From positions 2,418,001-2,482,000 of the forward strand of contig NZ_JAGIOG010000001.1 in assembly GCF_017876595.1 (NCBI RefSeq): 64,000 nt of DNA, in the 5' to 3' direction. Of the stretch, positions 1 to 64,000 are shown one piece after another; positions within the stretch are counted from its first letter, which is position 1; every line of letters starts with the position of its first letter. Position numbers and translations under genes: made by a program. This stretch comes from Aeromicrobium fastidiosum. GTDB taxonomy: Bacteria; Actinomycetota; Actinomycetes; Propionibacteriales; Nocardioidaceae. The notes below the pieces were generated by a model. That model was not told where the DNA came from. It ran no database searches and saw only the letters and a program-made list of their open reading frames with translations.

Positions 1-189
1 TCCCCACACTAACGCGGCGGGCCAGCCGGTCGCAGGCAGGTCGACAGGCGTGGTGGGTCACATGCGCGCCCCTCGACGTTCGTCCTCGGCGCAGCGGCGA
101 GACGCCAGATGTGACCGGCATCACCCTTCACCGTCACGTGCGAGTCGCCCTAGGATCGTGACGCCCTGTCGACAACCGAAGGACTTCCC

Positions 190-702
190 GTGGTGGAGCA
201 CGCCCAGATCGCCGCCCGTCTGACCTCTCCCGAAGGATTCCTCGAGCTCTGCGACGAGTCCGGCGTCATGGGAGCCAAGAAGAAGGCCAAGGCCGCCTTC
301 GAGCTGTGGAGCCAAGCCGACCAGAAGTACGTCGGCACGTACCGCGGCATCCCCGCTCCCGGTGGCAAGGGAACGGGCTTCGTCATCCGCCTGTTCTGGG
401 ACCCGACGACGACCACGCCCGACCTCGCGGCCATCGAGGCCGCGATCCACGGTGCCGTGCCCGTCGACCTGATCCAGGCCGACGAGAAGGCCACCTACAA
501 GCTGCGCGACAAGAAGCAGGGCCCGTTCTTCCACTGGCAGGGCATGAGCTCGCGGCCGCTGTCGCAGTGGTTCGGCGAGCGCTTCGGTGTCGGTGCGTGC
601 GCCACCCAGCTGTTCGACCGCTCCGACCTGACGCAGGACGTCGCGGTCGTGGCGGTCACCGGCGGCGTCGACCACCTCTGGTCGTTCACCGCACCGCAGT
701 GA
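190..702 (+). CDS. Conserved hypothetical protein, 170 aa
   Basis: I do not recognise a family. The GTG start is preceded by GAAGGA about 6 nt upstream, and a TAGGAT -10-like hexamer lies at 151-156, so the gene probably has its own promoter and a leader of about 30 nt. The product is soluble, with no signal peptide or membrane segment, and is rich in aromatic residues toward the C-terminus. Its stop overlaps the GTG of the next gene (GTGA), so the two are probably translationally coupled. The start is fairly secure; the function is unknown. Confidence 0.7.
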   Translation: MVEHAQIAARLTSPEGFLELCDESGVMGAKKKAKAAFELWSQADQKYVGTYRGIPAPGGKGTGFVIRLFWDPTTTTPDLAAIEAAIHGAVPVDLIQADEKATYKLRDKKQGPFFHWQGMSSRPLSQWFGERFGVGACATQLFDRSDLTQDVAVVAVTGGVDHLWSFTAPQ

Positions 703-1451
703 ACCCGGGCCGCGCCGCCCGCGACGTGGGCGGCTGGCTGCTCACCGCCGTCGGTGTCGTCGTCATCCTCCTCGTCACGACCGGTGACCACCGCTTCTCG
801 CGCGGCGCAGGAGCAGTCGTCGCGGTGGCTGTCGGCCTCAGCGCGCTCGCACCCGTCCTGGCCGGCATCGCCTACTTGGCCGTGCGCCGTCGCAACCGCG
901 CGACGGAGGCAGCAGTCGACGGGACATCCGTGTCGCCGAGGGCCCGAGCCGTGCAGACGTCGCTGGCCTCGGTGCTCGATCGCGTCGCCGAGTCGACCGA
1001 TGGCGCCCTGGGGATGAGCCGCGTCGTGCTCGGCGACCGCCTCGAGCTGACCGCGACGACGCTGCGCGACATCGACGACCCGTGGGAGGCGCTGCGGGTC
1101 ATGTGGTTCGTCCGTCCTTCGCAGGTGGCCGATTATCCGCAGTCGCAGCACCTGCGCAACCTCCCTGCATGGGCGCAGGACACGGTCGTGCTCCTCGACC
1201 TGCGGCGTGAGCTCCAGCTCCGCGGTGTCGGTTCGGCGCTGTCGGACGAGCCGGGCTTCTACCGCCACGGCTTCGCCCGCGTGTGCGAGGCGGCGACGCA
1301 CACCGGCAGCGCCGAGCTCGTCGACGTCCTGCTGGGTGCGCGGCGGGAGGCATCGGCCGACGTCCGGACCGCCCATCGCGAGCGTCAGAGGCTGCTCGAG
1401 CTGCTCGACGACGTCGCGGTCTGGACAGGGTTGCTCGACGGTCGCCCCTAG
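699..1451 (+). CDS. Membrane-anchored hypothetical protein, 250 aa
   Basis: The GTG start overlaps the stop of the upstream gene (GTGA). Two hydrophobic segments at about residues 12-28 and 35-56 form an N-terminal hairpin, followed by a run of Arg and a cytoplasmic-looking domain of about 190 residues. The C-terminal part is helical and charged, with an RERQRLLELLDD segment. No catalytic motif is recognised. The open frame extends further upstream, but that part is antisense-like shadow inside the previous gene, so the overlap start is preferred. Confidence 0.65.
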   Translation: MNPGRAARDVGGWLLTAVGVVVILLVTTGDHRFSRGAGAVVAVAVGLSALAPVLAGIAYLAVRRRNRATEAAVDGTSVSPRARAVQTSLASVLDRVAESTDGALGMSRVVLGDRLELTATTLRDIDDPWEALRVMWFVRPSQVADYPQSQHLRNLPAWAQDTVVLLDLRRELQLRGVGSALSDEPGFYRHGFARVCEAATHTGSAELVDVLLGARREASADVRTAHRERQRLLELLDDVAVWTGLLDGRP

Positions 1452-1545
1452 GCGTACGCGGCAGGGCCGGCAACGACCGGCGTCGTAGGATGGCGCGACG
1501 GCGACGTGTCCGCCCGGGATGCCGGTGGACGTGAGGGGGGGCACG

Positions 1546-1992
1546 ATGTTCGGTTCGAAGAATTCGAAGAAGAAGATCGACGACCTGATGGCGCAGCTCA
1601 GGCCGGACCTGAGTCGGGAGTCGCTCGGCGTCGGCCCCGACTTTCCGGGCGTCGCCCCGAATCCGCTCCTGAGCAGGGACGCGTCGAGACGTGCCGCGGA
1701 GCTGCGCGCCGGCTCGCTCGCGCTCGGCGTCCTCGTCGACTGGCGAGAGGTCAACAGCAATCCACGTGTCGTCCTGATGCTCGACGTCGAGACCGCCGAT
1801 GGCGTCTCCTTCCGCGGCATCGCCGACGAGAGCCTGACGATCACCGAGCTCACCCGGCTGGCCGCGGGCCAGACGATGCCCGTGCGCTACCGGCCTGCCG
1901 TCATGGATCACTGCGTCGCCCTCGCCCGGGACGCGGACCCCATCGAGGTGCAGCAGCTGTCCGACAGGATCGCGAGCCGCAGGCAGAGCTAG
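1546..1992 (+). CDS. Hypothetical protein, 148 aa
   Basis: The ATG at 1546 is chosen because a run of seven G (GAGGGGGGG) lies just upstream as ribosome binding site; an in-frame ATG at 1519 lacks one. A TAGGAT hexamer near 1487 may be the -10 element. The N-terminus is Lys-rich (MFGSKNSKKK), and the remainder looks like a small beta-rich domain resembling SHOCT/DUF-type regulators of unknown role. Its last bases overlap by 4 nt the stop of the convergent gene on the other strand. Confidence 0.6.
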   Translation: MFGSKNSKKKIDDLMAQLRPDLSRESLGVGPDFPGVAPNPLLSRDASRRAAELRAGSLALGVLVDWREVNSNPRVVLMLDVETADGVSFRGIADESLTITELTRLAAGQTMPVRYRPAVMDHCVALARDADPIEVQQLSDRIASRRQS

Positions 1993-3032
1993 TCGACGAG
2001 GCGCAGCTCGGGCTCGAGGCCGACGAACCGTCCGAACGCCGCGGCCTCGCCCTCGAGTCCTCGGCGCAGGCGGGCGGTCACCGGCACCGTCGGCCGCACG
2101 GTGACCACGACCCGGCGAGCAGCGAGGGTGCGGGTCCACGACCCGGCCAGGCATCCGTCGACGAACAGCAGACCGGTGGCCCGCATGACCTCATCGGTCG
2201 AGGTCGCGATGAGCGCGTAGTCGTCGGCGTCGCGGGCGTACGACACGTACTCGTCGAAGTTGGAGAGCAGCATGACCGGCGGCACCTCGGCCGGCACCGG
2301 CTCGTCGAGCGTCCAGCGCTCCGTGCCGTCGACGACGACGGGTGACAGCTCGCCCAGCACGATCGCCCGTCGGCTGTCGGTCAGGGTCAGGCTCGTCCAC
2401 CATGCGAGGTCCTTGTCACGCACGGGGCCGTGGCCGCGGGCGTACCGCCGGGCCACCTCGGCGAGCATCTCGTCACGGGTCAGCCCGACGGGACGAGGCG
2501 CGAGCAGGCGGTAGGTGTGCTGCTTGCCCCGGACAGGGCCATTGGCGACGAGGGTCTCGATCTCGGCGGCCATCATGACGTGCGCGACGGCCTGGCCGGG
2601 CAGCCCGAGACCCGCCTCGTCCAGCACCGTCGCCAGCTCGGCCCGCGTGAGCGTCGCGCCGTCGGACAGCGCCTCGACGACCAGCTCGACACCTCGCTCG
2701 ACGACGTCGTCCGTCAGGCCGATCGTGCGATTCGTCGACTGGATCAGTCGGCGGACGCGCGGCGCGGTCAGCGCCTGCAGCCAGTGGACGTCGTCGGCTG
2801 CGACGAGGTGCCAGGTGGGGCGCAGCACATGGGTGCGGACGACCTCGCCGCCGCCGAACGCCTGCTGCAGGTCGGCCAGCGTGGCGGCCTGCAGCCGCCG
2901 GGACACGCCCCACAGCGCCATGTCGTGCAGCTGCGACTGCACGCACCCGAGGTGACGCACGACGTCGACCAGTGCGTCGAACCTCGGCGCGTCGAGCGCC
3001 TGGGCGTGCAAGCGTCCGGTGACGGGCCTCAT
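1989..3032 (-). CDS. Winged-helix DNA-binding protein, AlkZ/YcaQ-like (HTH_42)
   Basis: The 347-residue protein fits the HTH_42 (AlkZ/YcaQ) superfamily. It has a VQSQ motif near residue 32, the position of the QxQ/QxD catalytic signature of these glycosylases, and an LRPTWHLV motif near residue 71 that is typical of the family. Characterised members (Streptomyces AlkZ, E. coli YcaQ) are DNA glycosylases that unhook interstrand crosslinks or alkylated bases; many actinobacterial paralogues are untested. It lies 15 nt downstream of the glycosidase gene on the same strand and may be read through from it. Confidence 0.75.
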   Translation of the reverse strand: MRPVTGRLHAQALDAPRFDALVDVVRHLGCVQSQLHDMALWGVSRRLQAATLADLQQAFGGGEVVRTHVLRPTWHLVAADDVHWLQALTAPRVRRLIQSTNRTIGLTDDVVERGVELVVEALSDGATLTRAELATVLDEAGLGLPGQAVAHVMMAAEIETLVANGPVRGKQHTYRLLAPRPVGLTRDEMLAEVARRYARGHGPVRDKDLAWWTSLTLTDSRRAIVLGELSPVVVDGTERWTLDEPVPAEVPPVMLLSNFDEYVSYARDADDYALIATSTDEVMRATGLLFVDGCLAGSWTRTLAARRVVVTVRPTVPVTARLRRGLEGEAAAFGRFVGLEPELRLVD

Positions 3033-3047
3033 CGCGCGCCGGTCACG

Positions 3048-4643
3048 TCAGTCGGTGCCCTCCGCGGCGACCTTCGCCGCCAGCCGCAGCTCGGCATCGG
3101 TGAGCTGCCGCCACGGCGACGGCTCGTTCTGCGTCGACCGAGCGTCAGGGCTGGTGCCGGCGGAGTACCACTTCGCGACGAACGGGGTGCCCTTCAGCAT
3201 GACGCGCTCGCCCTTGCGGTACGCGACGTCCTGGTCCCATGCGGGGTAGGTGCCGACGGGCAGCACGGGCAGCACGATCGGCTTCTCGCCCGGCAGGACC
3301 GGACCGATGAGCCGCCACGGGGAAGCGCTCTCGTCGACCACCGGGTCGTCCGGCACGTCGCCGAGCGACCACCACTTCGCGACGTAGGCGTTGCGGTGCC
3401 ACACGACCCGTGTGCCCTCGACGTACGTCTCGTCCTGCGCCCAGATGGGGTACGGGCTCGTGCTCGGGTCGTCGGCGAGCGGCATGTCGGCACCGTCACG
3501 ACCGCCGGTGGGCTTGCCGGTGGGCGTGGCGGTCGGGGCGACCTCGGTCTTGTCGGGCGTGCCCGTCATGGTGCCGCGCAGCAGCGTCGCGAAAGAGTCG
3601 GACCCCTGGTTGACGCCGCTGCAGGAGTTGGACACCACCGTGAGGTCGGGGTAGTTGGCACCGCAGGTGCGATCGCGGTTGAGCGACCACATCGACATGC
3701 GCCCGAGCCCCTTCTCGGCGGCGAACGCGCTGAGTCGGCGGGCAGCGGCGATCGAGAAGATCTCGCCCGGGACGTCGTTCTGGCCGACCATCGGCGTCGC
3801 GCCCATGCGGCGCCACAGGGTCGCCGAGCCGACGTCCTGACCTGCCCGGGCGTAGACCTGGCTGAGCTGCCGGTGGGTCGCGGTCAGCGCGGCGGTCGAC
3901 GCATCGAGCATCGACTGGCCCTTGGCGCGGCTGGCGCCGTAGTCCATCGTCATGACGTTGACGCCCGACAGGTCGACCTTCTGCTCGAGCATCGCCGCGA
4001 CGACCTGGCGACCCTCGGTCGACAGCCCTTCCGGCGACACGGGCAGCGTCAGCCAGACCCGCAGGTTCTTGCCGGCCTTGGCCCGCTCCACCTGGAGCGC
4101 CTTCATCGCCACCGCGCGCCGGGTCGTGGCCGTGGTGTCGCCGAGCTGGGCGCCCTCGATGTCGAGATCGATCGTCCGCAGGTCGTAGCGCTCGACCACC
4201 GACCGGTACGCATCCACCAGCGCGGCCGGATCGGTGCACGTGGTCGACAGCTCGGAGTTCACCGCACCGCCGAACGACACCACGACGCTGCCGCCCTGCT
4301 GGCGCAGTCGGGCGATGCGTCGGTCGAGGTCGAGATCGTCCGACGCGGCGTCGAGCGAGTAGGCACCGCCCCAGGCGGGCTCGCAGGTGCTGGTCTGGCT
4401 GGCCACGACGAACGACAGCACGATGTCGCGGTCGGCCTTCGTCGTCGGCTGCTCGAACTCGTAGAGCGGGGTCACGGTCGCATCGACGTACGCGGCATAC
4501 CAGGCGGCACCGTTGGAGCTGGCGGCCTGCGCGTCCTGCACGTAGCGCCAGCTGGACGTTCCGGCATAGGTCAGGCCCGCGATGACCGTCACGAGGACGG
4601 CCAGTCGGGGAAGGGACAGTCGTCGTCCGTCGAATCGGCCCAC
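3048..4643 (-). CDS. Secreted/anchored family 18 glycoside hydrolase with two C-terminal chitin-binding-like modules
   Basis: A 531-residue protein with an N-terminal hydrophobic segment at about residues 12-28 (signal or anchor). The GH18 barrel follows, with a SFGG strand and the catalytic DxDxE signature in TIDLDIEGAQL near residue 155; MTMDYG and a terminal W-S-L-N strand also fit. After a Thr/Pro linker come two repeats beginning YPIWAQDETY and YPAWDQDVAY, each ending in AKWWS/AKWYS, typical of CBM5/12 chitin-binding modules. The GTG start has GAGGAG about 8 nt upstream. The gene is divergent from a processive glycosyltransferase, which suggests that this enzyme trims or releases that polymer. 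Confidence 0.8.
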   Translation of the reverse strand: MGRFDGRRLSLPRLAVLVTVIAGLTYAGTSSWRYVQDAQAASSNGAAWYAAYVDATVTPLYEFEQPTTKADRDIVLSFVVASQTSTCEPAWGGAYSLDAASDDLDLDRRIARLRQQGGSVVVSFGGAVNSELSTTCTDPAALVDAYRSVVERYDLRTIDLDIEGAQLGDTTATTRRAVAMKALQVERAKAGKNLRVWLTLPVSPEGLSTEGRQVVAAMLEQKVDLSGVNVMTMDYGASRAKGQSMLDASTAALTATHRQLSQVYARAGQDVGSATLWRRMGATPMVGQNDVPGEIFSIAAARRLSAFAAEKGLGRMSMWSLNRDRTCGANYPDLTVVSNSCSGVNQGSDSFATLLRGTMTGTPDKTEVAPTATPTGKPTGGRDGADMPLADDPSTSPYPIWAQDETYVEGTRVVWHRNAYVAKWWSLGDVPDDPVVDESASPWRLIGPVLPGEKPIVLPVLPVGTYPAWDQDVAYRKGERVMLKGTPFVAKWYSAGTSPDARSTQNEPSPWRQLTDAELRLAAKVAAEGTD

Positions 4644-4766
4644 CGGCCACGCTCCTCAGCACTGCTCCCCGAACACCCCCATGGTGACACCCCGTCCGGG
4701 GCCGTGAGCGAGTGGGACCTGTCGATGGCTACTGTGGCCGCGGGGGTTCACGAGGGAGAAGTAGGC

Positions 4767-7067
4767 GTGCGGCTCAGGCTCAGGCGCAAGGTGACAGGGA
4801 CGGAACCGAAGACCCGGAGGCAGTGGGGTGCCGAACGGCGGTCGGAGCCGTTGTCGATCATCCATCCGGTGCCGAGCAGCTCCAAGATCACGCGCGGACG
4901 CATCGGCATCGTCGTCACGATCCTGGCGTGGATCGGCTACGTCGTGTCGACCATCATCCGCCAGTTCATCGACTACGGCGGCAGCTTCCGGTTCACGATG
5001 GAGGCCCTGTCGTACCTCGTCGTCGTGACGTTCCTGACGTTCTCGGCGCTGATGTACCTCGTGGCCAGGCAGGGCGCGCTGATCCGCTTCCGCGACCACG
5101 ACCGCGCGCCCCGAGGGATGCTCGACCGGCACTTCGCCGACACCCGCAGCGAGCGCCTGACGGTGCTCATCCCGTCGTACGCCGAGGAGCCCGACGTCGT
5201 CCGGCTGACGCTGTGGAGCGCGGCGCTGCAGGAGTACCCCTATCTCGACCTGGTGCTGCTGATCGACGACCCGCCGACGCCGAGCGACCCCGACGTGCTC
5301 GCCAAGCTCGAGGCCACGCGCCGGCTGGCCCCCGACATCGAGGAGGCCCTGAGGGCACCCCGCGAGCGGTTCCGGACGTCGCTCGACAAGGCCTCCAAGC
5401 GCCTCGCCACCCGAGGCGTCGACCGCCGGGCGGTGACGACCTTGCTGGCCGACTATCGGGCAGCGGTGACGTGGTTGGAGGACATGGCCGCCGCCGAGGA
5501 GGTCGTCGACCACGTCAGCGAGTTCTTCGTCGACCAGGTCCTGTTCGGGCTGGCCAACGAGCTCAACCTCACCGCGATCGCCCTGCAGGCCGCGCTCGAC
5601 CAGGGCGGCCTGCCTGACGCGGACCGGGTCGAGGAGCTGCACCGCCGTCTGGCCTGGACCTTCCGGGCCGATCTCTCCAGCTTCGAGCGCAAGCGGTACG
5701 CATCGTTGTCGAACGAGGCCAACAAGGCCATGAACGTCAACTCATACCTCGGCCTGATGGGCCACGTGTGGCGACCCAACCGGACCGCGGCGGGCCTGAT
5801 GCTCGACAAGGTCGAGGAGGCGGCACCGGGTGACGTCGACATCCCCGACTCCGGCTACGTCCTGACGCTCGACGCCGACTCGCAGCTGCTGCGCGACTAC
5901 TGCATGCGCCTCGTGTACTACCTCGAGCAGACCGAGAACCAGCACGTCGCGATCATCCAGACGCCGTACTCGTCGTTCCGCGGCGCGCCGACCCGCATCG
6001 AGCGGATCGCGGGGGCGTCGACCGATCTGCAGCACATCCTCCACCAGGGCAAGACGCATCACAACGCGACGTTCTGGGTGGGCGCCAACGCCGTCATCCG
6101 CAAGCGGGCGCTCGAGGACATCGTCGAGGTCGAGAACGTCGGCGGCTACGAGATCAAGACCTACATCCAGGACCGCACCGTCATCGAGGACACCGAGTCG
6201 AGCATCGACATCGGCACCGCGGGATGGTCGCTGGTCAACTATCCCGAGCGGCTGAGCTACAGCGCGACGCCGCCCGACTTCGGGTCGCTCGTCGTGCAGC
6301 GCCGGCGCTGGGCCAACGGCGGTCTGCTGATCATGCCGAAGCTCTGGCGGCAGGTGCGCCAGCGTCGCCACAGCCGCGAGCGGGTGCACCTGACCGAGCT
6401 CGCGCTGCGGGTCAACTACATGGGCTCGATCGCGTGGGCCAGCTTCGGGCTGATGTTCCTGCTGTTCTACCCCTACGACAGCCGGCTCCTGAGCCCGCTG
6501 GTGCTGGTGGCGGCGCTCCCGTACTTCTTGGCGATGGGCAGCGACCTGCGGGCCTGCGGCCACCGGTTCTCCGACATCTTCCGCATCTACGGGTTCAACC
6601 TGGTGCTGCTGCCGGTCAACCTCGCGGGCGTGCTGAAGTCGATCCAACAGGCGTTCACGGGCGAGAAGATCCCGTTCGCCCGCACGCCCAAGGTGCGCAA
6701 CCGCACGGCCGCGCCGGCCCTGCACGTGCTGGTGCCCTACCTGATCGTCGGGTTCTCGATCCTGACGGCGTACCGCGACTTCAATCACCAGAACTGGGGC
6801 AACTTCGGCTTCGCGGTGTTCAACGCGGTGCTGGCCGGCACGGCGATCCGCGCCTACATCGGCGTCCGGGCCTCGCTGGTCGACATGGGCCTCGGCGTCG
6901 TCAACTGGCTGTTCGTCGAGCGTCGTCCCCAGAAGGTCGAGGCCCCACCGCCGACCGACACCGCGATCGACTGGGCGTCGATCCTCTACTACGGCGACCG
7001 CCGGCTGGCCCGCGACCTGAGGCGGCGCGACGACCGGCGACGGAGGCTGCGCAGCGCACCTCGCTAG
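4767..7067 (+). CDS. Processive family 2 glycosyltransferase (cellulose/chitin synthase-like membrane protein)
   Basis: A 766-residue membrane glycosyltransferase. Two membrane segments at about residues 50-105 precede a GT-A domain with VLIPSYAEEPD (~132), LLIDD (~163), TLDADSQL (~366), IEDTES (~471) and QRRRW (~510), the D/DxD/TED/QxxRW set of processive GT2 enzymes. Several membrane segments follow. About 195 residues of charged helix lie between LLIDD and DAD, much longer than usual. The GTG at 4767 has GGGAG upstream. The open frame runs much further upstream, but that part is antisense to the glycosidase and is not coding. The polymer made is unknown. Confidence 0.8.
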   Translation: MRLRLRRKVTGTEPKTRRQWGAERRSEPLSIIHPVPSSSKITRGRIGIVVTILAWIGYVVSTIIRQFIDYGGSFRFTMEALSYLVVVTFLTFSALMYLVARQGALIRFRDHDRAPRGMLDRHFADTRSERLTVLIPSYAEEPDVVRLTLWSAALQEYPYLDLVLLIDDPPTPSDPDVLAKLEATRRLAPDIEEALRAPRERFRTSLDKASKRLATRGVDRRAVTTLLADYRAAVTWLEDMAAAEEVVDHVSEFFVDQVLFGLANELNLTAIALQAALDQGGLPDADRVEELHRRLAWTFRADLSSFERKRYASLSNEANKAMNVNSYLGLMGHVWRPNRTAAGLMLDKVEEAAPGDVDIPDSGYVLTLDADSQLLRDYCMRLVYYLEQTENQHVAIIQTPYSSFRGAPTRIERIAGASTDLQHILHQGKTHHNATFWVGANAVIRKRALEDIVEVENVGGYEIKTYIQDRTVIEDTESSIDIGTAGWSLVNYPERLSYSATPPDFGSLVVQRRRWANGGLLIMPKLWRQVRQRRHSRERVHLTELALRVNYMGSIAWASFGLMFLLFYPYDSRLLSPLVLVAALPYFLAMGSDLRACGHRFSDIFRIYGFNLVLLPVNLAGVLKSIQQAFTGEKIPFARTPKVRNRTAAPALHVLVPYLIVGFSILTAYRDFNHQNWGNFGFAVFNAVLAGTAIRAYIGVRASLVDMGLGVVNWLFVERRPQKVEAPPPTDTAIDWASILYYGDRRLARDLRRRDDRRRRLRSAPR

Positions 7068-7077
7068 CCCCCCAGAT

Positions 7078-7128
7078 GTGTGACGATCCGCCCCGGTGCT
7101 CCGTCGGGAGCGGGGCGGATCGTCACAC
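7078..7128. terminator. Strong bidirectional terminator hairpin
   Basis: An 18-bp perfect inverted repeat (7078-7095 with 7111-7128, 15-nt loop) sits between the convergent glycosyltransferase and OsmC genes. Confidence 0.85.
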
Positions 7129-7148
7129 TTCTCGGGGACGGATGAGGG

Positions 7149-7598
7149 CTACGCGCTCTCGAGCGTCGCGTCGAGCGTGATCTCGGGGACGGACGCCAGT
7201 GCCTTGCTCAGCGGGCAGCTGACCTTGGCTGCCTCGGCGGCCTCGAGGAACCCGGCCTCGTCGATGCCCTCGACCTCACCGCGGACGGTCAGGGCGATCT
7301 TGTGGATCTTGAAGCCCTGGTCGTCCGGGTCCTCGCCGAGGGTGACCTTGGCCGTCGTCTCGATCGAGACGGGCGTGGCGCCCTTCTGGCCGAGGATGGC
7401 CGTGAGCTGCATCGTGTAGCACGACGAGTGGGCAGCACCCAGCAGCTCCTCGGGGTTGGTCGCGCCCCCGCCGTCGTCGGACGAGCGCTTCTTGAACGAC
7501 ATCTCGAACGTGCCGAGACCGGAGTCGGTGAGCTCGACCTGTCCGGAGCCGTCCTCGAAGCCGCCGTCCCAGGCGGTGCGTGCAGTGCGTGTGGGCAT
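7149..7598 (-). CDS. OsmC-family peroxiredoxin
   Basis: A 149-residue OsmC/Ohr-superfamily protein, which reduces organic hydroperoxides. The two redox Cys are present in SSCYTM (~59) and VSCPLSKA (~126). The N-terminal TAWDGGFEDGSG and the spacing fit the OsmC branch (osmotically induced; 1-Cys activated by the second Cys) more than Ohr. The ATG at 7598 is preceded by GAGAGG. A TAGCGT hexamer further upstream on the minus strand could be the -10. The shared hairpin at 7078-7128 terminates it. Confidence 0.85.
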   Translation of the reverse strand: MPTRTARTAWDGGFEDGSGQVELTDSGLGTFEMSFKKRSSDDGGGATNPEELLGAAHSSCYTMQLTAILGQKGATPVSIETTAKVTLGEDPDDQGFKIHKIALTVRGEVEGIDEAGFLEAAEAAKVSCPLSKALASVPEITLDATLESA

Positions 7599-7666
7599 GC
7601 TGTGAACCTCTCGTCGGTGTGTGCCATCGACGCTACTGCCGACCCCGCGACACGCAACCGGGTTCG

Positions 7667-8806
7667 TCAGACGGCGACGTGCGGGAAGTCGCCCGACCGC
7701 TTCTGGAAGGCCAGGATGTCGGGGTTCTGGACGACGCCCTGGCGGATCTCGATCGAGCGCCGGACCGTCTCGTCGGCGTCCCACGAGTCCGGTCCCGCCA
7801 GCACCTTGCCGAGGTAGGGCAGCAGCGCCTGGCTGATCTCCCACGTCGCGGAGTTCCACAGGTACGACGGGCTGTGGTCGACCGCGTAGTACGTCACGCC
7901 GTGGCCCACCGTGAACGTCGGGTCGTCGAACGTCGTGGGGCGCGCCCACTCGAAGCCCATTCCCTCGTCGCACGAGACGTCGACGATGACGGTGCCGGGT
8001 GCGAGGGTCGGCAAGTCGACGTCCATCAGGAACGAGACGGGGGAGTTGGGGTCCTGCAGGACGCAGTTGACGATGACGTCGTGCTCGGCCAGCAGCGCCG
8101 GCAGCGGCACCCACTCCTGGTCTACCAGCGCGCGGCTCTCGGCGGGGGAGTCGGCCGGGTCGAAGTGCACGATGCGGGCGGAGTGGATGGGCGCGCTGAC
8201 GGCCGCGACGCCGCGCTGCGTGAAGATGTCGACGTCGTGGATGCCGTGCGACGTCAGCGCCGTGACGGCGCCGCGGGCGGTCGCGCCGAAGCCGATGACG
8301 GCGGCCGTGAGCCGGCGACCGTAGGTGCCGGTCAGCCCGGCCAGCGACATCGCGTGCAGCACCGAGCCGTACCCCGCGAGCTCGTTGTTCTTGTGGAACA
8401 CGTGCAGCAGGAAGCTGCCGTCGCCGCCCCAGTGGTTCATGGCCTCCCACGCGACCAGCGTGAGGCGGCGGTCGATCGCGACCTGGGTCAGTGCGGCGTC
8501 CTGCACGCAGTGCGGCCAGCCCCACAGGATCTGTCCCTCGCGCAGCTCGCGCAGGTCGTCGGCGTTGGGCTTGGTCAGCAGGATGACGTCGCAGCGCGCG
8601 ATGAGCTCGGCACGCGTCAGCAGTCCGCCGACCAGAGGACGCAGCTCGTCGTCGGTCACGCCGAAGCTCTCGCCGTACCCCTCTTCGAGGAACACGTGCG
8701 GCCGCACGTCGTCGCTCAGGCGGTCGAGGTGGCGGGGGTGGAGCGGCAGCCGTCGCTCGTTCTCCTTGGCCGTGTGGGCGATGACTCCGAGGTCGAGCAG
8801 GTCCAT
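7667..8806 (-). CDS. Alanine dehydrogenase/PNT-family enzyme, probably N5-(carboxyethyl)ornithine synthase-like
   Basis: A 379-residue NAD(P)-dependent enzyme of the alanine dehydrogenase/transhydrogenase N-terminal superfamily. The N-terminus (GVIAHTAKENERRLPLHP) resembles N5-(carboxyethyl)ornithine synthase, which condenses pyruvate with an amino-acid side-chain amine. A Rossmann motif VIGFGATARGA lies near residue 175. The ATG at 8806 has GGAGCTTCC just upstream. The exact substrate cannot be read from the sequence; a saccharopine- or opine-type reaction is the main alternative. Confidence 0.6.
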   Translation of the reverse strand: MDLLDLGVIAHTAKENERRLPLHPRHLDRLSDDVRPHVFLEEGYGESFGVTDDELRPLVGGLLTRAELIARCDVILLTKPNADDLRELREGQILWGWPHCVQDAALTQVAIDRRLTLVAWEAMNHWGGDGSFLLHVFHKNNELAGYGSVLHAMSLAGLTGTYGRRLTAAVIGFGATARGAVTALTSHGIHDVDIFTQRGVAAVSAPIHSARIVHFDPADSPAESRALVDQEWVPLPALLAEHDVIVNCVLQDPNSPVSFLMDVDLPTLAPGTVIVDVSCDEGMGFEWARPTTFDDPTFTVGHGVTYYAVDHSPSYLWNSATWEISQALLPYLGKVLAGPDSWDADETVRRSIEIRQGVVQNPDILAFQKRSGDFPHVAV

Positions 8807-8879
8807 GGAAGCTCCGTGCTGGGTGTTTCCGCAGAGGGTCCGCTGCTCGGCCAAGCCGGTCCGAAGGACTGCTGTGAGG

Positions 8880-9566
8880 CTACCCGGTGCGCGCCGTGGG
8901 ACGTTCGTCGCGCGCGGCACGGCGGAACAGCTGCAGCGAACCGACGGGCGTGAAGCCCGCCGCCAGCACGGCTCGCAGGCTGGCCGCGTTGCCGGGCGCC
9001 ACGGCGGCCACCACGAGCTCGCCGGCGGCGACGGTCGTCAGTGCGTCGCGGACGAGCGACGTCCCGGCCCCGCCCCGGTGCGCGGGGTCGACCTCGAAGC
9101 TCAGCTCGCGCAGACCGCCCACGCCGCGGCCCACCGTCGCGACGCTCGAGTCGTCGCCGCCGGGATGCCCGAGCACCTCGACGTCGTCCCGCAGCCCGGC
9201 CGCCAGGAGCGCTCGGGGATGGCTGCGCAGGTCGGGACGGGGCACGAGCCGGGCAGGGGCGTCCGTGGTCCTGGTGCCTCGTCCGACGAGCAGCGCGTCG
9301 AGGCTGTCGATCCAGGCACCCGGCCCGGCGATGGCGGCGATGAGCCTGGGGTCGTGCGCGCCGCCGAATCCGTCGGCACCCAGGGCCATCAGCTCGTCGT
9401 CACCGACGGTCGGGGAGATCGCGAACACCGCCCGGCCGGTGAAGGCGATGACGGCCTCCAGCCCCGGACGCCACGGATCGACCCGCTGCCAGCCGCCGTC
9501 GGGCGGGAGGAAGTCGCCGGCTGCGAACGAGGCGATCAGCTGTGCGACGGGGTGGTGGTGCGGCAC
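8880..9566 (-). CDS. GNAT-family N-acetyltransferase
   Basis: A 228-residue protein whose C-terminal half carries a GNAT fold: LSFEVDPAHRGGAGTSLVRDAL (acetyl-CoA-binding motif A, about residues 153-174), followed by VAAVAPGNAASLRAVLAAGF (motif B). The N-terminal 120 residues are less typical. The GTG at 9566 is chosen because GGAGGG precedes it; the frame stays open upstream only because it runs through the antisense of the tRNA gene. The substrate is unknown. Confidence 0.7.
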   Translation of the reverse strand: MPHHHPVAQLIASFAAGDFLPPDGGWQRVDPWRPGLEAVIAFTGRAVFAISPTVGDDELMALGADGFGGAHDPRLIAAIAGPGAWIDSLDALLVGRGTRTTDAPARLVPRPDLRSHPRALLAAGLRDDVEVLGHPGGDDSSVATVGRGVGGLRELSFEVDPAHRGGAGTSLVRDALTTVAAGELVVAAVAPGNAASLRAVLAAGFTPVGSLQLFRRAARDERPTARTG

Positions 9567-9620
9567 GTGCCCTCCGCGTCTCGATCGAGACCGCGGGGGC
9601 TGCGGCACCGAGGATATCGG

Positions 9621-9692
9621 TGCCCCCGGGAGGATTCGAACCTCCGCTTCCGCCTCCGGAGGGCGGCGCTCTATCCCCTGAGCTACGGGGGC
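9621..9692 (-). tRNA. tRNA-Arg (anticodon CCG)
   Basis: A 72-nt cloverleaf on the minus strand: acceptor GCCCCCG/CGGGGGC with discriminator A, D arm GCTC..GAGC, anticodon stem CCGCC/GGCGG with loop CTCCGGA (anticodon CCG, reading CGG), and T arm GGAGG-TTCGAAT-CCTCC. The 3' CCA is not encoded. A tRNA-Arg close to argS is a common actinobacterial arrangement. Confidence 0.95.
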
Positions 9693-9732
9693 CAATGCGG
9701 CCAACTGCGGTGTGAGCCTACCGCACGCCCAC

Positions 9733-9738
9733 TACCGT
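9733..9738 (+). promoter_or_regulatory. Leaderless -10 element of response regulator
   Basis: TACCGT ends 7 nt before the ATG at 9746, with no Shine-Dalgarno sequence. This spacing recurs at many genes in the window. Confidence 0.5.
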
Positions 9739-9745
9739 GATGACC

Positions 9746-10150
9746 ATGCCCAGAGTGCTCGTCGTCGACGACACCGCCTCCATCCGTTTCCTCATCCGCA
9801 CCAACCTCGAGCTGGCCGGACACGAGGTCGACGAGGCGGTCGACGGTGTCGACTGCCTCGCGATCCTGCGAGACCTCGACGTGATGCCCGATCTGATCAC
9901 GGTCGACGTCATGATGCCGCGCCTCGACGGCGTGGCCACCGTGACGGCGATCCGCGCCGACCCCCTGACCCGCGACATCGCGGTCGTCATGGTGTCGACG
10001 CAGGGGCAGACCGCCGACATCCAGCGGGCCACCGAGGCGGGGGTCGACGCCTACGTCACGAAGCCCTTCGATCCCGACTTCCTGGTGCGCACCGTCGACG
10101 AGGTCATCGAGCGCACGCACGACCGCCGGCAGGGCGGCACCATCTCGTGA
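9746..10150 (+). CDS. Single-domain response regulator (CheY-like receiver)
   Basis: A 134-residue receiver domain without an output domain. It has the acidic pair (VLVVDDT, residues 4-10), the phospho-acceptor Asp in TVDVMMPRLDG (~53), the switch Thr in VMVST (~82) and Lys in VTKPFDP (~105). The ATG at 9746 is preferred over in-frame GTG 9737 or ATG 9740 because TACCGT lies 7 nt upstream as a leaderless -10. No partner kinase is adjacent. A stand-alone regulator next to argS recurs in this order (from memory), but its role is unknown. Confidence 0.8.
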   Translation: MPRVLVVDDTASIRFLIRTNLELAGHEVDEAVDGVDCLAILRDLDVMPDLITVDVMMPRLDGVATVTAIRADPLTRDIAVVMVSTQGQTADIQRATEAGVDAYVTKPFDPDFLVRTVDEVIERTHDRRQGGTIS

Positions 10151-10200
10151 CTCGTCGACCTCTTGAAGAGCGTCGACTTCGGACGTACCGTTTTGAGTAC

Positions 10201-10270
10201 ACGGAGAGGAGGTGGTCCCGAGAATGCATTCTTCTTGGACATGTGAGGTGGCTGTCCGCTAGTCGCGGAC
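10201..10270 (+). promoter_or_regulatory. Structured leader around a 12-codon reading frame upstream of argS
   Basis: An exceptionally strong Shine-Dalgarno region (GGAGAGGAGGTGG, 10203-10215) is followed by a 12-bp perfect palindrome AGAATGCATTCT (10221-10232) covering an ATG, and by a 6-bp hairpin (10254-10259 with 10265-10270) whose loop contains the TAG stop. This looks like a translated leader, though no antiterminator could be assigned. Function is inferred. Confidence 0.4.
10224..10262 (+). CDS. Putative 12-residue leader peptide MHSSWTCEVAVR
   Basis: The reading frame ATG...TAG is 13 codons including stop, directly behind the strongest Shine-Dalgarno sequence of the window. Its base use is less GC-rich than the surroundings (TCT TCT codons are rare here), so it is not ordinary shadow coding. 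It contains single Trp, Cys and Arg residues, so simple amino-acid-starvation attenuation is not obvious. Regulation of argS-lysA is possible by position only. Confidence 0.35.
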   Translation: MHSSWTCEVAVR

Positions 10271-10332
10271 CCCAGTTCAGTCAGCATCATCTGCACCAAC
10301 TGGACCGGTGACGGCGAATACCCGCAGTCATC

Positions 10333-10396
10333 CGACCCGCAGGGTTCCGAGTGTGTCCGCTCGGAAACGGGGCCTCAGCCCCAGCCCTGCGGGTCG
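10333..10396. repeat. Three-way-junction palindromic element
   Basis: A perfect 12-bp closing stem (10333-10344 with 10385-10396) encloses two hairpins: TTCCGAG/CTCGGAA (10345-10351 with 10360-10366) and GGGGC/GCCCC (10369-10373 with 10378-10382). All arms are perfect. It ends 62 nt before argS. It may be a mobile palindromic repeat, a terminator or a structured mRNA leader. Confidence 0.6.
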
Positions 10397-10409
10397 TCCA
10401 CGCTCGGGA

Positions 10410-10428
10410 CCCTTCGACAGGCTCAGGG
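10410..10428. repeat. Short imperfect palindrome of a type often dispersed in genomes
   Basis: CCCTTCGACAGGCTCAGGG is an imperfect palindrome. From memory, near-identical strings occur in many intergenic regions of unrelated bacteria; only this copy was seen in the window. Confidence 0.4.
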
Positions 10429-10446
10429 GGCGGGGGACGTGGCCGA

Positions 10447-10452
10447 TACGCT
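10447..10452 (+). promoter_or_regulatory. Leaderless -10 element of argS
   Basis: TACGCT is followed by 6 nt and then the GTG start of argS. No Shine-Dalgarno is visible. Confidence 0.5.
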
Positions 10453-10458
10453 GGTGAC

Positions 10459-12123
10459 GTGACCCCCGAGCAGCTCTCCAGCACGATCGTCGATGCCCTG
10501 ACCGCCCTGACCGAGTCGGGGGCGATCTCCCTTCCGGACGGCGTGCCCGCGCAGGTCCTGGTCGAGCGTCCGAAGGTCAAGGACCACGGCGACTACGCCA
10601 CCAACATCGCGTTGCAGCTGGGCAAGAAGGCCGGCAAGAACCCGCGCGAGTTCGCCCAGCTGCTGGCCGACCAGCTCGCCACGGCCGAGGGCGTCGCGAG
10701 CGCCGAGATCGCCGGCCCGGGCTTCTTGAACATCCGCGTCGCGGCCGGCGCTCAGGGTGCCCTGGCCCCGCAGATCGTCGCCGCCGGGACGTCGTACGGC
10801 ACGAGCGACCTCTACGCCGGTCAGAAGGTCAACCTCGAGTTCGTCAGCGCCAACCCCACGGGTCCGATCCACATCGGTGGCGTGCGGTGGGCGGCCGTCG
10901 GCGACTCGTTGGGCCGCATCCTCACCGCGATCGGTGCCGACGTCACTCGCGAGTACTACTTCAACGACCACGGCGTCCAGATCGACCGCTTCGCCCGGTC
11001 GCTCCTGGCCGACGCCCGGGGCGAGGAGGCGCCCGAGGACGGCTACGGCGGCCAGTACATCAGCGACATCGCCGCGACCGTGACGGCCAAGGTGCCGGGG
11101 GCGGCCGAGCTGCCCGACGACGAGGCGCTCGAGACGTTCCGCGCCGAGGGCGTCGACCTGATGTTCGGCGAGATCAAGGCGAGCCTGCACGACTTCGGCG
11201 TCGACTTCGACGTGTTCTTCCACGAGAACGACCTGCACGAGTCGGGGGCCGTCGACCGGGCGATCGCGAGGCTCCGCGAGCTCGGGATGATGTACGACAA
11301 GGACGACGCGACGTGGCTCAAGACGTCCGAGTTCGGTGACGACAAGGACCGCGTCGTCATCAAGTCGGACGGGCAGCCCGCCTACATCTCCGGCGACCTG
11401 GCCTACTACCTCGACAAGCGCGAGCGCGGCTTCGACCGCTGCCTCATCATGCTGGGGGCCGACCACCACGGCTACGTCTCGCGCATGATGGCGATGTGCG
11501 CGGCCTTCGGTGACACCCCCAAGGTCAATCTCGAGCTCCTGATCGGCCAGCTCGTCAATCTCGTGCGCGACGGCCAGCCGCTGCGCATGAGCAAGCGCGC
11601 CGGCACGGTGCTGACGCTCGAGGACCTCGTCGAGGTCATCGGCGTCGACGCCTCCCGCTACGCGCTGGCGCGCTACTCGATGGACTCCACGATCGACCTC
11701 GACCTCGACCTGTGGGCGAGCCAGACCAGCGACAACCCGGTCTTCTACGTGCAGTACGCCCATGCGCGGCTGTCGTCGATCATCCGCAACGCGGTCGACC
11801 TCGGCGTGACGATCGACGAGTCGACCTTCGACCCGTCGCTGCTGGTCGTCGACCAGGAGGGTGCTCTGCTGCGCTCGCTGGCCGACTACCCGAAGGTCGT
11901 CGCCCGGGCCGCCGAGCTGCGTGAGCCGCACCGCATCGCCCGCTACCTCGAGGACACCGCCTCGGCGTTCCACACGTTCTACTCCGTCGCCCACGTCCTG
12001 CCCAAGGGCGACGAGGATCCCACCGACCTGCACCGCGCCCGCCTGATGCTGGTGGCCGCGACCCGCCAGGTGATTGCCAACGGCCTCGGCCTGCTCGGCG
12101 TCTCCGCCCCCGAGAGGATGTAG
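10459..12123 (+). CDS. argS: Arginyl-tRNA synthetase
   Basis: A 554-residue class I synthetase that charges tRNA-Arg. It has the Arg-specific N-terminal domain, [12 protein letters not shown] (HIGH signature, ~131-142) and LRMSKRAG (KMSKS equivalent, ~377), followed by the C-terminal anticodon-binding DALR domain with [12 protein letters not shown] and FYVQYAHAR. The length is normal. The GTG start is supported by the TACGCT -10 six bases upstream. lysA begins 4 nt after the stop, so the two are very likely cotranscribed. Confidence 0.95.
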
Positions 12124-12126
12124 TCG

Positions 12127-13521
12127 ATGCGCTCCCACGAGGCCGGTGCCCTGCACGGCCAGGCCGGCGACCGCGGTCCCGCCTGGCTCAAGAACCCCGA
12201 AGACCCCAACCAGCTCGTCCCGCACCTGTGGTCCGACGGCGTCGCGAAGGTCGACGGCGTGCTGACCGTCGCGGGCGAGTCGGTCGTCGACCTCGCCGCC
12301 GAGTTCGGCACCCCCACGTACGTCGTCGACGAGGACGACTTCCGTCGTCGTGCGCGGGCGTTCAAGGACGCGTTCGTCGGAGCCGACGTCTACTACGCCG
12401 GCAAGGCGTTCCTGTGCGTCGCGGCCGCCCGGTGGATCGTCGAGGAGGGTCTCAACCTCGACGTCTGCTCCGGAGGAGAGCTCGCGGTCGCGCTGAAGGC
12501 CGACGTCCCGCCGTCCCGCATCGGCCTGCACGGCAACAACAAGTCGTCGGCCGAGCTGCGTCGCGCCCTCGAGGTCGGGGTGGGTCGCATCATCATCGAC
12601 TCCGTCGAGGAGATCGGACGCCTGCGTGAGCTCACCGCCGAGCTGGGCGTCACGGCACCCGTCATGATCCGGGTGACCGCGGGCGTCGAGGCGCACACGC
12701 ACGAGTACATCTCGACGTCGCACGAGGACCAGAAGTTCGGCTTCTCGATCTCCGGCGGTGACGCGCTCGATGCCGTCCGCCGGGTGGTCGCCGAGCCGGG
12801 TCTCGACCTGCGGGGCCTGCACTCGCACATCGGCTCGCAGATCTTCGTGACCGACGGCTTCGAGGTCGCGGCCCGCCGCGTCCTGCGGTTGCACGCCGAG
12901 GTCGAGCGCGAGCTCGGCGTGGCGATGCCGGAGTTCGACCTCGGCGGCGGCTTCGGCATCGCCTACACGACCCAGGACGACCCGTCGACGCCGGCCGACC
13001 TGGCCGGCAACATGCTCAAGATCGTCGCCGACGAGTGCGCCGCGATGGGCATCGCAGTTCCCCATCTGTCGATCGAGCCCGGGCGGGCGATCGCCGGCCC
13101 GTCGACGTTCACGCTGTACGAGGTCGGCACGAGCAAGTCGGTCGCCCTCGACGGCGGGGCGTCGCGGCGCTACGTCTCGGTGGACGGCGGCATGAGCGAC
13201 AACATCCGTCCGGCGCTCTACGGGGCCGACTACTCGTGCACCCTGGCGTCGCGCGCCTCCGACGCCCCGGCCGTGCTGAGCCGGGTCGTGGGCAAGCACT
13301 GCGAGTCGGGCGACATCGTCGTCAAGGACGAGTTCCTGCCGGGCGACGTGGCCGCGGGCGACCTGCTGGCCGTGCCCGGCACGGGTGCGTACTGTCGGTC
13401 GCTGGCCAGCAACTACAACCACGTCCCGCGCGCGGCGGTCGTCGCGGTGCGCGACGGCGAGGCCCGCGTCATCCTGCGACGCGAGACCGAGGAAGACCTC
13501 CTGACGCTCGACGTCGGGTGA
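12127..13521 (+). CDS. lysA: Diaminopimelate decarboxylase
   Basis: A 464-residue PLP enzyme catalysing the last step of lysine synthesis (meso-diaminopimelate to lysine plus CO2). The alanine-racemase-like barrel carries the PLP lysine in VYYAGKAFLC (~93), HSHIGSQ (~236) and DLGGGFGI. The C-terminal sheet domain has GKHCESGD, with the catalytic Cys, and EFLPGD. The 45-residue N-terminal extension before the fold is usual in actinobacteria. It lies between argS and a membrane gene with which it shares a GTGA overlap. Confidence 0.95.
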   Translation: MRSHEAGALHGQAGDRGPAWLKNPEDPNQLVPHLWSDGVAKVDGVLTVAGESVVDLAAEFGTPTYVVDEDDFRRRARAFKDAFVGADVYYAGKAFLCVAAARWIVEEGLNLDVCSGGELAVALKADVPPSRIGLHGNNKSSAELRRALEVGVGRIIIDSVEEIGRLRELTAELGVTAPVMIRVTAGVEAHTHEYISTSHEDQKFGFSISGGDALDAVRRVVAEPGLDLRGLHSHIGSQIFVTDGFEVAARRVLRLHAEVERELGVAMPEFDLGGGFGIAYTTQDDPSTPADLAGNMLKIVADECAAMGIAVPHLSIEPGRAIAGPSTFTLYEVGTSKSVALDGGASRRYVSVDGGMSDNIRPALYGADYSCTLASRASDAPAVLSRVVGKHCESGDIVVKDEFLPGDVAAGDLLAVPGTGAYCRSLASNYNHVPRAAVVAVRDGEARVILRRETEEDLLTLDVG

Positions 13522-14198
13522 CACCCGTGTCCGCGCCGGTGACGCACCGCTACCTGGCCCGCTTCGTGGCGATGGTCGTCGTCGCGGCGGTCGTCGGCAC
13601 GGGCGTGACGGTCCTCGAGTCGTGGGAGCTCGGCCTCGTCGCCGGGTGGGCGGCGGCCTGCCTGCTCTACGTCGGGTGGGTGTGGCTGGTCATCGGCCGG
13701 ATGGACGCCGCGACGACGGCCGAGCACGCCCGTCGCGAGGACCCCGCGCGTGGCGTGTCGGAGCTGCTGATCCTGGTCGCCTCGGTGGCGAGCCTCGTGG
13801 CAGTGGCGCTGCTGCTGGTCAACGCGCGGGGGGAGTCCGACACCCGGTCGGGTGCGCTGGCCGGGGCTGCCCTCGGCGGCGTCGCCCTGTCGTGGCTGCT
13901 GGTGCACACGCTCTTCACGCTGCGCTACGCCGCCCAGTACTACGGGGGAGAGGCCTACTCGGGCGAGGCCCACGCGGGCGACGTGCGCGACATCGACTTC
14001 AACACCGAGGCACCGCCGCGCTTCACCGACTTCGCCTACGTCGCGTTCTCGGTGGGGATGACGTTCCAGATCTCCGACACCGACCTGCGCACGAGCGACG
14101 TGCGGTCGCTGGTGCTGCGGCACGCCCTGCTGTCGTACGTCTTCGGCACCGTCGTGGTCGCCACGACCATCAACCTGGCGATCAGTCTCGCCGGTTGA
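13518..14198 (+). CDS. DUF1345-family membrane protein
   Basis: A 226-residue integral membrane protein with about five membrane segments. DUF1345 features are visible: HTLFTLRYAAQYY and PPRFTDFAYVAFSVGMTFQISDTD in the C-terminal half. The role of the family is unknown. The GTG start overlaps the lysA stop (GTGA), suggesting coupling. The 3' end overlaps the convergent soxR by 17 nt. An in-frame GTG at 13527 is an alternative start. Confidence 0.75.
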   Translation: MTPVSAPVTHRYLARFVAMVVVAAVVGTGVTVLESWELGLVAGWAAACLLYVGWVWLVIGRMDAATTAEHARREDPARGVSELLILVASVASLVAVALLLVNARGESDTRSGALAGAALGGVALSWLLVHTLFTLRYAAQYYGGEAYSGEAHAGDVRDIDFNTEAPPRFTDFAYVAFSVGMTFQISDTDLRTSDVRSLVLRHALLSYVFGTVVVATTINLAISLAG

Positions 14199-14655
14199 CC
14201 GGTGTCGGCGAGGGGGTCCTGAGCAGGCGGCGCGCGCCCGGACCGTCCACGGCAAGCATGTCGTCGGCGTTGTACAGCGAGCAGCTCCTGAGCGACAGGC
14301 AGCCGCAGCCGATGCATCCGTCGAGGTCGTCGCGCAGCCGCTGCAGCCGGTCGATACGGGCGTCCAGATCGGCCCGCCATCCCCGCGACAGCCGGGCCCA
14401 GTCGGCTTTGGTCGGCACGCGGTCGTCCGGCAGCGTCCCGAGAGCCGTCCGGATCTGGGCCAGCGAGATGCCCAGGCCCTGCGAGACCCGGATGAACGCG
14501 ATGCGACGCAGCACGTCGCGGTGGTACCGGCGCTGGTTGCCCGCGGTGCGGTGGCTCTCGATGAGTCCCTCGCGCTCGTAGAAGTGCAGCGCCGACACGG
14601 CGACGCCGGTGCGCGACGACACCGCAGCCGGTGTGAGGTCGAGGCGCTGGCTCAT
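14182..14655 (-). CDS. soxR: Redox-sensing MerR-family regulator SoxR
   Basis: A 157-residue regulator with a MerR winged helix (AVSSRTGVAVSALHFYEREGL, ~10-30), a dimerisation helix and the [2Fe-2S] cluster motif CIGCGCLSLRSC (CX2CXCX5C, ~114-125) diagnostic of SoxR. In actinobacteria SoxR usually answers redox-cycling compounds and directly controls a few exporters and reductases. The ATG at 14655 is chosen because TATGGT lies 7 nt upstream as a leaderless -10; the earlier ATG at 14667 would fall inside that -10. A SoxR-box-like palindrome covers this promoter. Confidence 0.9.
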   Translation of the reverse strand: MSQRLDLTPAAVSSRTGVAVSALHFYEREGLIESHRTAGNQRRYHRDVLRRIAFIRVSQGLGISLAQIRTALGTLPDDRVPTKADWARLSRGWRADLDARIDRLQRLRDDLDGCIGCGCLSLRSCSLYNADDMLAVDGPGARRLLRTPSPTPVNRRD

Positions 14656-14657
14656 GA

Positions 14658-14675
14658 CCTCAACCATAGGTGAGG
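14658..14675. promoter_or_regulatory. SoxR box over the soxR promoter
   Basis: CCTCAA-CCATAG-GTGAGG is an 18-bp box of the E. coli-type SoxR form CCTCAA-N6-TTGAGG with one mismatch. The predicted soxR -10 (minus-strand TATGGT, 14663-14668) lies inside it, which suggests autorepression. Confidence 0.65.
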
Positions 14676-14700
14676 TCTGTGGCGTGGCGTGGAATGGCGC

Positions 14701-15012
14701 TCAGGAGATCGCGCGGAGACCGGCCGTGACGCCGACGGCCAGCACGACCGCGAGGAGCAGGGGGCCGCGGCGCAGCAGCACCAGGCCGCCGACGGCGACG
14801 CCGACCGTGTGGGCCCCGACGTGCCACCGGTCGCCGGTCGCGAACGTGCTGGTCACGACCAGCGCGGCCAGCAGCGCCGGTGCCATGAGGGCGATGACGC
14901 CCGTCAGGCGAGGCGGGACGTCGCGGCCGCCCAGCGCGACCGGGCCGATGCCCTTGATGATCGCGGTGACGACCGTGCAGCCGGCGATCGTCCACCAGAC
15001 CGTCGCGGTCAT
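14701..15012 (-). CDS. azlD: AzlD-family branched-chain amino acid exporter subunit
   Basis: A 103-residue membrane protein with about four segments (TIAGCTVVTAIIKGIGPVAL; VIALMAPALLAALVV; then a C-terminal pair), the small subunit of the AzlCD exporter. Its ATG overlaps the azlC stop (ATGA). It is followed 45 nt later by soxR on the same strand. Substrates of AzlCD relatives include branched-chain amino acids and 4-azaleucine; the substrate here is not shown. Confidence 0.85.
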   Translation of the reverse strand: MTATVWWTIAGCTVVTAIIKGIGPVALGGRDVPPRLTGVIALMAPALLAALVVTSTFATGDRWHVGAHTVGVAVGGLVLLRRGPLLLAVVLAVGVTAGLRAIS

Positions 15013-15704
15013 GCGGTCCGTCCTCGGCGGAGGCCCCACAGTGCGACGAGGCTCGCGGCCAGGACCGGCAGGCCCGCGGGTGCCACCTCGACGAGGCTCA
15101 GTGCGAGCAGGCCGCCGACGACCGCGATCACGAGCGTCGTGCGGTCCTTCACCTCCGAGATCACGAGCGCCAGGAAGAACGTCGGGTAGATCGCGTCGAG
15201 CCCGTAGCGCGACGGATCGCTGAACAGGTCGCCGCCGAGCGCGCCCAGCGTCGTCCCTGCGATCCACGTGACGTACTGCGGTGCCGTGGAGCCGAAGAGG
15301 AACCACCGGTCGAACGTCCCGTCGCCGCGGTTGGCCATGGCCCACGAGGCGTCGATGACCGCCTGCCCCTGGGTGGCTCGCCACGGAGCACGACCCGGGA
15401 GGGAGGGGCCGAGCGCGATGCCCATCGGCAGGAAGCGGGAGTTCATGAGAGCGGCTGCGGCGATGGCTGCGCCGGCCGTGCCACCCGATGCGATGATCGA
15501 GACCGCCGCGAACTGGGCCGAGCCGGCGAAGACGATCGCCGACATGACGATGGCCGCCTCGGCCGGGAAGCCCGAGTCGCGGGCGAGGATGCCGAACGAC
15601 ATCGACAGCAGGAAGCCGACGGCGGCATAGGGGAGCGCGGCCCGGAAGCCCGCCCGCAGCGAGGTGTTGCGCTGGTCCTTCGCGTCTCCGGGCGTCGAGC
15701 TCAC
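15009..15704 (-). CDS. azlC: AzlC-family branched-chain amino acid exporter subunit
   Basis: A 231-residue large subunit of the AzlCD exporter, with FRAALPYAAVGFLLSMSFGILARDSGF at the N-terminus and the conserved VFAGSAQFAAVSI and ALMNSRFLPMG segments. The GTG at 15704 follows GGAAGGGTG. Its promoter lies in the divergent region shared with the MFS gene, where a SoxR box sits about 48-65 nt upstream of the start. Confidence 0.85.
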   Translation of the reverse strand: MSSTPGDAKDQRNTSLRAGFRAALPYAAVGFLLSMSFGILARDSGFPAEAAIVMSAIVFAGSAQFAAVSIIASGGTAGAAIAAAALMNSRFLPMGIALGPSLPGRAPWRATQGQAVIDASWAMANRGDGTFDRWFLFGSTAPQYVTWIAGTTLGALGGDLFSDPSRYGLDAIYPTFFLALVISEVKDRTTLVIAVVGGLLALSLVEVAPAGLPVLAASLVALWGLRRGRTA

Positions 15705-15747
15705 GGGATCACCCTTCCAGCACGCTCACGGTCGTCGACCGTCGGGC

Positions 15748-15778
15748 TTGACCTCAACCGTCATTGAGGTTGTCGGAT
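15748..15778 (+). promoter_or_regulatory. SoxR-type promoter of the MFS transporter gene
   Basis: A perfect SoxR box CCTCAA-CCGTCA-TTGAGG (15752-15769) lies between -35 TTGACC (15748-15753) and -10 TCGGAT (15773-15778). The spacer is 19 bp, the long spacing of MerR-type activated promoters. Confidence 0.75.
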
Positions 15779-15805
15779 GGAGGCACACCACGACGACGGA
15801 GGAGC

Positions 15806-17170
15806 ATGCAGGCGATCAGACAGCACGAGCTGGGAAGGGCCGACCGGCTCTGGACCGGTCCGCACGGGCGGGTCGTGCTGGGCATCTTCTCGCTGGCGTT
15901 CCTGGTCGCGTTCGAGTCGCTCGCGGTCGCTACCGTCATGCCGGCCGTGGCCGACGAGCTCGGTGGACTGCGGCTGTATGCGCTGGCGTTCGCGGCCCCG
16001 ATCGCCGTCGGCATCGTGTCGATGACGGCGGCCGGTCCCCTGATGGACCGTCGCGGACCGGGTCCCGGGCTCCGCCTGGGCGTGGCGGTCTTCGTCGTCG
16101 GCCTGCTCGTGGCCGGGCTCGCGCGGAGCATGCCGATCTTCTTGGCCGGCCGGGCCGTCCAGGGGCTCGGCATGGGATTCGTCGGCGTGGGGCTGTACGT
16201 CGTGATCGGGCAGACGTTCCACGAAGACCTGCGCGCCCGGGTGTTCACCGTCGTGACGAGTGCCTGGGTGCTGCCGGCGCTGGTCGGACCGTTCATCGCC
16301 GGGGCCGTGACGGACCTGGTCGGCTGGCGGTGGGTCTTCCTGGCTGTCCCGGCCATCGCCGTCGCCTCGCTCGGCCTGATCTGGGAGGCGCTCGACGCGA
16401 TCGAGGGCGATGCCGAGGTCGTCGTCGATCGGTTCCGCGTGGTCTGGGCCGTGATCGTCGCCACCGGCGTGGTCGCCGTCAGCGTCGGAGGGCAGCGCGT
16501 GGTGCCGTGGTGGCCGGTCGTCGTGGTCGTCGCCGTGATCGCCACGCTGCGGTACGCATCGCGTCTTCTGCCGGCCGGGGTCTGGCGAGCACGTCGCGGC
16601 CTGCCGGTTGTCGTCATCACTCGAAGCCTGCTCTGTGCTGCGTTCCTCGGCGCGGAGACCTACATCCCGCTGTCACTCGTGCAGCACCGGGCCCTGAGCG
16701 TCACCCGAGCGGGCCTGCTGCTCACCAGCGCTGCTGTCCTGTGGTTCACGGGCGCGTGGCTGGCGGCGCACGTGCCCGCTCTGTCGTCCAAGCCGCTGCG
16801 GGTACGGCTGGGAGCGGCGTGCGTGCTGACGGGGGTGGGAGCGGGGTTCCTGACGTTGCTGCCCGGGGTGCCCGTCTACGTCGTGACGGCCTGGTGGGCC
16901 GTCGGCGGTCTGGGGATGGGCCTCGCCGTGTCGACGCTGGGGGTGTTGATGCTCGACCACTCGACGCCGGCCGAGCAGGGAGCCAACAGTGCGGCGATGC
17001 AGACGAGCGACGCGGTGCTCGAGTCGTTGGTGCTCGCGCTGGGCTGTGTCGTGTTCGCGATCATGCTGGCCCAGCACGAACAGGGCGGCTACCTGCTCGT
17101 GTTCGGTGCTGCCGCAGCCGTCGCGGCGCTGGGCGTGCTGGCCTCGTACCGAGTGACCAGCCCCGGATGA
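15806..17170 (+). CDS. MFS multidrug exporter, probable SoxR target
   Basis: A 454-residue major facilitator of the drug:H+ antiporter type, with AVATVMPAVADELGG (segment 1 and following loop), PLMDRRG (loop 2-3) and GRAVQGLGMG (segment 4). About 12-14 segments are predicted by eye. The ATG at 15806 follows GGAGGAG. The promoter carries a canonical SoxR box in a 19-bp spacer, so expression should rise with redox-active compounds. A very long hairpin terminates it. Confidence 0.85.
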   Translation: MQAIRQHELGRADRLWTGPHGRVVLGIFSLAFLVAFESLAVATVMPAVADELGGLRLYALAFAAPIAVGIVSMTAAGPLMDRRGPGPGLRLGVAVFVVGLLVAGLARSMPIFLAGRAVQGLGMGFVGVGLYVVIGQTFHEDLRARVFTVVTSAWVLPALVGPFIAGAVTDLVGWRWVFLAVPAIAVASLGLIWEALDAIEGDAEVVVDRFRVVWAVIVATGVVAVSVGGQRVVPWWPVVVVVAVIATLRYASRLLPAGVWRARRGLPVVVITRSLLCAAFLGAETYIPLSLVQHRALSVTRAGLLLTSAAVLWFTGAWLAAHVPALSSKPLRVRLGAACVLTGVGAGFLTLLPGVPVYVVTAWWAVGGLGMGLAVSTLGVLMLDHSTPAEQGANSAAMQTSDAVLESLVLALGCVVFAIMLAQHEQGGYLLVFGAAAAVAALGVLASYRVTSPG

Positions 17171-17180
17171 CCGTCGGCGT

Positions 17181-17229
17181 CGGTGCGCCAGCGTCCACGC
17201 GGCGGCCGACCGTGGACGCTGACGCACCG
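17181..17229 (+). terminator. Long terminator hairpin after the MFS gene
   Basis: A 19-bp inverted repeat with one mismatch (17181-17199 with 17211-17229, 11-nt loop) separates the MFS gene from hom. Confidence 0.75.
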
Positions 17230-17279
17230 CCCGACGTCCGCGGTTGCAGGGGAGTGCGAGAACCGGCCGCGTGCGCCGA

Positions 17280-17285
17280 TACCCT
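17280..17285 (+). promoter_or_regulatory. Leaderless -10 element of hom
   Basis: TACCCT is followed by 6 nt and the GTG start of hom, without a Shine-Dalgarno. Confidence 0.5.
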
Positions 17286-17291
17286 TGCCCG

Positions 17292-18626
17292 GTGAACCCT
17301 TCATCGTCAGATGCCGTCTCGTGGACCCCCGGACGTCCGCTCCGTGTCGCCCTGCTGGGCTGCGGGGTCGTGGGCACGGAGGTCGCCCGGCTGCTGACGC
17401 GTGACGCCGACGAGCTGGCCCAGCGGGTCGGCGCGCCGCTCGAGCTGGTCGGCATCGCCGTGCGCCGGCTCGGCCGCGAGCGCGACCTCGACGTCCCCGC
17501 CGAGCTGTTCACGACGGATGCCGCGGGGCTCGTCTCGCGCGGCGACATCGACGTCGTGATCGAGGTCATCGGCGGCATCGACCTGGCTCGCGACCTGATC
17601 CTGTCGGCGCTCGAGCACGGTGCCTCGGTCGTCACGGCCAACAAGGCGCTGCTCGCCGAGGACGGCGCGACGCTGTTCGAGGCGGCGCACAAGGCCGAGC
17701 GCGATCTCTACTTCGAGGCTGCCGTCGCCGGTGCGATCCCGATCGTCCGACCCCTGCGCGAGTCGCTCGCCGGCGACCGGGTGCAGCGCGTGCTGGGCAT
17801 CGTCAACGGCACCACCAACTTCATCCTCGACGCCATGACCACGACGGGTCAGGGCTTCTCCGAGGCGCTGGACGAGGCACAGCGGCTGGGCTACGCCGAG
17901 GCCGATCCGACCGCCGACATCGAGGGCTTCGACGCCGCCTCCAAGGCCGCGATCCTCGCCGGTCTCGCGTTCCACACCCGCGTGACGATCGGCGACGTGC
18001 ACCGCGAAGGCATCACCGACGTCACGGCCGCCGATGTGCGCTCGGCCGAGGAGATGGGCTGCGTCGTCAAGCTGCTGGCGATCTGCGAGCGCCGCGACAC
18101 CCCCGACGGACCAGCCGTCTCGGCCCGCGTGCACCCCGCGATGATCCCGCTGACGCACCCGCTCGCGAGCGTCCGCGGCGCCTACAACGCGGTCTTCGTC
18201 GAGAGCGAGTCGGCCGGCGAGCTGATGTTCTACGGCCCCGGAGCCGGCGGCGCGCCCACCGCGAGCGCCGTGCTCGGCGACGTCGTGTCGGTCGCCCGCA
18301 ACCGCCGCAGCGACGTCTTCGGACCCGGCGAGTCGACCCACGCCCAGCTCGAGGTGCTCGACATGGGCCGTGCCCGCACCCGCTACCACGTCTCGATCGA
18401 CGTCGACGACCGCGCGGGCGTGCTCGCCTCGGTCGCCGGGGCCTTCGCGGAGTACGACGTCTCGATCAAGACGGTGCGGCAGGAGGGCAGCGGGTCCGAC
18501 GCCCAGCTGGTCATCGTGACCCACGAGGCCGAGGACGCCGCGCTGTCGGCGACCGTCGCGTCGCTGCGGGGTCTCGACATGGTGCGAGACGTGACATCGG
18601 TGATGCGCGTCGAGGGAGGATTCTGA
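17292..18626 (+). CDS. hom: Homoserine dehydrogenase
   Basis: A 444-residue enzyme reducing aspartate semialdehyde to homoserine. The Rossmann motif [14 protein letters not shown] lies at ~18-31, the catalytic-domain ANKALL at ~116-121, and GTTNFILD follows. The C-terminal 80 residues form an ACT domain ([20 protein letters not shown]), which in actinobacterial Hom usually mediates threonine feedback. It heads hom-thrC-thrB; thrC overlaps its stop (TGATG). Confidence 0.95.
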
Positions 18627-19690
18627 TGGCACACGTGTGGAGAGGCGTCATCGAGGAGTACCGGGAGTGGCTCCCGGTGACCACCGCGACCCCCGTCGTC
18701 TCGCTGGGGGAGGGCGGCACGCCGCTCGTCCACTCCGCGTGGCTGTCGGGCCTCGTGCGCGGCGACGTCTGGATCAAGGTCGAGGGCAACAACCCGACCG
18801 GCTCGTTCAAGGACCGTGGCATGACCACGGCCGTGTCGGTCGCCGTCGGCGAGGGCGCCAAGGCCGTCGTGTGCGCCTCGACCGGCAACACGTCGGCGTC
18901 GATGACCGCGTACGCCGCCAAGGCCGGTCTCACCCCGGTCGTGCTGGTGCCGCACGGCAAGATCGCGGCCGGCAAGATGGCCCAGGCCGTCATGCACGGG
19001 GCCGAGGTCATCCAGGTCAAGGGCGGATTCGACGAGTGCCTGCAGCTGTCGCGTGCACTCGCCGACAAGTACCCCGTCGCGCTGGTCAACTCGGTCAACC
19101 CCGTGCGGCTGCAGGGCCAGAAGACGGCCTCGTTCGAGATCGTCGACCAGCTCGGTGCCGCCCCCGACCTGCACGTGCTGCCGGTCGGCAACGCCGGCAA
19201 CATCTCGGCGTACTGGCTGGGCTACCGCGAGTACGCCGACGCCGGCATCTCGACCGGGACGCCGCAGATGTGGGGCTTCCAGGCCAAGGGCTCCGATCCC
19301 ATCGTCCAGGGCGCTCCCATCCCGCACCCCGAGACCGTCGCGACGGCCATCCGCATCGGCAACCCGGCGTCGTGGCACCTCGCGGTCGCGGCCCGGGACG
19401 AGTCGGCCGGACGCATCGGATCGGTCAGCGACGAGCAGATCCTGCAGGCCCAGCGCGATCTCGCTTCGCGCGACGGCGTGTTCGTGGAGCCGGCGTCCGC
19501 CGCCGGTGTCGCTGGACTGCTCGAGGCCGCCGCGGCAGGTCAGGTCGAGCCCGGCCAGACCATCGCGGTCACCGTGACGGGCCACGGCCTCAAGGACATC
19601 GACACCGCGCTGTCGGGTGCCGGCGCGCTCGTCGACGCCATCATCGAGTTCGACGTCGACGCGGCGGCCGAGGCCGCCGGCCTGCTGTGA
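18626..19690 (+). CDS. thrC: Threonine synthase
   Basis: A 354-residue PLP enzyme converting O-phosphohomoserine to threonine. The PLP lysine is in [11 protein letters not shown] (~62), followed by STGNTSASM and the phosphate-binding [13 protein letters not shown]. The ATG overlaps the hom stop and has GGGAGGA upstream. The length fits the short actinobacterial/Bacillus-type class. Confidence 0.95.
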
Positions 19691-20568
19691 CGTTCGTCGC
19701 CGGCCCGGTGGCCGTGAGGGTCCCCGCCTCCAGCGCCAACCTGGGCCCCGGGTTCGACGCGCTGGGGCTCGCGCTGGCGCTGCACGACGAGGTCACGGGC
19801 GAGGTCGTCGACGCCGGCCTCGAGATCCGGGTGACCGGTGAGGGCATGGACGGCGTCCCGCTCGACGAGACCCACCTCGTCGTCCGGGCCATGCACGCGG
19901 CCTTCGACCTGCTGGGCGGTCGTCCGCCGGGCCTGCGCTTGACCTGCACCAACGCGATCCCGCACGGCCGCGGCCTCGGCTCGTCGGCAGCGGCCATCGT
20001 CGCAGGGGTCGTGCTGGCCAGGGCGCTCGTCGAGGGCGGCGACGAGCTGCTCGACGACGCGGCGGCCTTCCAGCTCACGGTCGACCTCGAGGGACACCCC
20101 GACAACGTCGCCGCCGCGTTCTTCGGCGGGCTGACGATCGCCTGGGTCGACGGCGCGGCGGCCGAGGTCGAGCGTCTCGATACCGATGTCGAGGTCACGG
20201 TGTTCGTCCCCCCGACCGCCGTGTCGACCGAGAAGGCCCGTGGGCTGCTGCCCGAGACGGTGCCGCACCGCGACGCCTCGTTCAACGCCGGTCGCGCCGC
20301 GCTGCTGGTCGCAGCACTCACCGGATCGCCGCAGCGGTTGATCTCGGCGACCGAGGACCGCCTGCACCAGTCGTACCGTGCCGAGGCGATGCCGGAGTCG
20401 TACAAGCTGCTGCGCCGCCTGCGCGTCGACGGCGTGCCGGCGATCATCTCGGGGGCGGGGCCGACCGTGCTGGCCTTCGCTCGTGGCGTTGCCGGCGAGG
20501 CGCCCGACGGATGGGCCGTGCACGAGCTCGGTGTCGACGCCGACGGCGCACAGGTCGCGCGCGCCTGA
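19687..20568 (+). CDS. thrB: Homoserine kinase
   Basis: A 293-residue GHMP kinase phosphorylating homoserine, completing the threonine branch. N-terminal [16 protein letters not shown] (~10-25), ATP-binding [10 protein letters not shown] (~93-102) and C-terminal [11 protein letters not shown] are the three GHMP motifs. The GTG start overlaps the thrC stop (GTGA), so hom, thrC and thrB form one coupled operon. Confidence 0.95.
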
Positions 20569-20764
20569 CGTCCTGCCGCCGGTCGGCCGTGGCGTGGACG
20601 CTCGTGGTGTTATGGTGACTGAGTCGGAGTTGAGTTCATCTCCCCGACTGTGACAACGCAAGTGCGCAGCGCCACTCCCGCCGCCCGTCAGATACGGGCC
20701 TGCCTCGATGCCACCCGGACTCCCGGAGCACAGGCCGTGTGGCCTCATCCCCAAAGGAACCTAC
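20569..20764 (+). promoter_or_regulatory. Long leader of rho
   Basis: A 196-nt gene-free leader. TTATGGT near 20609 is a possible -10, and a GTCGGAG...CTCCCCGAC hairpin follows. Long leaders are usual for rho, which often autoregulates by attenuation; no specific mechanism can be read here. Confidence 0.35.
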
Positions 20765-22789
20765 GTGACCGACACCACCACGACACCTGCTGCTTCCACG
20801 CCTCCCGACGCGCCCGCGACCCCCGCTGCCAAGCGCACCGGGGGAGGACTGGGCGGCAAGGTGCTCGCCGAGCTGCAGGAGATCGCCTCCGAGCTCGGCA
20901 TCTCCGGCGCCGAGAAGATGCGCAAGGGCGCGCTGATCGACGCCATCAAGATCGCCCGCGGCGACGCCGGCACGTCGACCAAGGCGGCCGTCAAGGCTGC
21001 TTCGGGTCCGGCCGTCGACACGACGCCCCCCGCAGCCGTGACGCTGCCCGACGTCCTGCCGGAGCCGGCTGCAGCCGAGGCGGCACCCGCCAAGGCCGAC
21101 AAGCCCGCCCGTACGCGTCGGGCCAAGGCCGACAAGCCGGCCCAGGCCGACCAGACCGCGCCGGCCGAGAAGGCCGATGGCGTCGAGGCCAAGGCCGACA
21201 AGAACGCCACGTCGGACAAGGGCGACAAGGCCGACAAGGCTGAGCCGAAGGCCGAGGCCAAGGCCGACGACCAGCCGAAGGACGATGACGCGGGCACCGA
21301 GGCCGGAAGCGGCAGCGGTCGTGGTCGTGGCCGTGGCCGCAACCAGAACGCCAACCAGGGCGGCCAGAACAACCAGAACGCCCAGAACGCCGAGCAGGGC
21401 GGCGGCCGCAACCAGGGTGGACAGAACAACCAGGGCAACCAGGCTGGTGGCCGCAACCAGGGCAACCAGGCCGGCGGAGCCGCGGCGGCGAACCAGAACC
21501 CGAACCGCAACCAGCCCGCGGCCCAGGGCAACGGCCCCGACGACGATGACGAGGCCGGCGGACGCCGCCGCAACCGTCGCGGCCGCAACCGCAACGCCTC
21601 GGGCGGACGGGCCGGCAATGTCGACGTCGACACGTCCTACACCGAGGACGACGTCCTGGTGCCGGCCGCCGGCATCCTCGACATCCTCGACAACTACGCG
21701 TTCGTCCGCACGACGGGCTACCTGCCGAGCGACAACGACGTCTACGTGTCGCTGTCGATGGTGCGCAAGTGGGGCCTTCGCCGTGGCGACGCCGTCGTCG
21801 GCCAGGTGCGTCAGCCCCGTGAGGGCGAGCGCAAGGAGAAGTTCAACCCGATGGTCAAGATCGACTCGGTCAACGGGATGAGCCTCGACGAGGCCAACAA
21901 GCGCGTCGAGTTCTCCAAGCTGACCCCGCTGCACCCCAGCGAGCGCCTGCGCCTCGAGGGCGAGGCCGGCGGCCTGACCGGTCGGGTCATCGACCTGGTC
22001 TCGCCGATCGGCAAGGGCCAGCGCGGACTCATCGTGTCGCCGCCCAAGTCGGGCAAGACCATGGTCATGCAGCAGCTCGCCAACGCCATCACGGCCAACA
22101 ACCCCGAGTGCCACCTGATGATCGTCCTGGTCGACGAGCGTCCCGAGGAGGTCACCGACTTCCAGCGGTCGGTCAAGGGCGAGGTCATCGCCTCGACGTT
22201 CGACCGTCCGGCCACCGACCACACGATGGTCGCCGAGCTGGCGATCGAGCGGGCCAAGCGGCTCGTCGAGCTGGGTCACGACGTCGTCCTGCTGCTCGAC
22301 GGCATCACGCGTCTCGGCCGCGCCTACAACCTCGCGGCCCCGACGTCCGGTCGGGTCATGTCCGGTGGCGTCGACGCCTCCGCGCTCTACCCGCCGAAGA
22401 AGTTCTTCGGCGCCGCGCGCAACATCGAGGACGGCGGATCGCTGACGATCCTGGCCACCGCGCTGGTCGAGACCGGATCGCGCATGGACGAGGTCATCTT
22501 CGAGGAGTTCAAGGGCACCGGCAACTGGGAGCTGCGCCTGCGCCGCGACCTGGCCGACAAGCGCATCTTCCCGGCCGTCGACCTCAACGCGTCGAGCACC
22601 CGCCGCGAGGAGCTGCTGATGGGCGCCGACGAGCTCGCGATCACCTGGAAGCTGCGCCGTGTCCTGGCCGGCCTCGAGGGCCAGCAGGCGCTCGAGCTCG
22701 TCCTCGACAAGCTCAAGAAGACGTCGACCAACGCCGAGTTCCTGCTGCAGATCACCAAGACGCTGCCGGCGGACGACGCCACCAGCTGA
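20765..22789 (+). CDS. rho: Transcription termination factor Rho with an extended low-complexity insertion
   Basis: A 674-residue hexameric RNA helicase/terminator. The Rho N-domain ([21 protein letters not shown]) is at ~35-60. About 220 residues of Ala/Lys/Asp and then Asn/Gln/Gly/Arg-rich sequence follow, typical of actinobacterial Rho insertions. The RNA-binding cold-shock domain comes next, then the ATPase with SPPKSGKTM (Walker A, ~424). The GTG at 20765 follows AAAGGAA; an upstream in-frame ATG at 20708 lacks a binding site. Confidence 0.9.
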
Positions 22790-22801
22790 TCAGCACGCTC
22801 T

Positions 22802-22841
22802 GAGCAGGGGTGCATCCGGTGGTCCGGGTGCACCCCTGCTC
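22802..22841 (+). terminator. rho terminator hairpin
   Basis: A 13-bp perfect stem (22802-22814 with 22829-22841, 14-nt loop) lies 12 nt after the rho stop. Confidence 0.85.
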
Positions 22842-22869
22842 GTCGTTCTGCCTCAGTCGGGCGTCGTGG

Positions 22870-23409
22870 TCAGGGTGTCCGCCGTGCGACTGACGCCGGA
22901 CCAGACGCACCCGCTGGACCGATGAACGGGCGCAGCCGCAGGATGCTCCCGAGCTCGGGCTGGGCGTCGTCACGGCTACCGACGGCGATGCGTGCCCCGG
23001 CTTCCCGGTAGTCGTCGAGCGCCGTCGTGGTCCTCGACGAGGCGTCGCTGGCGAAGTCGGTGACGTCGAGCACCAGCCCGCCGAGGTCGCCGTGGGACAG
23101 GAGCCGGGCCCGAACCACCGGGTCGCCCACCAGGTCGTGGGAGACGGGGATCGAGATGAATCTGTCGTCCGGCAGCGTCGCTGACTCGTGCAGGGCGACG
23201 TCGATGGTCGTCATCACGACGGCCAGCGGGTCGATGCGCTCGGCCGGATCGGCAGGACGCACCCCCGCCACCGCCTGGTGTCCCGCGGCAGCCCCCCGGG
23301 CGACGTCGAGGACAGGCCGGTAGAGCACCGTGACACCGGCGCGGCCCCTCGTGAGCGCGACGACCTCGGGGTCGGGCGGTGCCGCGTCTGGGCATGCAGG
23401 AACGTTCAT
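22870..23409 (-). CDS. Degenerate EAL-domain-like protein, 179 aa
   Basis: The pattern [24 protein letters not shown] near residue 29 resembles the start of EAL phosphodiesterase domains (YQPIV..G...EAL), but the catalytic EAL Glu is replaced (QAV) and the domain is truncated. Later strands such as SIPVSHDLV and LGGLVLDVTDF also follow the EAL pattern with key acids missing. It is therefore unlikely to cleave c-di-GMP and may be a ligand-binding or vestigial domain. The ATG at 23409 has GGGAGG upstream. The assignment is tentative. Confidence 0.5.
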   Translation of the reverse strand: MNVPACPDAAPPDPEVVALTRGRAGVTVLYRPVLDVARGAAAGHQAVAGVRPADPAERIDPLAVVMTTIDVALHESATLPDDRFISIPVSHDLVGDPVVRARLLSHGDLGGLVLDVTDFASDASSRTTTALDDYREAGARIAVGSRDDAQPELGSILRLRPFIGPAGASGPASVARRTP

Positions 23410-23571
23410 GGGCGGACCTCCCGGTTCCGGCGGGTGCCGCTCCTCTTTGGCCCTGCGACCACGGTCCCGAATCTGCCCAGAACACGGCAGTTTGTGGCCT
23501 GTGGTCGCGGTGTGGGCGAACCCGTCGACCTGCCACCGGGATTTCGGATGGTCGGTGCCCTGACCCACCCC

Positions 23572-23577
23572 TACGAT
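23572..23577 (+). promoter_or_regulatory. Leaderless -10 element of the glutathione peroxidase gene
   Basis: TACGAT is followed by 6 nt and the ATG. Confidence 0.5.
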
Positions 23578-23583
23578 GGTCCG

Positions 23584-24069
23584 ATGACCACCGCATACGA
23601 CTTCTCCGCCACCGCGATCGACGGCACCGACCGGCTCCTGGCCGACTACCGGGGCAAGGTGCTGCTGATCGTCAACACCGCGACGCAGTGCGGTTTCACG
23701 CCGCAGTTCAAGGGCCTCGAGGCGGTCTACCAGGAGTACGTCGACCGCGGGCTCGTCGTCCTCGGCTTCCCGTGCGACCAGTTCGGCCACCAGAACCCTG
23801 ACGGCGACGAGGGCACCGCGACCTTCTGCGAGAAGAACTTCGGCGTGACGTTCCCGCTGTTCTCCGAGATCGAGGTCAACGGCGACGGCGCCCACCCGCT
23901 GTACCAGTGGCTCAAGAACGAGAAGGGCGGCGTGGGCCCGTCCAAGATCAAGTGGAACTTCACCAAGTTCCTCGTCGACGCCGAGGGCAACGTCGTCAAG
24001 CGCTACGGCTCGGCCACCAAGCCCGAGAAGATCCGTGGCGACATTGAGAAGCTCCTGCCCAAGGCCTGA
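23584..24069 (+). CDS. Glutathione peroxidase-family (thiol peroxidase) protein
   Basis: A 161-residue thioredoxin-fold peroxidase. It has NTATQCGFTPQ with the peroxidatic Cys at ~37, VLGFPCDQFGHQNP, and KWNFTKFLVD with the tetrad Trp/Asn. Cys replaces selenocysteine; such bacterial proteins normally use thioredoxin rather than glutathione, which fits an actinobacterium. It is a monocistronic unit with a leaderless-type promoter. Confidence 0.9.
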   Translation: MTTAYDFSATAIDGTDRLLADYRGKVLLIVNTATQCGFTPQFKGLEAVYQEYVDRGLVVLGFPCDQFGHQNPDGDEGTATFCEKNFGVTFPLFSEIEVNGDGAHPLYQWLKNEKGGVGPSKIKWNFTKFLVDAEGNVVKRYGSATKPEKIRGDIEKLLPKA

Positions 24070-24106
24070 GCGCGGAATAATCTCGGCCCCGATTTCGCTG
24101 TAACGG

Positions 24107-24123
24107 GTGCCAACTGGCACAAT
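24107..24123 (+). promoter_or_regulatory. Palindrome at the rpmE promoter
   Basis: GTGCCA-AC-TGGCAC (24107-24120) overlaps a CACAAT -10 candidate (24118-24123), about 70 nt before rpmE. A regulator site is possible but not assigned. Confidence 0.35.
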
Positions 24124-24190
24124 CCATCCTTGGTTCTGGTTCACGCCACCGCACTCCGCGGGACGACCCAGCGACCGCCGAGAGGACATC

Positions 24191-24397
24191 ATGAAGAACG
24201 GCATCCACCCCGACTACGTCGACACCGAGGTCACCTGCACCTGCGGCAACACGTTCACGACCAAGAGCACGGCACCCGAAGGCGTCCTGCGCGCCGACGT
24301 GTGCTCGGCCTGCCACCCGTTCTACACGGGCAAGCAGAAGATCCTCGACACCGGCGGCCGCGTCGCCCGCTTCGAGAAGCGCTACGCCAAGAAGTAG
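24191..24397 (+). CDS. rpmE: 50S ribosomal protein L31 (zinc-binding form)
   Basis: A 68-residue bL31. The zinc ligands are intact (VTCTCGN near residues 16-18, [12 protein letters not shown] at ~37-48), so this is the C+ form rather than the zinc-free paralogue induced by zinc limitation. AGAGGA precedes the ATG. A strong terminator follows, separating it from prfA. Confidence 0.95.
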
Positions 24398-24404
24398 CAA
24401 CCTC

Positions 24405-24444
24405 ACGGCGCCGACCCCAGCCTCCGGGCTCGGGTCGGCGCCGT
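24405..24444 (+). terminator. rpmE terminator hairpin
   Basis: A 13-bp perfect stem (24405-24417 with 24432-24444) directly after rpmE. Confidence 0.8.
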
Positions 24445-24486
24445 CGTTGTGCCCAGCCGTCGCCGCCATCCCACCAGGAGCCGTCC

Positions 24487-25566
24487 ATGTTCGAGGCAGT
24501 CGAGTCGCTCGTCAGCGAGCACGCCGAGCTCGAGCAGCGCATGGGCGACCCCGCCGTGCACTCCGACCCGGGCCTGGCCAAGAAGCTGGGACAGCGCTAC
24601 GCCGAGCTCAGCGCGATCGTCAAGACGTACCGCGACTTCCAGCAGGCCACGGACGACATCGAGGCTGCCCGCGAGCTGGCGGCGGAGGATTCGTCCTTCG
24701 CCGACGAGATCACGGCGCTCGAGCCGCGGCTGCACGAGCTGTCCGAGCGCCTGCAGCGCCTGCTCGTGCCGCGTGACCCGCAGGACGCCAAGGACGTGAT
24801 CATGGAGATCAAGGGTGGCGAGGGTGGCGAGGAGTCGGCCCTGTTCGCCGGCGACCTGCAGCGCATGTACTCCCGCTACGCCGAGCAGCGCGGCTGGAAG
24901 ACCGAGATCCTCGACGCCACCGAGTCGGCGCTGGGTGGCTACAAGTCGGTCACGATGGCGGTCAAGGCCAAGGGCACCCCGGAGCCGGGCGAGGCGCCGC
25001 ACGCCCTGCTGAAGTTCGAGGGCGGCGTCCACCGCGTGCAGCGTGTGCCGGTCACCGAGTCGCAGGGTCGCATCCACACCTCCGCGGCCGGCGTCCTGGT
25101 GCTCGCCGAGGCCGAGGACATCGACGTCGAGATCAACGACGGCGACCTGCGCATCGACGTCTACCGGTCGTCTGGCCCCGGCGGCCAGAGCGTCAACACG
25201 ACCGACTCCGCGGTGCGCATCACGCACGTGCCGACCGGCATCGTGGCGAGCTGCCAGAACGAGAAGAGCCAGCTGCAGAACAAGGAGCAGGCGATGCGCA
25301 TCCTGCGGTCGCGCCTGCTCGACGCGGCGCAGGCGGCCGCCGATGCCGAGGCGTCCGACGCGCGCAAGGCGCAGATCCGCACGGTCGACCGCTCCGAGCG
25401 CATCCGCACCTACAACTTCCCCGAGAACCGCCTGTCCGACCACCGCACGGGGTTCAAGGCGTACAACCTCGACCAGGTCATGGACGGCGCCCTCGACGAC
25501 GTCGTCAAGTCGCTGGTCGACGCCGAGCTGGCCGAGCGCCTCGCCTCGGTCGAGTCCGGGTCGTAG
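24487..25566 (+). CDS. prfA: Peptide chain release factor 1
   Basis: A 359-residue RF1 recognising UAA/UAG. The GGQ peptide-release motif is in [17 protein letters not shown] (~229-231), preceded by [17 protein letters not shown] lies 6 nt before the ATG. prmC, which methylates the GGQ glutamine, follows 2 nt after the stop, so the pair is functionally and transcriptionally linked. Confidence 0.95.
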
Positions 25567-25568
25567 GG

Positions 25569-26417
25569 GTGGCCGTCAGGTCGCAGGCCGAGCGTCTGCT
25601 CGAGCAGGCGACGCTCGACCTCGAGGCCGGGGGAGTGTCGTCCCCGCGCCACGACGCCGAGGTGCTGATGAGTCACGTCACCGGGGTGCCGCGCATGATG
25701 CTGATCGGCAGCGCCCGACCGAGCGGCGTGCAGGTGCAGCAGTTCCTCGACCTGGTCGGTGCCCGTGCGTCGCGCGTCCCCCTGCAGCACCTGACCGGCA
25801 GCGCGGGATTCCGCTACGTCGACGTCGAGGTGGGCCCCGGCGTGTTCGTGCCCCGGCCCGAGACCGAGCTGCTCGCGGGCTGGGCGATCGACCATGCCAG
25901 GACGCTCGAGTCGCCCGTGGTCGTCGAGCTGTGCGCGGGCGCCGGTGCCATCTCGCTGTCGGTCGTGCACGAGGTGCCCGCAGCCCAGGTCCACGCCGTC
26001 GAGCTCGACGAGCCCGCGTACGAGTGGGCGCAGCGCAATCTGGCCGGCACCGGGGTCGACCTGCGCCTGGGCGACATGGCCGACGCTTTCGCCGACCTCG
26101 ACGGGCAGGTCGACGTCGTCGTCGCCAACCCGCCCTACATCCCGCTCGACGCGTGGGAGAGCGTCGCCCCCGAGGCGCGCGACCACGACCCCGCGCTGGC
26201 CCTCTGGTCGGGCGACGACGGCCTCGATGCGATGCGGGTCGTCGACCGCGTCGCGTGGCGCCTGCTCAGGCCGGGGGGAGTCGTGGGTGCCGAGCACGCC
26301 GACGCGCAGGGCGAGTCGGCGCCGGCGGTCTTCGCCGACCGCTGGTCCGACGTCCGCGACCACCTCGATCTCGCGGACCGCCCACGCTTCGTCACCGCGA
26401 CCAAGCCGCGCCGATAG
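25569..26417 (+). CDS. prmC: Release-factor glutamine methyltransferase
   Basis: A 282-residue SAM-dependent methyltransferase modifying the GGQ glutamine of release factors. The SAM motif is VVELCAGAGAISLSV (~118) and the NPPY substrate motif is at ~187-190 (VVANPPYIPLDAW). The GTG start is 2 nt after prfA. Its TAG stop is part of TAGGCT, a possible -10 of the next gene. Confidence 0.9.
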   Translation: MAVRSQAERLLEQATLDLEAGGVSSPRHDAEVLMSHVTGVPRMMLIGSARPSGVQVQQFLDLVGARASRVPLQHLTGSAGFRYVDVEVGPGVFVPRPETELLAGWAIDHARTLESPVVVELCAGAGAISLSVVHEVPAAQVHAVELDEPAYEWAQRNLAGTGVDLRLGDMADAFADLDGQVDVVVANPPYIPLDAWESVAPEARDHDPALALWSGDDGLDAMRVVDRVAWRLLRPGGVVGAEHADAQGESAPAVFADRWSDVRDHLDLADRPRFVTATKPRR

Positions 26418-26430
26418 GCTCTGGACCACC

Positions 26431-26973
26431 ATGGGCATCGACGAGCTGGGACTGATCGGTGCCGCGATCGCCGTGGGCCTCGGTGCAGCGGTGCTTCCGG
26501 TGTTCGTCAACGCCGAGGTGTACGTCGTGGCGATCGGCGCGACGGTCAACAGCCGTCCGTTCCTGGCGCTGCTGATCCTGATCCACGTCATCGCGACGAC
26601 GATCGGCAAGGCATTCGTCTTCCAGCTGGCCCGCAAGGGCACCAACAAGATCCGGATGGTCGAGCCGCGGCCGCCGCGCAGCGCCCTGGCCGCCCGCACC
26701 CGCCGCATCGGGCACCGGCTGGCCCGCACCCGCCTCGCGCGGTGGCTCAAGCGGGTCAACGACTGGCTCCTGACGCTGCTCGACCGGCCGTACTCGGGCG
26801 GCCTCACGGCGTTCATGTCGTCGCTGACCGGCATCCCGCCGCTGGCGGTCGTCACGATCCTCGCGGGGGCGTCGAAGCAGCCGCAGTGGCTGTTCCTCAC
26901 GATGGTGTTCACGGGCCGCCTGATCCAGTTCCTCGCGATCGCCTTCCTCCTCCACCAAGTGAGCTGGTTCTGA
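26431..26973 (+). CDS. Small integral membrane protein (VTT/DedA-like)
   Basis: A 180-residue membrane protein with N-terminal segments (GAAIAVGLGAAVLPVFVNAE; LALLILIHVIATTIGKAFVF), a basic middle loop and a C-terminal pair. GGLTAFMSSLTGIPPLAVVTILAG resembles the SNARE-associated/VTT core. The assignment to that family is by pattern and uncertain. TAGGCT 10 nt before the ATG overlaps the prmC stop. Confidence 0.55.
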   Translation: MGIDELGLIGAAIAVGLGAAVLPVFVNAEVYVVAIGATVNSRPFLALLILIHVIATTIGKAFVFQLARKGTNKIRMVEPRPPRSALAARTRRIGHRLARTRLARWLKRVNDWLLTLLDRPYSGGLTAFMSSLTGIPPLAVVTILAGASKQPQWLFLTMVFTGRLIQFLAIAFLLHQVSWF

Positions 26974-27000
26974 CGTGACGCAAGGATTCGCCGTCAGCAT

Positions 27001-27099
27001 GGGCCGAGCGAGCGCAGCGAGTGAAGGCTGGCGCCCGGGCGAAGCCTGGCCGTGGCGAGGCACGAGCCACGGGGGCGACGACGAAGGAGTCGCGCGCCC
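27001..27099 (+). repeat. Structured intergenic repeat, copy 1
   Basis: It starts with GGGCCGAGCGAGCGCAGCGAG's first 20 bases and ends GCGCGCCC. Hairpins are CGTGGC-(9 nt)-GCCACG at 27051-27071 and GCGAC-(9 nt)-GTCGC at 27075-27093. A second copy lies at 47181-47273 with the same layout but different stem sequences. Confidence 0.7.
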
Positions 27100-27100
27100 T

Positions 27101-27106
27101 TAGGAT
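27101..27106 (+). promoter_or_regulatory. Leaderless -10 element of tsaC
   Basis: TAGGAT is followed by 6 nt and the GTG start. It begins 2 nt after the end of repeat copy 1, so the -35 must lie inside the repeat. Confidence 0.5.
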
Positions 27107-27112
27107 GGGCGC

Positions 27113-27766
27113 GTGAGGTTCGACTGCAGCGTGGACGAGGAGTACGACCGCGGGCTCCTGGCAGCGCAGGCCGCCCTCGAGGAGGGCAAGCTCGTCGTCC
27201 TCCCGACCGACACGGTCTACGGGCTGGCGGCCGATGCCTTCTCGCCGCGAGCGGTGCAGAACCTGCTCGACGCCAAGGGTCGCGGCCGCGACATGCCGCC
27301 CCCCGTGCTGGTCGGCTCGCCGACCACGCTCGACGCCCTCGCGGTCGACATCCCGACGTGGCTGCGCTCGATGGTCGAGGCGCTGTGGCCCGGCCCCCTC
27401 ACCGTGGTGTGCCGCCAGCAGGCCTCGCTCACGTGGGACCTCGGCGAGACCCACAACACCGTGGCCGTCCGGATGCCCGACGACAAGCGAGCGCTGGCCC
27501 TGCTGAAGCAGACCGGGCCCCTCGCGGTCAGCAGCGCCAACACGACCGGCTCGCCCGCCGCCCAGAACGTCGACGACGCCGAGGAGATGCTGGGGCCACG
27601 CGTCGCGGTCTACCTCGACGGCGGGCCCACGACGTCGGGCACCCCGTCGACGATCCTCGACGCGACCGGCGCGACGCCCCGGGTGCTGCGCCAGGGTGCC
27701 GTGCCCCTCGAGGTGCTGCACCAGTTCAACAACACGATCGAGCCGGCCGACGACGGATCCGTCTAG
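27113..27766 (+). CDS. L-threonylcarbamoyladenylate synthase (Sua5/YrdC family)
   Basis: A 217-residue enzyme making threonylcarbamoyl-AMP for the t6A37 modification of ANN-reading tRNAs. The family motifs LVVLPTDTVYGLAADAF (~26-42) and PLAVSSANTTGSPA, with the KGR segment (DAKGRGRD), are clear. The GTG start has a TAGGAT -10 six bases upstream. The downstream wecA-type gene overlaps its stop. Confidence 0.9.
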   Translation: MRFDCSVDEEYDRGLLAAQAALEEGKLVVLPTDTVYGLAADAFSPRAVQNLLDAKGRGRDMPPPVLVGSPTTLDALAVDIPTWLRSMVEALWPGPLTVVCRQQASLTWDLGETHNTVAVRMPDDKRALALLKQTGPLAVSSANTTGSPAAQNVDDAEEMLGPRVAVYLDGGPTTSGTPSTILDATGATPRVLRQGAVPLEVLHQFNNTIEPADDGSV

Positions 27767-28887
27767 TGCGCGAATATCTCGTCGTCTTCGGCGTCGCGCT
27801 GGGCGTGACCTACCTGCTGGCATCCATCGCGCGGCAGGCGGCGCACCACCTCGGTGCGGTCGCCCGCGTGCGCGACCGCGACGTCCACGCCATCCCGACG
27901 CCCTACTTCGGTGGGCCGGCGATGCTCGGCGGGCTGCTCGCGGCCTATCTGGTCGCCACGAGCCTGCCGTTCCTCTCCCTGGCCGACGACGGCGTGTTCA
28001 AGGACGTGCGGGCGGTCGTGCTGGGCGGTGCCGTGATCTGCGCCGTCGGCATCGTCGACGACCTGTACGAGCTCGACGCGCTCAGCAAGTTCGCGGGCCA
28101 GGTGCTGGCCGGCATCATCGTGGTCGCGCAGGGCGTGCAGTTCTACTACCTGCCGCTCTACGGCACCTACATCGGGCTCGACCAGGTGCAGGCCATGATC
28201 TTCACGGTGCTGCTGATCGTCGGCACGGCCAACGCCGTCAACTTCGTCGACGGCCTCGACGGTCTGGCCGCCGGGATGGTGGCGATCGGTGCCGTCGCGT
28301 TCTTCGCCTACGCCTTCGTGCTCGCGGTCGAGAACGGCGAGACCCGCGCGATCGCCGCGGCGCTGCTCACGGCGGCCCTGGCCGGCGCGTGCATCGGCAT
28401 CCTCCCGCACAACTTCTTCCCGGCCCGGATGTTCATCGGCGACTCCGGCTCGATGCTGATCGGCTTCGTGCTGGCCTGCTCGTCGATCAGCCTCACGGGA
28501 CAGTTCCCGGCCCAGGACATCGCCGAGGGCATCGGGGGAGCGGAGCAGAGCTTCCTGCCGACGCTGCTGCCCCTCGTCCTGCCGTTCACGATCCTGATGG
28601 TGCCGTTCGTCGACCTCGCCCTCGCGGTGGTGCGCCGCACGCGTGCGGGCCGCTCGCCGTTCAGCCCCGACAAGATGCACATCCACCACCGACTGCTCGA
28701 GATCGGCCACTCGCACCGCCGTGCCGTGCTGCTGATGTACGCCTTCGCGGGCCTCGTGGCCTTCGGCAGCGTCGTGATCAGCCTGTTCAGCGGATGGCAG
28801 TCCATCGCCGGCTTCGGCGCCTTGGCCGTGCTGACCGTCGCGGCGGTCTTCTTGCTGCCCAAGCTCGAGGCCAAGGTGTGGTCATGA
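27766..28887 (+). CDS. wecA: Undecaprenyl-phosphate GlcNAc-1-phosphate transferase (WecA/TagO-like)
   Basis: A 373-residue polytopic membrane enzyme placing a sugar-1-phosphate on polyprenyl phosphate, the first step of cell-wall polymer synthesis. The family motifs are GIVDDLYELDALSK, NAVNFVDGLDGLAAG, ARMFIGDSGSM and HIHHRLLEIGHSH. The GTG overlaps the upstream TAG by one base. Its position just before the atp operon matches other actinobacteria. Confidence 0.9.
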   Translation: MREYLVVFGVALGVTYLLASIARQAAHHLGAVARVRDRDVHAIPTPYFGGPAMLGGLLAAYLVATSLPFLSLADDGVFKDVRAVVLGGAVICAVGIVDDLYELDALSKFAGQVLAGIIVVAQGVQFYYLPLYGTYIGLDQVQAMIFTVLLIVGTANAVNFVDGLDGLAAGMVAIGAVAFFAYAFVLAVENGETRAIAAALLTAALAGACIGILPHNFFPARMFIGDSGSMLIGFVLACSSISLTGQFPAQDIAEGIGGAEQSFLPTLLPLVLPFTILMVPFVDLALAVVRRTRAGRSPFSPDKMHIHHRLLEIGHSHRRAVLLMYAFAGLVAFGSVVISLFSGWQSIAGFGALAVLTVAAVFLLPKLEAKVWS

Positions 28888-29312
28888 CCAGGCCCGGGCC
28901 GGGAGGACTCGCAGGAGTGGCGCAGCGGGTGCTGCTGCCCGTCGTGGGCATCACGCTCGTCGTCGCGGTGGGCTTCGGTCTGGCCCAGGGTGCGGGCGGC
29001 GTCTACGGGGCGTTGCTCGGCGGAGCCGTGGCAATCCTGTTCCTGGGGTCCACCCCGGTGATCCTCACGCCCCTGGTCAGGCGCAGCGCGGCGGCCTCGT
29101 TGCCCGTCGCGCTGACCTTCCTCGGGGTCAAGTCGATCGCCGCGCTGATCGTGCTGGCGCTGCTGTTCGACATCGGCGGGCTGGCCGACTCCATCGACTT
29201 CCTCGCCTTCGGGATCGCCGCCGTCGCAGCCTCGCTGGGGTGGTCGATCCTGCAAGTCGTTGCGTTCCGCAATGAGCGTGTGCCCACCTATGACCTGGGT
29301 AACAAGCAGTGA
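28884..29312 (+). CDS. AtpI-like ATP synthase accessory membrane protein
   Basis: A 142-residue protein with four membrane segments. The ATG overlaps the wecA stop (ATGA). Position and topology fit the poorly conserved AtpI/Uncl protein that assists c-ring assembly or Mg2+ supply, but sequence alone is not diagnostic. It is followed by a 134-nt gap before atpB. Confidence 0.65.
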   Translation: MTRPGPGGLAGVAQRVLLPVVGITLVVAVGFGLAQGAGGVYGALLGGAVAILFLGSTPVILTPLVRRSAAASLPVALTFLGVKSIAALIVLALLFDIGGLADSIDFLAFGIAAVAASLGWSILQVVAFRNERVPTYDLGNKQ

Positions 29313-29446
29313 GCAGACCCTGATAACCTCGGCACAGCGAACCGGGTCAGCGCCTTGCGCCTGACTCCTCGCACGACAATGACGCTGGCCGTATGCCCCA
29401 CCGACGCGAGTCGAGGGCGACCGCGCCATGAGACAAAGGTGAATGA

Positions 29447-30238
29447 GTGACGCTCGCCTCCATCGCATTCGCTGCGGTGTCCGGTCCGCCCAGCCCCGGC
29501 CCCTCTGATTTCGATCTCCCCGGCATCGCCGGGTCGGCCGTCACCAAGCCGATGGTGCTCGTGGCCCTGTCGGTCGTGATCATCGTGGCGCTGTTCTACT
29601 CGATGGCTCGCCCCGCCGCAGTCGTCCCCGGACGCATGCAGTTCGCCGGTGAGCTCGTCTACGGCTTCGTCCGCAACGGCATCGCCCGCGAGAACATCGG
29701 CTCGCACGACTTCCAGAAGTTCGTGCCATTCCTGTTCTCGCTGTTCCTGTTCGTGCTGGTGAACAACTTCTACGGCATCATCCCGGTGATCCAGTTCCCG
29801 ACGATGTCGCACATCGGCTACCCGCTGGCCATCGCCGCGCTCGCCTGGCTCGTCTACAACGGGGCCGGCATCGCCAAGAAGGGCTTCTTCGGCTACCTCA
29901 AGCACGAGACCGTGCCCCCGGGCATGGACTGGTGGATCCTCCCGCTGCTGGTGCCGCTGGAGTTCCTGTCCAACATCATCCTGCGCCCGATCACGCTGAC
30001 GCTGCGTCTGTTCGCGACGATGTTCGCCGGCCACCTCCTCGTGATCCTGTTCTCGCTCGGCGGCGAGTACCTCCTGCTGCACTCCGACCCCGTGCTCAAC
30101 AAGGTCGCCGGCGGCTTCTCGGTCATCCTCGCCATCGCCATCAGCTTCCTGGAGATCCTCGTGATGTTCCTCCAGGCCTACGTGTTCACTCTGCTGACCT
30201 CGATGTACATCAGCGAAGCCATCGCTGACGAGCACTGA
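29447..30238 (+). CDS. atpB: ATP synthase F0 subunit a
   Basis: A 263-residue subunit a, forming the proton half-channels against the c-ring. The essential Arg is in helix 4 ([19 protein letters not shown], ~180-198), followed by the C-terminal helix [16 protein letters not shown]. The GTG at 29447 is preceded by AAAGGTGA. It heads the structural genes of the atp operon. Confidence 0.95.
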
Positions 30239-30320
30239 GTCCAGCACCCGAACGACAACTTCACAGTCTCTCTTCCAAACCCCGACTCGGACTCTCCGCG
30301 TCGCAACGAAAGGAAATGCC

Positions 30321-30545
30321 GTGGAAACCATCGGCACTCTGAACATGGTCGGTCTCGGCCTCGCCGCGATCGGCCCCGGTATCGGCGTCGGCCTGATCTT
30401 CGCCGCGTTCGTCACCGGTGTCGCCCGTCAGCCCGAGGCTGAGGGCAAGCTGCGCCAGATCGCGATCCTCGGCTTCGTCCTCGCCGAGCAGTTCTTCATC
30501 ATCGGACTGGCCCTGGCGTTCGTCCTCAAGGCCAGCAACACCTGA
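30321..30545 (+). CDS. atpE: ATP synthase F0 subunit c
   Basis: A 74-residue hairpin. Helix 1 contains [20 protein letters not shown], then the polar loop [11 protein letters not shown]. The proton-carrying Glu is in helix 2 ([16 protein letters not shown], ~58-60). AAAGGAAA precedes the GTG start. It is a proteolipid of normal length; the ligand set suggests H+ rather than Na+ coupling. Confidence 0.95.
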
Positions 30546-30573
30546 TTCCGATTCTTCGACAGAAGGCAGCTAC

Positions 30574-31125
30574 ATGATCTCGACACTCGTCTTCGCGGCA
30601 GCGGAGAACGCGGAGGAAGAGGAGCTGAACCCGCTGATCCCGCACACCGCGGAGATCATCATCGGCTTGGTCTTCTTCGCGATCCTCTTCCTGCTGATCT
30701 GGAAGGTCGTCGTCCCGCTGTTCGAGAAGGCCTACGCGGAGCGCACTGCGGCCATCGAAGGTGGCATCGAGGAGGCCCAGGCAGCCCAGAAGGAAGCCAA
30801 GGCCGCTCTCGACCAGTACACCGCGCAGCTCGCGGGGGCGCGGCAGGAAGCTGCCGCCATCCGCGAGGAGGCCAAGGAGCAGGGCGCGCAGATCATCGCA
30901 GAGCTGCGGGCCCAGGCACAGGCCGAGGCCGAGCGCATCACCACGACCGCGCACGCGCAGGTCGAGGCGGAGCGTTCGCAGGTCCTGGCCCAGCTCAAGG
31001 GTGAGGTCGGATCCATGGCCACGGCGCTGGCAGGTCGCATCGTCGGCGAGGTCCTCGACGACTCCGCGGCACAGAAGCGCACGGTCGACCGCTTCATCGC
31101 CGAGCTCGAGGAGTCGGCGAACTGA
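30574..31125 (+). CDS. atpF: ATP synthase F0 subunit b
   Basis: A 183-residue stator subunit with an N-terminal membrane helix (EIIIGLVFFAILFLLIWKVV, ~29-48) and a long Ala/Glu/Lys coiled coil. GAAGG lies upstream of the ATG. Its stop overlaps the atpH start (TGATG). Confidence 0.95.
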   Translation: MISTLVFAAAENAEEEELNPLIPHTAEIIIGLVFFAILFLLIWKVVVPLFEKAYAERTAAIEGGIEEAQAAQKEAKAALDQYTAQLAGARQEAAAIREEAKEQGAQIIAELRAQAQAEAERITTTAHAQVEAERSQVLAQLKGEVGSMATALAGRIVGEVLDDSAAQKRTVDRFIAELEESAN

Positions 31126-31925
31126 TGCGAGGCATTTCAGCCAAGTCTCTCGACGAGGTCCTGGCCGCGGTCAGCGCGGCCGGGTCCGGATCGGGTGACC
31201 TCGGAACCGAGCTGTTCGACGTCGTCGCGACGCTCGATCGTGAGCCCGCGCTGCGTCGCGTGCTCACCGACCCGTCGACCGAGGCCGAGGCCAAGGCCGG
31301 GCTCGCCGAGCGGATCTTCGGCGGCAAGGTCAGCGCCGACGTCGTCACGGTCCTGCGGGTCGCCGTCAGCGGTCGCTGGGCTTCGGGCCGCGACCTCACC
31401 GACGGTCTCGAGACCGCCGGCGTCACCGCGCTCATCGCGGCAGCCGACGGCAAGGGCGAGCTTGACGCGGTCGAGACCGAGCTGTTCGAGGTCGGCCGCT
31501 TCGTGCGGTCCGACGCCGAGCTGCGACAGATCGTGTCCGACCGCGGACTCCCGTCGGCGGCCAAGGGCGAGCTGCTGAGCACGCTGCTCAGCGGCAAGGT
31601 GTCGACCACGACGCTCGCGCTGGCCTCGCAGGCAGCGGCCGCACGCACCGGATCGTTCGAGCGGGTCCTCACCGCGTTCGGCGTCATCGCCGCCGACCGC
31701 CGCAGCAGGCTGCTGGCCGAGGTGCGGGTGGCCACCGAGCTGGACGACAGCGACAAGACCCGACTGGCGGCCGCGCTCGCCAAGAAGTACGGACGCGACG
31801 TCCACCTCAACATCGTCGTCGATCCCTCGATCGTGGGAGGCATCTCCGTCTCCCTCGGTGACGAGGTCGTCGACGGCTCCATGTCCACTCGCCTCGAGGT
31901 CGCCCGCCGGCGACTCGCGGGCTGA
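31125..31925 (+). CDS. atpH: ATP synthase F1 subunit delta
   Basis: A 266-residue delta subunit linking F1 to the stator, longer than the ~180-residue E. coli protein as is usual in actinobacteria. The conserved C-terminal ending is present: [33 protein letters not shown]. It is translationally coupled to atpF. Confidence 0.95.
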
Positions 31926-31957
31926 CACACTCTCCACAGAAGAAGGCAGGCACACAC

Positions 31958-33598
31958 ATGGCGGAACTCACCATCCGTCCGGACGAGATCCGTGACGCGT
32001 TGCAGAAGTTCGTGGCCGACTACAAGCCGAGCGCCGCGGCCACCGAAGAGGTCGGCATCGTCGCGACCGCCGGTGACGGCATCGCCCGCGTCGAGGGTCT
32101 GCCCTCGGCCATGGCCAACGAGCTCCTCGAGTTCGAGGACGGCACGCTGGGCCTGGCGCTCAACCTCGACGTCCGCGAGATCGGCGTCGTCATCCTGGGT
32201 GAGTTCTCCGGCATCGAGGAGGGTCAGACCGTCCGTCGCACGGGCGAGGTCCTCTCGGTCCCCGTCGGCGACAACTACCTCGGCCGTGTCGTCGACCCGC
32301 TCGGAGCGCCCATCGACGGCCTCGGCGCGATCGAGACCACCGAGCGTCGCGCCCTCGAGCTGCAGGCGCCCAACGTCATGCAGCGCAAGAGCGTCCACGA
32401 GCCGATGATGACGGGCCTCAAGGCGATCGACTCGCTGACGCCCATCGGCCGCGGACAGCGCCAGCTGATCATCGGCGACCGCCAGACCGGCAAGACCGCG
32501 ATCGCGATCGACACGATCATCAACCAGAAGGAGTTCTGGGAGTCCGGCGACCCGAGCAAGCAGGTCCGCTGCATCTACGTCGGCATCGGTCAGAAGGGCT
32601 CGACGATCGCCTCGGTGCGCGGCGCGCTCGAAGAGGCCGGCGCGCTGGAGTACACCACGATCGTGGCCGCTCCCGCCTCCGACTCCGCGGGCTTCAAGTA
32701 CCTCGCCCCCTACACCGGCTCGGCCATCGGCCAGCACTGGATGTACGCGGGCAAGCACGTCCTCATCGTGTTCGACGACCTGTCCAAGCAGGCCGAGGCG
32801 TACCGCGCCGTGTCGCTGCTGCTGCGTCGCCCGCCGGGCCGCGAGGCCTACCCCGGCGACGTGTTCTACCTGCACTCGCGGCTGCTCGAGCGTTGCGCCA
32901 AGCTCAGCGACGAGCTGGGTGCCGGCTCGATGACGGGTCTGCCGATCATCGAGACCAAGGCCAACGACGTGTCGGCGTACATCCCGACCAACGTCATCTC
33001 GATCACCGACGGCCAGATCTTCCTGCAGTCGGACCTCTTCAACGCCAACCAGCGTCCTGCGGTCGATGTCGGCATCTCGGTGTCGCGCGTGGGTGGCGCG
33101 GCGATGCAGAAGTCGATGAAGAAGGTCACCGGCTCGCTCAAGGTCGAGCTCGCCCAGTACCGCGCGATGGAGGCGTTCGCGATGTTCGCGTCCGACCTCG
33201 ACGCCGCGTCCAAGCAGCAGCTCGCCCGTGGTCAGCGCATCATGGAGCTGTTCAAGCAGGGCCAGTACGCACCGTTCCCGGTCGAGCACCAGGTCGTCTC
33301 GATCTGGGCGGCCTCGGCCGGCAAGCTCGACGCGGTCCCGGTCGAGGACGTCTCGCGGTTCGAGACCGAGTTCCTCGACTACCTCAAGCGGTCGCACGCC
33401 GGCATCCTCGATGCCATCCGTGAGACGGGCAAGTTCGAGGACGACAACGCGGCTGCGCTCGACAAGGCGTACGACTCGTTCACCGATCAGTTCGAGACCT
33501 CCGGGGGCGGCTCGATCAAGGCCGGCCACGAGGAGTTCGAGGCACTGTCCGACGAAGACGTCGAGCAGGAGCAGATCGTCAAGCAGAAGCGGGGCTGA
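31958..33598 (+). CDS. atpA: ATP synthase F1 subunit alpha
   Basis: A 546-residue non-catalytic nucleotide-binding subunit. P-loop GDRQTGKTA (~171), the alpha/beta signature near [20 protein letters not shown], and the alpha-specific arginine finger in [11 protein letters not shown] (~372). Normal length. AAGGCAGG precedes the ATG. Confidence 0.97.
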
Positions 33599-33599
33599 C

Positions 33600-35994
<2,395 letters not shown>

Positions 35995-35995
<1 letters not shown>

Positions 35996-36375
35996 TGGCC
36001 GAGCCTTTGCAGATCGAGCTCGTCGCCGCCGACCGCGTCGTGTGGTCCGGACAGGCCCGGGAGGTCCTCGCGCGCACCGTCGCCGGAGACCTCGGTGTCC
36101 TGTCGGGCCACGCCCCGCTGCTGTCGCTGCTGGTGCCGGGAGTCGTGGAGATCAGGCCGCTCGAAGGTTCTGAGATCGTGCGTGTCGCGGTCGAGGACGG
36201 CTTCTTGTCGGTCTCTGACAACCACGTGTCGATCCTGAGCGAGGACGCGTTCCTCGCCTCGGAGATCGACGCGGCGGCGGTCAAGGCCGAGATCGAGACA
36301 GCACGAGCCGAGGGCGACACCGAGGCCGAGCGGCGGGCGACCGCCAAGCTGCGCCTCGTCGACGCCTCGGCGTGA
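35995..36375 (+). CDS. atpC: ATP synthase F1 subunit epsilon
   Basis: A 126-residue epsilon subunit. The N-terminal beta sandwich (VVWSGQAREVLARTVAGDLGVLSGHAPL) is clear, with a short helical C-terminus. The ATG overlaps the atpD stop (TGATG). It is the last gene of the synthase operon; a DUF2550 gene follows 34 nt later. Confidence 0.93.
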
Positions 36376-36409
36376 CCCGCCAGGACTGAGACGACAGGAG
36401 GGAATCGGC

Positions 36410-36856
36410 ATGCCGCTGTGGTGGTGGTTGGTCGATTCCCTCCTGTTCGTCGTCGTCCTGCTGGTGCTGCTGGTCGTGGGACTCCTGGTCCGCGGCCGGC
36501 TGTTGGCACGATCAGGTGGTGCCTTCGACATGAGCGTCACCCGTGGTGCCGACGCCCGCGCGCAGGGCTGGATGCATGGCCTGGCGGTCTACGGTGAGAC
36601 CGAGCTGCGGTGGTTCCGCACCTTCTCGCTGTCGTGGCGTCCCCGCTACCGGTTCACCCGGGGCGACGTGCAGGTCGACGGCCGTCGTGAGCCCGTCGGC
36701 GACGAGGTACACGCGATCCATCCCGGTCACCTCATCGTGGGCACGAAGCACTCCTCCGGGGTGCAGCAATTCGCGATGAGCCCGAACGCGTTGACGGGGC
36801 TGCTGTCGTGGCTCGAGTCGTCGCCTCCGGGCCAGCGGGTCAACAACGTCCTGTAG
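36410..36856 (+). CDS. DUF2550 membrane protein
   Basis: A 148-residue protein with one N-terminal membrane helix (~5-27) followed by a PH-like soluble domain (RGADARAQGWMHGLAVYGETELRWFRTFSLSWRP). DUF2550 proteins sit directly downstream of atpC throughout actinobacteria; the function is unknown. AGGAGGGAA precedes the ATG. Confidence 0.85.
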   Translation: MPLWWWLVDSLLFVVVLLVLLVVGLLVRGRLLARSGGAFDMSVTRGADARAQGWMHGLAVYGETELRWFRTFSLSWRPRYRFTRGDVQVDGRREPVGDEVHAIHPGHLIVGTKHSSGVQQFAMSPNALTGLLSWLESSPPGQRVNNVL

Positions 36857-36900
36857 GAGCCGGATTCGGCGTTTCGGTTGACGGCCTGTCGAGCAGCGCG

Positions 36901-36931
36901 AGACAATCGGGGGACGTTCTGCGGATTGTCT
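36901..36931 (+). promoter_or_regulatory. Inverted repeat upstream of the small secreted protein gene
   Basis: AGACAATC (36901-36908) and GATTGTCT (36924-36931) form an 8-bp inverted repeat with a 15-nt spacer, about 37 nt before the GTG. It may be an operator or a leader hairpin. Confidence 0.35.
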
Positions 36932-36967
36932 GATCCGCGCCCCCTGGAACTGTGAAGGTGAATCACC

Positions 36968-37177
36968 GTGACGAAGCGACTTATCGCTGGCGTGCTCCTG
37001 TCAGGCCTGACGCTGTTCGGGATCGCTCCGGTGGCCTCCGCGGCGACGTCGAGCGACAGCTCCGTGGTCAAGGTCGCCAAGGTCAAGAAGCCCAAGGTGC
37101 CCAAGGTCATCGACTGGGACGCCCCGGCACCTGCGCCGGGCGGCGGGTTCACGACGCAGCGCATCGACTGGGACTGA
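36968..37177 (+). CDS. Small secreted protein, 69 aa
   Basis: A signal peptide (MTKRLIAGVLLSGLTLFG..VASAA, cleavage after about residue 26) is followed by a mature peptide of about 43 residues: a Val/Lys/Pro segment, then two IDWD tetrads, one being the C-terminus. The family is not recognised. GAAGGTGA precedes the GTG. A bidirectional hairpin terminates it. Confidence 0.65.
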   Translation: MTKRLIAGVLLSGLTLFGIAPVASAATSSDSSVVKVAKVKKPKVPKVIDWDAPAPAPGGGFTTQRIDWD

Positions 37178-37199
37178 GCACCGCCGCTCGTTGATCGCG

Positions 37200-37223
37200 G
37201 CTGACTCGCCTGGGCGAGTCAGC
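37200..37223. terminator. Bidirectional terminator hairpin
   Basis: An 11-bp perfect stem GCTGACTCGCC / GGCGAGTCAGC with a 2-nt gap. It serves the convergent secreted-peptide and adenosyltransferase genes; the stop codon of the latter lies in its right arm. Confidence 0.8.
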
Positions 37224-37791
37224 GGTCACCACCCGGGACCCAGAGGACGTCGCCCTCGGCCCGGTTGGCGTGGCGACCGAGGATGAACAGCAGGTCGCTC
37301 AGCCGGTTGAGGTACTTCGCCGTCAGCACGTTCATGGTGTCGCCGTGCACCTCGAGCGCAGCCCAGGCCGACCGCTCGGCACGCCGCGTCACGGTGCAGG
37401 CGATGTGGATCGAGGCCGCCGCCGGTGTGCCCCCACGCAGGATGAACGACCGCAGCTTCGGCACCTGCTCGTTGTAGTGGTCGCACCAGCCCTCGAGCCG
37501 GTCGACGTAGTCGGGCTCGACCCGCAACGGCGGGTACTCGGGGTTCTCGACGACGGGGCACGACAGATCGGCACCGACGTCGAACAGGTCGTTCTGCACG
37601 TGCGTCAGCACTGCCACGACGTCTTCGTCGAGCGTCCCGAACGAGAGCGCCATGCCGATCTGGGCGTTCGCCTCGTCGACGTCGGCGTAGGCCGCGATGC
37701 GCAGGTCGAGCTTGCTCGTGGTGCTCATGTCGCCGAGGTTGGTGGTGCCGGCGTCGCCGGTGCGCGTGTATATCCGGGTGAGGTTGACCAT
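37219..37791 (-). CDS. Cob(I)alamin adenosyltransferase, PduO type
   Basis: A 190-residue enzyme making adenosylcobalamin from cob(I)alamin and ATP. It has the N-terminal IYTRTGDAGTTNLG (~6-19) and C-terminal RGGTPAAASIHIACTVTRRAER signatures. The ATG at 37791 is supported by TAGACT 7 nt upstream. It is divergent from ethylmalonyl-CoA mutase, an adenosylcobalamin enzyme, so it probably supplies that cofactor. Confidence 0.9.
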   Translation of the reverse strand: MVNLTRIYTRTGDAGTTNLGDMSTTSKLDLRIAAYADVDEANAQIGMALSFGTLDEDVVAVLTHVQNDLFDVGADLSCPVVENPEYPPLRVEPDYVDRLEGWCDHYNEQVPKLRSFILRGGTPAAASIHIACTVTRRAERSAWAALEVHGDTMNVLTAKYLNRLSDLLFILGRHANRAEGDVLWVPGGDR

Positions 37792-37798
37792 GACGCTG

Positions 37799-37804
37799 AG
37801 TCTA
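37799..37804 (-). promoter_or_regulatory. Leaderless -10 element of the adenosyltransferase gene
   Basis: Minus-strand TAGACT is followed by 7 nt and the ATG at 37791. Confidence 0.5.
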
Positions 37805-37885
37805 GGTGGGATCACCGTCGGACGAGCGGGGCCGTGACCCGTCCGGGGTGACAGGCATGTGATCCGCGCCGCAGTATGGCCCCCG

Positions 37886-37907
37886 CAGGTTACGGAACGG
37901 TAACCTG
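37886..37907. promoter_or_regulatory. Palindromic operator at the ecm promoter (site A)
   Basis: CAGGTTAC-GGAACG-GTAACCTG is a perfect 8-bp inverted repeat with a 6-nt spacer. The right arm contains the leaderless -10 TAACCT (37901-37906), 7 nt before the ATG, so a bound protein would block transcription. The same motif occurs at 53909-53928 and 54478-54497. Confidence 0.75.
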
Positions 37908-37913
37908 ACCCCC

Positions 37914-39887
37914 ATGCCTGACAAGCCCTGGGTGATGCGGACCTACGCTGGACACAGCTCTGCCGCCGAATCGAACGCTCTCTACCGCTGCAACCTGTCG
38001 AAGGGCCAGACCGGTCTGTCGGTCGCCTTCGACCTGCCCACGCAGACGGGCTACGATCCCGATCACGAGCTCAGCAGGGGAGAGGTCGGCAAGGTCGGCG
38101 TCCCGATCCCGCACCTCGGGGCCATGCGGCGGTTGTTCCAGGACATCCCGCTCGACACCATGAACACGTCGATGACGATCAACGCGACGGCGATGTGGCT
38201 GCTGGCGATGTACCAGGTCGCCGCCGAGGAGCAGGGCGTCGACCCGGCGCAGCTCCAGGGCACGACCCAGAACGACATCATCAAGGAGTACCTGTCGCGC
38301 GGCACGTACGTGTTCGGTCCCGCGCCGTCGTTGCGCCTGACGACTGACATGATCGCGTACACCGTCAGCACGATCCCGAAGTGGAACCCGCTCAACATCT
38401 GCAGCTACCACCTGCAGGAGGCTGGGGCGACGCCCACGCAGGAGCTCGCCTACGCCCTGACCACGGCGATCGCGGTGCTCGACTCGGTGCGCGACTCCGG
38501 CCAGGTGCCGCCCGAGGAGTTCGAGAAGGTCGTCGGCCGCATCTCGTTCTTCGTCAACGCCGGCGTGCGCTTCGTCGAGGAGATGTGCAAGATGCGCGCC
38601 TTCGGCCGGCTGTGGGACGAGATCACCCGCGAGCGCTACGGCGTCCAGGACCCCAAGATGCGACGCCTCCGCTACGGCGTGCAGGTCAACTCGCTGGGCC
38701 TCACCGAGGCGCAGCCCGAGAACAACGTGCAGCGCATCGTCCTCGAGATGCTCGGCGTGACGTTGAGCAAGGACGCCCGGGCCCGGGCCGTGCAGCTGCC
38801 GGCCTGGAACGAGGCCCTCGGCCTGCCGCGTCCGTGGGACCAGCAGTGGTCGCTGCGCCTGCAGCAGGTGCTGGCGTTCGAGTCCGACCTGCTCGAGTAC
38901 GACGACATCTTCGAGGGGTCGGTCGTCATCGAGGCCAAGGTCAGCGAGCTGATCGACGGCGCGAAGGCCGAGATCGACCGTGTCCAGGCGATGGGCGGTG
39001 CCGTTGCGGCCGTCGAGTCCGGCTACATGAAGCAGGCGCTGGTCGGATCGCACAGCGAGCGCCGCGCCAAGATCGAGAGCGGCGAGCTGAAGGTCGTGGG
39101 CGTCAACTCCTACGTCGAGACCGAGCCGTCGCCGCTGACCGCCGATCTCGACGGCGCGATCATGACCGCCGATCCCGAGGCCGAGCGCAATGCGATCGCC
39201 GACGTCCAGGCATGGCGCGAGCAGCGTGACCAAGCAGCCGTCGACGAGTCGCTGCTGCGCCTGCAGCGCGAGGCCAAGTCGGACACCAACTTGATGGAGG
39301 CGACCCTCGCGGCCGTCCGCGCGGGCGCGACGGTGGGCGAGTGGGCCGGAGCCCTCCGCGAGGTCTTCGGCGAGTACCGGGCACCCACGGGCGTCAGCGG
39401 CGTCGCCAGCATCGCCGAGGCCGGAGCCGAGCTGACCGCGGTGCGTGAGCGCGTCCGGCAGACGGGCGAGCAGCTCGGCACCAGGCTGCGCTTCCTGGTC
39501 GGCAAGCCGGGCCTCGACGGACACTCCAACGGTGCCGAGCAGATCGCCGTCCGGGCACGCGACGCGGGCTTCGAGGTCGTCTACCAGGGCATCCGCCTCA
39601 CCCCTGCGCAGATCGTCGCCGCCGCGGTGGCCGAGGACGTCCACGCCGTGGGCCTGTCGATCCTGTCCGGCTCGCACATGGAGCTCGTGCCCGACGTGCA
39701 GGCCGCGATGCGCGACGCCGGCATCGGCGACGTCCCGCTGATCGTGGGCGGCATCATCCCCGAGTCGGACGCCCGCACGATGGAGGCAGCAGGGGTCGCC
39801 GCGGTCTTCACGCCCAAGGACTTCGGCATGACGACGATCATGGATCGCATCGTCGACGAGATCCGCAAGGCCAACGACCTGACCTGA
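37914..39887 (+). CDS. ecm: Ethylmalonyl-CoA mutase (single-chain, adenosylcobalamin-dependent)
   Basis: A 657-residue mutase converting ethylmalonyl-CoA to methylsuccinyl-CoA. The opening PWVMRTYAGHSSAAESNALYR's first 20 residues match MeaA/Ecm rather than methylmalonyl-CoA mutase. The C-terminal B12 domain has GKPGLDGHSNGAEQIA (DxHxxG, ~534) and SILSGSHMELVP. The normal Ecm length and fused B12 domain support the call. It has its own operator-promoter and is divergent from a B12 adenosyltransferase. An isobutyryl-CoA or methylmalonyl-CoA mutase is the alternative. Confidence 0.9.
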   Translation: MPDKPWVMRTYAGHSSAAESNALYRCNLSKGQTGLSVAFDLPTQTGYDPDHELSRGEVGKVGVPIPHLGAMRRLFQDIPLDTMNTSMTINATAMWLLAMYQVAAEEQGVDPAQLQGTTQNDIIKEYLSRGTYVFGPAPSLRLTTDMIAYTVSTIPKWNPLNICSYHLQEAGATPTQELAYALTTAIAVLDSVRDSGQVPPEEFEKVVGRISFFVNAGVRFVEEMCKMRAFGRLWDEITRERYGVQDPKMRRLRYGVQVNSLGLTEAQPENNVQRIVLEMLGVTLSKDARARAVQLPAWNEALGLPRPWDQQWSLRLQQVLAFESDLLEYDDIFEGSVVIEAKVSELIDGAKAEIDRVQAMGGAVAAVESGYMKQALVGSHSERRAKIESGELKVVGVNSYVETEPSPLTADLDGAIMTADPEAERNAIADVQAWREQRDQAAVDESLLRLQREAKSDTNLMEATLAAVRAGATVGEWAGALREVFGEYRAPTGVSGVASIAEAGAELTAVRERVRQTGEQLGTRLRFLVGKPGLDGHSNGAEQIAVRARDAGFEVVYQGIRLTPAQIVAAAVAEDVHAVGLSILSGSHMELVPDVQAAMRDAGIGDVPLIVGGIIPESDARTMEAAGVAAVFTPKDFGMTTIMDRIVDEIRKANDLT

Positions 39888-39950
39888 CGCTGAGCCTGAC
39901 GTTCTGACGAACACGCCGACGGTGTGTCGGTCAAAACGTCAGGCCCAGCG
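39888..39950. terminator. Bidirectional terminator between ecm and the PEP-mutase-family gene
   Basis: A 16-bp inverted repeat with one mismatch (39888-39903 with 39935-39950), with a further small hairpin in the loop. The flanking genes are convergent. Confidence 0.75.
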
Positions 39951-39953
39951 GGG

Positions 39954-40730
39954 TCAGTTCAGACCGCGGAAGTCCTCCGGCAGGCCTCCGCCGGCGACGA
40001 TGTCGGCCGTGAGGTCCTGCAGCGCCATGAGCGCGACGGACTGCGAGGTGGGCCCGTACGACACCCGGGCGACGCCGAGCTCCTGCATGCGGGCCAGCGG
40101 CACCGACCCGGGGACGCCGATCAGGGTCAGCTTCTGCGGCCCCCACACCTCGACGATCGCCGAGATGTCGTCCTCCGACAGCTTGCCGGGCACGAAGACC
40201 ACAGGAGCGCCCGCCGCGAGGTAGGCCGACCCGCGCTCGATGGCGTCCGCGAGCACCTCGGCGTGGGGGCGATCTCCGGCCTTGACGAAGGCGTCGGTGC
40301 GGGCGTTCAGCACGAAGTCGATGCCCTCGGCCTGCCCGGCCGCGAGCACCGCCTCGACCGCGGCGATCGACTCGGCCAGCGGCTTCATCTGGTCCTCGAG
40401 GTTGGCACCCACGACACCGACCGAGATGGCCTTGCGGGTCGTCTCACCGGGATCGCCGTAGCCCGCTTCGAGATCGGCCGTGACGGGCAGATCGGTGGCC
40501 GAGACGACCGTGCCGACGGCCTCGATCATGAGCTCGACCGGGATGTTCTCGCCGTCCTCGTAGCCGTACGCGGCGGCGATCGAGTGGCTGGCGGTGGCGA
40601 GAGCCGTGATGCCCTCGACCTCGGAGACGACGCGGGCGCTGATGGCGTCCCACACGTTGACGACCTTCAGCAGCTCGGGAGCGGCGTGCAGGTCGAGGAG
40701 CTTGCGGGACTGGGCTTGGATGTCGGTCAT
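39954..40730 (-). CDS. Isocitrate lyase/PEP mutase-family protein
   Basis: A 258-residue (beta/alpha)8 protein. Metal-binding motif DLEAGYGDP (~85-93), GANLEDQ and LNARTDAF are as in PEP mutase, oxaloacetate hydrolase and 2-methylisocitrate lyase relatives. The KKCGH loop of true isocitrate lyase is absent, so it does not supply a glyoxylate bypass. The substrate is unknown. The ATG has minus-strand TATCGT 7 nt upstream (leaderless). Confidence 0.8.
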   Translation of the reverse strand: MTDIQAQSRKLLDLHAAPELLKVVNVWDAISARVVSEVEGITALATASHSIAAAYGYEDGENIPVELMIEAVGTVVSATDLPVTADLEAGYGDPGETTRKAISVGVVGANLEDQMKPLAESIAAVEAVLAAGQAEGIDFVLNARTDAFVKAGDRPHAEVLADAIERGSAYLAAGAPVVFVPGKLSEDDISAIVEVWGPQKLTLIGVPGSVPLARMQELGVARVSYGPTSQSVALMALQDLTADIVAGGGLPEDFRGLN

Positions 40731-40737
40731 GACAACA

Positions 40738-40743
40738 ACGATA
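40738..40743 (-). promoter_or_regulatory. Leaderless -10 element of the PEP-mutase-family gene
   Basis: Minus-strand TATCGT is followed by 7 nt and the ATG at 40730. Confidence 0.5.
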
Positions 40744-40767
40744 TGGCCCAGCCCCAGAAGCGCGGGC

Positions 40768-43206
40768 TCAGTCGGCGACGAGCCCGGCCGCCGGGGGGAT
40801 GCGCGCAGCCCGCCGGGCAGGCAGGACGCAGGCGACCAGGCCGGCCAGCGCGGCCACGGCCAGGATCGTCGCGATCTGTCCCCACGGCATCGTCAGGCCG
40901 GGTTCGGTGTTGAAGACGCCGACCGACGTGGTCCGCACCCCGAACCATGCGTACGCCGTGCCGAGCGCGACGCCCAGCACCGCCGCGACACCTGCCATGA
41001 GCAGCGCCTCGATCGCCAGCATGGCCCGTAGACCCGAGCGTCCGAGGCCCAGTGCCCGCAGCAGGGAGCTCTCGCGCACCCGTTCGAGCACCGACAGGCT
41101 CAGCGTGTTGCCGACGCCGACCAGGGCGATGAGGACGGCTATCGCGAGCAACCCGATCGTGACGGCCATGACGACGTCCAGGGTCTTGAGGATGTCGGCC
41201 CGGTCCGGAAGTCCTCCCGTGACGTCGAGGTCGGCGGTCCTGGCGACGGCCGTGACGTCTCCCACGACGTCCGTCGCATCGGCCGACGGGTCGGCGCGAA
41301 CCCACACGGCGCGGGTCCCGTCGCCCGTCGCGCCCATCGACTCCAGCGTCTTGGTGCTCACGAGCGGCTGGTCGCCGAGACCTGTTCCGTACAGCACCTT
41401 CATGTCCCGGATCTGGCCGGCGATCGAGACCTCGACGGTGTCGCCGGACGGTGACGTCTTGACGCCGTCGACCGTGTACGGCAGGACGATCTCGTCCGGG
41501 CCGAGGCGACCGAAGTCGGGCGTCCCGTGGATCAGTCCGAGGGCCCGCTGGTCGACGCCGAGCACGTCGAGGTCCTGCGCGCCGACGCGGACCGACCGGC
41601 CCGGCAGCGTGGCGACACCGTCCACCCCGTCGACGCGTCGGATCTCGTCGGCGACACGGTCCGGCACGGGCGCCGTGCTGGAGGTGACCATCAGGTCGAC
41701 GGGGTTGTTCTTGTCGAGCGAGGTGTTGACCTTGTGCGAGACCGACGCCGACCCCACGACGACGGCCGTGATGAGGGTGACGCCGATCAGCAGGGCCGTC
41801 GACGTCGCTGCGGTGCGGCGCGGGTTGCGCAGCGAGTTGGCGTGGGCCAACCGGCCGGCCAGGCCCAGGCGACGCACGATCGGCCCGGTGAGGCGGATGG
41901 CCGCAGGCACGATCACGGGCGTCAGGAGCATGAGTCCGACGAACGACAGCATGCCGCCGACCATGCCGACGGGCAGGGAGCCGCCGAGCCCGGCCACGAG
42001 CCCGCCCCCGCCGAGGACGACCAGCGTGCTGGCGCTCACGAGCCGCACCGCCCCGGATCGTGAACGGATCTCGACGACGTCCTGCGGCTGCAGGGCGCTG
42101 AGCGGCGACTGTGCACCCGCCCTCTGGGCGGGCAGGTACGCGCCGGCGGCCGTCACGGCCACTCCGAGGGCAATCGGCACTGACGCGGCGAGCGGCGTCA
42201 ATGATGGCCAGCCCATCGGCGTGTCCGGTGAGAGCCGTCCGATCAGTGCCACGCCGGCCATCGCGATGCCGAGGCCCAGCAGCACGCCCGTGACGGCACC
42301 CACCGCGCCCAGCACGACACCCTCCAGGACGACCGAGCGGGCGACCTGCGAGCGGACGGCCCCGACGCACCGCAGCAGCGCGAGGTCGCGCGCCCGCTGC
42401 GCCAGCAGGATCGTGAACGTGTTCGCGATGACCAGAGCGCCCACGAACAGCGAGATGCCCGCGAAGACGTAGATCAGCTTCTGGAAGACGTCGATGCCGC
42501 GGGTCGCGTCGAGGCGCAGGCGCTCGCGGTACGTGTCGCCGATCGTGACGGTGTCGGCACCGAGCTCGCGGTTGACTGTCTCGGCCACGACGAGCGTGTC
42601 GCGATCGGTGGCCGCGACGGCGTCCACGGGAAAGGCGGCGTCGCCGAGACCTGCGAACGCCTTCTCCGGGAGGTACGCGGTGGCCGACAGGGAGGCGGCT
42701 GGGTCGTCGACCGTCCCCGTGACGGTCAGGCGACGATCGCCGCCGGGGATGTTCAGGGTGATCGTGGAACCGGTTGCGATGTCGTGCTTGGCCGCGTCCG
42801 ACGACGAGACGGCGACTTCGTCGTCGGTCCGAGGCAGGCGTCCGGTGGCGGCGTGCTGCCAGCGCAGGGCGGACGCGGTGGCCACGCTTCCGAGCGAGAT
42901 GTCGCGCGGCCCGTCCGGCAGGGTCGCGCTGCCGTAGGCGCTCCAGTTGACGGCGACGGCGCGCACACCGGGCACAGCTGAGACACGGGCGACCTTCTGG
43001 CCGAGCTCCTCGACGTTGCCCGTGCCGGGGACGACCAGGTCGGCCGCGCCGTACTGCTCGTCGACGGCCTCGGCCGAGCCGGCCCGTGCTGCCGAGCTCA
43101 GGGCGTTGATGGCCACGATGAAGGCCGTGGCGATGACGACCGCGACCAGCGCGGCGACGTACCGACGCGCGTAGGTGCGCATCGAGGCGAGGATGACGGT
43201 GCGCAC
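40768..43206 (-). CDS. ABC transporter permease, FtsX/MacB type
   Basis: An 812-residue permease with two FtsX repeats. Membrane helices occur near the N-terminus (YVAALVAVVIATAFIVAINAL), in a central group (~250-450) and in a C-terminal group (~680-810), with two large extracytoplasmic MacB-PCD-like domains between. It starts 3 nt after the ATPase stop. Such pairs export antimicrobials, lipids or lipoproteins; the substrate is not evident. Confidence 0.9.
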   Translation of the reverse strand: MRTVILASMRTYARRYVAALVAVVIATAFIVAINALSSAARAGSAEAVDEQYGAADLVVPGTGNVEELGQKVARVSAVPGVRAVAVNWSAYGSATLPDGPRDISLGSVATASALRWQHAATGRLPRTDDEVAVSSSDAAKHDIATGSTITLNIPGGDRRLTVTGTVDDPAASLSATAYLPEKAFAGLGDAAFPVDAVAATDRDTLVVAETVNRELGADTVTIGDTYRERLRLDATRGIDVFQKLIYVFAGISLFVGALVIANTFTILLAQRARDLALLRCVGAVRSQVARSVVLEGVVLGAVGAVTGVLLGLGIAMAGVALIGRLSPDTPMGWPSLTPLAASVPIALGVAVTAAGAYLPAQRAGAQSPLSALQPQDVVEIRSRSGAVRLVSASTLVVLGGGGLVAGLGGSLPVGMVGGMLSFVGLMLLTPVIVPAAIRLTGPIVRRLGLAGRLAHANSLRNPRRTAATSTALLIGVTLITAVVVGSASVSHKVNTSLDKNNPVDLMVTSSTAPVPDRVADEIRRVDGVDGVATLPGRSVRVGAQDLDVLGVDQRALGLIHGTPDFGRLGPDEIVLPYTVDGVKTSPSGDTVEVSIAGQIRDMKVLYGTGLGDQPLVSTKTLESMGATGDGTRAVWVRADPSADATDVVGDVTAVARTADLDVTGGLPDRADILKTLDVVMAVTIGLLAIAVLIALVGVGNTLSLSVLERVRESSLLRALGLGRSGLRAMLAIEALLMAGVAAVLGVALGTAYAWFGVRTTSVGVFNTEPGLTMPWGQIATILAVAALAGLVACVLPARRAARIPPAAGLVAD

Positions 43207-43209
43207 GGG

Positions 43210-43974
<765 letters not shown>

Positions 43975-44101
43975 GCGTGCTCCTGGGCTGGACGATGTGT
44001 GCGTCCACCACGCTAGGAAGGATCGGACGCCGAATCGTCAGTCCGTGGGACCATCCGCAGAGACCGGAGTCATACCGCGGTCGTACTCGGCCACCGCCGG
44101 C

Positions 44102-44758
44102 TCAGCCCGCGGGGGCGACCAGCCCGGTGTCGTAGCCCAGCACGACCAGGTGGACGCGGTCGCGCGATCCCGTCTTGGCGAGGATGCGCCCCACGTGGGT
44201 CTTGACCGTCGCCTCGGCGAGGAACAGCTCGGCGGAGATCTCCTGGTTCGACCGGCCCCGTGCGATGAGCTCGAGCACCTCGCGCTCGCGCGCCGTCAGG
44301 TCAGCGAGGCGAGGGTCGCCGTCTGGCCGGGGTGCCGCCGGCTCGCTCAGGAACCGCTCGAGCATGCGACGGGTCGCGCTGGGTGCGACCACGGCGTCGC
44401 CGGCATGGACGTCACGGATCGCGGCGAGCAGGACCTCCGGCGGGGCGTCCTTCAGCAGGAAGGCCGAGGCGCCGGCGTGCAGGGCGCTGTAGACGTACTC
44501 GTCGAGGTCGAACGTCGTCAGCACGACGACGCGCGGGCGCTCTCCCCGCGCGGCTATCACACGGGTGGCCTCGACGCCGTCCATGCGGGGCATGCGCACG
44601 TCCATCAGCACGATGTCGGCGGCGGTGACGGCGAGCCGCTCGGTCGCCTCTGCGCCGTCACCGGCCTCGCCGACGACCTCCATGTCGTCCTGCGACTCGA
44701 TCAGCATCCGGAAACCGGCACGGACGAGCTGCTGGTCGTCGACCAGGAAGACCTTCAC
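44102..44758 (-). CDS. NarL/LuxR-family response regulator
   Basis: A 218-residue regulator. The receiver has VDDQQLVRAG (~5-14), phospho-Asp in VLMDVRMPRMDG (~54) and the switch Thr in VVLTTF. The C-terminal LuxR helix-turn-helix is LTAREREVLELIARGRSNQEI (~149). It overlaps the kinase stop (ATGA), so they form one TCS. The adjacent ABC exporter is the likely target. Confidence 0.92.
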   Translation of the reverse strand: MKVFLVDDQQLVRAGFRMLIESQDDMEVVGEAGDGAEATERLAVTAADIVLMDVRMPRMDGVEATRVIAARGERPRVVVLTTFDLDEYVYSALHAGASAFLLKDAPPEVLLAAIRDVHAGDAVVAPSATRRMLERFLSEPAAPRPDGDPRLADLTAREREVLELIARGRSNQEISAELFLAEATVKTHVGRILAKTGSRDRVHLVVLGYDTGLVAPAG

Positions 44759-45912
44759 GGGGCCTCCAGCGGGACGACGGCCGTGACGCGGAACCCGCCG
44801 CCGGGCCGTGGTCCGGCCTCGACCTGCCCCGCATGGACGGCGATCCGCTCGCGCATGCCGACGATGCCGTGCCCGGCCCCGTCGTCGGCGACGGTCGATC
44901 CGCGTCCGTCGTCGTCGACGCGGATGCGGACCGAGTCGGTCGTCATGCGCACGTCGACCGAGGCGCTGACGTCGGGCCCGCCGTGCTTGAGCGTGTTGGT
45001 GAGCGCCTCCTGCACGATCCGGTAGGTCGTCAGGCCCGTCGCGGCGTCGACGCGCCGCAGATCACCCGTGACGTCGAGGGAGATCGTCAGGCCGCTGGCG
45101 CGCAGCTGCTCGACGAGGTCGAGCAGGTCGGCCGCCCCGGGCACCGGCGCGAGGGTCGCGTCGGCAGCGGCGTCGTCACGCAGCAGGCCGAGCAGCTTGC
45201 GCATCTCGGCGAGCGATGAGCGGCCCGTCGACGAGATGGTGCGCAGGGTCTCGACCGCCTGCTCGGGGCGCCGGCGCGAGGCGTAGAGCGCACCGTCGGC
45301 CTGCACGACCATGACCGACAGGCTGTGCGCGACGACGTCGTGCATCTCGCGAGCGATGCGCGCGCGCTCGGCGGCGGTCGCGATCTGGGCCTGCTGCGCG
45401 GCGTCGCGCTCGAGCTGGGCCGCGCGGTCCTCCAGGGCGGCGACGTACGCACGCCGGGTGCGCGACAGATATCCGAGCAGCCACGACGCGAAGACGACCG
45501 TGGCCAGGGTGACGAGCGAGACCGTCGTCGTCTTGGGGTCGGCACGGCCGCCCATCCAGTCGGCCGTCGCCACGACGGCCCCCAGCAGCCCGGCGACGAG
45601 ACCGCTCCACACCGCCCACAGCGGCCCGTACGACGCGATCGCGTACAGCGCGAACAGCAGGGCGACGTCGCCGTACCGGGACGTGTCGACCAGGACGGTC
45701 TGCGCCGCCAGGAGCAGGCAGATCGTCGCGAACGAGAGCACCGGCGCGCGCCGTCGCAGCACGAGCGGGAGGATCAGCAGCGCATCGAGGATCAGGTCGC
45801 CGTTCGCGGACGCCAGGCCGATCAGGATCGGGACGGCCATCAGCGCGCCGGCCAGGACGATGTCGAAGCCGATCGACTCCAGTGGCCGCCAGCCCCGGAC
45901 ACGTTCGCGCAT
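44755..45912 (-). CDS. Sensor histidine kinase (HisKA_3, DesK/NarX-like)
   Basis: A 385-residue kinase. Five or six N-terminal membrane segments lack an obvious extracytoplasmic domain (intramembrane-sensing style). The dimerisation helix carries the phospho-His in RIAREMHDVVAHSLSVMV, and the ATPase has ALTNTLKHG (N box) and GAGHGIVGMRERI (G box). The ATG at 45912 is chosen because minus-strand TAGGGT lies 7 nt upstream. Topology and the ABC neighbours suggest cell-envelope stress sensing. Confidence 0.9.
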   Translation of the reverse strand: MRERVRGWRPLESIGFDIVLAGALMAVPILIGLASANGDLILDALLILPLVLRRRAPVLSFATICLLLAAQTVLVDTSRYGDVALLFALYAIASYGPLWAVWSGLVAGLLGAVVATADWMGGRADPKTTTVSLVTLATVVFASWLLGYLSRTRRAYVAALEDRAAQLERDAAQQAQIATAAERARIAREMHDVVAHSLSVMVVQADGALYASRRRPEQAVETLRTISSTGRSSLAEMRKLLGLLRDDAAADATLAPVPGAADLLDLVEQLRASGLTISLDVTGDLRRVDAATGLTTYRIVQEALTNTLKHGGPDVSASVDVRMTTDSVRIRVDDDGRGSTVADDGAGHGIVGMRERIAVHAGQVEAGPRPGGGFRVTAVVPLEAP

Positions 45913-45919
45913 GGCGTCA

Positions 45920-45925
45920 ACCCTA
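45920..45925 (-). promoter_or_regulatory. Leaderless -10 element of the histidine kinase gene
   Basis: Minus-strand TAGGGT is followed by 7 nt and the ATG at 45912. Confidence 0.5.
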
Positions 45926-46018
45926 GTGACGTCCGGCGTCGTGCGCGTCCACCCGTGGGATGACCTCAGGCCAGCCATTCCTTCGTGGCGCTGTCGCCCG
46001 GCGGTGGCTAGGGTCGAA

Positions 46019-46159
46019 TCAGATCTTGACGAGCTTGCGCTTCTTGACGGTGTAGCCCGCCGGGAGCGTGCCTTCCTTCATCATCCGAAGAGGGCACCGC
46101 TTGCAGGCGGGCTTGTCGCTGCAGCACTTCTTCTTCGGCAGCTTCTTGGACTTGGACAC
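46019..46159 (-). CDS. Small Cys-rich basic protein, 46 aa
   Basis: The GTG-to-TGA frame encodes 46 residues: KKKCCSDKPACKRCPLRM at ~10-27 gives the cluster CC-X5-C-X2-C in a very Lys/Arg-rich chain ending KKRKLVKI. It is too short for routine ORF calling, but minus-strand TATCGT lies 7 nt before the GTG, and codon use is GC-biased. It is divergent from ferritin across an iron box. A metal or nucleic-acid binding role is inferred from composition only. Confidence 0.65.
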   Translation of the reverse strand: MSKSKKLPKKKCCSDKPACKRCPLRMMKEGTLPAGYTVKKRKLVKI

Positions 46160-46166
46160 GACTCAG

Positions 46167-46172
46167 ACGATA
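46167..46172 (-). promoter_or_regulatory. Leaderless -10 element of the Cys-rich protein gene
   Basis: Minus-strand TATCGT is followed by 7 nt and the GTG at 46159. Confidence 0.5.
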
Positions 46173-46178
46173 CCAGCG

Positions 46179-46197
46179 TGAGGTGAGGCTCGCCTTA
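46179..46197 (+). promoter_or_regulatory. DtxR/IdeR iron box
   Basis: TGAGGTGAGGCTCGCCTTA matches the consensus TTAGGTTAGGCTAACCTAA at 14 of 19 positions. It lies between the divergent Cys-rich gene and ferritin. In mycobacteria IdeR activates ferritin genes through upstream boxes. Confidence 0.65.
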
Positions 46198-46223
46198 TGC
46201 GCGACACTAGGAGCATGGGACAC

Positions 46224-46748
46224 ATGGCAGCACCAGCATTCGTCGAGCGACTCAACGAGCAGATCGGCCACGAGTTCAGCGCGCACCAGCAGTACATCGC
46301 GATCGCGACGTACTACGACGCGCTGACGATGCCCCAGATGGCGGCGCTGTTCTACCAGCAGGCGCAGGAGGAGCGCGATCACGCGATGATGATGGTCCAG
46401 TACCTCCTCGACGCCGATCACACCCCGGTCATCCCCGCGCTCCCCGCCCCCCGTGTCGACTTCGCCGATGTCATCGAGCCCGTCGCGGTCGCGCTCGAGC
46501 AGGAGAAGCGGGTCACCGAGCAGATCGGCGAGCTGACGCGCATCGCCCGCGACGCCAACGACTTCGCCTCCGACCAGTTCATGCAGTGGTTCATCAAGGA
46601 GCAGGTCGAGGAGCTGTCCAAGATGGGCGACCTGCTGGCCGTCGTGACCCGCTCCAAGGCCGACTACGAGCGCATCGAGGACTGGGTCGCCCGCGAGGAG
46701 ACCGGCGGCGAGACCGATCCCACCGCGCCGAGGATCGCCGGTGCGTAG
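46224..46748 (+). CDS. Ferritin (BfrB/Ftn-like)
   Basis: A 174-residue non-haem ferritin. The first helix has RLNEQIGHEFSAHQQYIAIATYY, with the ferroxidase Glu and His, and QAQEERDHAMMMVQY supplies the remaining ligands. The ATG at 46224 is chosen because AGGAG ends 10 nt upstream; ATG 46215 is too close to it and ATG 46197 would lie in the iron box. It stores iron and is expected to be induced when iron is plentiful. An SSI-like lipoprotein gene overlaps its stop by 8 nt. Confidence 0.85.
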   Translation: MAAPAFVERLNEQIGHEFSAHQQYIAIATYYDALTMPQMAALFYQQAQEERDHAMMMVQYLLDADHTPVIPALPAPRVDFADVIEPVAVALEQEKRVTEQIGELTRIARDANDFASDQFMQWFIKEQVEELSKMGDLLAVVTRSKADYERIEDWVAREETGGETDPTAPRIAGA

Positions 46749-47181
46749 GGCGGGGCTGGTCGCCGTCTCGTTCGCCGCGATGGCGGCGCTGTCGGCCTGC
46801 GGCTCGGATGCCTCGAGCGACGGTGGAGGGTCCGACGGCTCCGGCGCCTCGCCGGCCGCCGGCACGTCTCTGACGATCGCCGTCACGCCCGACGAGGGTG
46901 CCACGCCCAAGACCTACCGGCTGACCTGTGACCCGGCCGGGGGAGACCACCCCCAGGCCGAGCAGGCCTGCGACGCGATCGCCGCCGCGGGTGCATCGGT
47001 CTTCGAGCCCGTGTCGTCCGACCAGACGTGCACGCAGGTCTTCGGCGGACCGCAGCAGGCCACGGTCAAGGGCACCTACGACGGCAAGGACGTCGACGCG
47101 TCGTTCAGCCGCCAGAACGGTTGCGAGATCGACCGCTGGGAGAAGCTCGGCACCACGGTCTTCAACGTCCCCCTGCAGTAG
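46741..47181 (+). CDS. SSI-family (subtilisin inhibitor-like) lipoprotein
   Basis: A 146-residue lipoprotein with lipobox ALSAC (~Cys20) and a Ser/Gly linker. The rest resembles Streptomyces subtilisin inhibitor: YRLTCDPAGGDHPQAEQACDAI, the second disulfide pair at TCTQVF and NGCEID, and VKGTYDGKDV. The reactive-site loop around CTQVFGG differs from classical Met/Lys P1 inhibitors, so its target is uncertain. The GTG overlaps the ferritin stop by 8 nt. Confidence 0.75.
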   Translation: MRRAGLVAVSFAAMAALSACGSDASSDGGGSDGSGASPAAGTSLTIAVTPDEGATPKTYRLTCDPAGGDHPQAEQACDAIAAAGASVFEPVSSDQTCTQVFGGPQQATVKGTYDGKDVDASFSRQNGCEIDRWEKLGTTVFNVPLQ

Positions 47182-47273
47182 GGCGCGCGGCTTCGCCGCT
47201 CCAGCCGTTCGTTCCTCACGGCTGCCGGGCTCCGCCCGGGCGCCTGCCGTCGCTCGCTGCGCTCGCTCGGCCC
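47181..47273 (-). repeat. Structured intergenic repeat, copy 2
   Basis: On the minus strand it starts with the same 21 bases as copy 1 (47253-47273) and ends GCGCGCCC. Hairpins are AGCCGT-(9 nt)-ACGGCT at 47203-47223 and GCGGC-(3 nt)-GCCGC at 47187-47199. It lies between the convergent SSI-like and nucS genes. Confidence 0.7.
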
Positions 47274-47299
47274 GGGGTGGCGACGTGGATCGGGTCGAG

Positions 47300-47977
47300 C
47301 TAGAACAGCCGGAGGCTGGGATCGTCGATGCCGCGGAGCTCGTCGTAGTTGACGATGACGCACTCGATGCCGCGATCGGCTGCCAGCACGCGGGCCTGCG
47401 GCTTGATCTCCTGGGCCGCGAAGATGCCGCGCACCGGACGCAGGGCGGGGTCGCGGTTCATGAGCTCGAGGTAGCGGGTCAGCTGCTCGACCCCGTCGAT
47501 GTCGCCGCGGCGCTTGATCTCGACCGCGACAGCGGCGTTGGAGGCGTCGCGGCACAACAGGTCGACCGGTCCGATCGCGGTCATGAACTCACGACGCACG
47601 AGGCTCATGCCCGGTCCGAGAGCGGCGGTGTGCTCGGCCAGCAGCTCCTGCAGGTGCTTCTCGACGCCGTCCTTCTGCAGGCCCGGGTCGACGCCCAGCT
47701 CGTGGGCCGAGTCGTGCAGCACCTCCTCGATCAGGATGCGCAGGGTGTCATCGGTCTTGCCGGCCGTGACGGTCCACTCGATCGTGCCGTCCTCGGCCAT
47801 GCCCTCGCGCAGCGTGCACGGCGGGCTCATCCAGTTGAGCGGCTTGTAGGAGCCGCCGTCGGAGTGGATCAGCACCGAGCCGTCGTTCTTGACCATGATG
47901 AGGCGCGTGGCCAGGGGGAGGTGCGCCGCCAGCCGACCTGCGTAGTCGACCTGGCAGCGCGCGATGAGGAGTCTCAC
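47300..47977 (-). CDS. nucS: Mismatch endonuclease NucS
   Basis: A 225-residue nuclease that replaces MutS/MutL mismatch repair in most actinobacteria. The N-terminal DNA-binding domain opens [20 protein letters not shown]. The catalytic core has the Asp in GPVDLLCRD and the ExK in [17 protein letters not shown]. The C-terminal LRLF tail is the expected beta-clamp-binding motif. The start overlaps the end of the upstream lipoprotein gene by 4 nt. Confidence 0.93.
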
Positions 47978-48366
47978 TCGAGTCGGGTGGCCGTACCGAG
48001 CGTGAACTCGAGCGAGTCGCCGGTGATCTTCGCCTTGTCGGTGTTGCCGTCGTCGCCCACCAGCGAGAGCGTGTCGCCGTCGACCTTGTACTTGCCGGTG
48101 CGGAAGTCGAGCACGCCCTGGAAGTCCTCGATGAACGTGCCGTCCTCGACGAGGTGCAGGACGTACTGCTCTGACGGGATCTGCCAGTCGCCGCGGAGGG
48201 CGACCGCTGCGGGATCCTGCGGATCGACGTCGGGAGCCTCGCTGATCGTGGCCGACGGCGTGGTCGGCGACGTCTGTGGAGCATCCGATCCCTCGGAACC
48301 GCAGGCTGTGAGCGTCATCAGGACGGCTCCGGTCACGGCTGTGGCCAGCGTCATACGAACTTTCAT
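47974..48366 (-). CDS. Small lipoprotein, 130 aa
   Basis: Lipobox TLTAC (~Cys22) follows a hydrophobic signal, then a Thr/Pro/Ser linker and a beta-rich domain ([32 protein letters not shown]) of lipocalin-like pattern. The ATG at 48366 follows GGGGGAAC. It overlaps nucS by 4 nt, so they are probably cotranscribed. Function unknown. Confidence 0.75.
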
Positions 48367-48435
48367 TGTTCCCCCTAGGGCGACAGGCAGGGCCACGCTA
48401 GTGTGTCACGACCGCTTTATTACTGAGGAGTAGCC

Positions 48436-49629
48436 ATGCAGGAAATCGTCGATCGTCTCACCTCGACTGACCCGGCCGCCGACGTCGCGCGGACGCTGCT
48501 GCTGCCCTATCTGAACCACGCAGCCACGATGTATGAGAGTGGCTACGCCACCAGCGACGACATCGACGCCTCGATGCGGTTCGGCTGCGGCTACCCGATC
48601 GGCCCGCTGGCCCTCGTCGACGCCCTGGGCGCCCAGACCGTCGTGAACGGCCTGGAGAAGCTGTACGCCGAGACCGGCGACGAGCTGCACCAGCCCGCAT
48701 CGGTGCTGGCCGACCAGGCGGCGCAGGGCACCTCGTTCGCCGCTGCCGCCGATGCCGATGGCACCTCGGCCCCCCAGCTGCGCCACGAGATCACCACGGT
48801 CGGCGTGGTCGGCACCGGCACGATGGCCTCGGGCATCGTCGAGGTCTTCGCCAAGGCCGGCTACGACGTGACCTTCGTGGGACGCGGCGAGGACAAGATC
48901 GCCGGCGTCGTCGCCGCGATCACCAAGAGCCTCGACAAGGCCGTGGCCCGGGGCAAGCTCGACGAGGACGGTCGGTCGGACGTCCTGGTACGCCTGACCG
49001 GCTCGACCGAGCGCGAGGCCCTCGCCGGCGCCGACATCATCGTCGAGGCCATCGCCGAGGACCTCGACGTCAAGCTCGCACTGTTCGCCGATCTCGATCG
49101 CATCGCCAAGCCCGGCGCGATCCTGGCCACGACGACGTCGTCGCTGTCGATCAACGCCTGTGCTGCGGCGACGAGCCGTCCGCAGGACGTCATCGGCATG
49201 CACTTCTTCAACCCCGCCGCGATCATGAAGCTCGTCGAGGTCGTCACGGCCGACGACACCTCGGCCGAGGTCGACGAGACGGTGCGGGCGCTGTGCCTGG
49301 CCACGGGCAAGCACCCCGTGTCGTGCGGCGACCGTGCTGGCTTCATCGTCAACGCTCTGCTGTTCCCGTACCTCAACGACGCCATCCGTCTGCACGAGGC
49401 CGGTGGCGCGAGCCTCGACGAGATCGACGAGGCGCTCAAGGGCACCAAGCTGCCGATGGGCCCGTTCCAGCTGCTCGACGTCGTGGGCAACGACGTGTCG
49501 CTCGCGATCCAGCAGTCGTTGGTCGAGACCTTCGGCCACGCGGGCTGGCAGCCCGCGCCGACCCTCGAGCGTCTCGTCGCCGAGGGCAAGCTCGGTCGCA
49601 AGACGGGCGAGGGCTTCCACACGTACTGA
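48436..49629 (+). CDS. 3-hydroxyacyl-CoA (3-hydroxybutyryl-CoA) dehydrogenase with an extra N-terminal 3HCDH_C-like domain
   Basis: A 397-residue protein. The core is a normal dehydrogenase: TTVGVVGTGTMASGIVEVFAKAGYDV (NAD site, ~120), GMHFFNPAAIMKLVEVV with the catalytic His, then C-terminal domain NALLFPYLNDAIRLHEAGGAS and PMGPFQLLDVVG. The first ~110 residues repeat that C-terminal pattern (LLLPYLNHAATMYESGYA..PIGPLALVDALG). GAGGAG precedes the ATG. It may reduce acetoacetyl-CoA in the ethylmalonyl-CoA pathway or act in beta-oxidation. Confidence 0.85.
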   Translation: MQEIVDRLTSTDPAADVARTLLLPYLNHAATMYESGYATSDDIDASMRFGCGYPIGPLALVDALGAQTVVNGLEKLYAETGDELHQPASVLADQAAQGTSFAAAADADGTSAPQLRHEITTVGVVGTGTMASGIVEVFAKAGYDVTFVGRGEDKIAGVVAAITKSLDKAVARGKLDEDGRSDVLVRLTGSTEREALAGADIIVEAIAEDLDVKLALFADLDRIAKPGAILATTTSSLSINACAAATSRPQDVIGMHFFNPAAIMKLVEVVTADDTSAEVDETVRALCLATGKHPVSCGDRAGFIVNALLFPYLNDAIRLHEAGGASLDEIDEALKGTKLPMGPFQLLDVVGNDVSLAIQQSLVETFGHAGWQPAPTLERLVAEGKLGRKTGEGFHTY

Positions 49630-49697
49630 GTGGTGGTGGGCGCCCACGCGCAGGAGGCGCAGACGTCACGCCCTCCGAGATGTGGTGTCTTTCTCGA

Positions 49698-49729
49698 CGA
49701 GGCCGGTAACCCCAGGGGTGCCGGCCTCG
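49698..49729 (+). terminator. Terminator after the hydroxyacyl-CoA dehydrogenase gene
   Basis: A 9-bp stem CGAGGCCGG/CCGGCCTCG (49698-49706 with 49721-49729) encloses a smaller CCCC/GGGG hairpin. Confidence 0.7.
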
Positions 49730-49768
49730 TTGCTGTGTGCGGGGGCCGACCAGACGTAGGAGACTCCC

Positions 49769-50116
49769 ATGACGATCGCGACGTATGCCGTCGGCGGAGC
49801 GCGCGTGGTCCGGGCACTGTCGATCGGTCTCGCGCTGAGTGTCCTGGTCGCCGTCGTCGCCTTGCAGGCCTTCCAGGCCCAGTACGGCCGCCCGACCGCC
49901 CGGGTCGCCACTCGGGCGGACGTCGAGAGTCCTCAGCTCTCCGCAGCCATCGCGCAGCAGGGGGCGCTGGGCCGCCAGTGCTCGACCCGGCCCTCGTTGG
50001 CGGACGCGATCCTGTTCCAGGCGAACGGGCAGGACGAGATCAGCGTCGTCACGTTCGACGAGGCGCTGCTCGCGTCGTCGGCGCGATCGGGCTGGATCCG
50101 CCGCTACTGCACCTGA
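49769..50116 (+). CDS. Single-pass membrane/secreted hypothetical protein, 115 aa
   Basis: An N-terminal hydrophobic helix (ALSIGLALSVLVAVVALQAF, ~17-36) is followed by about 75 extracytoplasmic residues with two Cys (RQCSTRP and the near-terminal RRYCT), perhaps a disulfide. TAGGAG precedes the ATG. No family recognised. Confidence 0.6.
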   Translation: MTIATYAVGGARVVRALSIGLALSVLVAVVALQAFQAQYGRPTARVATRADVESPQLSAAIAQQGALGRQCSTRPSLADAILFQANGQDEISVVTFDEALLASSARSGWIRRYCT

Positions 50117-50144
50117 CCCCTGCGGGTCGGGCGACGGCCGACCC

Positions 50145-50150
50145 TAGACT
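50145..50150 (+). promoter_or_regulatory. Leaderless -10 element
   Basis: TAGACT is followed by 6 nt and the ATG at 50157. Confidence 0.5.
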
Positions 50151-50156
50151 TGGCCC

Positions 50157-50426
50157 ATGCCCCGCCGCCGTGTCGCCCGCCCGGCGGCGGCACCCGTCCT
50201 GCGGACCAGCTCCGACGCCCGCGAGCACAAGTCGGACGGTGAGTGGTTCGTGCGCACGCTGCGCGGCTCGTCGACCAAGGAGTACCGCTGCCCCGGCTGC
50301 TCACAGCTGGTCCGCGTGGGGCTCGCGCACGTCGTCGTGTGGCCCGTCGAGAAGGCCCTGCTGAGCGACGCCGCGATCGACGAGCGTCGCCACTGGCACA
50401 CCGCCTGCTGGGCGAGGAAGCACTGA
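50157..50426 (+). CDS. Small conserved protein with zinc-ribbon-like Cys/His pattern, 89 aa
   Basis: After an Arg/Ala-rich N-terminus the protein has EYRCPGCSQLVRVGLAHVVV and, near the C-terminus, ERRHWHTACWARKH: a CPxC pair plus His/Cys ligands suggests one metal site. Small proteins of this layout seem common in actinobacteria (from memory) without known function. The downstream hydrolase starts 7 nt after the stop. Confidence 0.65.
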   Translation: MPRRRVARPAAAPVLRTSSDAREHKSDGEWFVRTLRGSSTKEYRCPGCSQLVRVGLAHVVVWPVEKALLSDAAIDERRHWHTACWARKH

Positions 50427-50433
50427 GGAACCC

Positions 50434-51228
50434 ATGACCGAACGAATCCGCGGCAACTCCGTCCTGCCCGCCAGGCGTGAGCCGATCACGCTCGAGACGG
50501 CCGACGGCCTCCAGCTGGTCGGCGAGCTGGCCCTGCCGCTCGACCGGCCGCCGGTGGCGACCATGATCTGCCTGCACCCCCTGCCGACCCACGGCGGCAT
50601 GATGGACAGCCACCTGTTCCGCAAGGCGTCCTACCGCCTGCCCGCCCTCGCCGGCATCGCTGTGCTGCGCTTCAACACGCGCGGCACGTCGAGCGTGCAG
50701 GGCACCAGCGAGGGCTCGTTCGACAACGGGGTGGGGGAACGGTTCGACGTCGCCGCCGCGGTCGAGCACGCCGAGTTCGCCGACCTGCCGAACATCTGGC
50801 TGGTCGGCTGGTCGTTCGGCACCGACCTGACGCTGATGTACGGGTTGGAGCCGTCGGTGCAGGGCATCGTGCTGCTGTCGCCACCGCTGCGCTACTCCCG
50901 CCCCGAGCACCTCACGGCCTGGGCCGAGTCGGGCCGGCCGGTCACGGCGCTGGTGCCCGAGCACGATGACTACCTGCAGCCTGCCGAGGCGCGAGAGCGC
51001 TTCGCGGCGATCCCGCAGGCCGAGGTCGTCGGCGTCGACGGGGCCAAGCACCTGTGGGTGGGTGACTCAGAGCGCGCTCTGGACGAGATCACGCGCCGCC
51101 TCGTGCCCGATGTCGCCGTCCCGCTGCCCAACACCTGGGACGGCCCGATGGACCGCGCGGACTCATCGGCCTACGCCGACCGCACCGTGGCGGCCTTCAA
51201 GGACGTCCCGGTGCAGCCGGCCGACTGA
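50434..51228 (+). CDS. Alpha/beta hydrolase
   Basis: A 264-residue hydrolase. ATMICLHPLPTHGGMMDS forms the oxyanion strand, the nucleophile elbow is GWSFG (~127-131), an acid lies near VPEHDDYLQP and the His is in GAKHLWVG (~206). The fold resembles dienelactone hydrolase/YqiA-type serine hydrolases. It is probably cotranscribed with the small zinc-ribbon-like gene. The substrate is unknown. Confidence 0.8.
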   Translation: MTERIRGNSVLPARREPITLETADGLQLVGELALPLDRPPVATMICLHPLPTHGGMMDSHLFRKASYRLPALAGIAVLRFNTRGTSSVQGTSEGSFDNGVGERFDVAAAVEHAEFADLPNIWLVGWSFGTDLTLMYGLEPSVQGIVLLSPPLRYSRPEHLTAWAESGRPVTALVPEHDDYLQPAEARERFAAIPQAEVVGVDGAKHLWVGDSERALDEITRRLVPDVAVPLPNTWDGPMDRADSSAYADRTVAAFKDVPVQPAD

Positions 51229-51235
51229 TCCGTGC

Positions 51236-51260
51236 CCCCCGCACTCGTCGGGCGCGGGGG
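51236..51260. terminator. Short GC hairpin between convergent genes
   Basis: CCCCCGC (51236-51242) pairs with GCGGGGG (51254-51260). It lies between the hydrolase and the coiled-coil gene. Confidence 0.5.
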
Positions 51261-51270
51261 TCGTGCCAGG

Positions 51271-52413
51271 TCAGCTGGAGCTCGAGGCCGATGACTCGTC
51301 GTCGACCTCATCGGCCTCAGGCTCGTCGGTGTCGGCAGCGGCGGTGCTGGCCTCGGTGGCCGGCGGCTCGGTCGCGGCTCCCGGGGCGAAGGTCGCCACG
51401 ATGTCGCGCAGCTGACCCATCTGGGCCATGATGCCGTCGCGCTTGCGCTGCAGCTCCTCGACCTCGGCCCGCAGCGACCGGGTCTGGCGCTCGGCGTCGG
51501 TCGTGGCCGTCGCGCGGATCTTCTGGGCCTCGGCGCTGGCGCTCGACACCTGCTGCGACGCCTCGGTCTTGGCGTTCTCGAGCAGGCGTGCCGCGTCGGC
51601 ACTGGCGGCCTCGCGCGACTTGGTGGCCTGCGCCATCATCTCGCGGGCCCGCTCGTCGGCGGCCTTGGCGCGGGTCTCGGCGTCCTGAACGAGCTTGCCG
51701 GTCTGCTCCATCGCGGACGCGTGGTTCTCGGACGCCTCGCGGGCCAGGCGCTCCTTCTCGACCGCGAGCACGCGACGCGCCTCGGTGACCTCGCGGTCGG
51801 CGGCGGCGCGCGCCTGCTCGACCTCGCGGGTCGCGCCGAGTCGGGCGTTCTGCGCGTCCTGCTCGGCGGCGAGCTTGACCTGTGCGGCCTCGCGCTCGGC
51901 CTGGGCGCGGAGGTCCTCGGTGTGGGCCACGGCATCGGCGTGCATCGCCTCGGCGTCCTCGAGCAGCTGCTTGCGCTTCTCCTCGAGCTCGACGACGGCC
52001 CGTCCGCGCATCTCCTCGGCGTCGTGGTTGGCCGTGGCGCGCACCATGGCGGCTTCTTCCTCGGCCTTCTTGACGAGCTCGTCGGCCTCGCGGATCGCCC
52101 GGTTGCGGACGTCTTCGGCCTCCTGCTCGGCCAGGCCGAGCAGCTGGGCCGCGTGGTTGCCGAGGCCCGTGTAGGTGGGCTTCTCGACGGCCTCGACGCG
52201 ATCCTTCAGGTTCTCGATCGTCTCGCGCAGCGTCTCGTTCTCGTCCTGGCTCGCGCGCAGGCTGTCGGCGACGCGCTGCAGCTCGGCGTTCTGGGTGCGC
52301 ACCCATGCGTCGACGGCGTCGCTGTCGTAGCCGCCCCGGCGCGCCAGCGGGAACGACGCGTCGTTGGAGCTCGAGGAGGAGTCGAAGATGGACAAACCGG
52401 GCTGGTCGGACAT
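51271..52413 (-). CDS. DivIVA-like coiled-coil protein
   Basis: A 380-residue protein with an N-terminal DivIVA-type segment (FPLARRGGYDSDAVDAWVRTQN, ~21-42), then about 270 residues of almost unbroken Ala/Glu/Arg coiled coil, and an acidic Asp/Glu/Ser tail. Actinobacterial relatives (Wag31/DivIVA, FilP, Scy) organise polar growth. It lacks a strong membrane-binding tip by eye. It may be a secondary polarity or cytoskeletal filament rather than Wag31 itself. Confidence 0.75.
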   Translation of the reverse strand: MSDQPGLSIFDSSSSSNDASFPLARRGGYDSDAVDAWVRTQNAELQRVADSLRASQDENETLRETIENLKDRVEAVEKPTYTGLGNHAAQLLGLAEQEAEDVRNRAIREADELVKKAEEEAAMVRATANHDAEEMRGRAVVELEEKRKQLLEDAEAMHADAVAHTEDLRAQAEREAAQVKLAAEQDAQNARLGATREVEQARAAADREVTEARRVLAVEKERLAREASENHASAMEQTGKLVQDAETRAKAADERAREMMAQATKSREAASADAARLLENAKTEASQQVSSASAEAQKIRATATTDAERQTRSLRAEVEELQRKRDGIMAQMGQLRDIVATFAPGAATEPPATEASTAAADTDEPEADEVDDESSASSSS

Positions 52414-52487
52414 GCTGATCCCATTCGTGGCGGCGGACGTGAAGCGGTCTCGTGCGGGCGGTGCGAGTCCACCCTACCTGCCGAAAA

Positions 52488-52527
52488 GGGGCACCCGGTC
52501 GGCTGTCGTCAGCCGCGTGGGTGCCCC
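52488..52527 (-). terminator. ccr terminator
   Basis: A 9-bp stem (52488-52496 with 52519-52527) with a nested CGGCT/AGCCG hairpin. On the minus strand it is followed by TTTT, a classical Rho-independent terminator 15 nt after the ccr stop. Confidence 0.85.
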
Positions 52528-52541
52528 TCGTCGGTCGTGGA

Positions 52542-53879
52542 TCAGATGCCGCGGAAGCGGTTGATCTCGGTCAGGAACTGGGCGCGCTTGGCCTCGTCGC
52601 GGACGCCCAGGCCCTCCTCGGGTGCCAGGCACAGGACGCCGACCTTGCCCTGGTGGAGGTTGTGGTGGACGTCGAGCGCCGCCTGGCCGGTCTGGTCGAG
52701 CGTGTAGACCTTCGACAGGGTCGGGTGGATCAGTCCCTTGTCGATCAGGCGGTTGGCCTCGAAGGCCTCGCGGTAGTTGGCGAAGTGCGAGCTCTTGATG
52801 TTCTTGAGGTTCATCCAGAGGTAGCGGTTGTCGTACTGGTGCATGTAGCCCGAGGTCGACGCGCAGGTGATGATCGTGCCGCCCTTGCGGGTGACGTAGA
52901 CCGACGCGCCGAAGGTCTCGCGTCCCGGGTGCTCGAAGACGATGTCGGGGTCCTCGCCGCCCGTGAGCTCGCGGATCTTCTTGCCGAACCGCTGCCACTC
53001 CTTGGGATCCTGGGTGTTCTCGTCCTTCCAGAACGTGTATCCCTCCGCGGAGCGGTCGATGACGTGCTGGGCACCCAGCGAACGCACGATCTCGGCCTTC
53101 TCGGGCGACGAGACGACGCACACGGGGATGGCTCCTCCGTTGAGGGCCATCTGCGTCGCGTACGAGCCGAGGCCTCCCGAGGCGCCCCAGATCAGGACCA
53201 CGTCGCCCTGCTTCATGTGGGCACCGTTCTTGGAGACCAGCTGGCGGTAGGCCGTCGCATTGACGAGGCCCGGGCTGGCCGCCTCCTCCCACGTCAGGTG
53301 GTCGGGCTTGGGCAGCAGCTGGTTGGACTTGACGATCGCGAGCTGCGCGAGGCCGCCGAAGTTGGTCTCGAAGCCCCAGATGCGCTGCTGCGGGTCCATC
53401 ATCGTGTCGTCGTGGCCGTCGGGGCTCTCCAGCTCGACCGACAGGCAGTGCGCGACGACCTCGGCACCGGGCTTCCAGGCGTTGACGCCGGGGCCCGTGC
53501 GCAGGACGACGCCGGCGAGGTCGGAGCCGACGACGTGGTACGGCAGGTCGTGGCGCTTGGTGAACTCCGACAGCTTGCCGTAGCGCTCGAGGAAGCTGAA
53601 CGTCGAGACGGGCTCGAAGATCGACGTCCACACGGTGTTGTAGTTGATCGCGCTGGCCATGACGGCGACCAGGGCCTCACCGGGGGCGAGCTCGGGAACC
53701 GGCACGTCGTCGAGGTGCAGGCTCTTGCGGGGGTCCTTGTCGCGGCTAGCGAGCCCCGCGAACATGTCGACCTCGTCCTTGTGGACGGTGATGCCCTTGT
53801 AGGTCTCGGGAAGGGGGATCGCCGCGAAGTCCTCCGCGGCGGTGTCGCCCGCAAGGATGGCGTCGAGGATCTGCTGCAC
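52542..53879 (-). CDS. ccr: Crotonyl-CoA carboxylase/reductase
   Basis: A 445-residue zinc-independent MDR-family enzyme reductively carboxylating crotonyl-CoA to ethylmalonyl-CoA with NADPH. The CO2-pocket residues known from the family are visible: Asn in SAINYNTVW, Phe-Glu in WGFETNFGG and His in KSSHFANY. The NADPH motif is WGASGGLGSYA. The GTG at 53879 follows GGAGG. It is the key enzyme of the ethylmalonyl-CoA pathway, and its promoter carries palindromic site B. Confidence 0.95.
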   Translation of the reverse strand: MQQILDAILAGDTAAEDFAAIPLPETYKGITVHKDEVDMFAGLASRDKDPRKSLHLDDVPVPELAPGEALVAVMASAINYNTVWTSIFEPVSTFSFLERYGKLSEFTKRHDLPYHVVGSDLAGVVLRTGPGVNAWKPGAEVVAHCLSVELESPDGHDDTMMDPQQRIWGFETNFGGLAQLAIVKSNQLLPKPDHLTWEEAASPGLVNATAYRQLVSKNGAHMKQGDVVLIWGASGGLGSYATQMALNGGAIPVCVVSSPEKAEIVRSLGAQHVIDRSAEGYTFWKDENTQDPKEWQRFGKKIRELTGGEDPDIVFEHPGRETFGASVYVTRKGGTIITCASTSGYMHQYDNRYLWMNLKNIKSSHFANYREAFEANRLIDKGLIHPTLSKVYTLDQTGQAALDVHHNLHQGKVGVLCLAPEEGLGVRDEAKRAQFLTEINRFRGI

Positions 53880-53908
53880 GGTGTGACCTCCAGGTAGATA
53901 TTGCCGGA

Positions 53909-53928
53909 AGGTTACCGAGTCGTAACCT
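53909..53928. promoter_or_regulatory. Palindromic operator at the ccr promoter (site B)
   Basis: AGGTTAC-CGAGTC-GTAACCT is a perfect 7-bp inverted repeat with a 6-nt spacer, 30 nt upstream of the ccr start. It overlaps the likely -35 when CAATAT (minus strand, 53898-53903) is taken as -10. Same arms as site A. Confidence 0.75.
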
Positions 53929-53961
53929 CGAGCGTCACCCGTGCGGTGTGTGATCCGGCAC

Positions 53962-54411
53962 TCAGTGCGTTGACGCCTTGGCGGGCTCGACGAGCTCGAC
54001 CAGAACGCCGCCCGCGTCCTTGGGGTGGACGAAGTTGACCCGCGAGTCGGACGTGCCTCGCTTGGGCGCGTCGTAGAGCAGCCGGACGCCGCGCTCGCGC
54101 AGGATCGCCGACACCGCCTCGATGTCGGCGACGCGGTACGCCAGCTGCTGGATGCCCTGTCCGTTGCGCGCGATGAACTTGGCGATCGTCGACTCCTCGC
54201 TGAGGGGCGCGAGCAGCTGGATGCGGGTGTCGGAGTCGCCGACGGCGAGCATCGCCTCGCGGACGCCCTGCTCCTCGTTGACCTCCTCGTGGACCGAGTG
54301 GAGGCCGAACGTCGTGGCGTAGAACTCCAGCGCGTCGTCGAGATCGGGCACGGCGATGCCGACGTGGTCGATGGTCAACAGCAGGTGCGCGGGCACGAGG
54401 GGCTCAGTCAT
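53962..54411 (-). CDS. Methylmalonyl/ethylmalonyl-CoA epimerase
   Basis: A 149-residue VOC-fold epimerase inverting C2 of methylmalonyl- or ethylmalonyl-CoA. It has TIDHVGIAVPDLDDALEFY with a metal His (~16), GIQQLAYRVADI (second His position replaced by Gln-Gln context, as in many Epi) and VLVELVEP with a metal Glu. The ATG at 54411 has minus-strand TACGCT 7 nt upstream. Its location beside ccr and the thiolase supports a role with both acyl-CoAs. Confidence 0.85.
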   Translation of the reverse strand: MTEPLVPAHLLLTIDHVGIAVPDLDDALEFYATTFGLHSVHEEVNEEQGVREAMLAVGDSDTRIQLLAPLSEESTIAKFIARNGQGIQQLAYRVADIEAVSAILRERGVRLLYDAPKRGTSDSRVNFVHPKDAGGVLVELVEPAKASTH

Positions 54412-54418
54412 GTGGAGC

Positions 54419-54424
54419 AGCGTA
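54419..54424 (-). promoter_or_regulatory. Leaderless -10 element of the epimerase gene
   Basis: Minus-strand TACGCT is followed by 7 nt and the ATG at 54411. Confidence 0.5.
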
Positions 54425-54477
54425 GAGCAGCCCGCGGACTCCGGCAGGGGTGATCCGGCGCACACCGCCTCGACGCC

Positions 54478-54497
54478 ACGTTACCGATGGGTAAAGT
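54478..54497. promoter_or_regulatory. Palindromic operator at the thiolase promoter (site C)
   Basis: ACGTTAC-CGATGG-GTAAAGT matches sites A and B with one arm mismatch. The right arm contains TAAAGT (54492-54497), a good -10, in the same register as TAACCT in site A. It lies 45 nt before the ATG. Confidence 0.65.
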
Positions 54498-54542
54498 GCA
54501 GATCACTCTCTTGTCTGAGACTGCCTTCCATAGGAGCTACCC

Positions 54543-55733
54543 ATGACCCAGTCCGTCATCGTCGCCGGCGCGCGCACCCCGATCGGCCGCCTGCTCGGCG
54601 GTCTCAAGACCCTCTCCGGGTCCGACCTCGGCGGCCTTGCCATCAAGGGCGCGCTCGAGAAGGCCGGTGTCTCCGGCGACCAGGTCGACTACGTGATCAT
54701 GGGCCAGGTGCTGCAGGCCGGCGCCGGCCAGGTGCCCGCCCGTCAGGCGGCCCACAAGGGCGGCATCCCGCTGAACGTCCCGGCCCTGACGATCAACAAG
54801 GTGTGTCTGTCGGGCATCAACGCGATCGCCCTGGCCGACCAGCTGATCCGCGCGGGCGAGTACGACATCGTCGTCGCGGGTGGCCAGGAGTCGATGACCC
54901 AGGCGCCCCACATGCTGCTCGGCTCGCGCGAGGGCACCAAGTACGGCGACACCAAGCTCGTCGACCACATGGCCGCCGACGGCCTCTGGGACGCCCTGAC
55001 CGACCAGGCCATGGGCGGCCTGACCGAGCAGATCAACGCCGAGAAGCAGCAGTTCACCCGCGAGCAGCAGGACGCCTTCAGCGCCGCGTCGCACCAGAAG
55101 GCCGCCGTCGCGCAGAAGAACGGTGTCTTCGACGAGGAGATCGTCCCCGTCGAGATCCCCACGCGCAAGGGCGACCCGATCGTGGTGTCCGCCGATGAGG
55201 GCGTCCGCGGCGACACGACGACCGAGTCGCTGGGCAAGCTGCGTCCCGCCTTCGACAAGGCCGGCACGATCACGGCCGGCTCGGCCAGCCAGATCTCCGA
55301 CGGCGCTGCCGCCGTCGTGGTCATGAGCAAGGCCAAGGCCGAGGAGCTCGGCCTGTCGTGGATCGCCGAGATCGGTGCCGCCGGCACGGTCGCCGGCCCC
55401 GACTCGAGCCTGCAGAGCCAGCCCGCCAACGCCATCGCCCTGGCGTGCCAGAAGGAGGGCATCACGCCCGCCGATCTCGACCTCGTCGAGATCAACGAGG
55501 CGTTCGCGGCCGTCGGCATCGCCAGCACCGCCGAGCTCGGCATCAGCGACGACATCGTCAACGTCAACGGCGGTGCGATCGCACTGGGTCACCCCATCGG
55601 CGCCAGCGGGGCCCGCATCGCCCTGCACCTGGCGCTCGAGCTGGGTCGTCGCGGCGGTGGCGTCGGTGCGGCGGCGCTGTGCGGCGGCGGTGGCCAGGGC
55701 GACGCCCTGATCCTGCGCGTCCCCCAGAAGTAG
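54543..55733 (+). CDS. Acetyl-CoA acetyltransferase (thiolase)
   Basis: A 396-residue thiolase condensing two acetyl-CoA to acetoacetyl-CoA. The nucleophilic Cys is in [11 protein letters not shown] (~88), EINEAFA and [14 protein letters not shown] carry the His (~348), and the second Cys is in [12 protein letters not shown] (~379). AGGAG precedes the ATG. It is the entry enzyme of the ethylmalonyl-CoA route, and meaB follows 13 nt after its stop. Confidence 0.93.
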
Positions 55734-55746
55734 TCGAGCAGCTCGC

Positions 55747-56703
55747 GTGGCTCGCCCCGAGGTCGACGTCGCCGCACTCGTCGCGGCAGCGACCGAGGGG
55801 CAGCCGCGCGCCGTCGCCCGGCTGATCTCGCTGGTCGAGGACCGGTCGGCGTCGCTGCGTGAGGTCAGCGCGGCGCTGACGCCGTTGGCCGGCCGCGCGC
55901 ACATCGTCGGCATCACGGGCTCGCCTGGGGTCGGCAAGTCGACGTCGACCTCGGCGCTCGTGACGGCCCTGCGTGCCCAGGGTCGTCGCGTCGGCGTGCT
56001 CGCTGTCGACCCCACGTCGCCGTTCTCCGGGGGAGCGCTGCTCGGCGACCGCGTGCGCATGCAGGACCACGCGCTCGACGACGGCGTCTTCATCCGGTCG
56101 ATGGCCAGCCGTGGTCACCTCGGCGGCCTGTCCGCGACCGCGCCCCAGGCCCTGCGGGTGCTCGACGCAGCCGGCTGCGACGTCGTGCTGGTCGAGACCG
56201 TCGGGGTGGGACAGTCGGAGGTCGAGATCGCCGGACTGGCCGACACGACCATCGTGCTGCTGGCTCCCGGCATGGGAGACGGCATCCAGGCCGCCAAGGC
56301 CGGCATCCTCGAGATCGGCGACGTCTTCGTGGTCAACAAGGCCGATCGCGACGGAGCCCAGGCCACCCGTCGCGAGCTGCGGTCGGTCATCGCGATGACC
56401 GACCGCGCCGACGGGTCGTGGACCCCGCCGATCCAGCTCACAACGGCCACGACGGGCGAGGGGGTCGACGAGGTGGTCGACGCCATCACGGCTCACCGCG
56501 AGCACCTCGACGTCTCGGGCCAGCTGACGCGTCGCCGCCTGGCCCGCATCCGTCGCGAGATCGAGGGCCTGGCACTCGCCGAGGTGCGGGCGCGCTTCGA
56601 CCACCTGTCGGGCGACGCGCGGCTCGACACGCTCGCAGACCAGGTGCTGGCAGGGGCCACCGATCCCTTCGCCGCGGCCGACACGCTGGTGGAGACGCTT
56701 TAG
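55747..56703 (+). CDS. meaB: MeaB/ArgK-type GTPase, mutase chaperone
   Basis: A 318-residue G3E GTPase that protects and reloads adenosylcobalamin mutases. Walker A GITGSPGVGKSTS (~57), VLAVDPTSPFSGGALLGDRVRM, and switch/Walker B VLVETVGVGQSEVEI are characteristic. NKAD supplies guanine specificity. It sits behind the thiolase, while its probable client Ecm is 16 kb away. Start GTG 55747 has no strong binding site; coupling to the thiolase is likely. Confidence 0.92.
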   Translation: MARPEVDVAALVAAATEGQPRAVARLISLVEDRSASLREVSAALTPLAGRAHIVGITGSPGVGKSTSTSALVTALRAQGRRVGVLAVDPTSPFSGGALLGDRVRMQDHALDDGVFIRSMASRGHLGGLSATAPQALRVLDAAGCDVVLVETVGVGQSEVEIAGLADTTIVLLAPGMGDGIQAAKAGILEIGDVFVVNKADRDGAQATRRELRSVIAMTDRADGSWTPPIQLTTATTGEGVDEVVDAITAHREHLDVSGQLTRRRLARIRREIEGLALAEVRARFDHLSGDARLDTLADQVLAGATDPFAAADTLVETL

Positions 56704-56776
56704 GACGACACGGGTCGCGCCGTTCCCATCGGCGCGCCTGCCGCGGATCGCCGCGTGGCCCCGGCACACTGATCGG

Positions 56777-56935
56777 GTGCTGAAGAAGGTCATCACGCTG
56801 CTCGTGGTCGGGTTCATCGTCTACTACCTGTTGAACACACCAGCCAGCGCCGCCGACGCCGTGAGCGATGCTTTCGGCGCGGTCATGGACGCCTTCCGCC
56901 AGTTCGGGGTCTTCTTCAACGAGCTGGTCGAGTAG
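56777..56935 (+). CDS. Small membrane protein, 52 aa
   Basis: GTG-initiated frame encoding 52 residues: KK-VITLLVVGFIVYYLLNT (one membrane helix, ~5-20), then a small amphipathic region with FGAVMDAFRQFGVFF. It is too short for routine calling but lies 7 nt before a PH-domain gene on the same strand with biased codon use. CACACT six bases upstream of GTG may be a weak leaderless -10. Confidence 0.5.
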   Translation: MLKKVITLLVVGFIVYYLLNTPASAADAVSDAFGAVMDAFRQFGVFFNELVE

Positions 56936-56942
56936 TCCTGCC

Positions 56943-57497
56943 ATGATCCGGGCGCTGCTCGACTGGATCCTGGAGCTCCTGCCCGATCACGACATCGACG
57001 GCAACCTGCTCCAGAACCCGACCGAGCACAAGGTGGGGGAGTACGCCCACCACCCCGTGGTCTACGCCCGCGCCGTCGCCGAGCTCGTGGGTGCCGTGGT
57101 GCTGCTGGTGCTGGCCGTCGTCGGGCCGGCCGTCATCGGCTGGCTCCCGCTGCTGCTCGCCGCCGGCCTGGTCGTCCACGCCGCGTACCTCTGGTTGCGC
57201 GACCGGCGCGACATCTTCGTGCTGACCGACATGCGCGTCTTCCGTGTCACGGGCATCTTCTCGACCAAGCGCGCGACCGTGCCGATCAACCGCATCCTCG
57301 ACGTGACGGTCGAACGTCCCCTCCTCGGGCGCTGGCCGTTCTCGTACGGCCACATGACCTTCGAGTCGGCGGCGCAGGAGCAGGGCGTGCGCCACATCCG
57401 CTACATCGCCGACGTCGACGTCATCGACCACGCGATCCAGAAGGTCGTGCAGGACGCGGGCCTGCGCGGCCGCCGTCCTGACCAGCACTTCACCTAG
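56943..57497 (+). CDS. Bacterial PH-domain membrane protein
   Basis: A 184-residue protein with two membrane helices (~45-85) followed by a bPH2 domain: IFVLTDMRVFRVTGIFSTKRATVPINRILDVTVERPLLGR. This YdbS/YdbT-like layout is widespread; its function is unclear, though YdbST is linked to resistance to some antimicrobials in Bacillus. It probably forms a unit with the preceding 52-residue membrane protein. Confidence 0.8.
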   Translation: MIRALLDWILELLPDHDIDGNLLQNPTEHKVGEYAHHPVVYARAVAELVGAVVLLVLAVVGPAVIGWLPLLLAAGLVVHAAYLWLRDRRDIFVLTDMRVFRVTGIFSTKRATVPINRILDVTVERPLLGRWPFSYGHMTFESAAQEQGVRHIRYIADVDVIDHAIQKVVQDAGLRGRRPDQHFT

Positions 57498-57548
57498 CCA
57501 GCACTTCAGCTGAGGGCGAGGGGCTCGGGCGGGTTGCCGGAGCGTTCA

Positions 57549-57554
57549 TACAAT
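57549..57554 (+). promoter_or_regulatory. Leaderless -10 element of the thioredoxin-fold gene
   Basis: TACAAT is followed by 6 nt and the ATG at 57561. Confidence 0.55.
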
Positions 57555-57560
57555 GGCTGC

Positions 57561-58472
57561 ATGAACTTCTCACGTCCCGGTGCCATCGACCTCTCAGCAC
57601 TCAAGCAGCCGGCCCAGCGGTCCGCCGCGCCCGCCGCCGCGGCAGGTGGGGGCTCGTACGTCATCGACATCGACGAGACGACGTTCCAGACCGCGGCCCT
57701 CGAGGCGTCGATGTCGTACGTCGTCGTGCTGGGCCTGTGGTCGTCGCGCTCGCCGCAGAGCGGCGCGTTCAACGACTCGCTCGCCACGGTCATCAACTCG
57801 TACGGCGGCCAGATCGTCCTCGCCCGCATCGACGTCGACGCCAATGCGCAGATCGCCCAGGCGCTCCAGGTGCAGGGCGTCCCGTACGTCGCCGGCCTCG
57901 TGAAGGGGCAGCCGGTTCCCCTGTTCCAGGGCACGGTCGACGAGACGGAGATGCGCCGCTACTTCGACGAGCTGGTCCGGCTCGCTGCCGAGAACGGGCT
58001 GACGGGTCGCGCGCAGCCCTCTGGTGCGACCGCTGACACTGCCGAGACCGAGGAGCCCGACGACCCTCGCTTCGCCGCGGCAGAAGAGGCGTTCATGGCC
58101 AGCGACTTCGACACTGCGGTCGCCGAGTACGAGAAGCTGCGCGTGCAGTACCCGGCCGATGTCGAGGTGGCCGAGCGGCTTGCCCGCGTCAAGTGGCTGT
58201 CGCGCATCCGCGGTGCCGACCTGCAGGCGGCGCGCGCGGCGGCCGCCGACAGTCCGGACGATGTCGACGCCCAGTTGCTCGTGGCCGATCTCGACGTCAG
58301 CGGCGGCCACGTCGAGGACGCCTTCGACCGGCTCATTGCGTTGGTGCGCGTCACGGCCGGCGACGAGCGCGAGCGCGTCCGCGAGCGGCTGCTCGAGCTC
58401 TTCACGGTCGTCGGCATCGCCGATCCCGCGGTCATGACGGCGCGTCGGGCCTTGGCATCCGCTCTGTTCTGA
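57561..58472 (+). CDS. YbbN/CnoX-like thioredoxin-fold protein lacking CxxC
   Basis: A 303-residue protein. The thioredoxin domain at ~30-140 has the expected V-V-L-x-L-W strand, but the active site reads WSSRSPQ: both Cys of WCxxC are Ser. A C-terminal tetratricopeptide-like helical region (~160-303: FAAAEEAFMASDFDTAVAEYEKL..) follows. This domain order is that of YbbN/CnoX, a redox-linked chaperone; without Cys it should be a holdase/adaptor only. A very long hairpin terminates the gene. Confidence 0.85.
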   Translation: MNFSRPGAIDLSALKQPAQRSAAPAAAAGGGSYVIDIDETTFQTAALEASMSYVVVLGLWSSRSPQSGAFNDSLATVINSYGGQIVLARIDVDANAQIAQALQVQGVPYVAGLVKGQPVPLFQGTVDETEMRRYFDELVRLAAENGLTGRAQPSGATADTAETEEPDDPRFAAAEEAFMASDFDTAVAEYEKLRVQYPADVEVAERLARVKWLSRIRGADLQAARAAAADSPDDVDAQLLVADLDVSGGHVEDAFDRLIALVRVTAGDERERVRERLLELFTVVGIADPAVMTARRALASALF

Positions 58473-58497
58473 GTCGTTGCCGGCCTCGGGCGACGAG

Positions 58498-58541
58498 AAA
58501 ATCTGGGTTGGTCCGCACAGGTGCGGACCAACCCAGATTTT
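58498..58541 (+). terminator. Very long perfect terminator hairpin
   Basis: A 21-bp perfect inverted repeat (58498-58518 with 58521-58541) with a 2-nt loop and a T tract at the 3' end. It is the strongest hairpin in the window. Confidence 0.9.
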
Positions 58542-58645
58542 TCCCTCTCGCGGCGGGCCTCAGCCTCACGGCGGGGCGGGCTGGCGGAGGGTAGGGTCGC
58601 AGGCGCGTCACCGCTCGGGGTGACCCCCCCTGAGAGTGAGTGTCG

Positions 58646-59719
58646 ATGCGGACGAGATCGGGCTGGGCGCTGTCGGTGCTCGGCGTGCTGATCGCTCTCG
58701 CCGGTGCAGCGGTCATGGTGGTGCTCGGCCCCGACAGCCGCATGACGACGGGCCCGCACGCGATCGAGACCGATGACATCGCGGTCGTGACCGCGCCGAA
58801 GGTCATCCGCTGGGCCGACGTCCAGGTCGACGTGCTGGCGGAGGTGCCGGTGCGCAAGCCGGTGTTCATCGGCATCGGCAACGCCGTCGACGTCCAGGAC
58901 TACGTGTCCAAGACGCAGCGGCTCGAGATCACGAGCTTCACGAGGCCCTGGTCGATCTCGTCACGGTCCGTCGAGGGCCAGCCCAACCTGCCGGGCGCGC
59001 CCACCGCGATCGACTGGTGGATCGACAGCGCGGCCGGGCTGGGCGGAGCCTCGATCAGCACGCGGCTGCCCGACGAGACGGTGTCGATCGCGATCCTCTC
59101 GGTCGGGTCGTCCAACCTGTCCGGGCTCGAGGTCACGCTCGCCTACGGCGTCAAGGGCGGATTCTCCCGGGGGCTGGCGGCGGTGCTGATGGGACTCGCG
59201 GTGGTGTGGATCGGCGTGCTGGTGCGGCGCGGGACGTGGCCGGCTGTCGTGGTCGACGAGGACGAGGACGACGACGAGGCGTATGACGACCCCGACGGCC
59301 AGGACGTCGAGGAGGTCGAGGAGGTCGTGGTCTACGTCTACGTGGACGACGACGGCGTGGAGCACGAGCTGACCGCCGAGGAGGCCGCTGAGCTCGAGCT
59401 CGACGACGAGGTGGTCGTCGAGGTCGTGGAGGAGGTCTCCGGGATCGGTGCCGACGTCGCCGCGAAGGACGAGGACGCGGCGCTGCCGACGGTTCCGCAG
59501 GTCACGGTGCCGGGGGTGCCCACCGCGGCCGACATCGCGGCGGGTCTCGACGAGCCGGGTATCGACAAGCTGGTGCCCGGTGCGTCGCGAGAGACCGACA
59601 CCGAGCCCGAGGGGGTGGTCTATGTGTACGTCGACGACGACGGCGTGGAGCACGAGATCAGCGAGGAAGAGCTCGCCGAGTTCGAGGTCGTCGACGACGA
59701 CGAGGAGGATCGGTCATGA
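58646..59719 (+). CDS. Membrane protein with acidic tail carrying duplicated YVYVDDDGVEHE motifs
   Basis: A 357-residue protein with an N-terminal membrane helix (~8-28), an extracytoplasmic beta-rich domain (~30-170), a second helix (~172-192) and a long cytoplasmic tail rich in Asp/Glu. The tail contains VVYVYVDDDGVEHELTAEE (~227) and VVYVYVDDDGVEHEISEEE (~322). No family recognised. ATG 58646 is preferred to GTG 58640. The next gene overlaps by 4 nt (ATGA). Confidence 0.7.
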   Translation: MRTRSGWALSVLGVLIALAGAAVMVVLGPDSRMTTGPHAIETDDIAVVTAPKVIRWADVQVDVLAEVPVRKPVFIGIGNAVDVQDYVSKTQRLEITSFTRPWSISSRSVEGQPNLPGAPTAIDWWIDSAAGLGGASISTRLPDETVSIAILSVGSSNLSGLEVTLAYGVKGGFSRGLAAVLMGLAVVWIGVLVRRGTWPAVVVDEDEDDDEAYDDPDGQDVEEVEEVVVYVYVDDDGVEHELTAEEAAELELDDEVVVEVVEEVSGIGADVAAKDEDAALPTVPQVTVPGVPTAADIAAGLDEPGIDKLVPGASRETDTEPEGVVYVYVDDDGVEHEISEEELAEFEVVDDDEEDRS

Positions 59720-60690
59720 GGCGCATCGTCCCGGCGATCGTCTGCTCCCTGGCCCTGTCGGCGTGCGCGGTGCCGCACCACCGAGACGACATCACGGTCG
59801 AGAAGACAGCGGCTCGCCAGAGCGAGGTCACCGAGATCTTCGACCGCTACCGGGAGGTCCGCAGATCCGCGGTCGAGCTGCTCGACCCCAAGCCGTTGTC
59901 GACCGTCGAGACGGGTGCCGTGCTCGCGATCGACTCCGGCTCGTTCGAGGTCTCGCAGCGGCTGGCGCAGACCCAGGAGGGCGACACCGGCGCGGTCGAG
60001 GTGACCGATGTCGAGGTGCCGCGTTTCGCCCAGTACCCCCTGTGGTTCTACGCCGTGGTGCGCGACCCCGAGCTCGGCGTCAATCGCGTGCAGATCTTCG
60101 AGCGCGCGTCCTCGGTCGACCCCTGGTTGCTGACGGCGAGCCCCGAGACGCTGGCCGCGACGAGCCTGCCGCCGATCCGCCGGTCCTCCGGGGCGGCGCT
60201 GACCGTGGCCGCCGACGACGGCACGGGCATGTCGATGTCGCCCCAGGACGCGGCCGCCGCCTACGCGGCCGTGCTGGCCGACCCGAAGGCCGAGGAGGCG
60301 GCCGACATCCCCGACGACTCGTTCATCCGGCAGATGCGCTCGACCGCGCAGACGAGTGCGGCGTTGAAGGACGTGCAGTTCAGCCAGACGTGGGAGGCGC
60401 AGGACGTCTCGTACGCGCTGCGCACGACCGACGGCGGGGCGCTCGCGTTCGTCACCCTGCTGCGCAAGGACACCTACACCGTCGACGACGGCCTGACCGT
60501 CACGTGGCCCGAGGGCTCACCCCAGCGGGCGTTCCTGTCCGAGGGCATCTCGGGCTCGGGGACGCTCAGCTATCTGCACCAGGTGCTGCTGTACCTGCCG
60601 GGCGGCAAGGGGGCACCGCGGGCGCTGGGGCAGTACGGCGGTGTCGTGAGCGGTGAGGGCGGCGAGAGCGGGGCGACCGGCGTCCGCTGA
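59716..60690 (+). CDS. Large lipoprotein (DUF8094-like), 324 aa
   Basis: Lipobox LALSAC (~Cys17) follows a short signal. The mature part is a mixed alpha/beta extracytoplasmic protein (PRFAQYPLWFYAVVRDP, SQTWEAQDVSYALRTTDGG). It is translationally coupled to the acidic membrane protein, so the pair may form one envelope complex. The DUF number is from memory and unsure. Confidence 0.65.
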   Translation: MRRIVPAIVCSLALSACAVPHHRDDITVEKTAARQSEVTEIFDRYREVRRSAVELLDPKPLSTVETGAVLAIDSGSFEVSQRLAQTQEGDTGAVEVTDVEVPRFAQYPLWFYAVVRDPELGVNRVQIFERASSVDPWLLTASPETLAATSLPPIRRSSGAALTVAADDGTGMSMSPQDAAAAYAAVLADPKAEEAADIPDDSFIRQMRSTAQTSAALKDVQFSQTWEAQDVSYALRTTDGGALAFVTLLRKDTYTVDDGLTVTWPEGSPQRAFLSEGISGSGTLSYLHQVLLYLPGGKGAPRALGQYGGVVSGEGGESGATGVR

Positions 60691-60701
60691 CCGCCCGCTA
60701 C

Positions 60702-61562
60702 TTACTCGGCCTGCTTGGGTGCCTCGCGGTAGGTCGGCAGCGAGCCGGCCTCGACGGCCTCGAGCAGCTCGATCGCGGCACCCGTCGCCCGGTCGCGGAT
60801 GTCGGCGGGGTCGCACCAGTGCACGGCCTTGATCTCGGTGGGCTGCAATGACATCCCGTCGGTGATGTCGCTGTCGACGACGCCCAGGTCGAACAGGAAG
60901 ATGCACGCATCGTCCCAGCCGCGCCAGGCCGGCAGCCAGTTGACGGTCAGCAGGCGGCGCACCTCGACGGTGATGCCGAGCTCCTCCTGCAGCTCGCGCA
61001 CCAGGCCGACCGACGGTGCCTCGCCCACCTCCACGACGCCGCCGGGCAGGTCCCACTCCTGCTTGTACGTCAGCTCGCACAGCAGCACGCGGCCCTGCTC
61101 ATCGCGCACGAGTCCCTGGCTGATGACCCGCTTGGTCGGCAGGCCGGCGTTGAGGATCGCGATGAAGCCGTCGCGGGACTCGGCCGCGGGGTCGTCGCTG
61201 AGGCGCGCCATCAGCACGTCATCGGGTCCGTCGCCCGGCAGCCGCACGATGCCCTCGCGGCGTAGGCCGGCGATGGAGGCAGCGCGGACGTCGCGAGTCG
61301 CGTCGGCCGACAGGCGCACCTCGACCCGTCCGACGCCGAGGGTCGCGAACGCGTGACCGATCGCGAGCCGCAGCGCGCGGGCCACGACGAAGGGCTGCTC
61401 GATGCGGGACTTCCAACGGATCGAGGCCGTGCCGGCCGTCTCGGCGCGCAGCGCGACGGTGCCGACCCGTTCGCCGTCGAGCACGATCGCGAAGCCGGTG
61501 AACTCCTCGGAGCCTGACGTCGGCTCGAGGGTGAGGTCGTCGTCGCGGAGGCTCGCAGGCAT
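60702..61562 (-). CDS. GNAT-like/Nudix hydrolase fusion
   Basis: A 286-residue two-domain protein. The N-terminal ~125 residues resemble a GNAT acetyltransferase half (IRWKSRIEQPFVVARALRLAIGHAFATLGVGRVEVRL). The C-terminal domain is Nudix, with the box GVVEVGEAPSVGLVRELQEELGI (~172-194; GX5EX7REUXEEXGU intact). Nudix enzymes hydrolyse nucleoside-diphosphate-linked compounds; the substrate is not predictable. The ATG at 61562 has no strong binding site. Confidence 0.75.
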   Translation of the reverse strand: MPASLRDDDLTLEPTSGSEEFTGFAIVLDGERVGTVALRAETAGTASIRWKSRIEQPFVVARALRLAIGHAFATLGVGRVEVRLSADATRDVRAASIAGLRREGIVRLPGDGPDDVLMARLSDDPAAESRDGFIAILNAGLPTKRVISQGLVRDEQGRVLLCELTYKQEWDLPGGVVEVGEAPSVGLVRELQEELGITVEVRRLLTVNWLPAWRGWDDACIFLFDLGVVDSDITDGMSLQPTEIKAVHWCDPADIRDRATGAAIELLEAVEAGSLPTYREAPKQAE

Positions 61563-61627
61563 GGGCTCAGGCTATCGGGAGGGGTGGGACACGGCTCAGC
61601 CGTGCGGCCGGCGTATCGCCAAGAACC

Positions 61628-61657
61628 CTTTGCAAAATATTCTTTGCGGTCTATCGT
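61628..61657 (+). promoter_or_regulatory. AT-rich operator and leaderless promoter of the winged-helix regulator
   Basis: GCAAA-N6-TTTGC (61632-61647) is an inverted repeat that also forms a direct repeat CTTTGC (61628 and 61642). TATCGT (61652-61657) lies 6 nt before the ATG. It is probably an autoregulatory site. Confidence 0.5.
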
Positions 61658-61663
61658 CGTGGC

Positions 61664-62194
61664 ATGCCGTTCACCTCCAAGGTCGTCGACGACCTCGAGA
61701 CCCTCAAGGCCGTCTCCCACCCGTTGCGGCTCGAGCTGCTCGGTCGGCTGCGCACCGCGGGCCCGGCCACCGCCTCGCAGCTGGGTCGCGCGCTGGGTCA
61801 GTCGAGCGGGTCGACGTCGTACCACCTGAGGCAGCTCGAGCGGTTCGGCTTCGTGGCCGACGACGAGGAGCAGCCGTCGGCCCGCGAGCGACGCTGGCGG
61901 GCTCTGCACGACGCGACCTCGTTCCCCTCGTCGCTGTCCGACCTCGACGGGGGTCGGGAGTACGTCGACGCGGTCCGTCGGCGGCAGGAGCGTTACCTGC
62001 GGGAGGGGCTCGAGGCGTGGACCGAGCCCCGTCCGGGCATCGGCATGAGCGACTACGGCCTGCGCCTCGATCCGGCCGACCTGCAGGCGCTGCAGGACGA
62101 GCTGCACGCCGTCGTGACCCGGTACACAGGCCGCGCGGGCACCGAGGACGTCGTGCTGCACGTGCTGACGCTGCCCAGGCCGACGGCACCGTGA
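61664..62194 (+). CDS. ArsR-type winged-helix regulator
   Basis: A 176-residue regulator. The HTH_20/ArsR-like domain covers ~10-75 (LKAVSHPLRLELLGRLRTAGPATASQLGRALGQSSGSTSYHLRQLE), followed by a helical region (EYVDAVRRRQERYLREGLEAW) and a ligand-type C-terminus. No metal-binding Cys, so it is probably a small-molecule sensor. Its stop overlaps the GTG of an MFS exporter, the likely target. Confidence 0.85.
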   Translation: MPFTSKVVDDLETLKAVSHPLRLELLGRLRTAGPATASQLGRALGQSSGSTSYHLRQLERFGFVADDEEQPSARERRWRALHDATSFPSSLSDLDGGREYVDAVRRRQERYLREGLEAWTEPRPGIGMSDYGLRLDPADLQALQDELHAVVTRYTGRAGTEDVVLHVLTLPRPTAP

Positions 62195-63498
62195 GGGTCA
62201 GGACGCGGTTCTGGCTGCTCGCCGGTATCCGGTGGCTGTCGACGGGCCTGATCGTGCCGGTCGCGGCGCTGCTTCCGCTCGAGCGCGGTCTCTCCATCGC
62301 GCAGTACGGTGCCGTGGCGGCCGTGCAGGGCGTCGTCGTGCTGGTGCTCGAGCTGCCGACCGGCGGCTTCGCCGACGCCATCGGACGCAAGCCCGTCTTC
62401 CTGGCCTCGGCGGTCGTGTGCGTCGCCTCGTACTCCGTCTACGCGCTGGCGCACACGCCAGCGGCCTTCGCCGTCGCGACGGGCCTCGCCGGCGTGTACC
62501 GCGCCCTCGACAGCGGTCCGCTCAACGCGTGGTTCGTCGACGCGGTCCACGCGACGACCCCGCCGGCCGACAGGACGTCCGTGGTCGCCCGAGGCCTCGC
62601 GGGGTACGCCACGATCGGCGGGATCGGCATCGCGACGGGCGCGATCCTGGCTGCGGGACTCGTCGCCTGGGCACCTCTGGGGCGGGCCGATGCGCTGGCC
62701 CTGCCGTACTGGGTCGCGATCGGGCTGACCCTGCTGCAGATCGTCGCCGCGCTGATCCTCATGGACGAGCCGGGTCGCTCTGGGCGGGGGCGACTGGGCG
62801 CCTCGATCAGGGCGACGCCGCGCACGATCGTGACCGGCGCGCAGCTGGTGCTCAGGTCGCACGTGCTGGCAGCGCTCATGGGGGTCATGCTGCTGTGGGG
62901 CTTCGGCATGATCGCCTTCGAGACGATGACCCCGGTCCGCCTCGCCGAGCTCCTGGGCGACCGCGATTCCGCGGCGTCGGTGATGGGGCCCGCCACAGCG
63001 GCCGCTTGGGGCGTGTCGGCGGTCGGCGCGGCCCTGGTGCCGGTGATGCTGCGGCGCTGGAGCATGGTCGCGGTCTCGGTGGCGCTGCGCCTCGTCCAGG
63101 GGGCGACGGTCGTCGCGATGGGCCTGGCGGGTGGGCCGGTCGGCGTCGTCGTGGGATTGCTGGCCACGTACGCGGTGCACTCTGCCGCAGGAGCGATCCA
63201 CGAGACCCTCCTGCACGAACGGGTCGGTCCCGAGCACCGGGCGACGGTGCTGTCGCTGTCGTCGATGGCGATGCACCCCGGCGGGTCGCTCGGCCTGGTG
63301 GTGCTCGGCGCGGTCGCGACCGACGCGTCGCCCGGTGCCGCGATGGTCGTCGGCGGGATCGTGCTCGCGCTGGCTGCGCCGCTGTTCCTGGTCCGCGACG
63401 GCAAGGGCCGCGGTGCTGCGACGGCGGGGCCTCCTATGCTCGACCACGACGGCGGCACCCAGCCCGCCGGCGACGCTGTGGAGGCACGACATGACTGA
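62191..63498 (+). CDS. MFS exporter
   Basis: A 435-residue transporter with 12 segments by eye. The loop 2-3 motif is GGFADAIGRKPVF (~62-74), the signature of major facilitators. The GTG overlaps the regulator stop (GTGA). The regulator-plus-MFS arrangement is typical of drug-efflux pairs. Its C-terminal tail is Gly-rich, and its last 8 nt overlap the enoyl-CoA hydratase gene. Confidence 0.85.
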   Translation: MRVRTRFWLLAGIRWLSTGLIVPVAALLPLERGLSIAQYGAVAAVQGVVVLVLELPTGGFADAIGRKPVFLASAVVCVASYSVYALAHTPAAFAVATGLAGVYRALDSGPLNAWFVDAVHATTPPADRTSVVARGLAGYATIGGIGIATGAILAAGLVAWAPLGRADALALPYWVAIGLTLLQIVAALILMDEPGRSGRGRLGASIRATPRTIVTGAQLVLRSHVLAALMGVMLLWGFGMIAFETMTPVRLAELLGDRDSAASVMGPATAAAWGVSAVGAALVPVMLRRWSMVAVSVALRLVQGATVVAMGLAGGPVGVVVGLLATYAVHSAAGAIHETLLHERVGPEHRATVLSLSSMAMHPGGSLGLVVLGAVATDASPGAAMVVGGIVLALAAPLFLVRDGKGRGAATAGPPMLDHDGGTQPAGDAVEARHD

Positions 63499-64000
63499 AT
63501 TCGTCCGACTCGAGGTCACCGACGGGGTGGGCACGATCCGCCTCGACCGGCCCAAGATGAACGCGCTCGACGCGCAGCTGCAAGAAGAGCTGATCGCCGC
63601 GGCGAAGGAGGCGGATGCGCGCGATGACGTCGCGGCGGTGGTCCTCTACGGCGGCGAGCGGGTCTTCGCGGCAGGCGCGGACGTCAAGGAGATGGCCACG
63701 ATGTCGCACGGCGAGATGGTCAAGCACGCCCACCTGCTGCAGGCGTTCACGCGGGCCATCGCCGCGATCAGCAAGCCCACCGTCACGGCCATCACGGGCT
63801 TCGCGCTCGGTGGCGGGTGCGAGCTGGCCCTGTCGACCGACGTCCGGTTCGCCGCCGACAACGCGAAGCTCGGCCAGCCCGAGATCCTGCTCGGCATCAT
63901 CCCCGGAGCAGGCGGCACGCAGCGACTCACGCGTCTCGTCGGTCCGGCCAGGGCCAAGGACCTGATCTTCACCGGACGCTTCGTCGACGCCCAGGAGGCG
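63491..64000 (+). CDS. Enoyl-CoA hydratase/crotonase (truncated by the window end)
   Basis: The first 170 residues of a crotonase-fold enzyme. It has RLDRPKMNALD, the oxyanion-hole FAAGADVKEM (~57-66), GGGCELAL with one catalytic Glu (~117) and QPEILLGIIPGAGG with the second Glu (~137); both Glu support hydratase activity. The ATG overlaps the MFS gene by 8 nt. It could supply crotonyl-CoA for Ccr or act in beta-oxidation. The 3' end lies outside the window. Confidence 0.88.
   Translation, partial: MTEFVRLEVTDGVGTIRLDRPKMNALDAQLQEELIAAAKEADARDDVAAVVLYGGERVFAAGADVKEMATMSHGEMVKHAHLLQAFTRAIAAISKPTVTAITGFALGGGCELALSTDVRFAADNAKLGQPEILLGIIPGAGGTQRLTRLVGPARAKDLIFTGRFVDAQEA

Follow-up and report, generated by a model that had tools for sequence, protein, structure and literature searches.

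When one regulator controls both itself and a divergent neighbour, do two operator sites divide the work between them, and what becomes of genes caught between the two? The window (the whole stretch of Aeromicrobium fastidiosum DNA that was analysed, 64,000 nucleotides) raises this question by carrying one SoxR box at the promoter of an MFS transporter gene and another at the start of soxR, with the gene pair azlCD in between. The original prediction had placed the boxes for opposite outcomes, activation of the transporter and repression of soxR, and had suggested that azlCD could share either control. That SoxR can be both activator and autorepressor is already known; here the two roles would lie on separate sites. 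The features concerned are listed below by position in the window.

14182-14655, minus strand: soxR, start ATG 14653-14655 (TIGR01950 SoxR, 208.9 bits, cut-off 116.9)
14658-14675: SoxR box 1, soxR side, CCTCAACCATAGGTGAGG, one mismatch, in the arm distal to soxR
14663-14668, minus strand: predicted -10 of leaderless soxR, TATGGT, lying within box 1 (TA...T in 7/7 two-box loci)
14701-15012, minus strand: azlD (PF05437, 47.6 bits, cut-off 23.7)
15009-15704, minus strand: azlC, GTG start (PF03591, 110.5 bits, cut-off 32.1)
15711-15716, minus strand: AAGGGT, resembling a -10 and predicted to serve a leaderless azlC, 6 nt ahead of the GTG
15748-15753, plus strand: predicted MFS promoter -35, TTGACC
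15752-15769: SoxR box 2, MFS side, CCTCAACCGTCATTGAGG, perfect CCTCAA-N6-TTGAGG
15773-15778, plus strand: predicted MFS promoter -10, TCGGAT
15806-15835, plus strand: first ten codons of MFS (MQAIRQHELG), which seem to derive from a lost quinone oxidoreductase (QOR) gene
15806-17170, plus strand: MFS efflux transporter, predicted SoxR-activated gene (PF07690, 101.8 bits)

The regulator is SoxR by the curated model and by alignment of its cysteines. It matches E. coli SoxR (2zhg) with an E-value of 4.4e-46, and its segment CIGCGCLSLRSC aligns to all four E. coli SoxR cysteines in the C-terminal CX2CXCX5C arrangement that supplies the cluster ligands of SoxR; sensing through a [2Fe-2S] cluster is predicted. 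AzlC and AzlD are adjacent and both exceed their Pfam cut-offs, as expected of an AzlCD exporter, with AzlC scoring 59.9 bits against the NCBIfam azaleucine-resistance equivalog TIGR00346, far below its cut-off of 332.35. For the MFS protein the best NCBIfam model is SdrM (78.7 bits, far under the cut-off of 550), a sub-threshold likeness to multidrug pumps.

Geometry of the two boxes

Both boxes are present as described in the original prediction. Box 2 lies inside the 19-bp spacer between the predicted -35 and -10 of the MFS gene, its first two bases overlapping the -35, and the -10 itself is a poor match except at T1, A5 and T6. As far as geometry goes, this is a SoxR-activated promoter, with the box between -35 and -10 at the over-long spacing (15748-15778), and the claim of a perfect box in a 19-bp spacer is borne out. 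Box 1 has the geometry of an autorepression site, since TATGGT forms bases 8-13 of the box read on the soxR strand and the soxR ATG at 14655 lies 7 nt past it. The box had been said to cover a leaderless -10, which holds, and to end 3 nt from the start codon, which needs correction as only two bases intervene. An in-frame upstream ATG (14665-14667) falls within the -10, so it would be unusable by a transcript from the predicted promoter; no -35 was recognised for soxR. A distance of 1,076 bp separates the two boxes, next to soxR. Box 2 precedes the azlC start by 47 bp and lies in the intergenic region that azlC shares with MFS.

In E. coli, SoxR represses soxR and activates soxS, a second regulator, from a promoter with a 19-bp spacer. 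No gene for such a second regulator lies opposite the soxR box of the window. In the soxR-mfsA system of S. maltophilia (PMC4411124), SoxR activates a divergent MFS pump gene through a box in a 19-bp spacer behind a TTGACC -35. It also represses soxR, binding across the start region of that gene, and soxR mRNA is about 15-fold more abundant when SoxR is missing; the soxR 5′ end was mapped to 21 bp before the ATG. The window has the same components, namely SoxR, a divergent MFS gene, TTGACC and the 19-bp spacer, and its box consensus is the E. coli consensus as quoted in PMC4411124. However, S. maltophilia has one shared box and a soxR with a mapped leader, whereas the window has two boxes 1.1 kb apart with azlCD between them and a soxR predicted to be leaderless.

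We propose that redox-active compounds would oxidise the [2Fe-2S] cluster of SoxR, and that SoxR on box 2 would then distort the over-long 19-bp spacer and switch the MFS pump on. On box 1, SoxR in either redox state would cover the -10 of leaderless soxR and damp its transcription, while azlCD would be transcribed from its own leaderless promoter and is probably no SoxR target. SoxR binding to both boxes and the transcription starts are what we infer from sequence. Activation of MFS from box 2 is highly probable, because it agrees with established SoxR biology and because S. maltophilia has the same -35 and spacer. Autorepression at box 1 seems likely, and is held less firmly because the box is imperfect and decaying in relatives. 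The assignment of an activation geometry to MFS and a repression geometry to soxR draws support from position, from conservation in relatives and from the S. maltophilia precedent.

Could the boxes be chance occurrences?

For the window by itself, finding two sites with no more than two mismatches is unremarkable, as 0.94 are expected and 28 of 100 shuffles reach two. Across the genome (3,925,785 bases, 3.93 Mb) the same threshold gives 25 sites compared to 35 for a reversed control, and the site count at this threshold was dropped as evidence for lack of enrichment. Sites with zero or one mismatch number only three in those 3,925,785 bases, and boxes 1 and 2 are two of them. The third (genome position 985302) has a SoxR-type promoter on neither strand, and with only three such sites, one of them lacking that promoter, a wider SoxR regulon in this genome was rejected. 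A palindrome at genome position 3588937 has two mismatches against the full consensus. The box positions are kept in relatives, which argues further against chance.

Predicted division of labour in relatives

Searches with SoxR (E-values up to 1e-25) found matches in 109 of 149 family genomes and in 39 of 49 from the genus Aeromicrobium. We took 40 soxR loci (32 from the genus and 8 from elsewhere in the family, in stretches mostly of 9.5 kb) and 12 more genus loci, leaving the other family matches out of this long-stretch comparison; 41 genus loci, the window included, have a usable soxR. A box was counted as facing a QOR or MFS gene if the gene starts within about 260 bp of it with no second box between. 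By this definition 32 of the 41 loci have such a box (21 with a single element and 11 with two), and nine have other neighbours. The commonest layout (21/41) is thus one in which a single box separates soxR from a QOR or MFS gene.

All 32 boxes facing QOR or MFS have TTGACC together with T....T at 19 bp, the latter pattern being found at 1.7% of random places. Among the remaining 16 genus boxes TTGACC is found in five and T....T in six, all of them in L056, L062-L065 and L162, where our queries found no QOR or MFS gene adjoining the box; L060, L155 and L161, also without QOR or MFS, have neither. In L056 an activation-type box (5041-5058, with soxR set to the minus strand; TTGACC/TTCGAT) has no recognised QOR or MFS gene opposite. 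With the same orientation, an extra box lies just beyond the soxR 3′ end in L064 (158-175) and L065 (4576-4593), whose SoxR proteins are divergent, at about 50% identity.

Seven loci (the window, L034-L038 and L045) have two boxes, and L039-L042 bring the two-element loci to eleven. On the soxR side of the seven two-box loci, TTGACC and T....T are both absent (0/7 each) and TA...T stands 6 or 7 nt before an ATG in every case (7/7); by sequence inspection, the MFS-side boxes have no TA...T in the soxR direction. Both promoter signatures coincide in one box at only 8 of the 21 single-element genus loci (L046, L049-L051, L053-L055 and L160), and likewise at L066 and L069 outside the genus. In the remaining 13, soxR is preceded by a leader and no promoter was recognised for it. 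No box with two mismatches or fewer is present at three further family loci outside the genus (L068, L071 and L072).

The same comparison bears on whether box 1 represses at all, as it could be a relic retained mainly for the soxR -10 embedded in it, leaving soxR constitutive with no useful repression by SoxR. The soxR-side element has more mismatches than its MFS-side partner at 8 of the 11 two-element loci, the same number at two and fewer at one (a count over related loci, without a formal test). Moreover, L039 and L041 retain the soxR -10 and no recognisable box, L040 has one arm left and L042 three mismatches. Against this, box 1 retains 11 of its 12 arm positions in the window, and its counterparts in the six remaining two-box loci retain 10 or 11; other actinobacteria, too, repeatedly have boxes with zero to two mismatches over soxR starts of the leaderless type (see below). 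We thus consider the relic a possible but doubtful account, and autorepression at box 1 the preferred one. Autorepression at the soxR-side element may nonetheless be weak or dispensable, because box 1 is mismatched, soxR-side elements are the worse ones and the box is gone in L039 and L041. As some relatives appear to have dropped autorepression, the group would provide a natural test of what autorepression is worth.

To place this arrangement more widely we surveyed 80 named soxR loci, the best 80 of 581 found. A box at up to two mismatches lies within 300 bp of soxR in 65 of these 80. Of the 20 loci in which soxR starts 5-9 nt past box base 13, 19 have TA...T, compared to 20 of the 45 others (Fisher P 8e-5, overstated since the loci are related), and in 18 of those 19 the other strand lacks a SoxR-type promoter. 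A soxR -10 inside its own operator at leaderless distance is thus predicted to recur in several genera, Mycolicibacterium, Nocardia and Nonomuraea among them. In Nocardioides alcanivorans (L082), a perfect box with TTGACC/TCGGAT is accompanied by a degenerate box (ATGACC, no T....T) over a TA...T 7 nt before an ATG. The pairing is the same as in the Aeromicrobium two-box loci, and could be either shared or independent.

Transcription of soxR could alternatively come mainly by read-through from azlCD, placing soxR under the azlC promoter with box 1 as a weak internal roadblock. The three genes are indeed collinear on one strand with short gaps, azlD ending 45 nt before the soxR start. However, a -10 at leaderless distance is kept in L036-L042, where no azlCD lies upstream of soxR, which makes read-through an improbable main source of soxR transcripts.

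History of the second box

We built a tree of ArgS plus LysA for the 27 loci that hold both genes; a tree of LysA only had poorer resolution. A single clade of 15 rows (support 100/99) takes in all 11 two-element loci. Each of the 12 rows outside it, outgroup included, has one box, and a single box likewise precedes soxR in the genus loci left out of the tree. The clade also contains two one-box loci, L158 and L155, and two that lack an intact soxR, L154 and L156. L036 and L037 have no azlCD between their two boxes, whose starts are 41 bp apart; azlCD separates the boxes in the window, L034, L035 and L045.

The simplest reading of this distribution is that the second element arose once in the ancestor of the 15-row clade and that the roles were divided afterwards, a single-box ancestral layout giving way to one in which each box would serve one gene; tandem duplication would presumably have been the source. 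A more specific version holds that an ancestral Aeromicrobium underwent a single duplication of a bidirectional operator, whose copies then subfunctionalised by complementary loss of elements, one retaining activation only and the other repression only. We would give this version even odds. The one-box ancestor of the clade may not have been bifunctional, as only 8 of the 21 single-box loci have the TA...T of soxR within the box. Living species provide examples of the two-box state, of its decay and of a foreign gene pair lying between the copies.

azlCD as a neighbour

AzlC was found in 17 of the 49 genus genomes (E-values up to 1e-25), and 16 azlC loci were examined, the azlC stretch of genome G155 being left out. 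The positions are scattered: azlC lies between soxR and MFS in four (the window, L034, L035 and L045), beyond MFS in two (L039 and L041), on the lysA side of soxR in five (L057-L059, L061 and L157), next to a soxR remnant or broken soxR, with no MFS, in two (L154 and L155), without soxR in two (L156 and L165) and on a different contig from soxR in two (L163 of G157, and G155). A SoxR box lies within 150 bp upstream of the estimated azlC start in 4 of the 16 loci, only those with a divergent QOR or MFS gene; none of the 12 others has a box within that distance. In 11 of 16 loci the nearest azlC start is preceded, at a distance of exactly 6 nt, by an nA...T hexamer, against a background of 2.05%. 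It is found at 7 nt in L041 and at 8 nt in L165, and L057-L059 have no clear start.

Of the 15 rows in the clade, 12 have both soxR and MFS, and six of these 12 have azlCD; in the other three, soxR and MFS are both absent or broken and azlCD is kept in all three. In those three genomes no MFS relative was found at E-values up to 1e-20, though one of them is only 58% complete. At L154 (4069-4143) and L155 (4769-4990) a soxR remnant or broken soxR can be seen where MFS has been lost and azlCD retained. The flanks of up to 6 kb around soxR in the 80 named loci (the best 80 of 581) yielded no AzlC or AzlD relative scoring over 45 bits. The linkage of SoxR to AzlCD had been called unusual, and this survey bears that out; it looks positional.

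A true SoxR target in azlCD, as an amino-acid or xenobiotic exporter induced or repressed from box 2, would fit the short distance from that box to azlC across a shared intergenic region, but is very unlikely and was rejected, as the azlC strand has no TTGA..-19-T....T at box 2, azlC has its own start-adjacent hexamer, 12 of the 16 azlC loci have no box, azlCD persists in genomes without soxR and MFS, and it was undetected near soxR in the best 80 of 581 loci. The suggestion that azlCD shares either SoxR control is thus contradicted. The best reading of the scattered positions, the box-free azlC loci, the hexamer and the retention without soxR and MFS is that azlCD is an independent neighbour within a variable interval, and its independence of SoxR control appears very probable. 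We infer, tentatively, that azlCD entered rather than left; a tree of AzlC plus AzlD does not resolve the deeper order. Proximity alone is no ground for placing azlCD in the SoxR regulon.

The interval concerned runs from lysA to hom (window 12127-18626; L034-L066 and L154-L165) and holds azlCD, soxR, QOR, MFS and a DUF1345 gene in differing orders. It varies greatly among species and is an apparent hotspot of local rearrangement. In the window the DUF1345 gene (13527-14198) is convergent with soxR, and their 3′ ends overlap by 17 bases (14182-14198).

A proposed split-operator module

Taken jointly, the predicted promoters point to a split-operator SoxR module that would activate a pump from one box and repress its own gene from the other, with azlCD independent of both. 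We put the probability of this joint reading at roughly 0.55, a value that comes from combining strong confidence in pump activation and in the independence of azlCD with a more guarded confidence in autorepression. If true, it would show concretely how the functions of an operator can be divided in bacteria, close relatives having one box, two boxes or a decayed arrangement. Among the matches listed from the open-licence literature, judged by titles and the openings of abstracts, there is no description of a split SoxR operator, no report of a leaderless soxR with its -10 in its box and none of SoxR control of AzlCD; SoxR and AzlC are mentioned together only in a study of acid tolerance in Fibrobacter.

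Apparent capture of a leader by the transporter gene

The QOR of the genus is a zinc-type quinone oxidoreductase by similarity, matching Pfam ADH domains and quinone reductases in the PDB; it scores 141.3 bits against TIGR02824, under the cut-off of 296.8. In S. coelicolor, SoxR has six targets, of which the quinone oxidoreductase SCO0320ext is a direct one with a soxbox promoter (PMC4146615). The likeness to Aeromicrobium is that an actinobacterial SoxR has boxes facing a quinone oxidoreductase; unlike the six targets of S. coelicolor, there is one soxR-linked module here, and QOR has been lost in the window. Relocation of QOR within the window's genome was considered and rejected, as the genome has no close relative of it, the best match having 33% identity.

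The window MFS gene apparently took over the leader and the first ten codons of the lost QOR gene. Its MQAIRQHELG resembles the QOR starts MHAIRQHELG (L035) and MQAIRQYELG (L040), the leader is similar, and MFS sequence follows. A transporter gene would thus be able to capture the promoter, the ribosome-binding site and the first codons of a deleted enzyme gene. In L039, L041, L042 and L043 the leader is similar and the N-terminal similarity weak. Remnants of QOR persist elsewhere, with 39 codons in L037 and 23 codons in L034, the latter ending on the MFS start.
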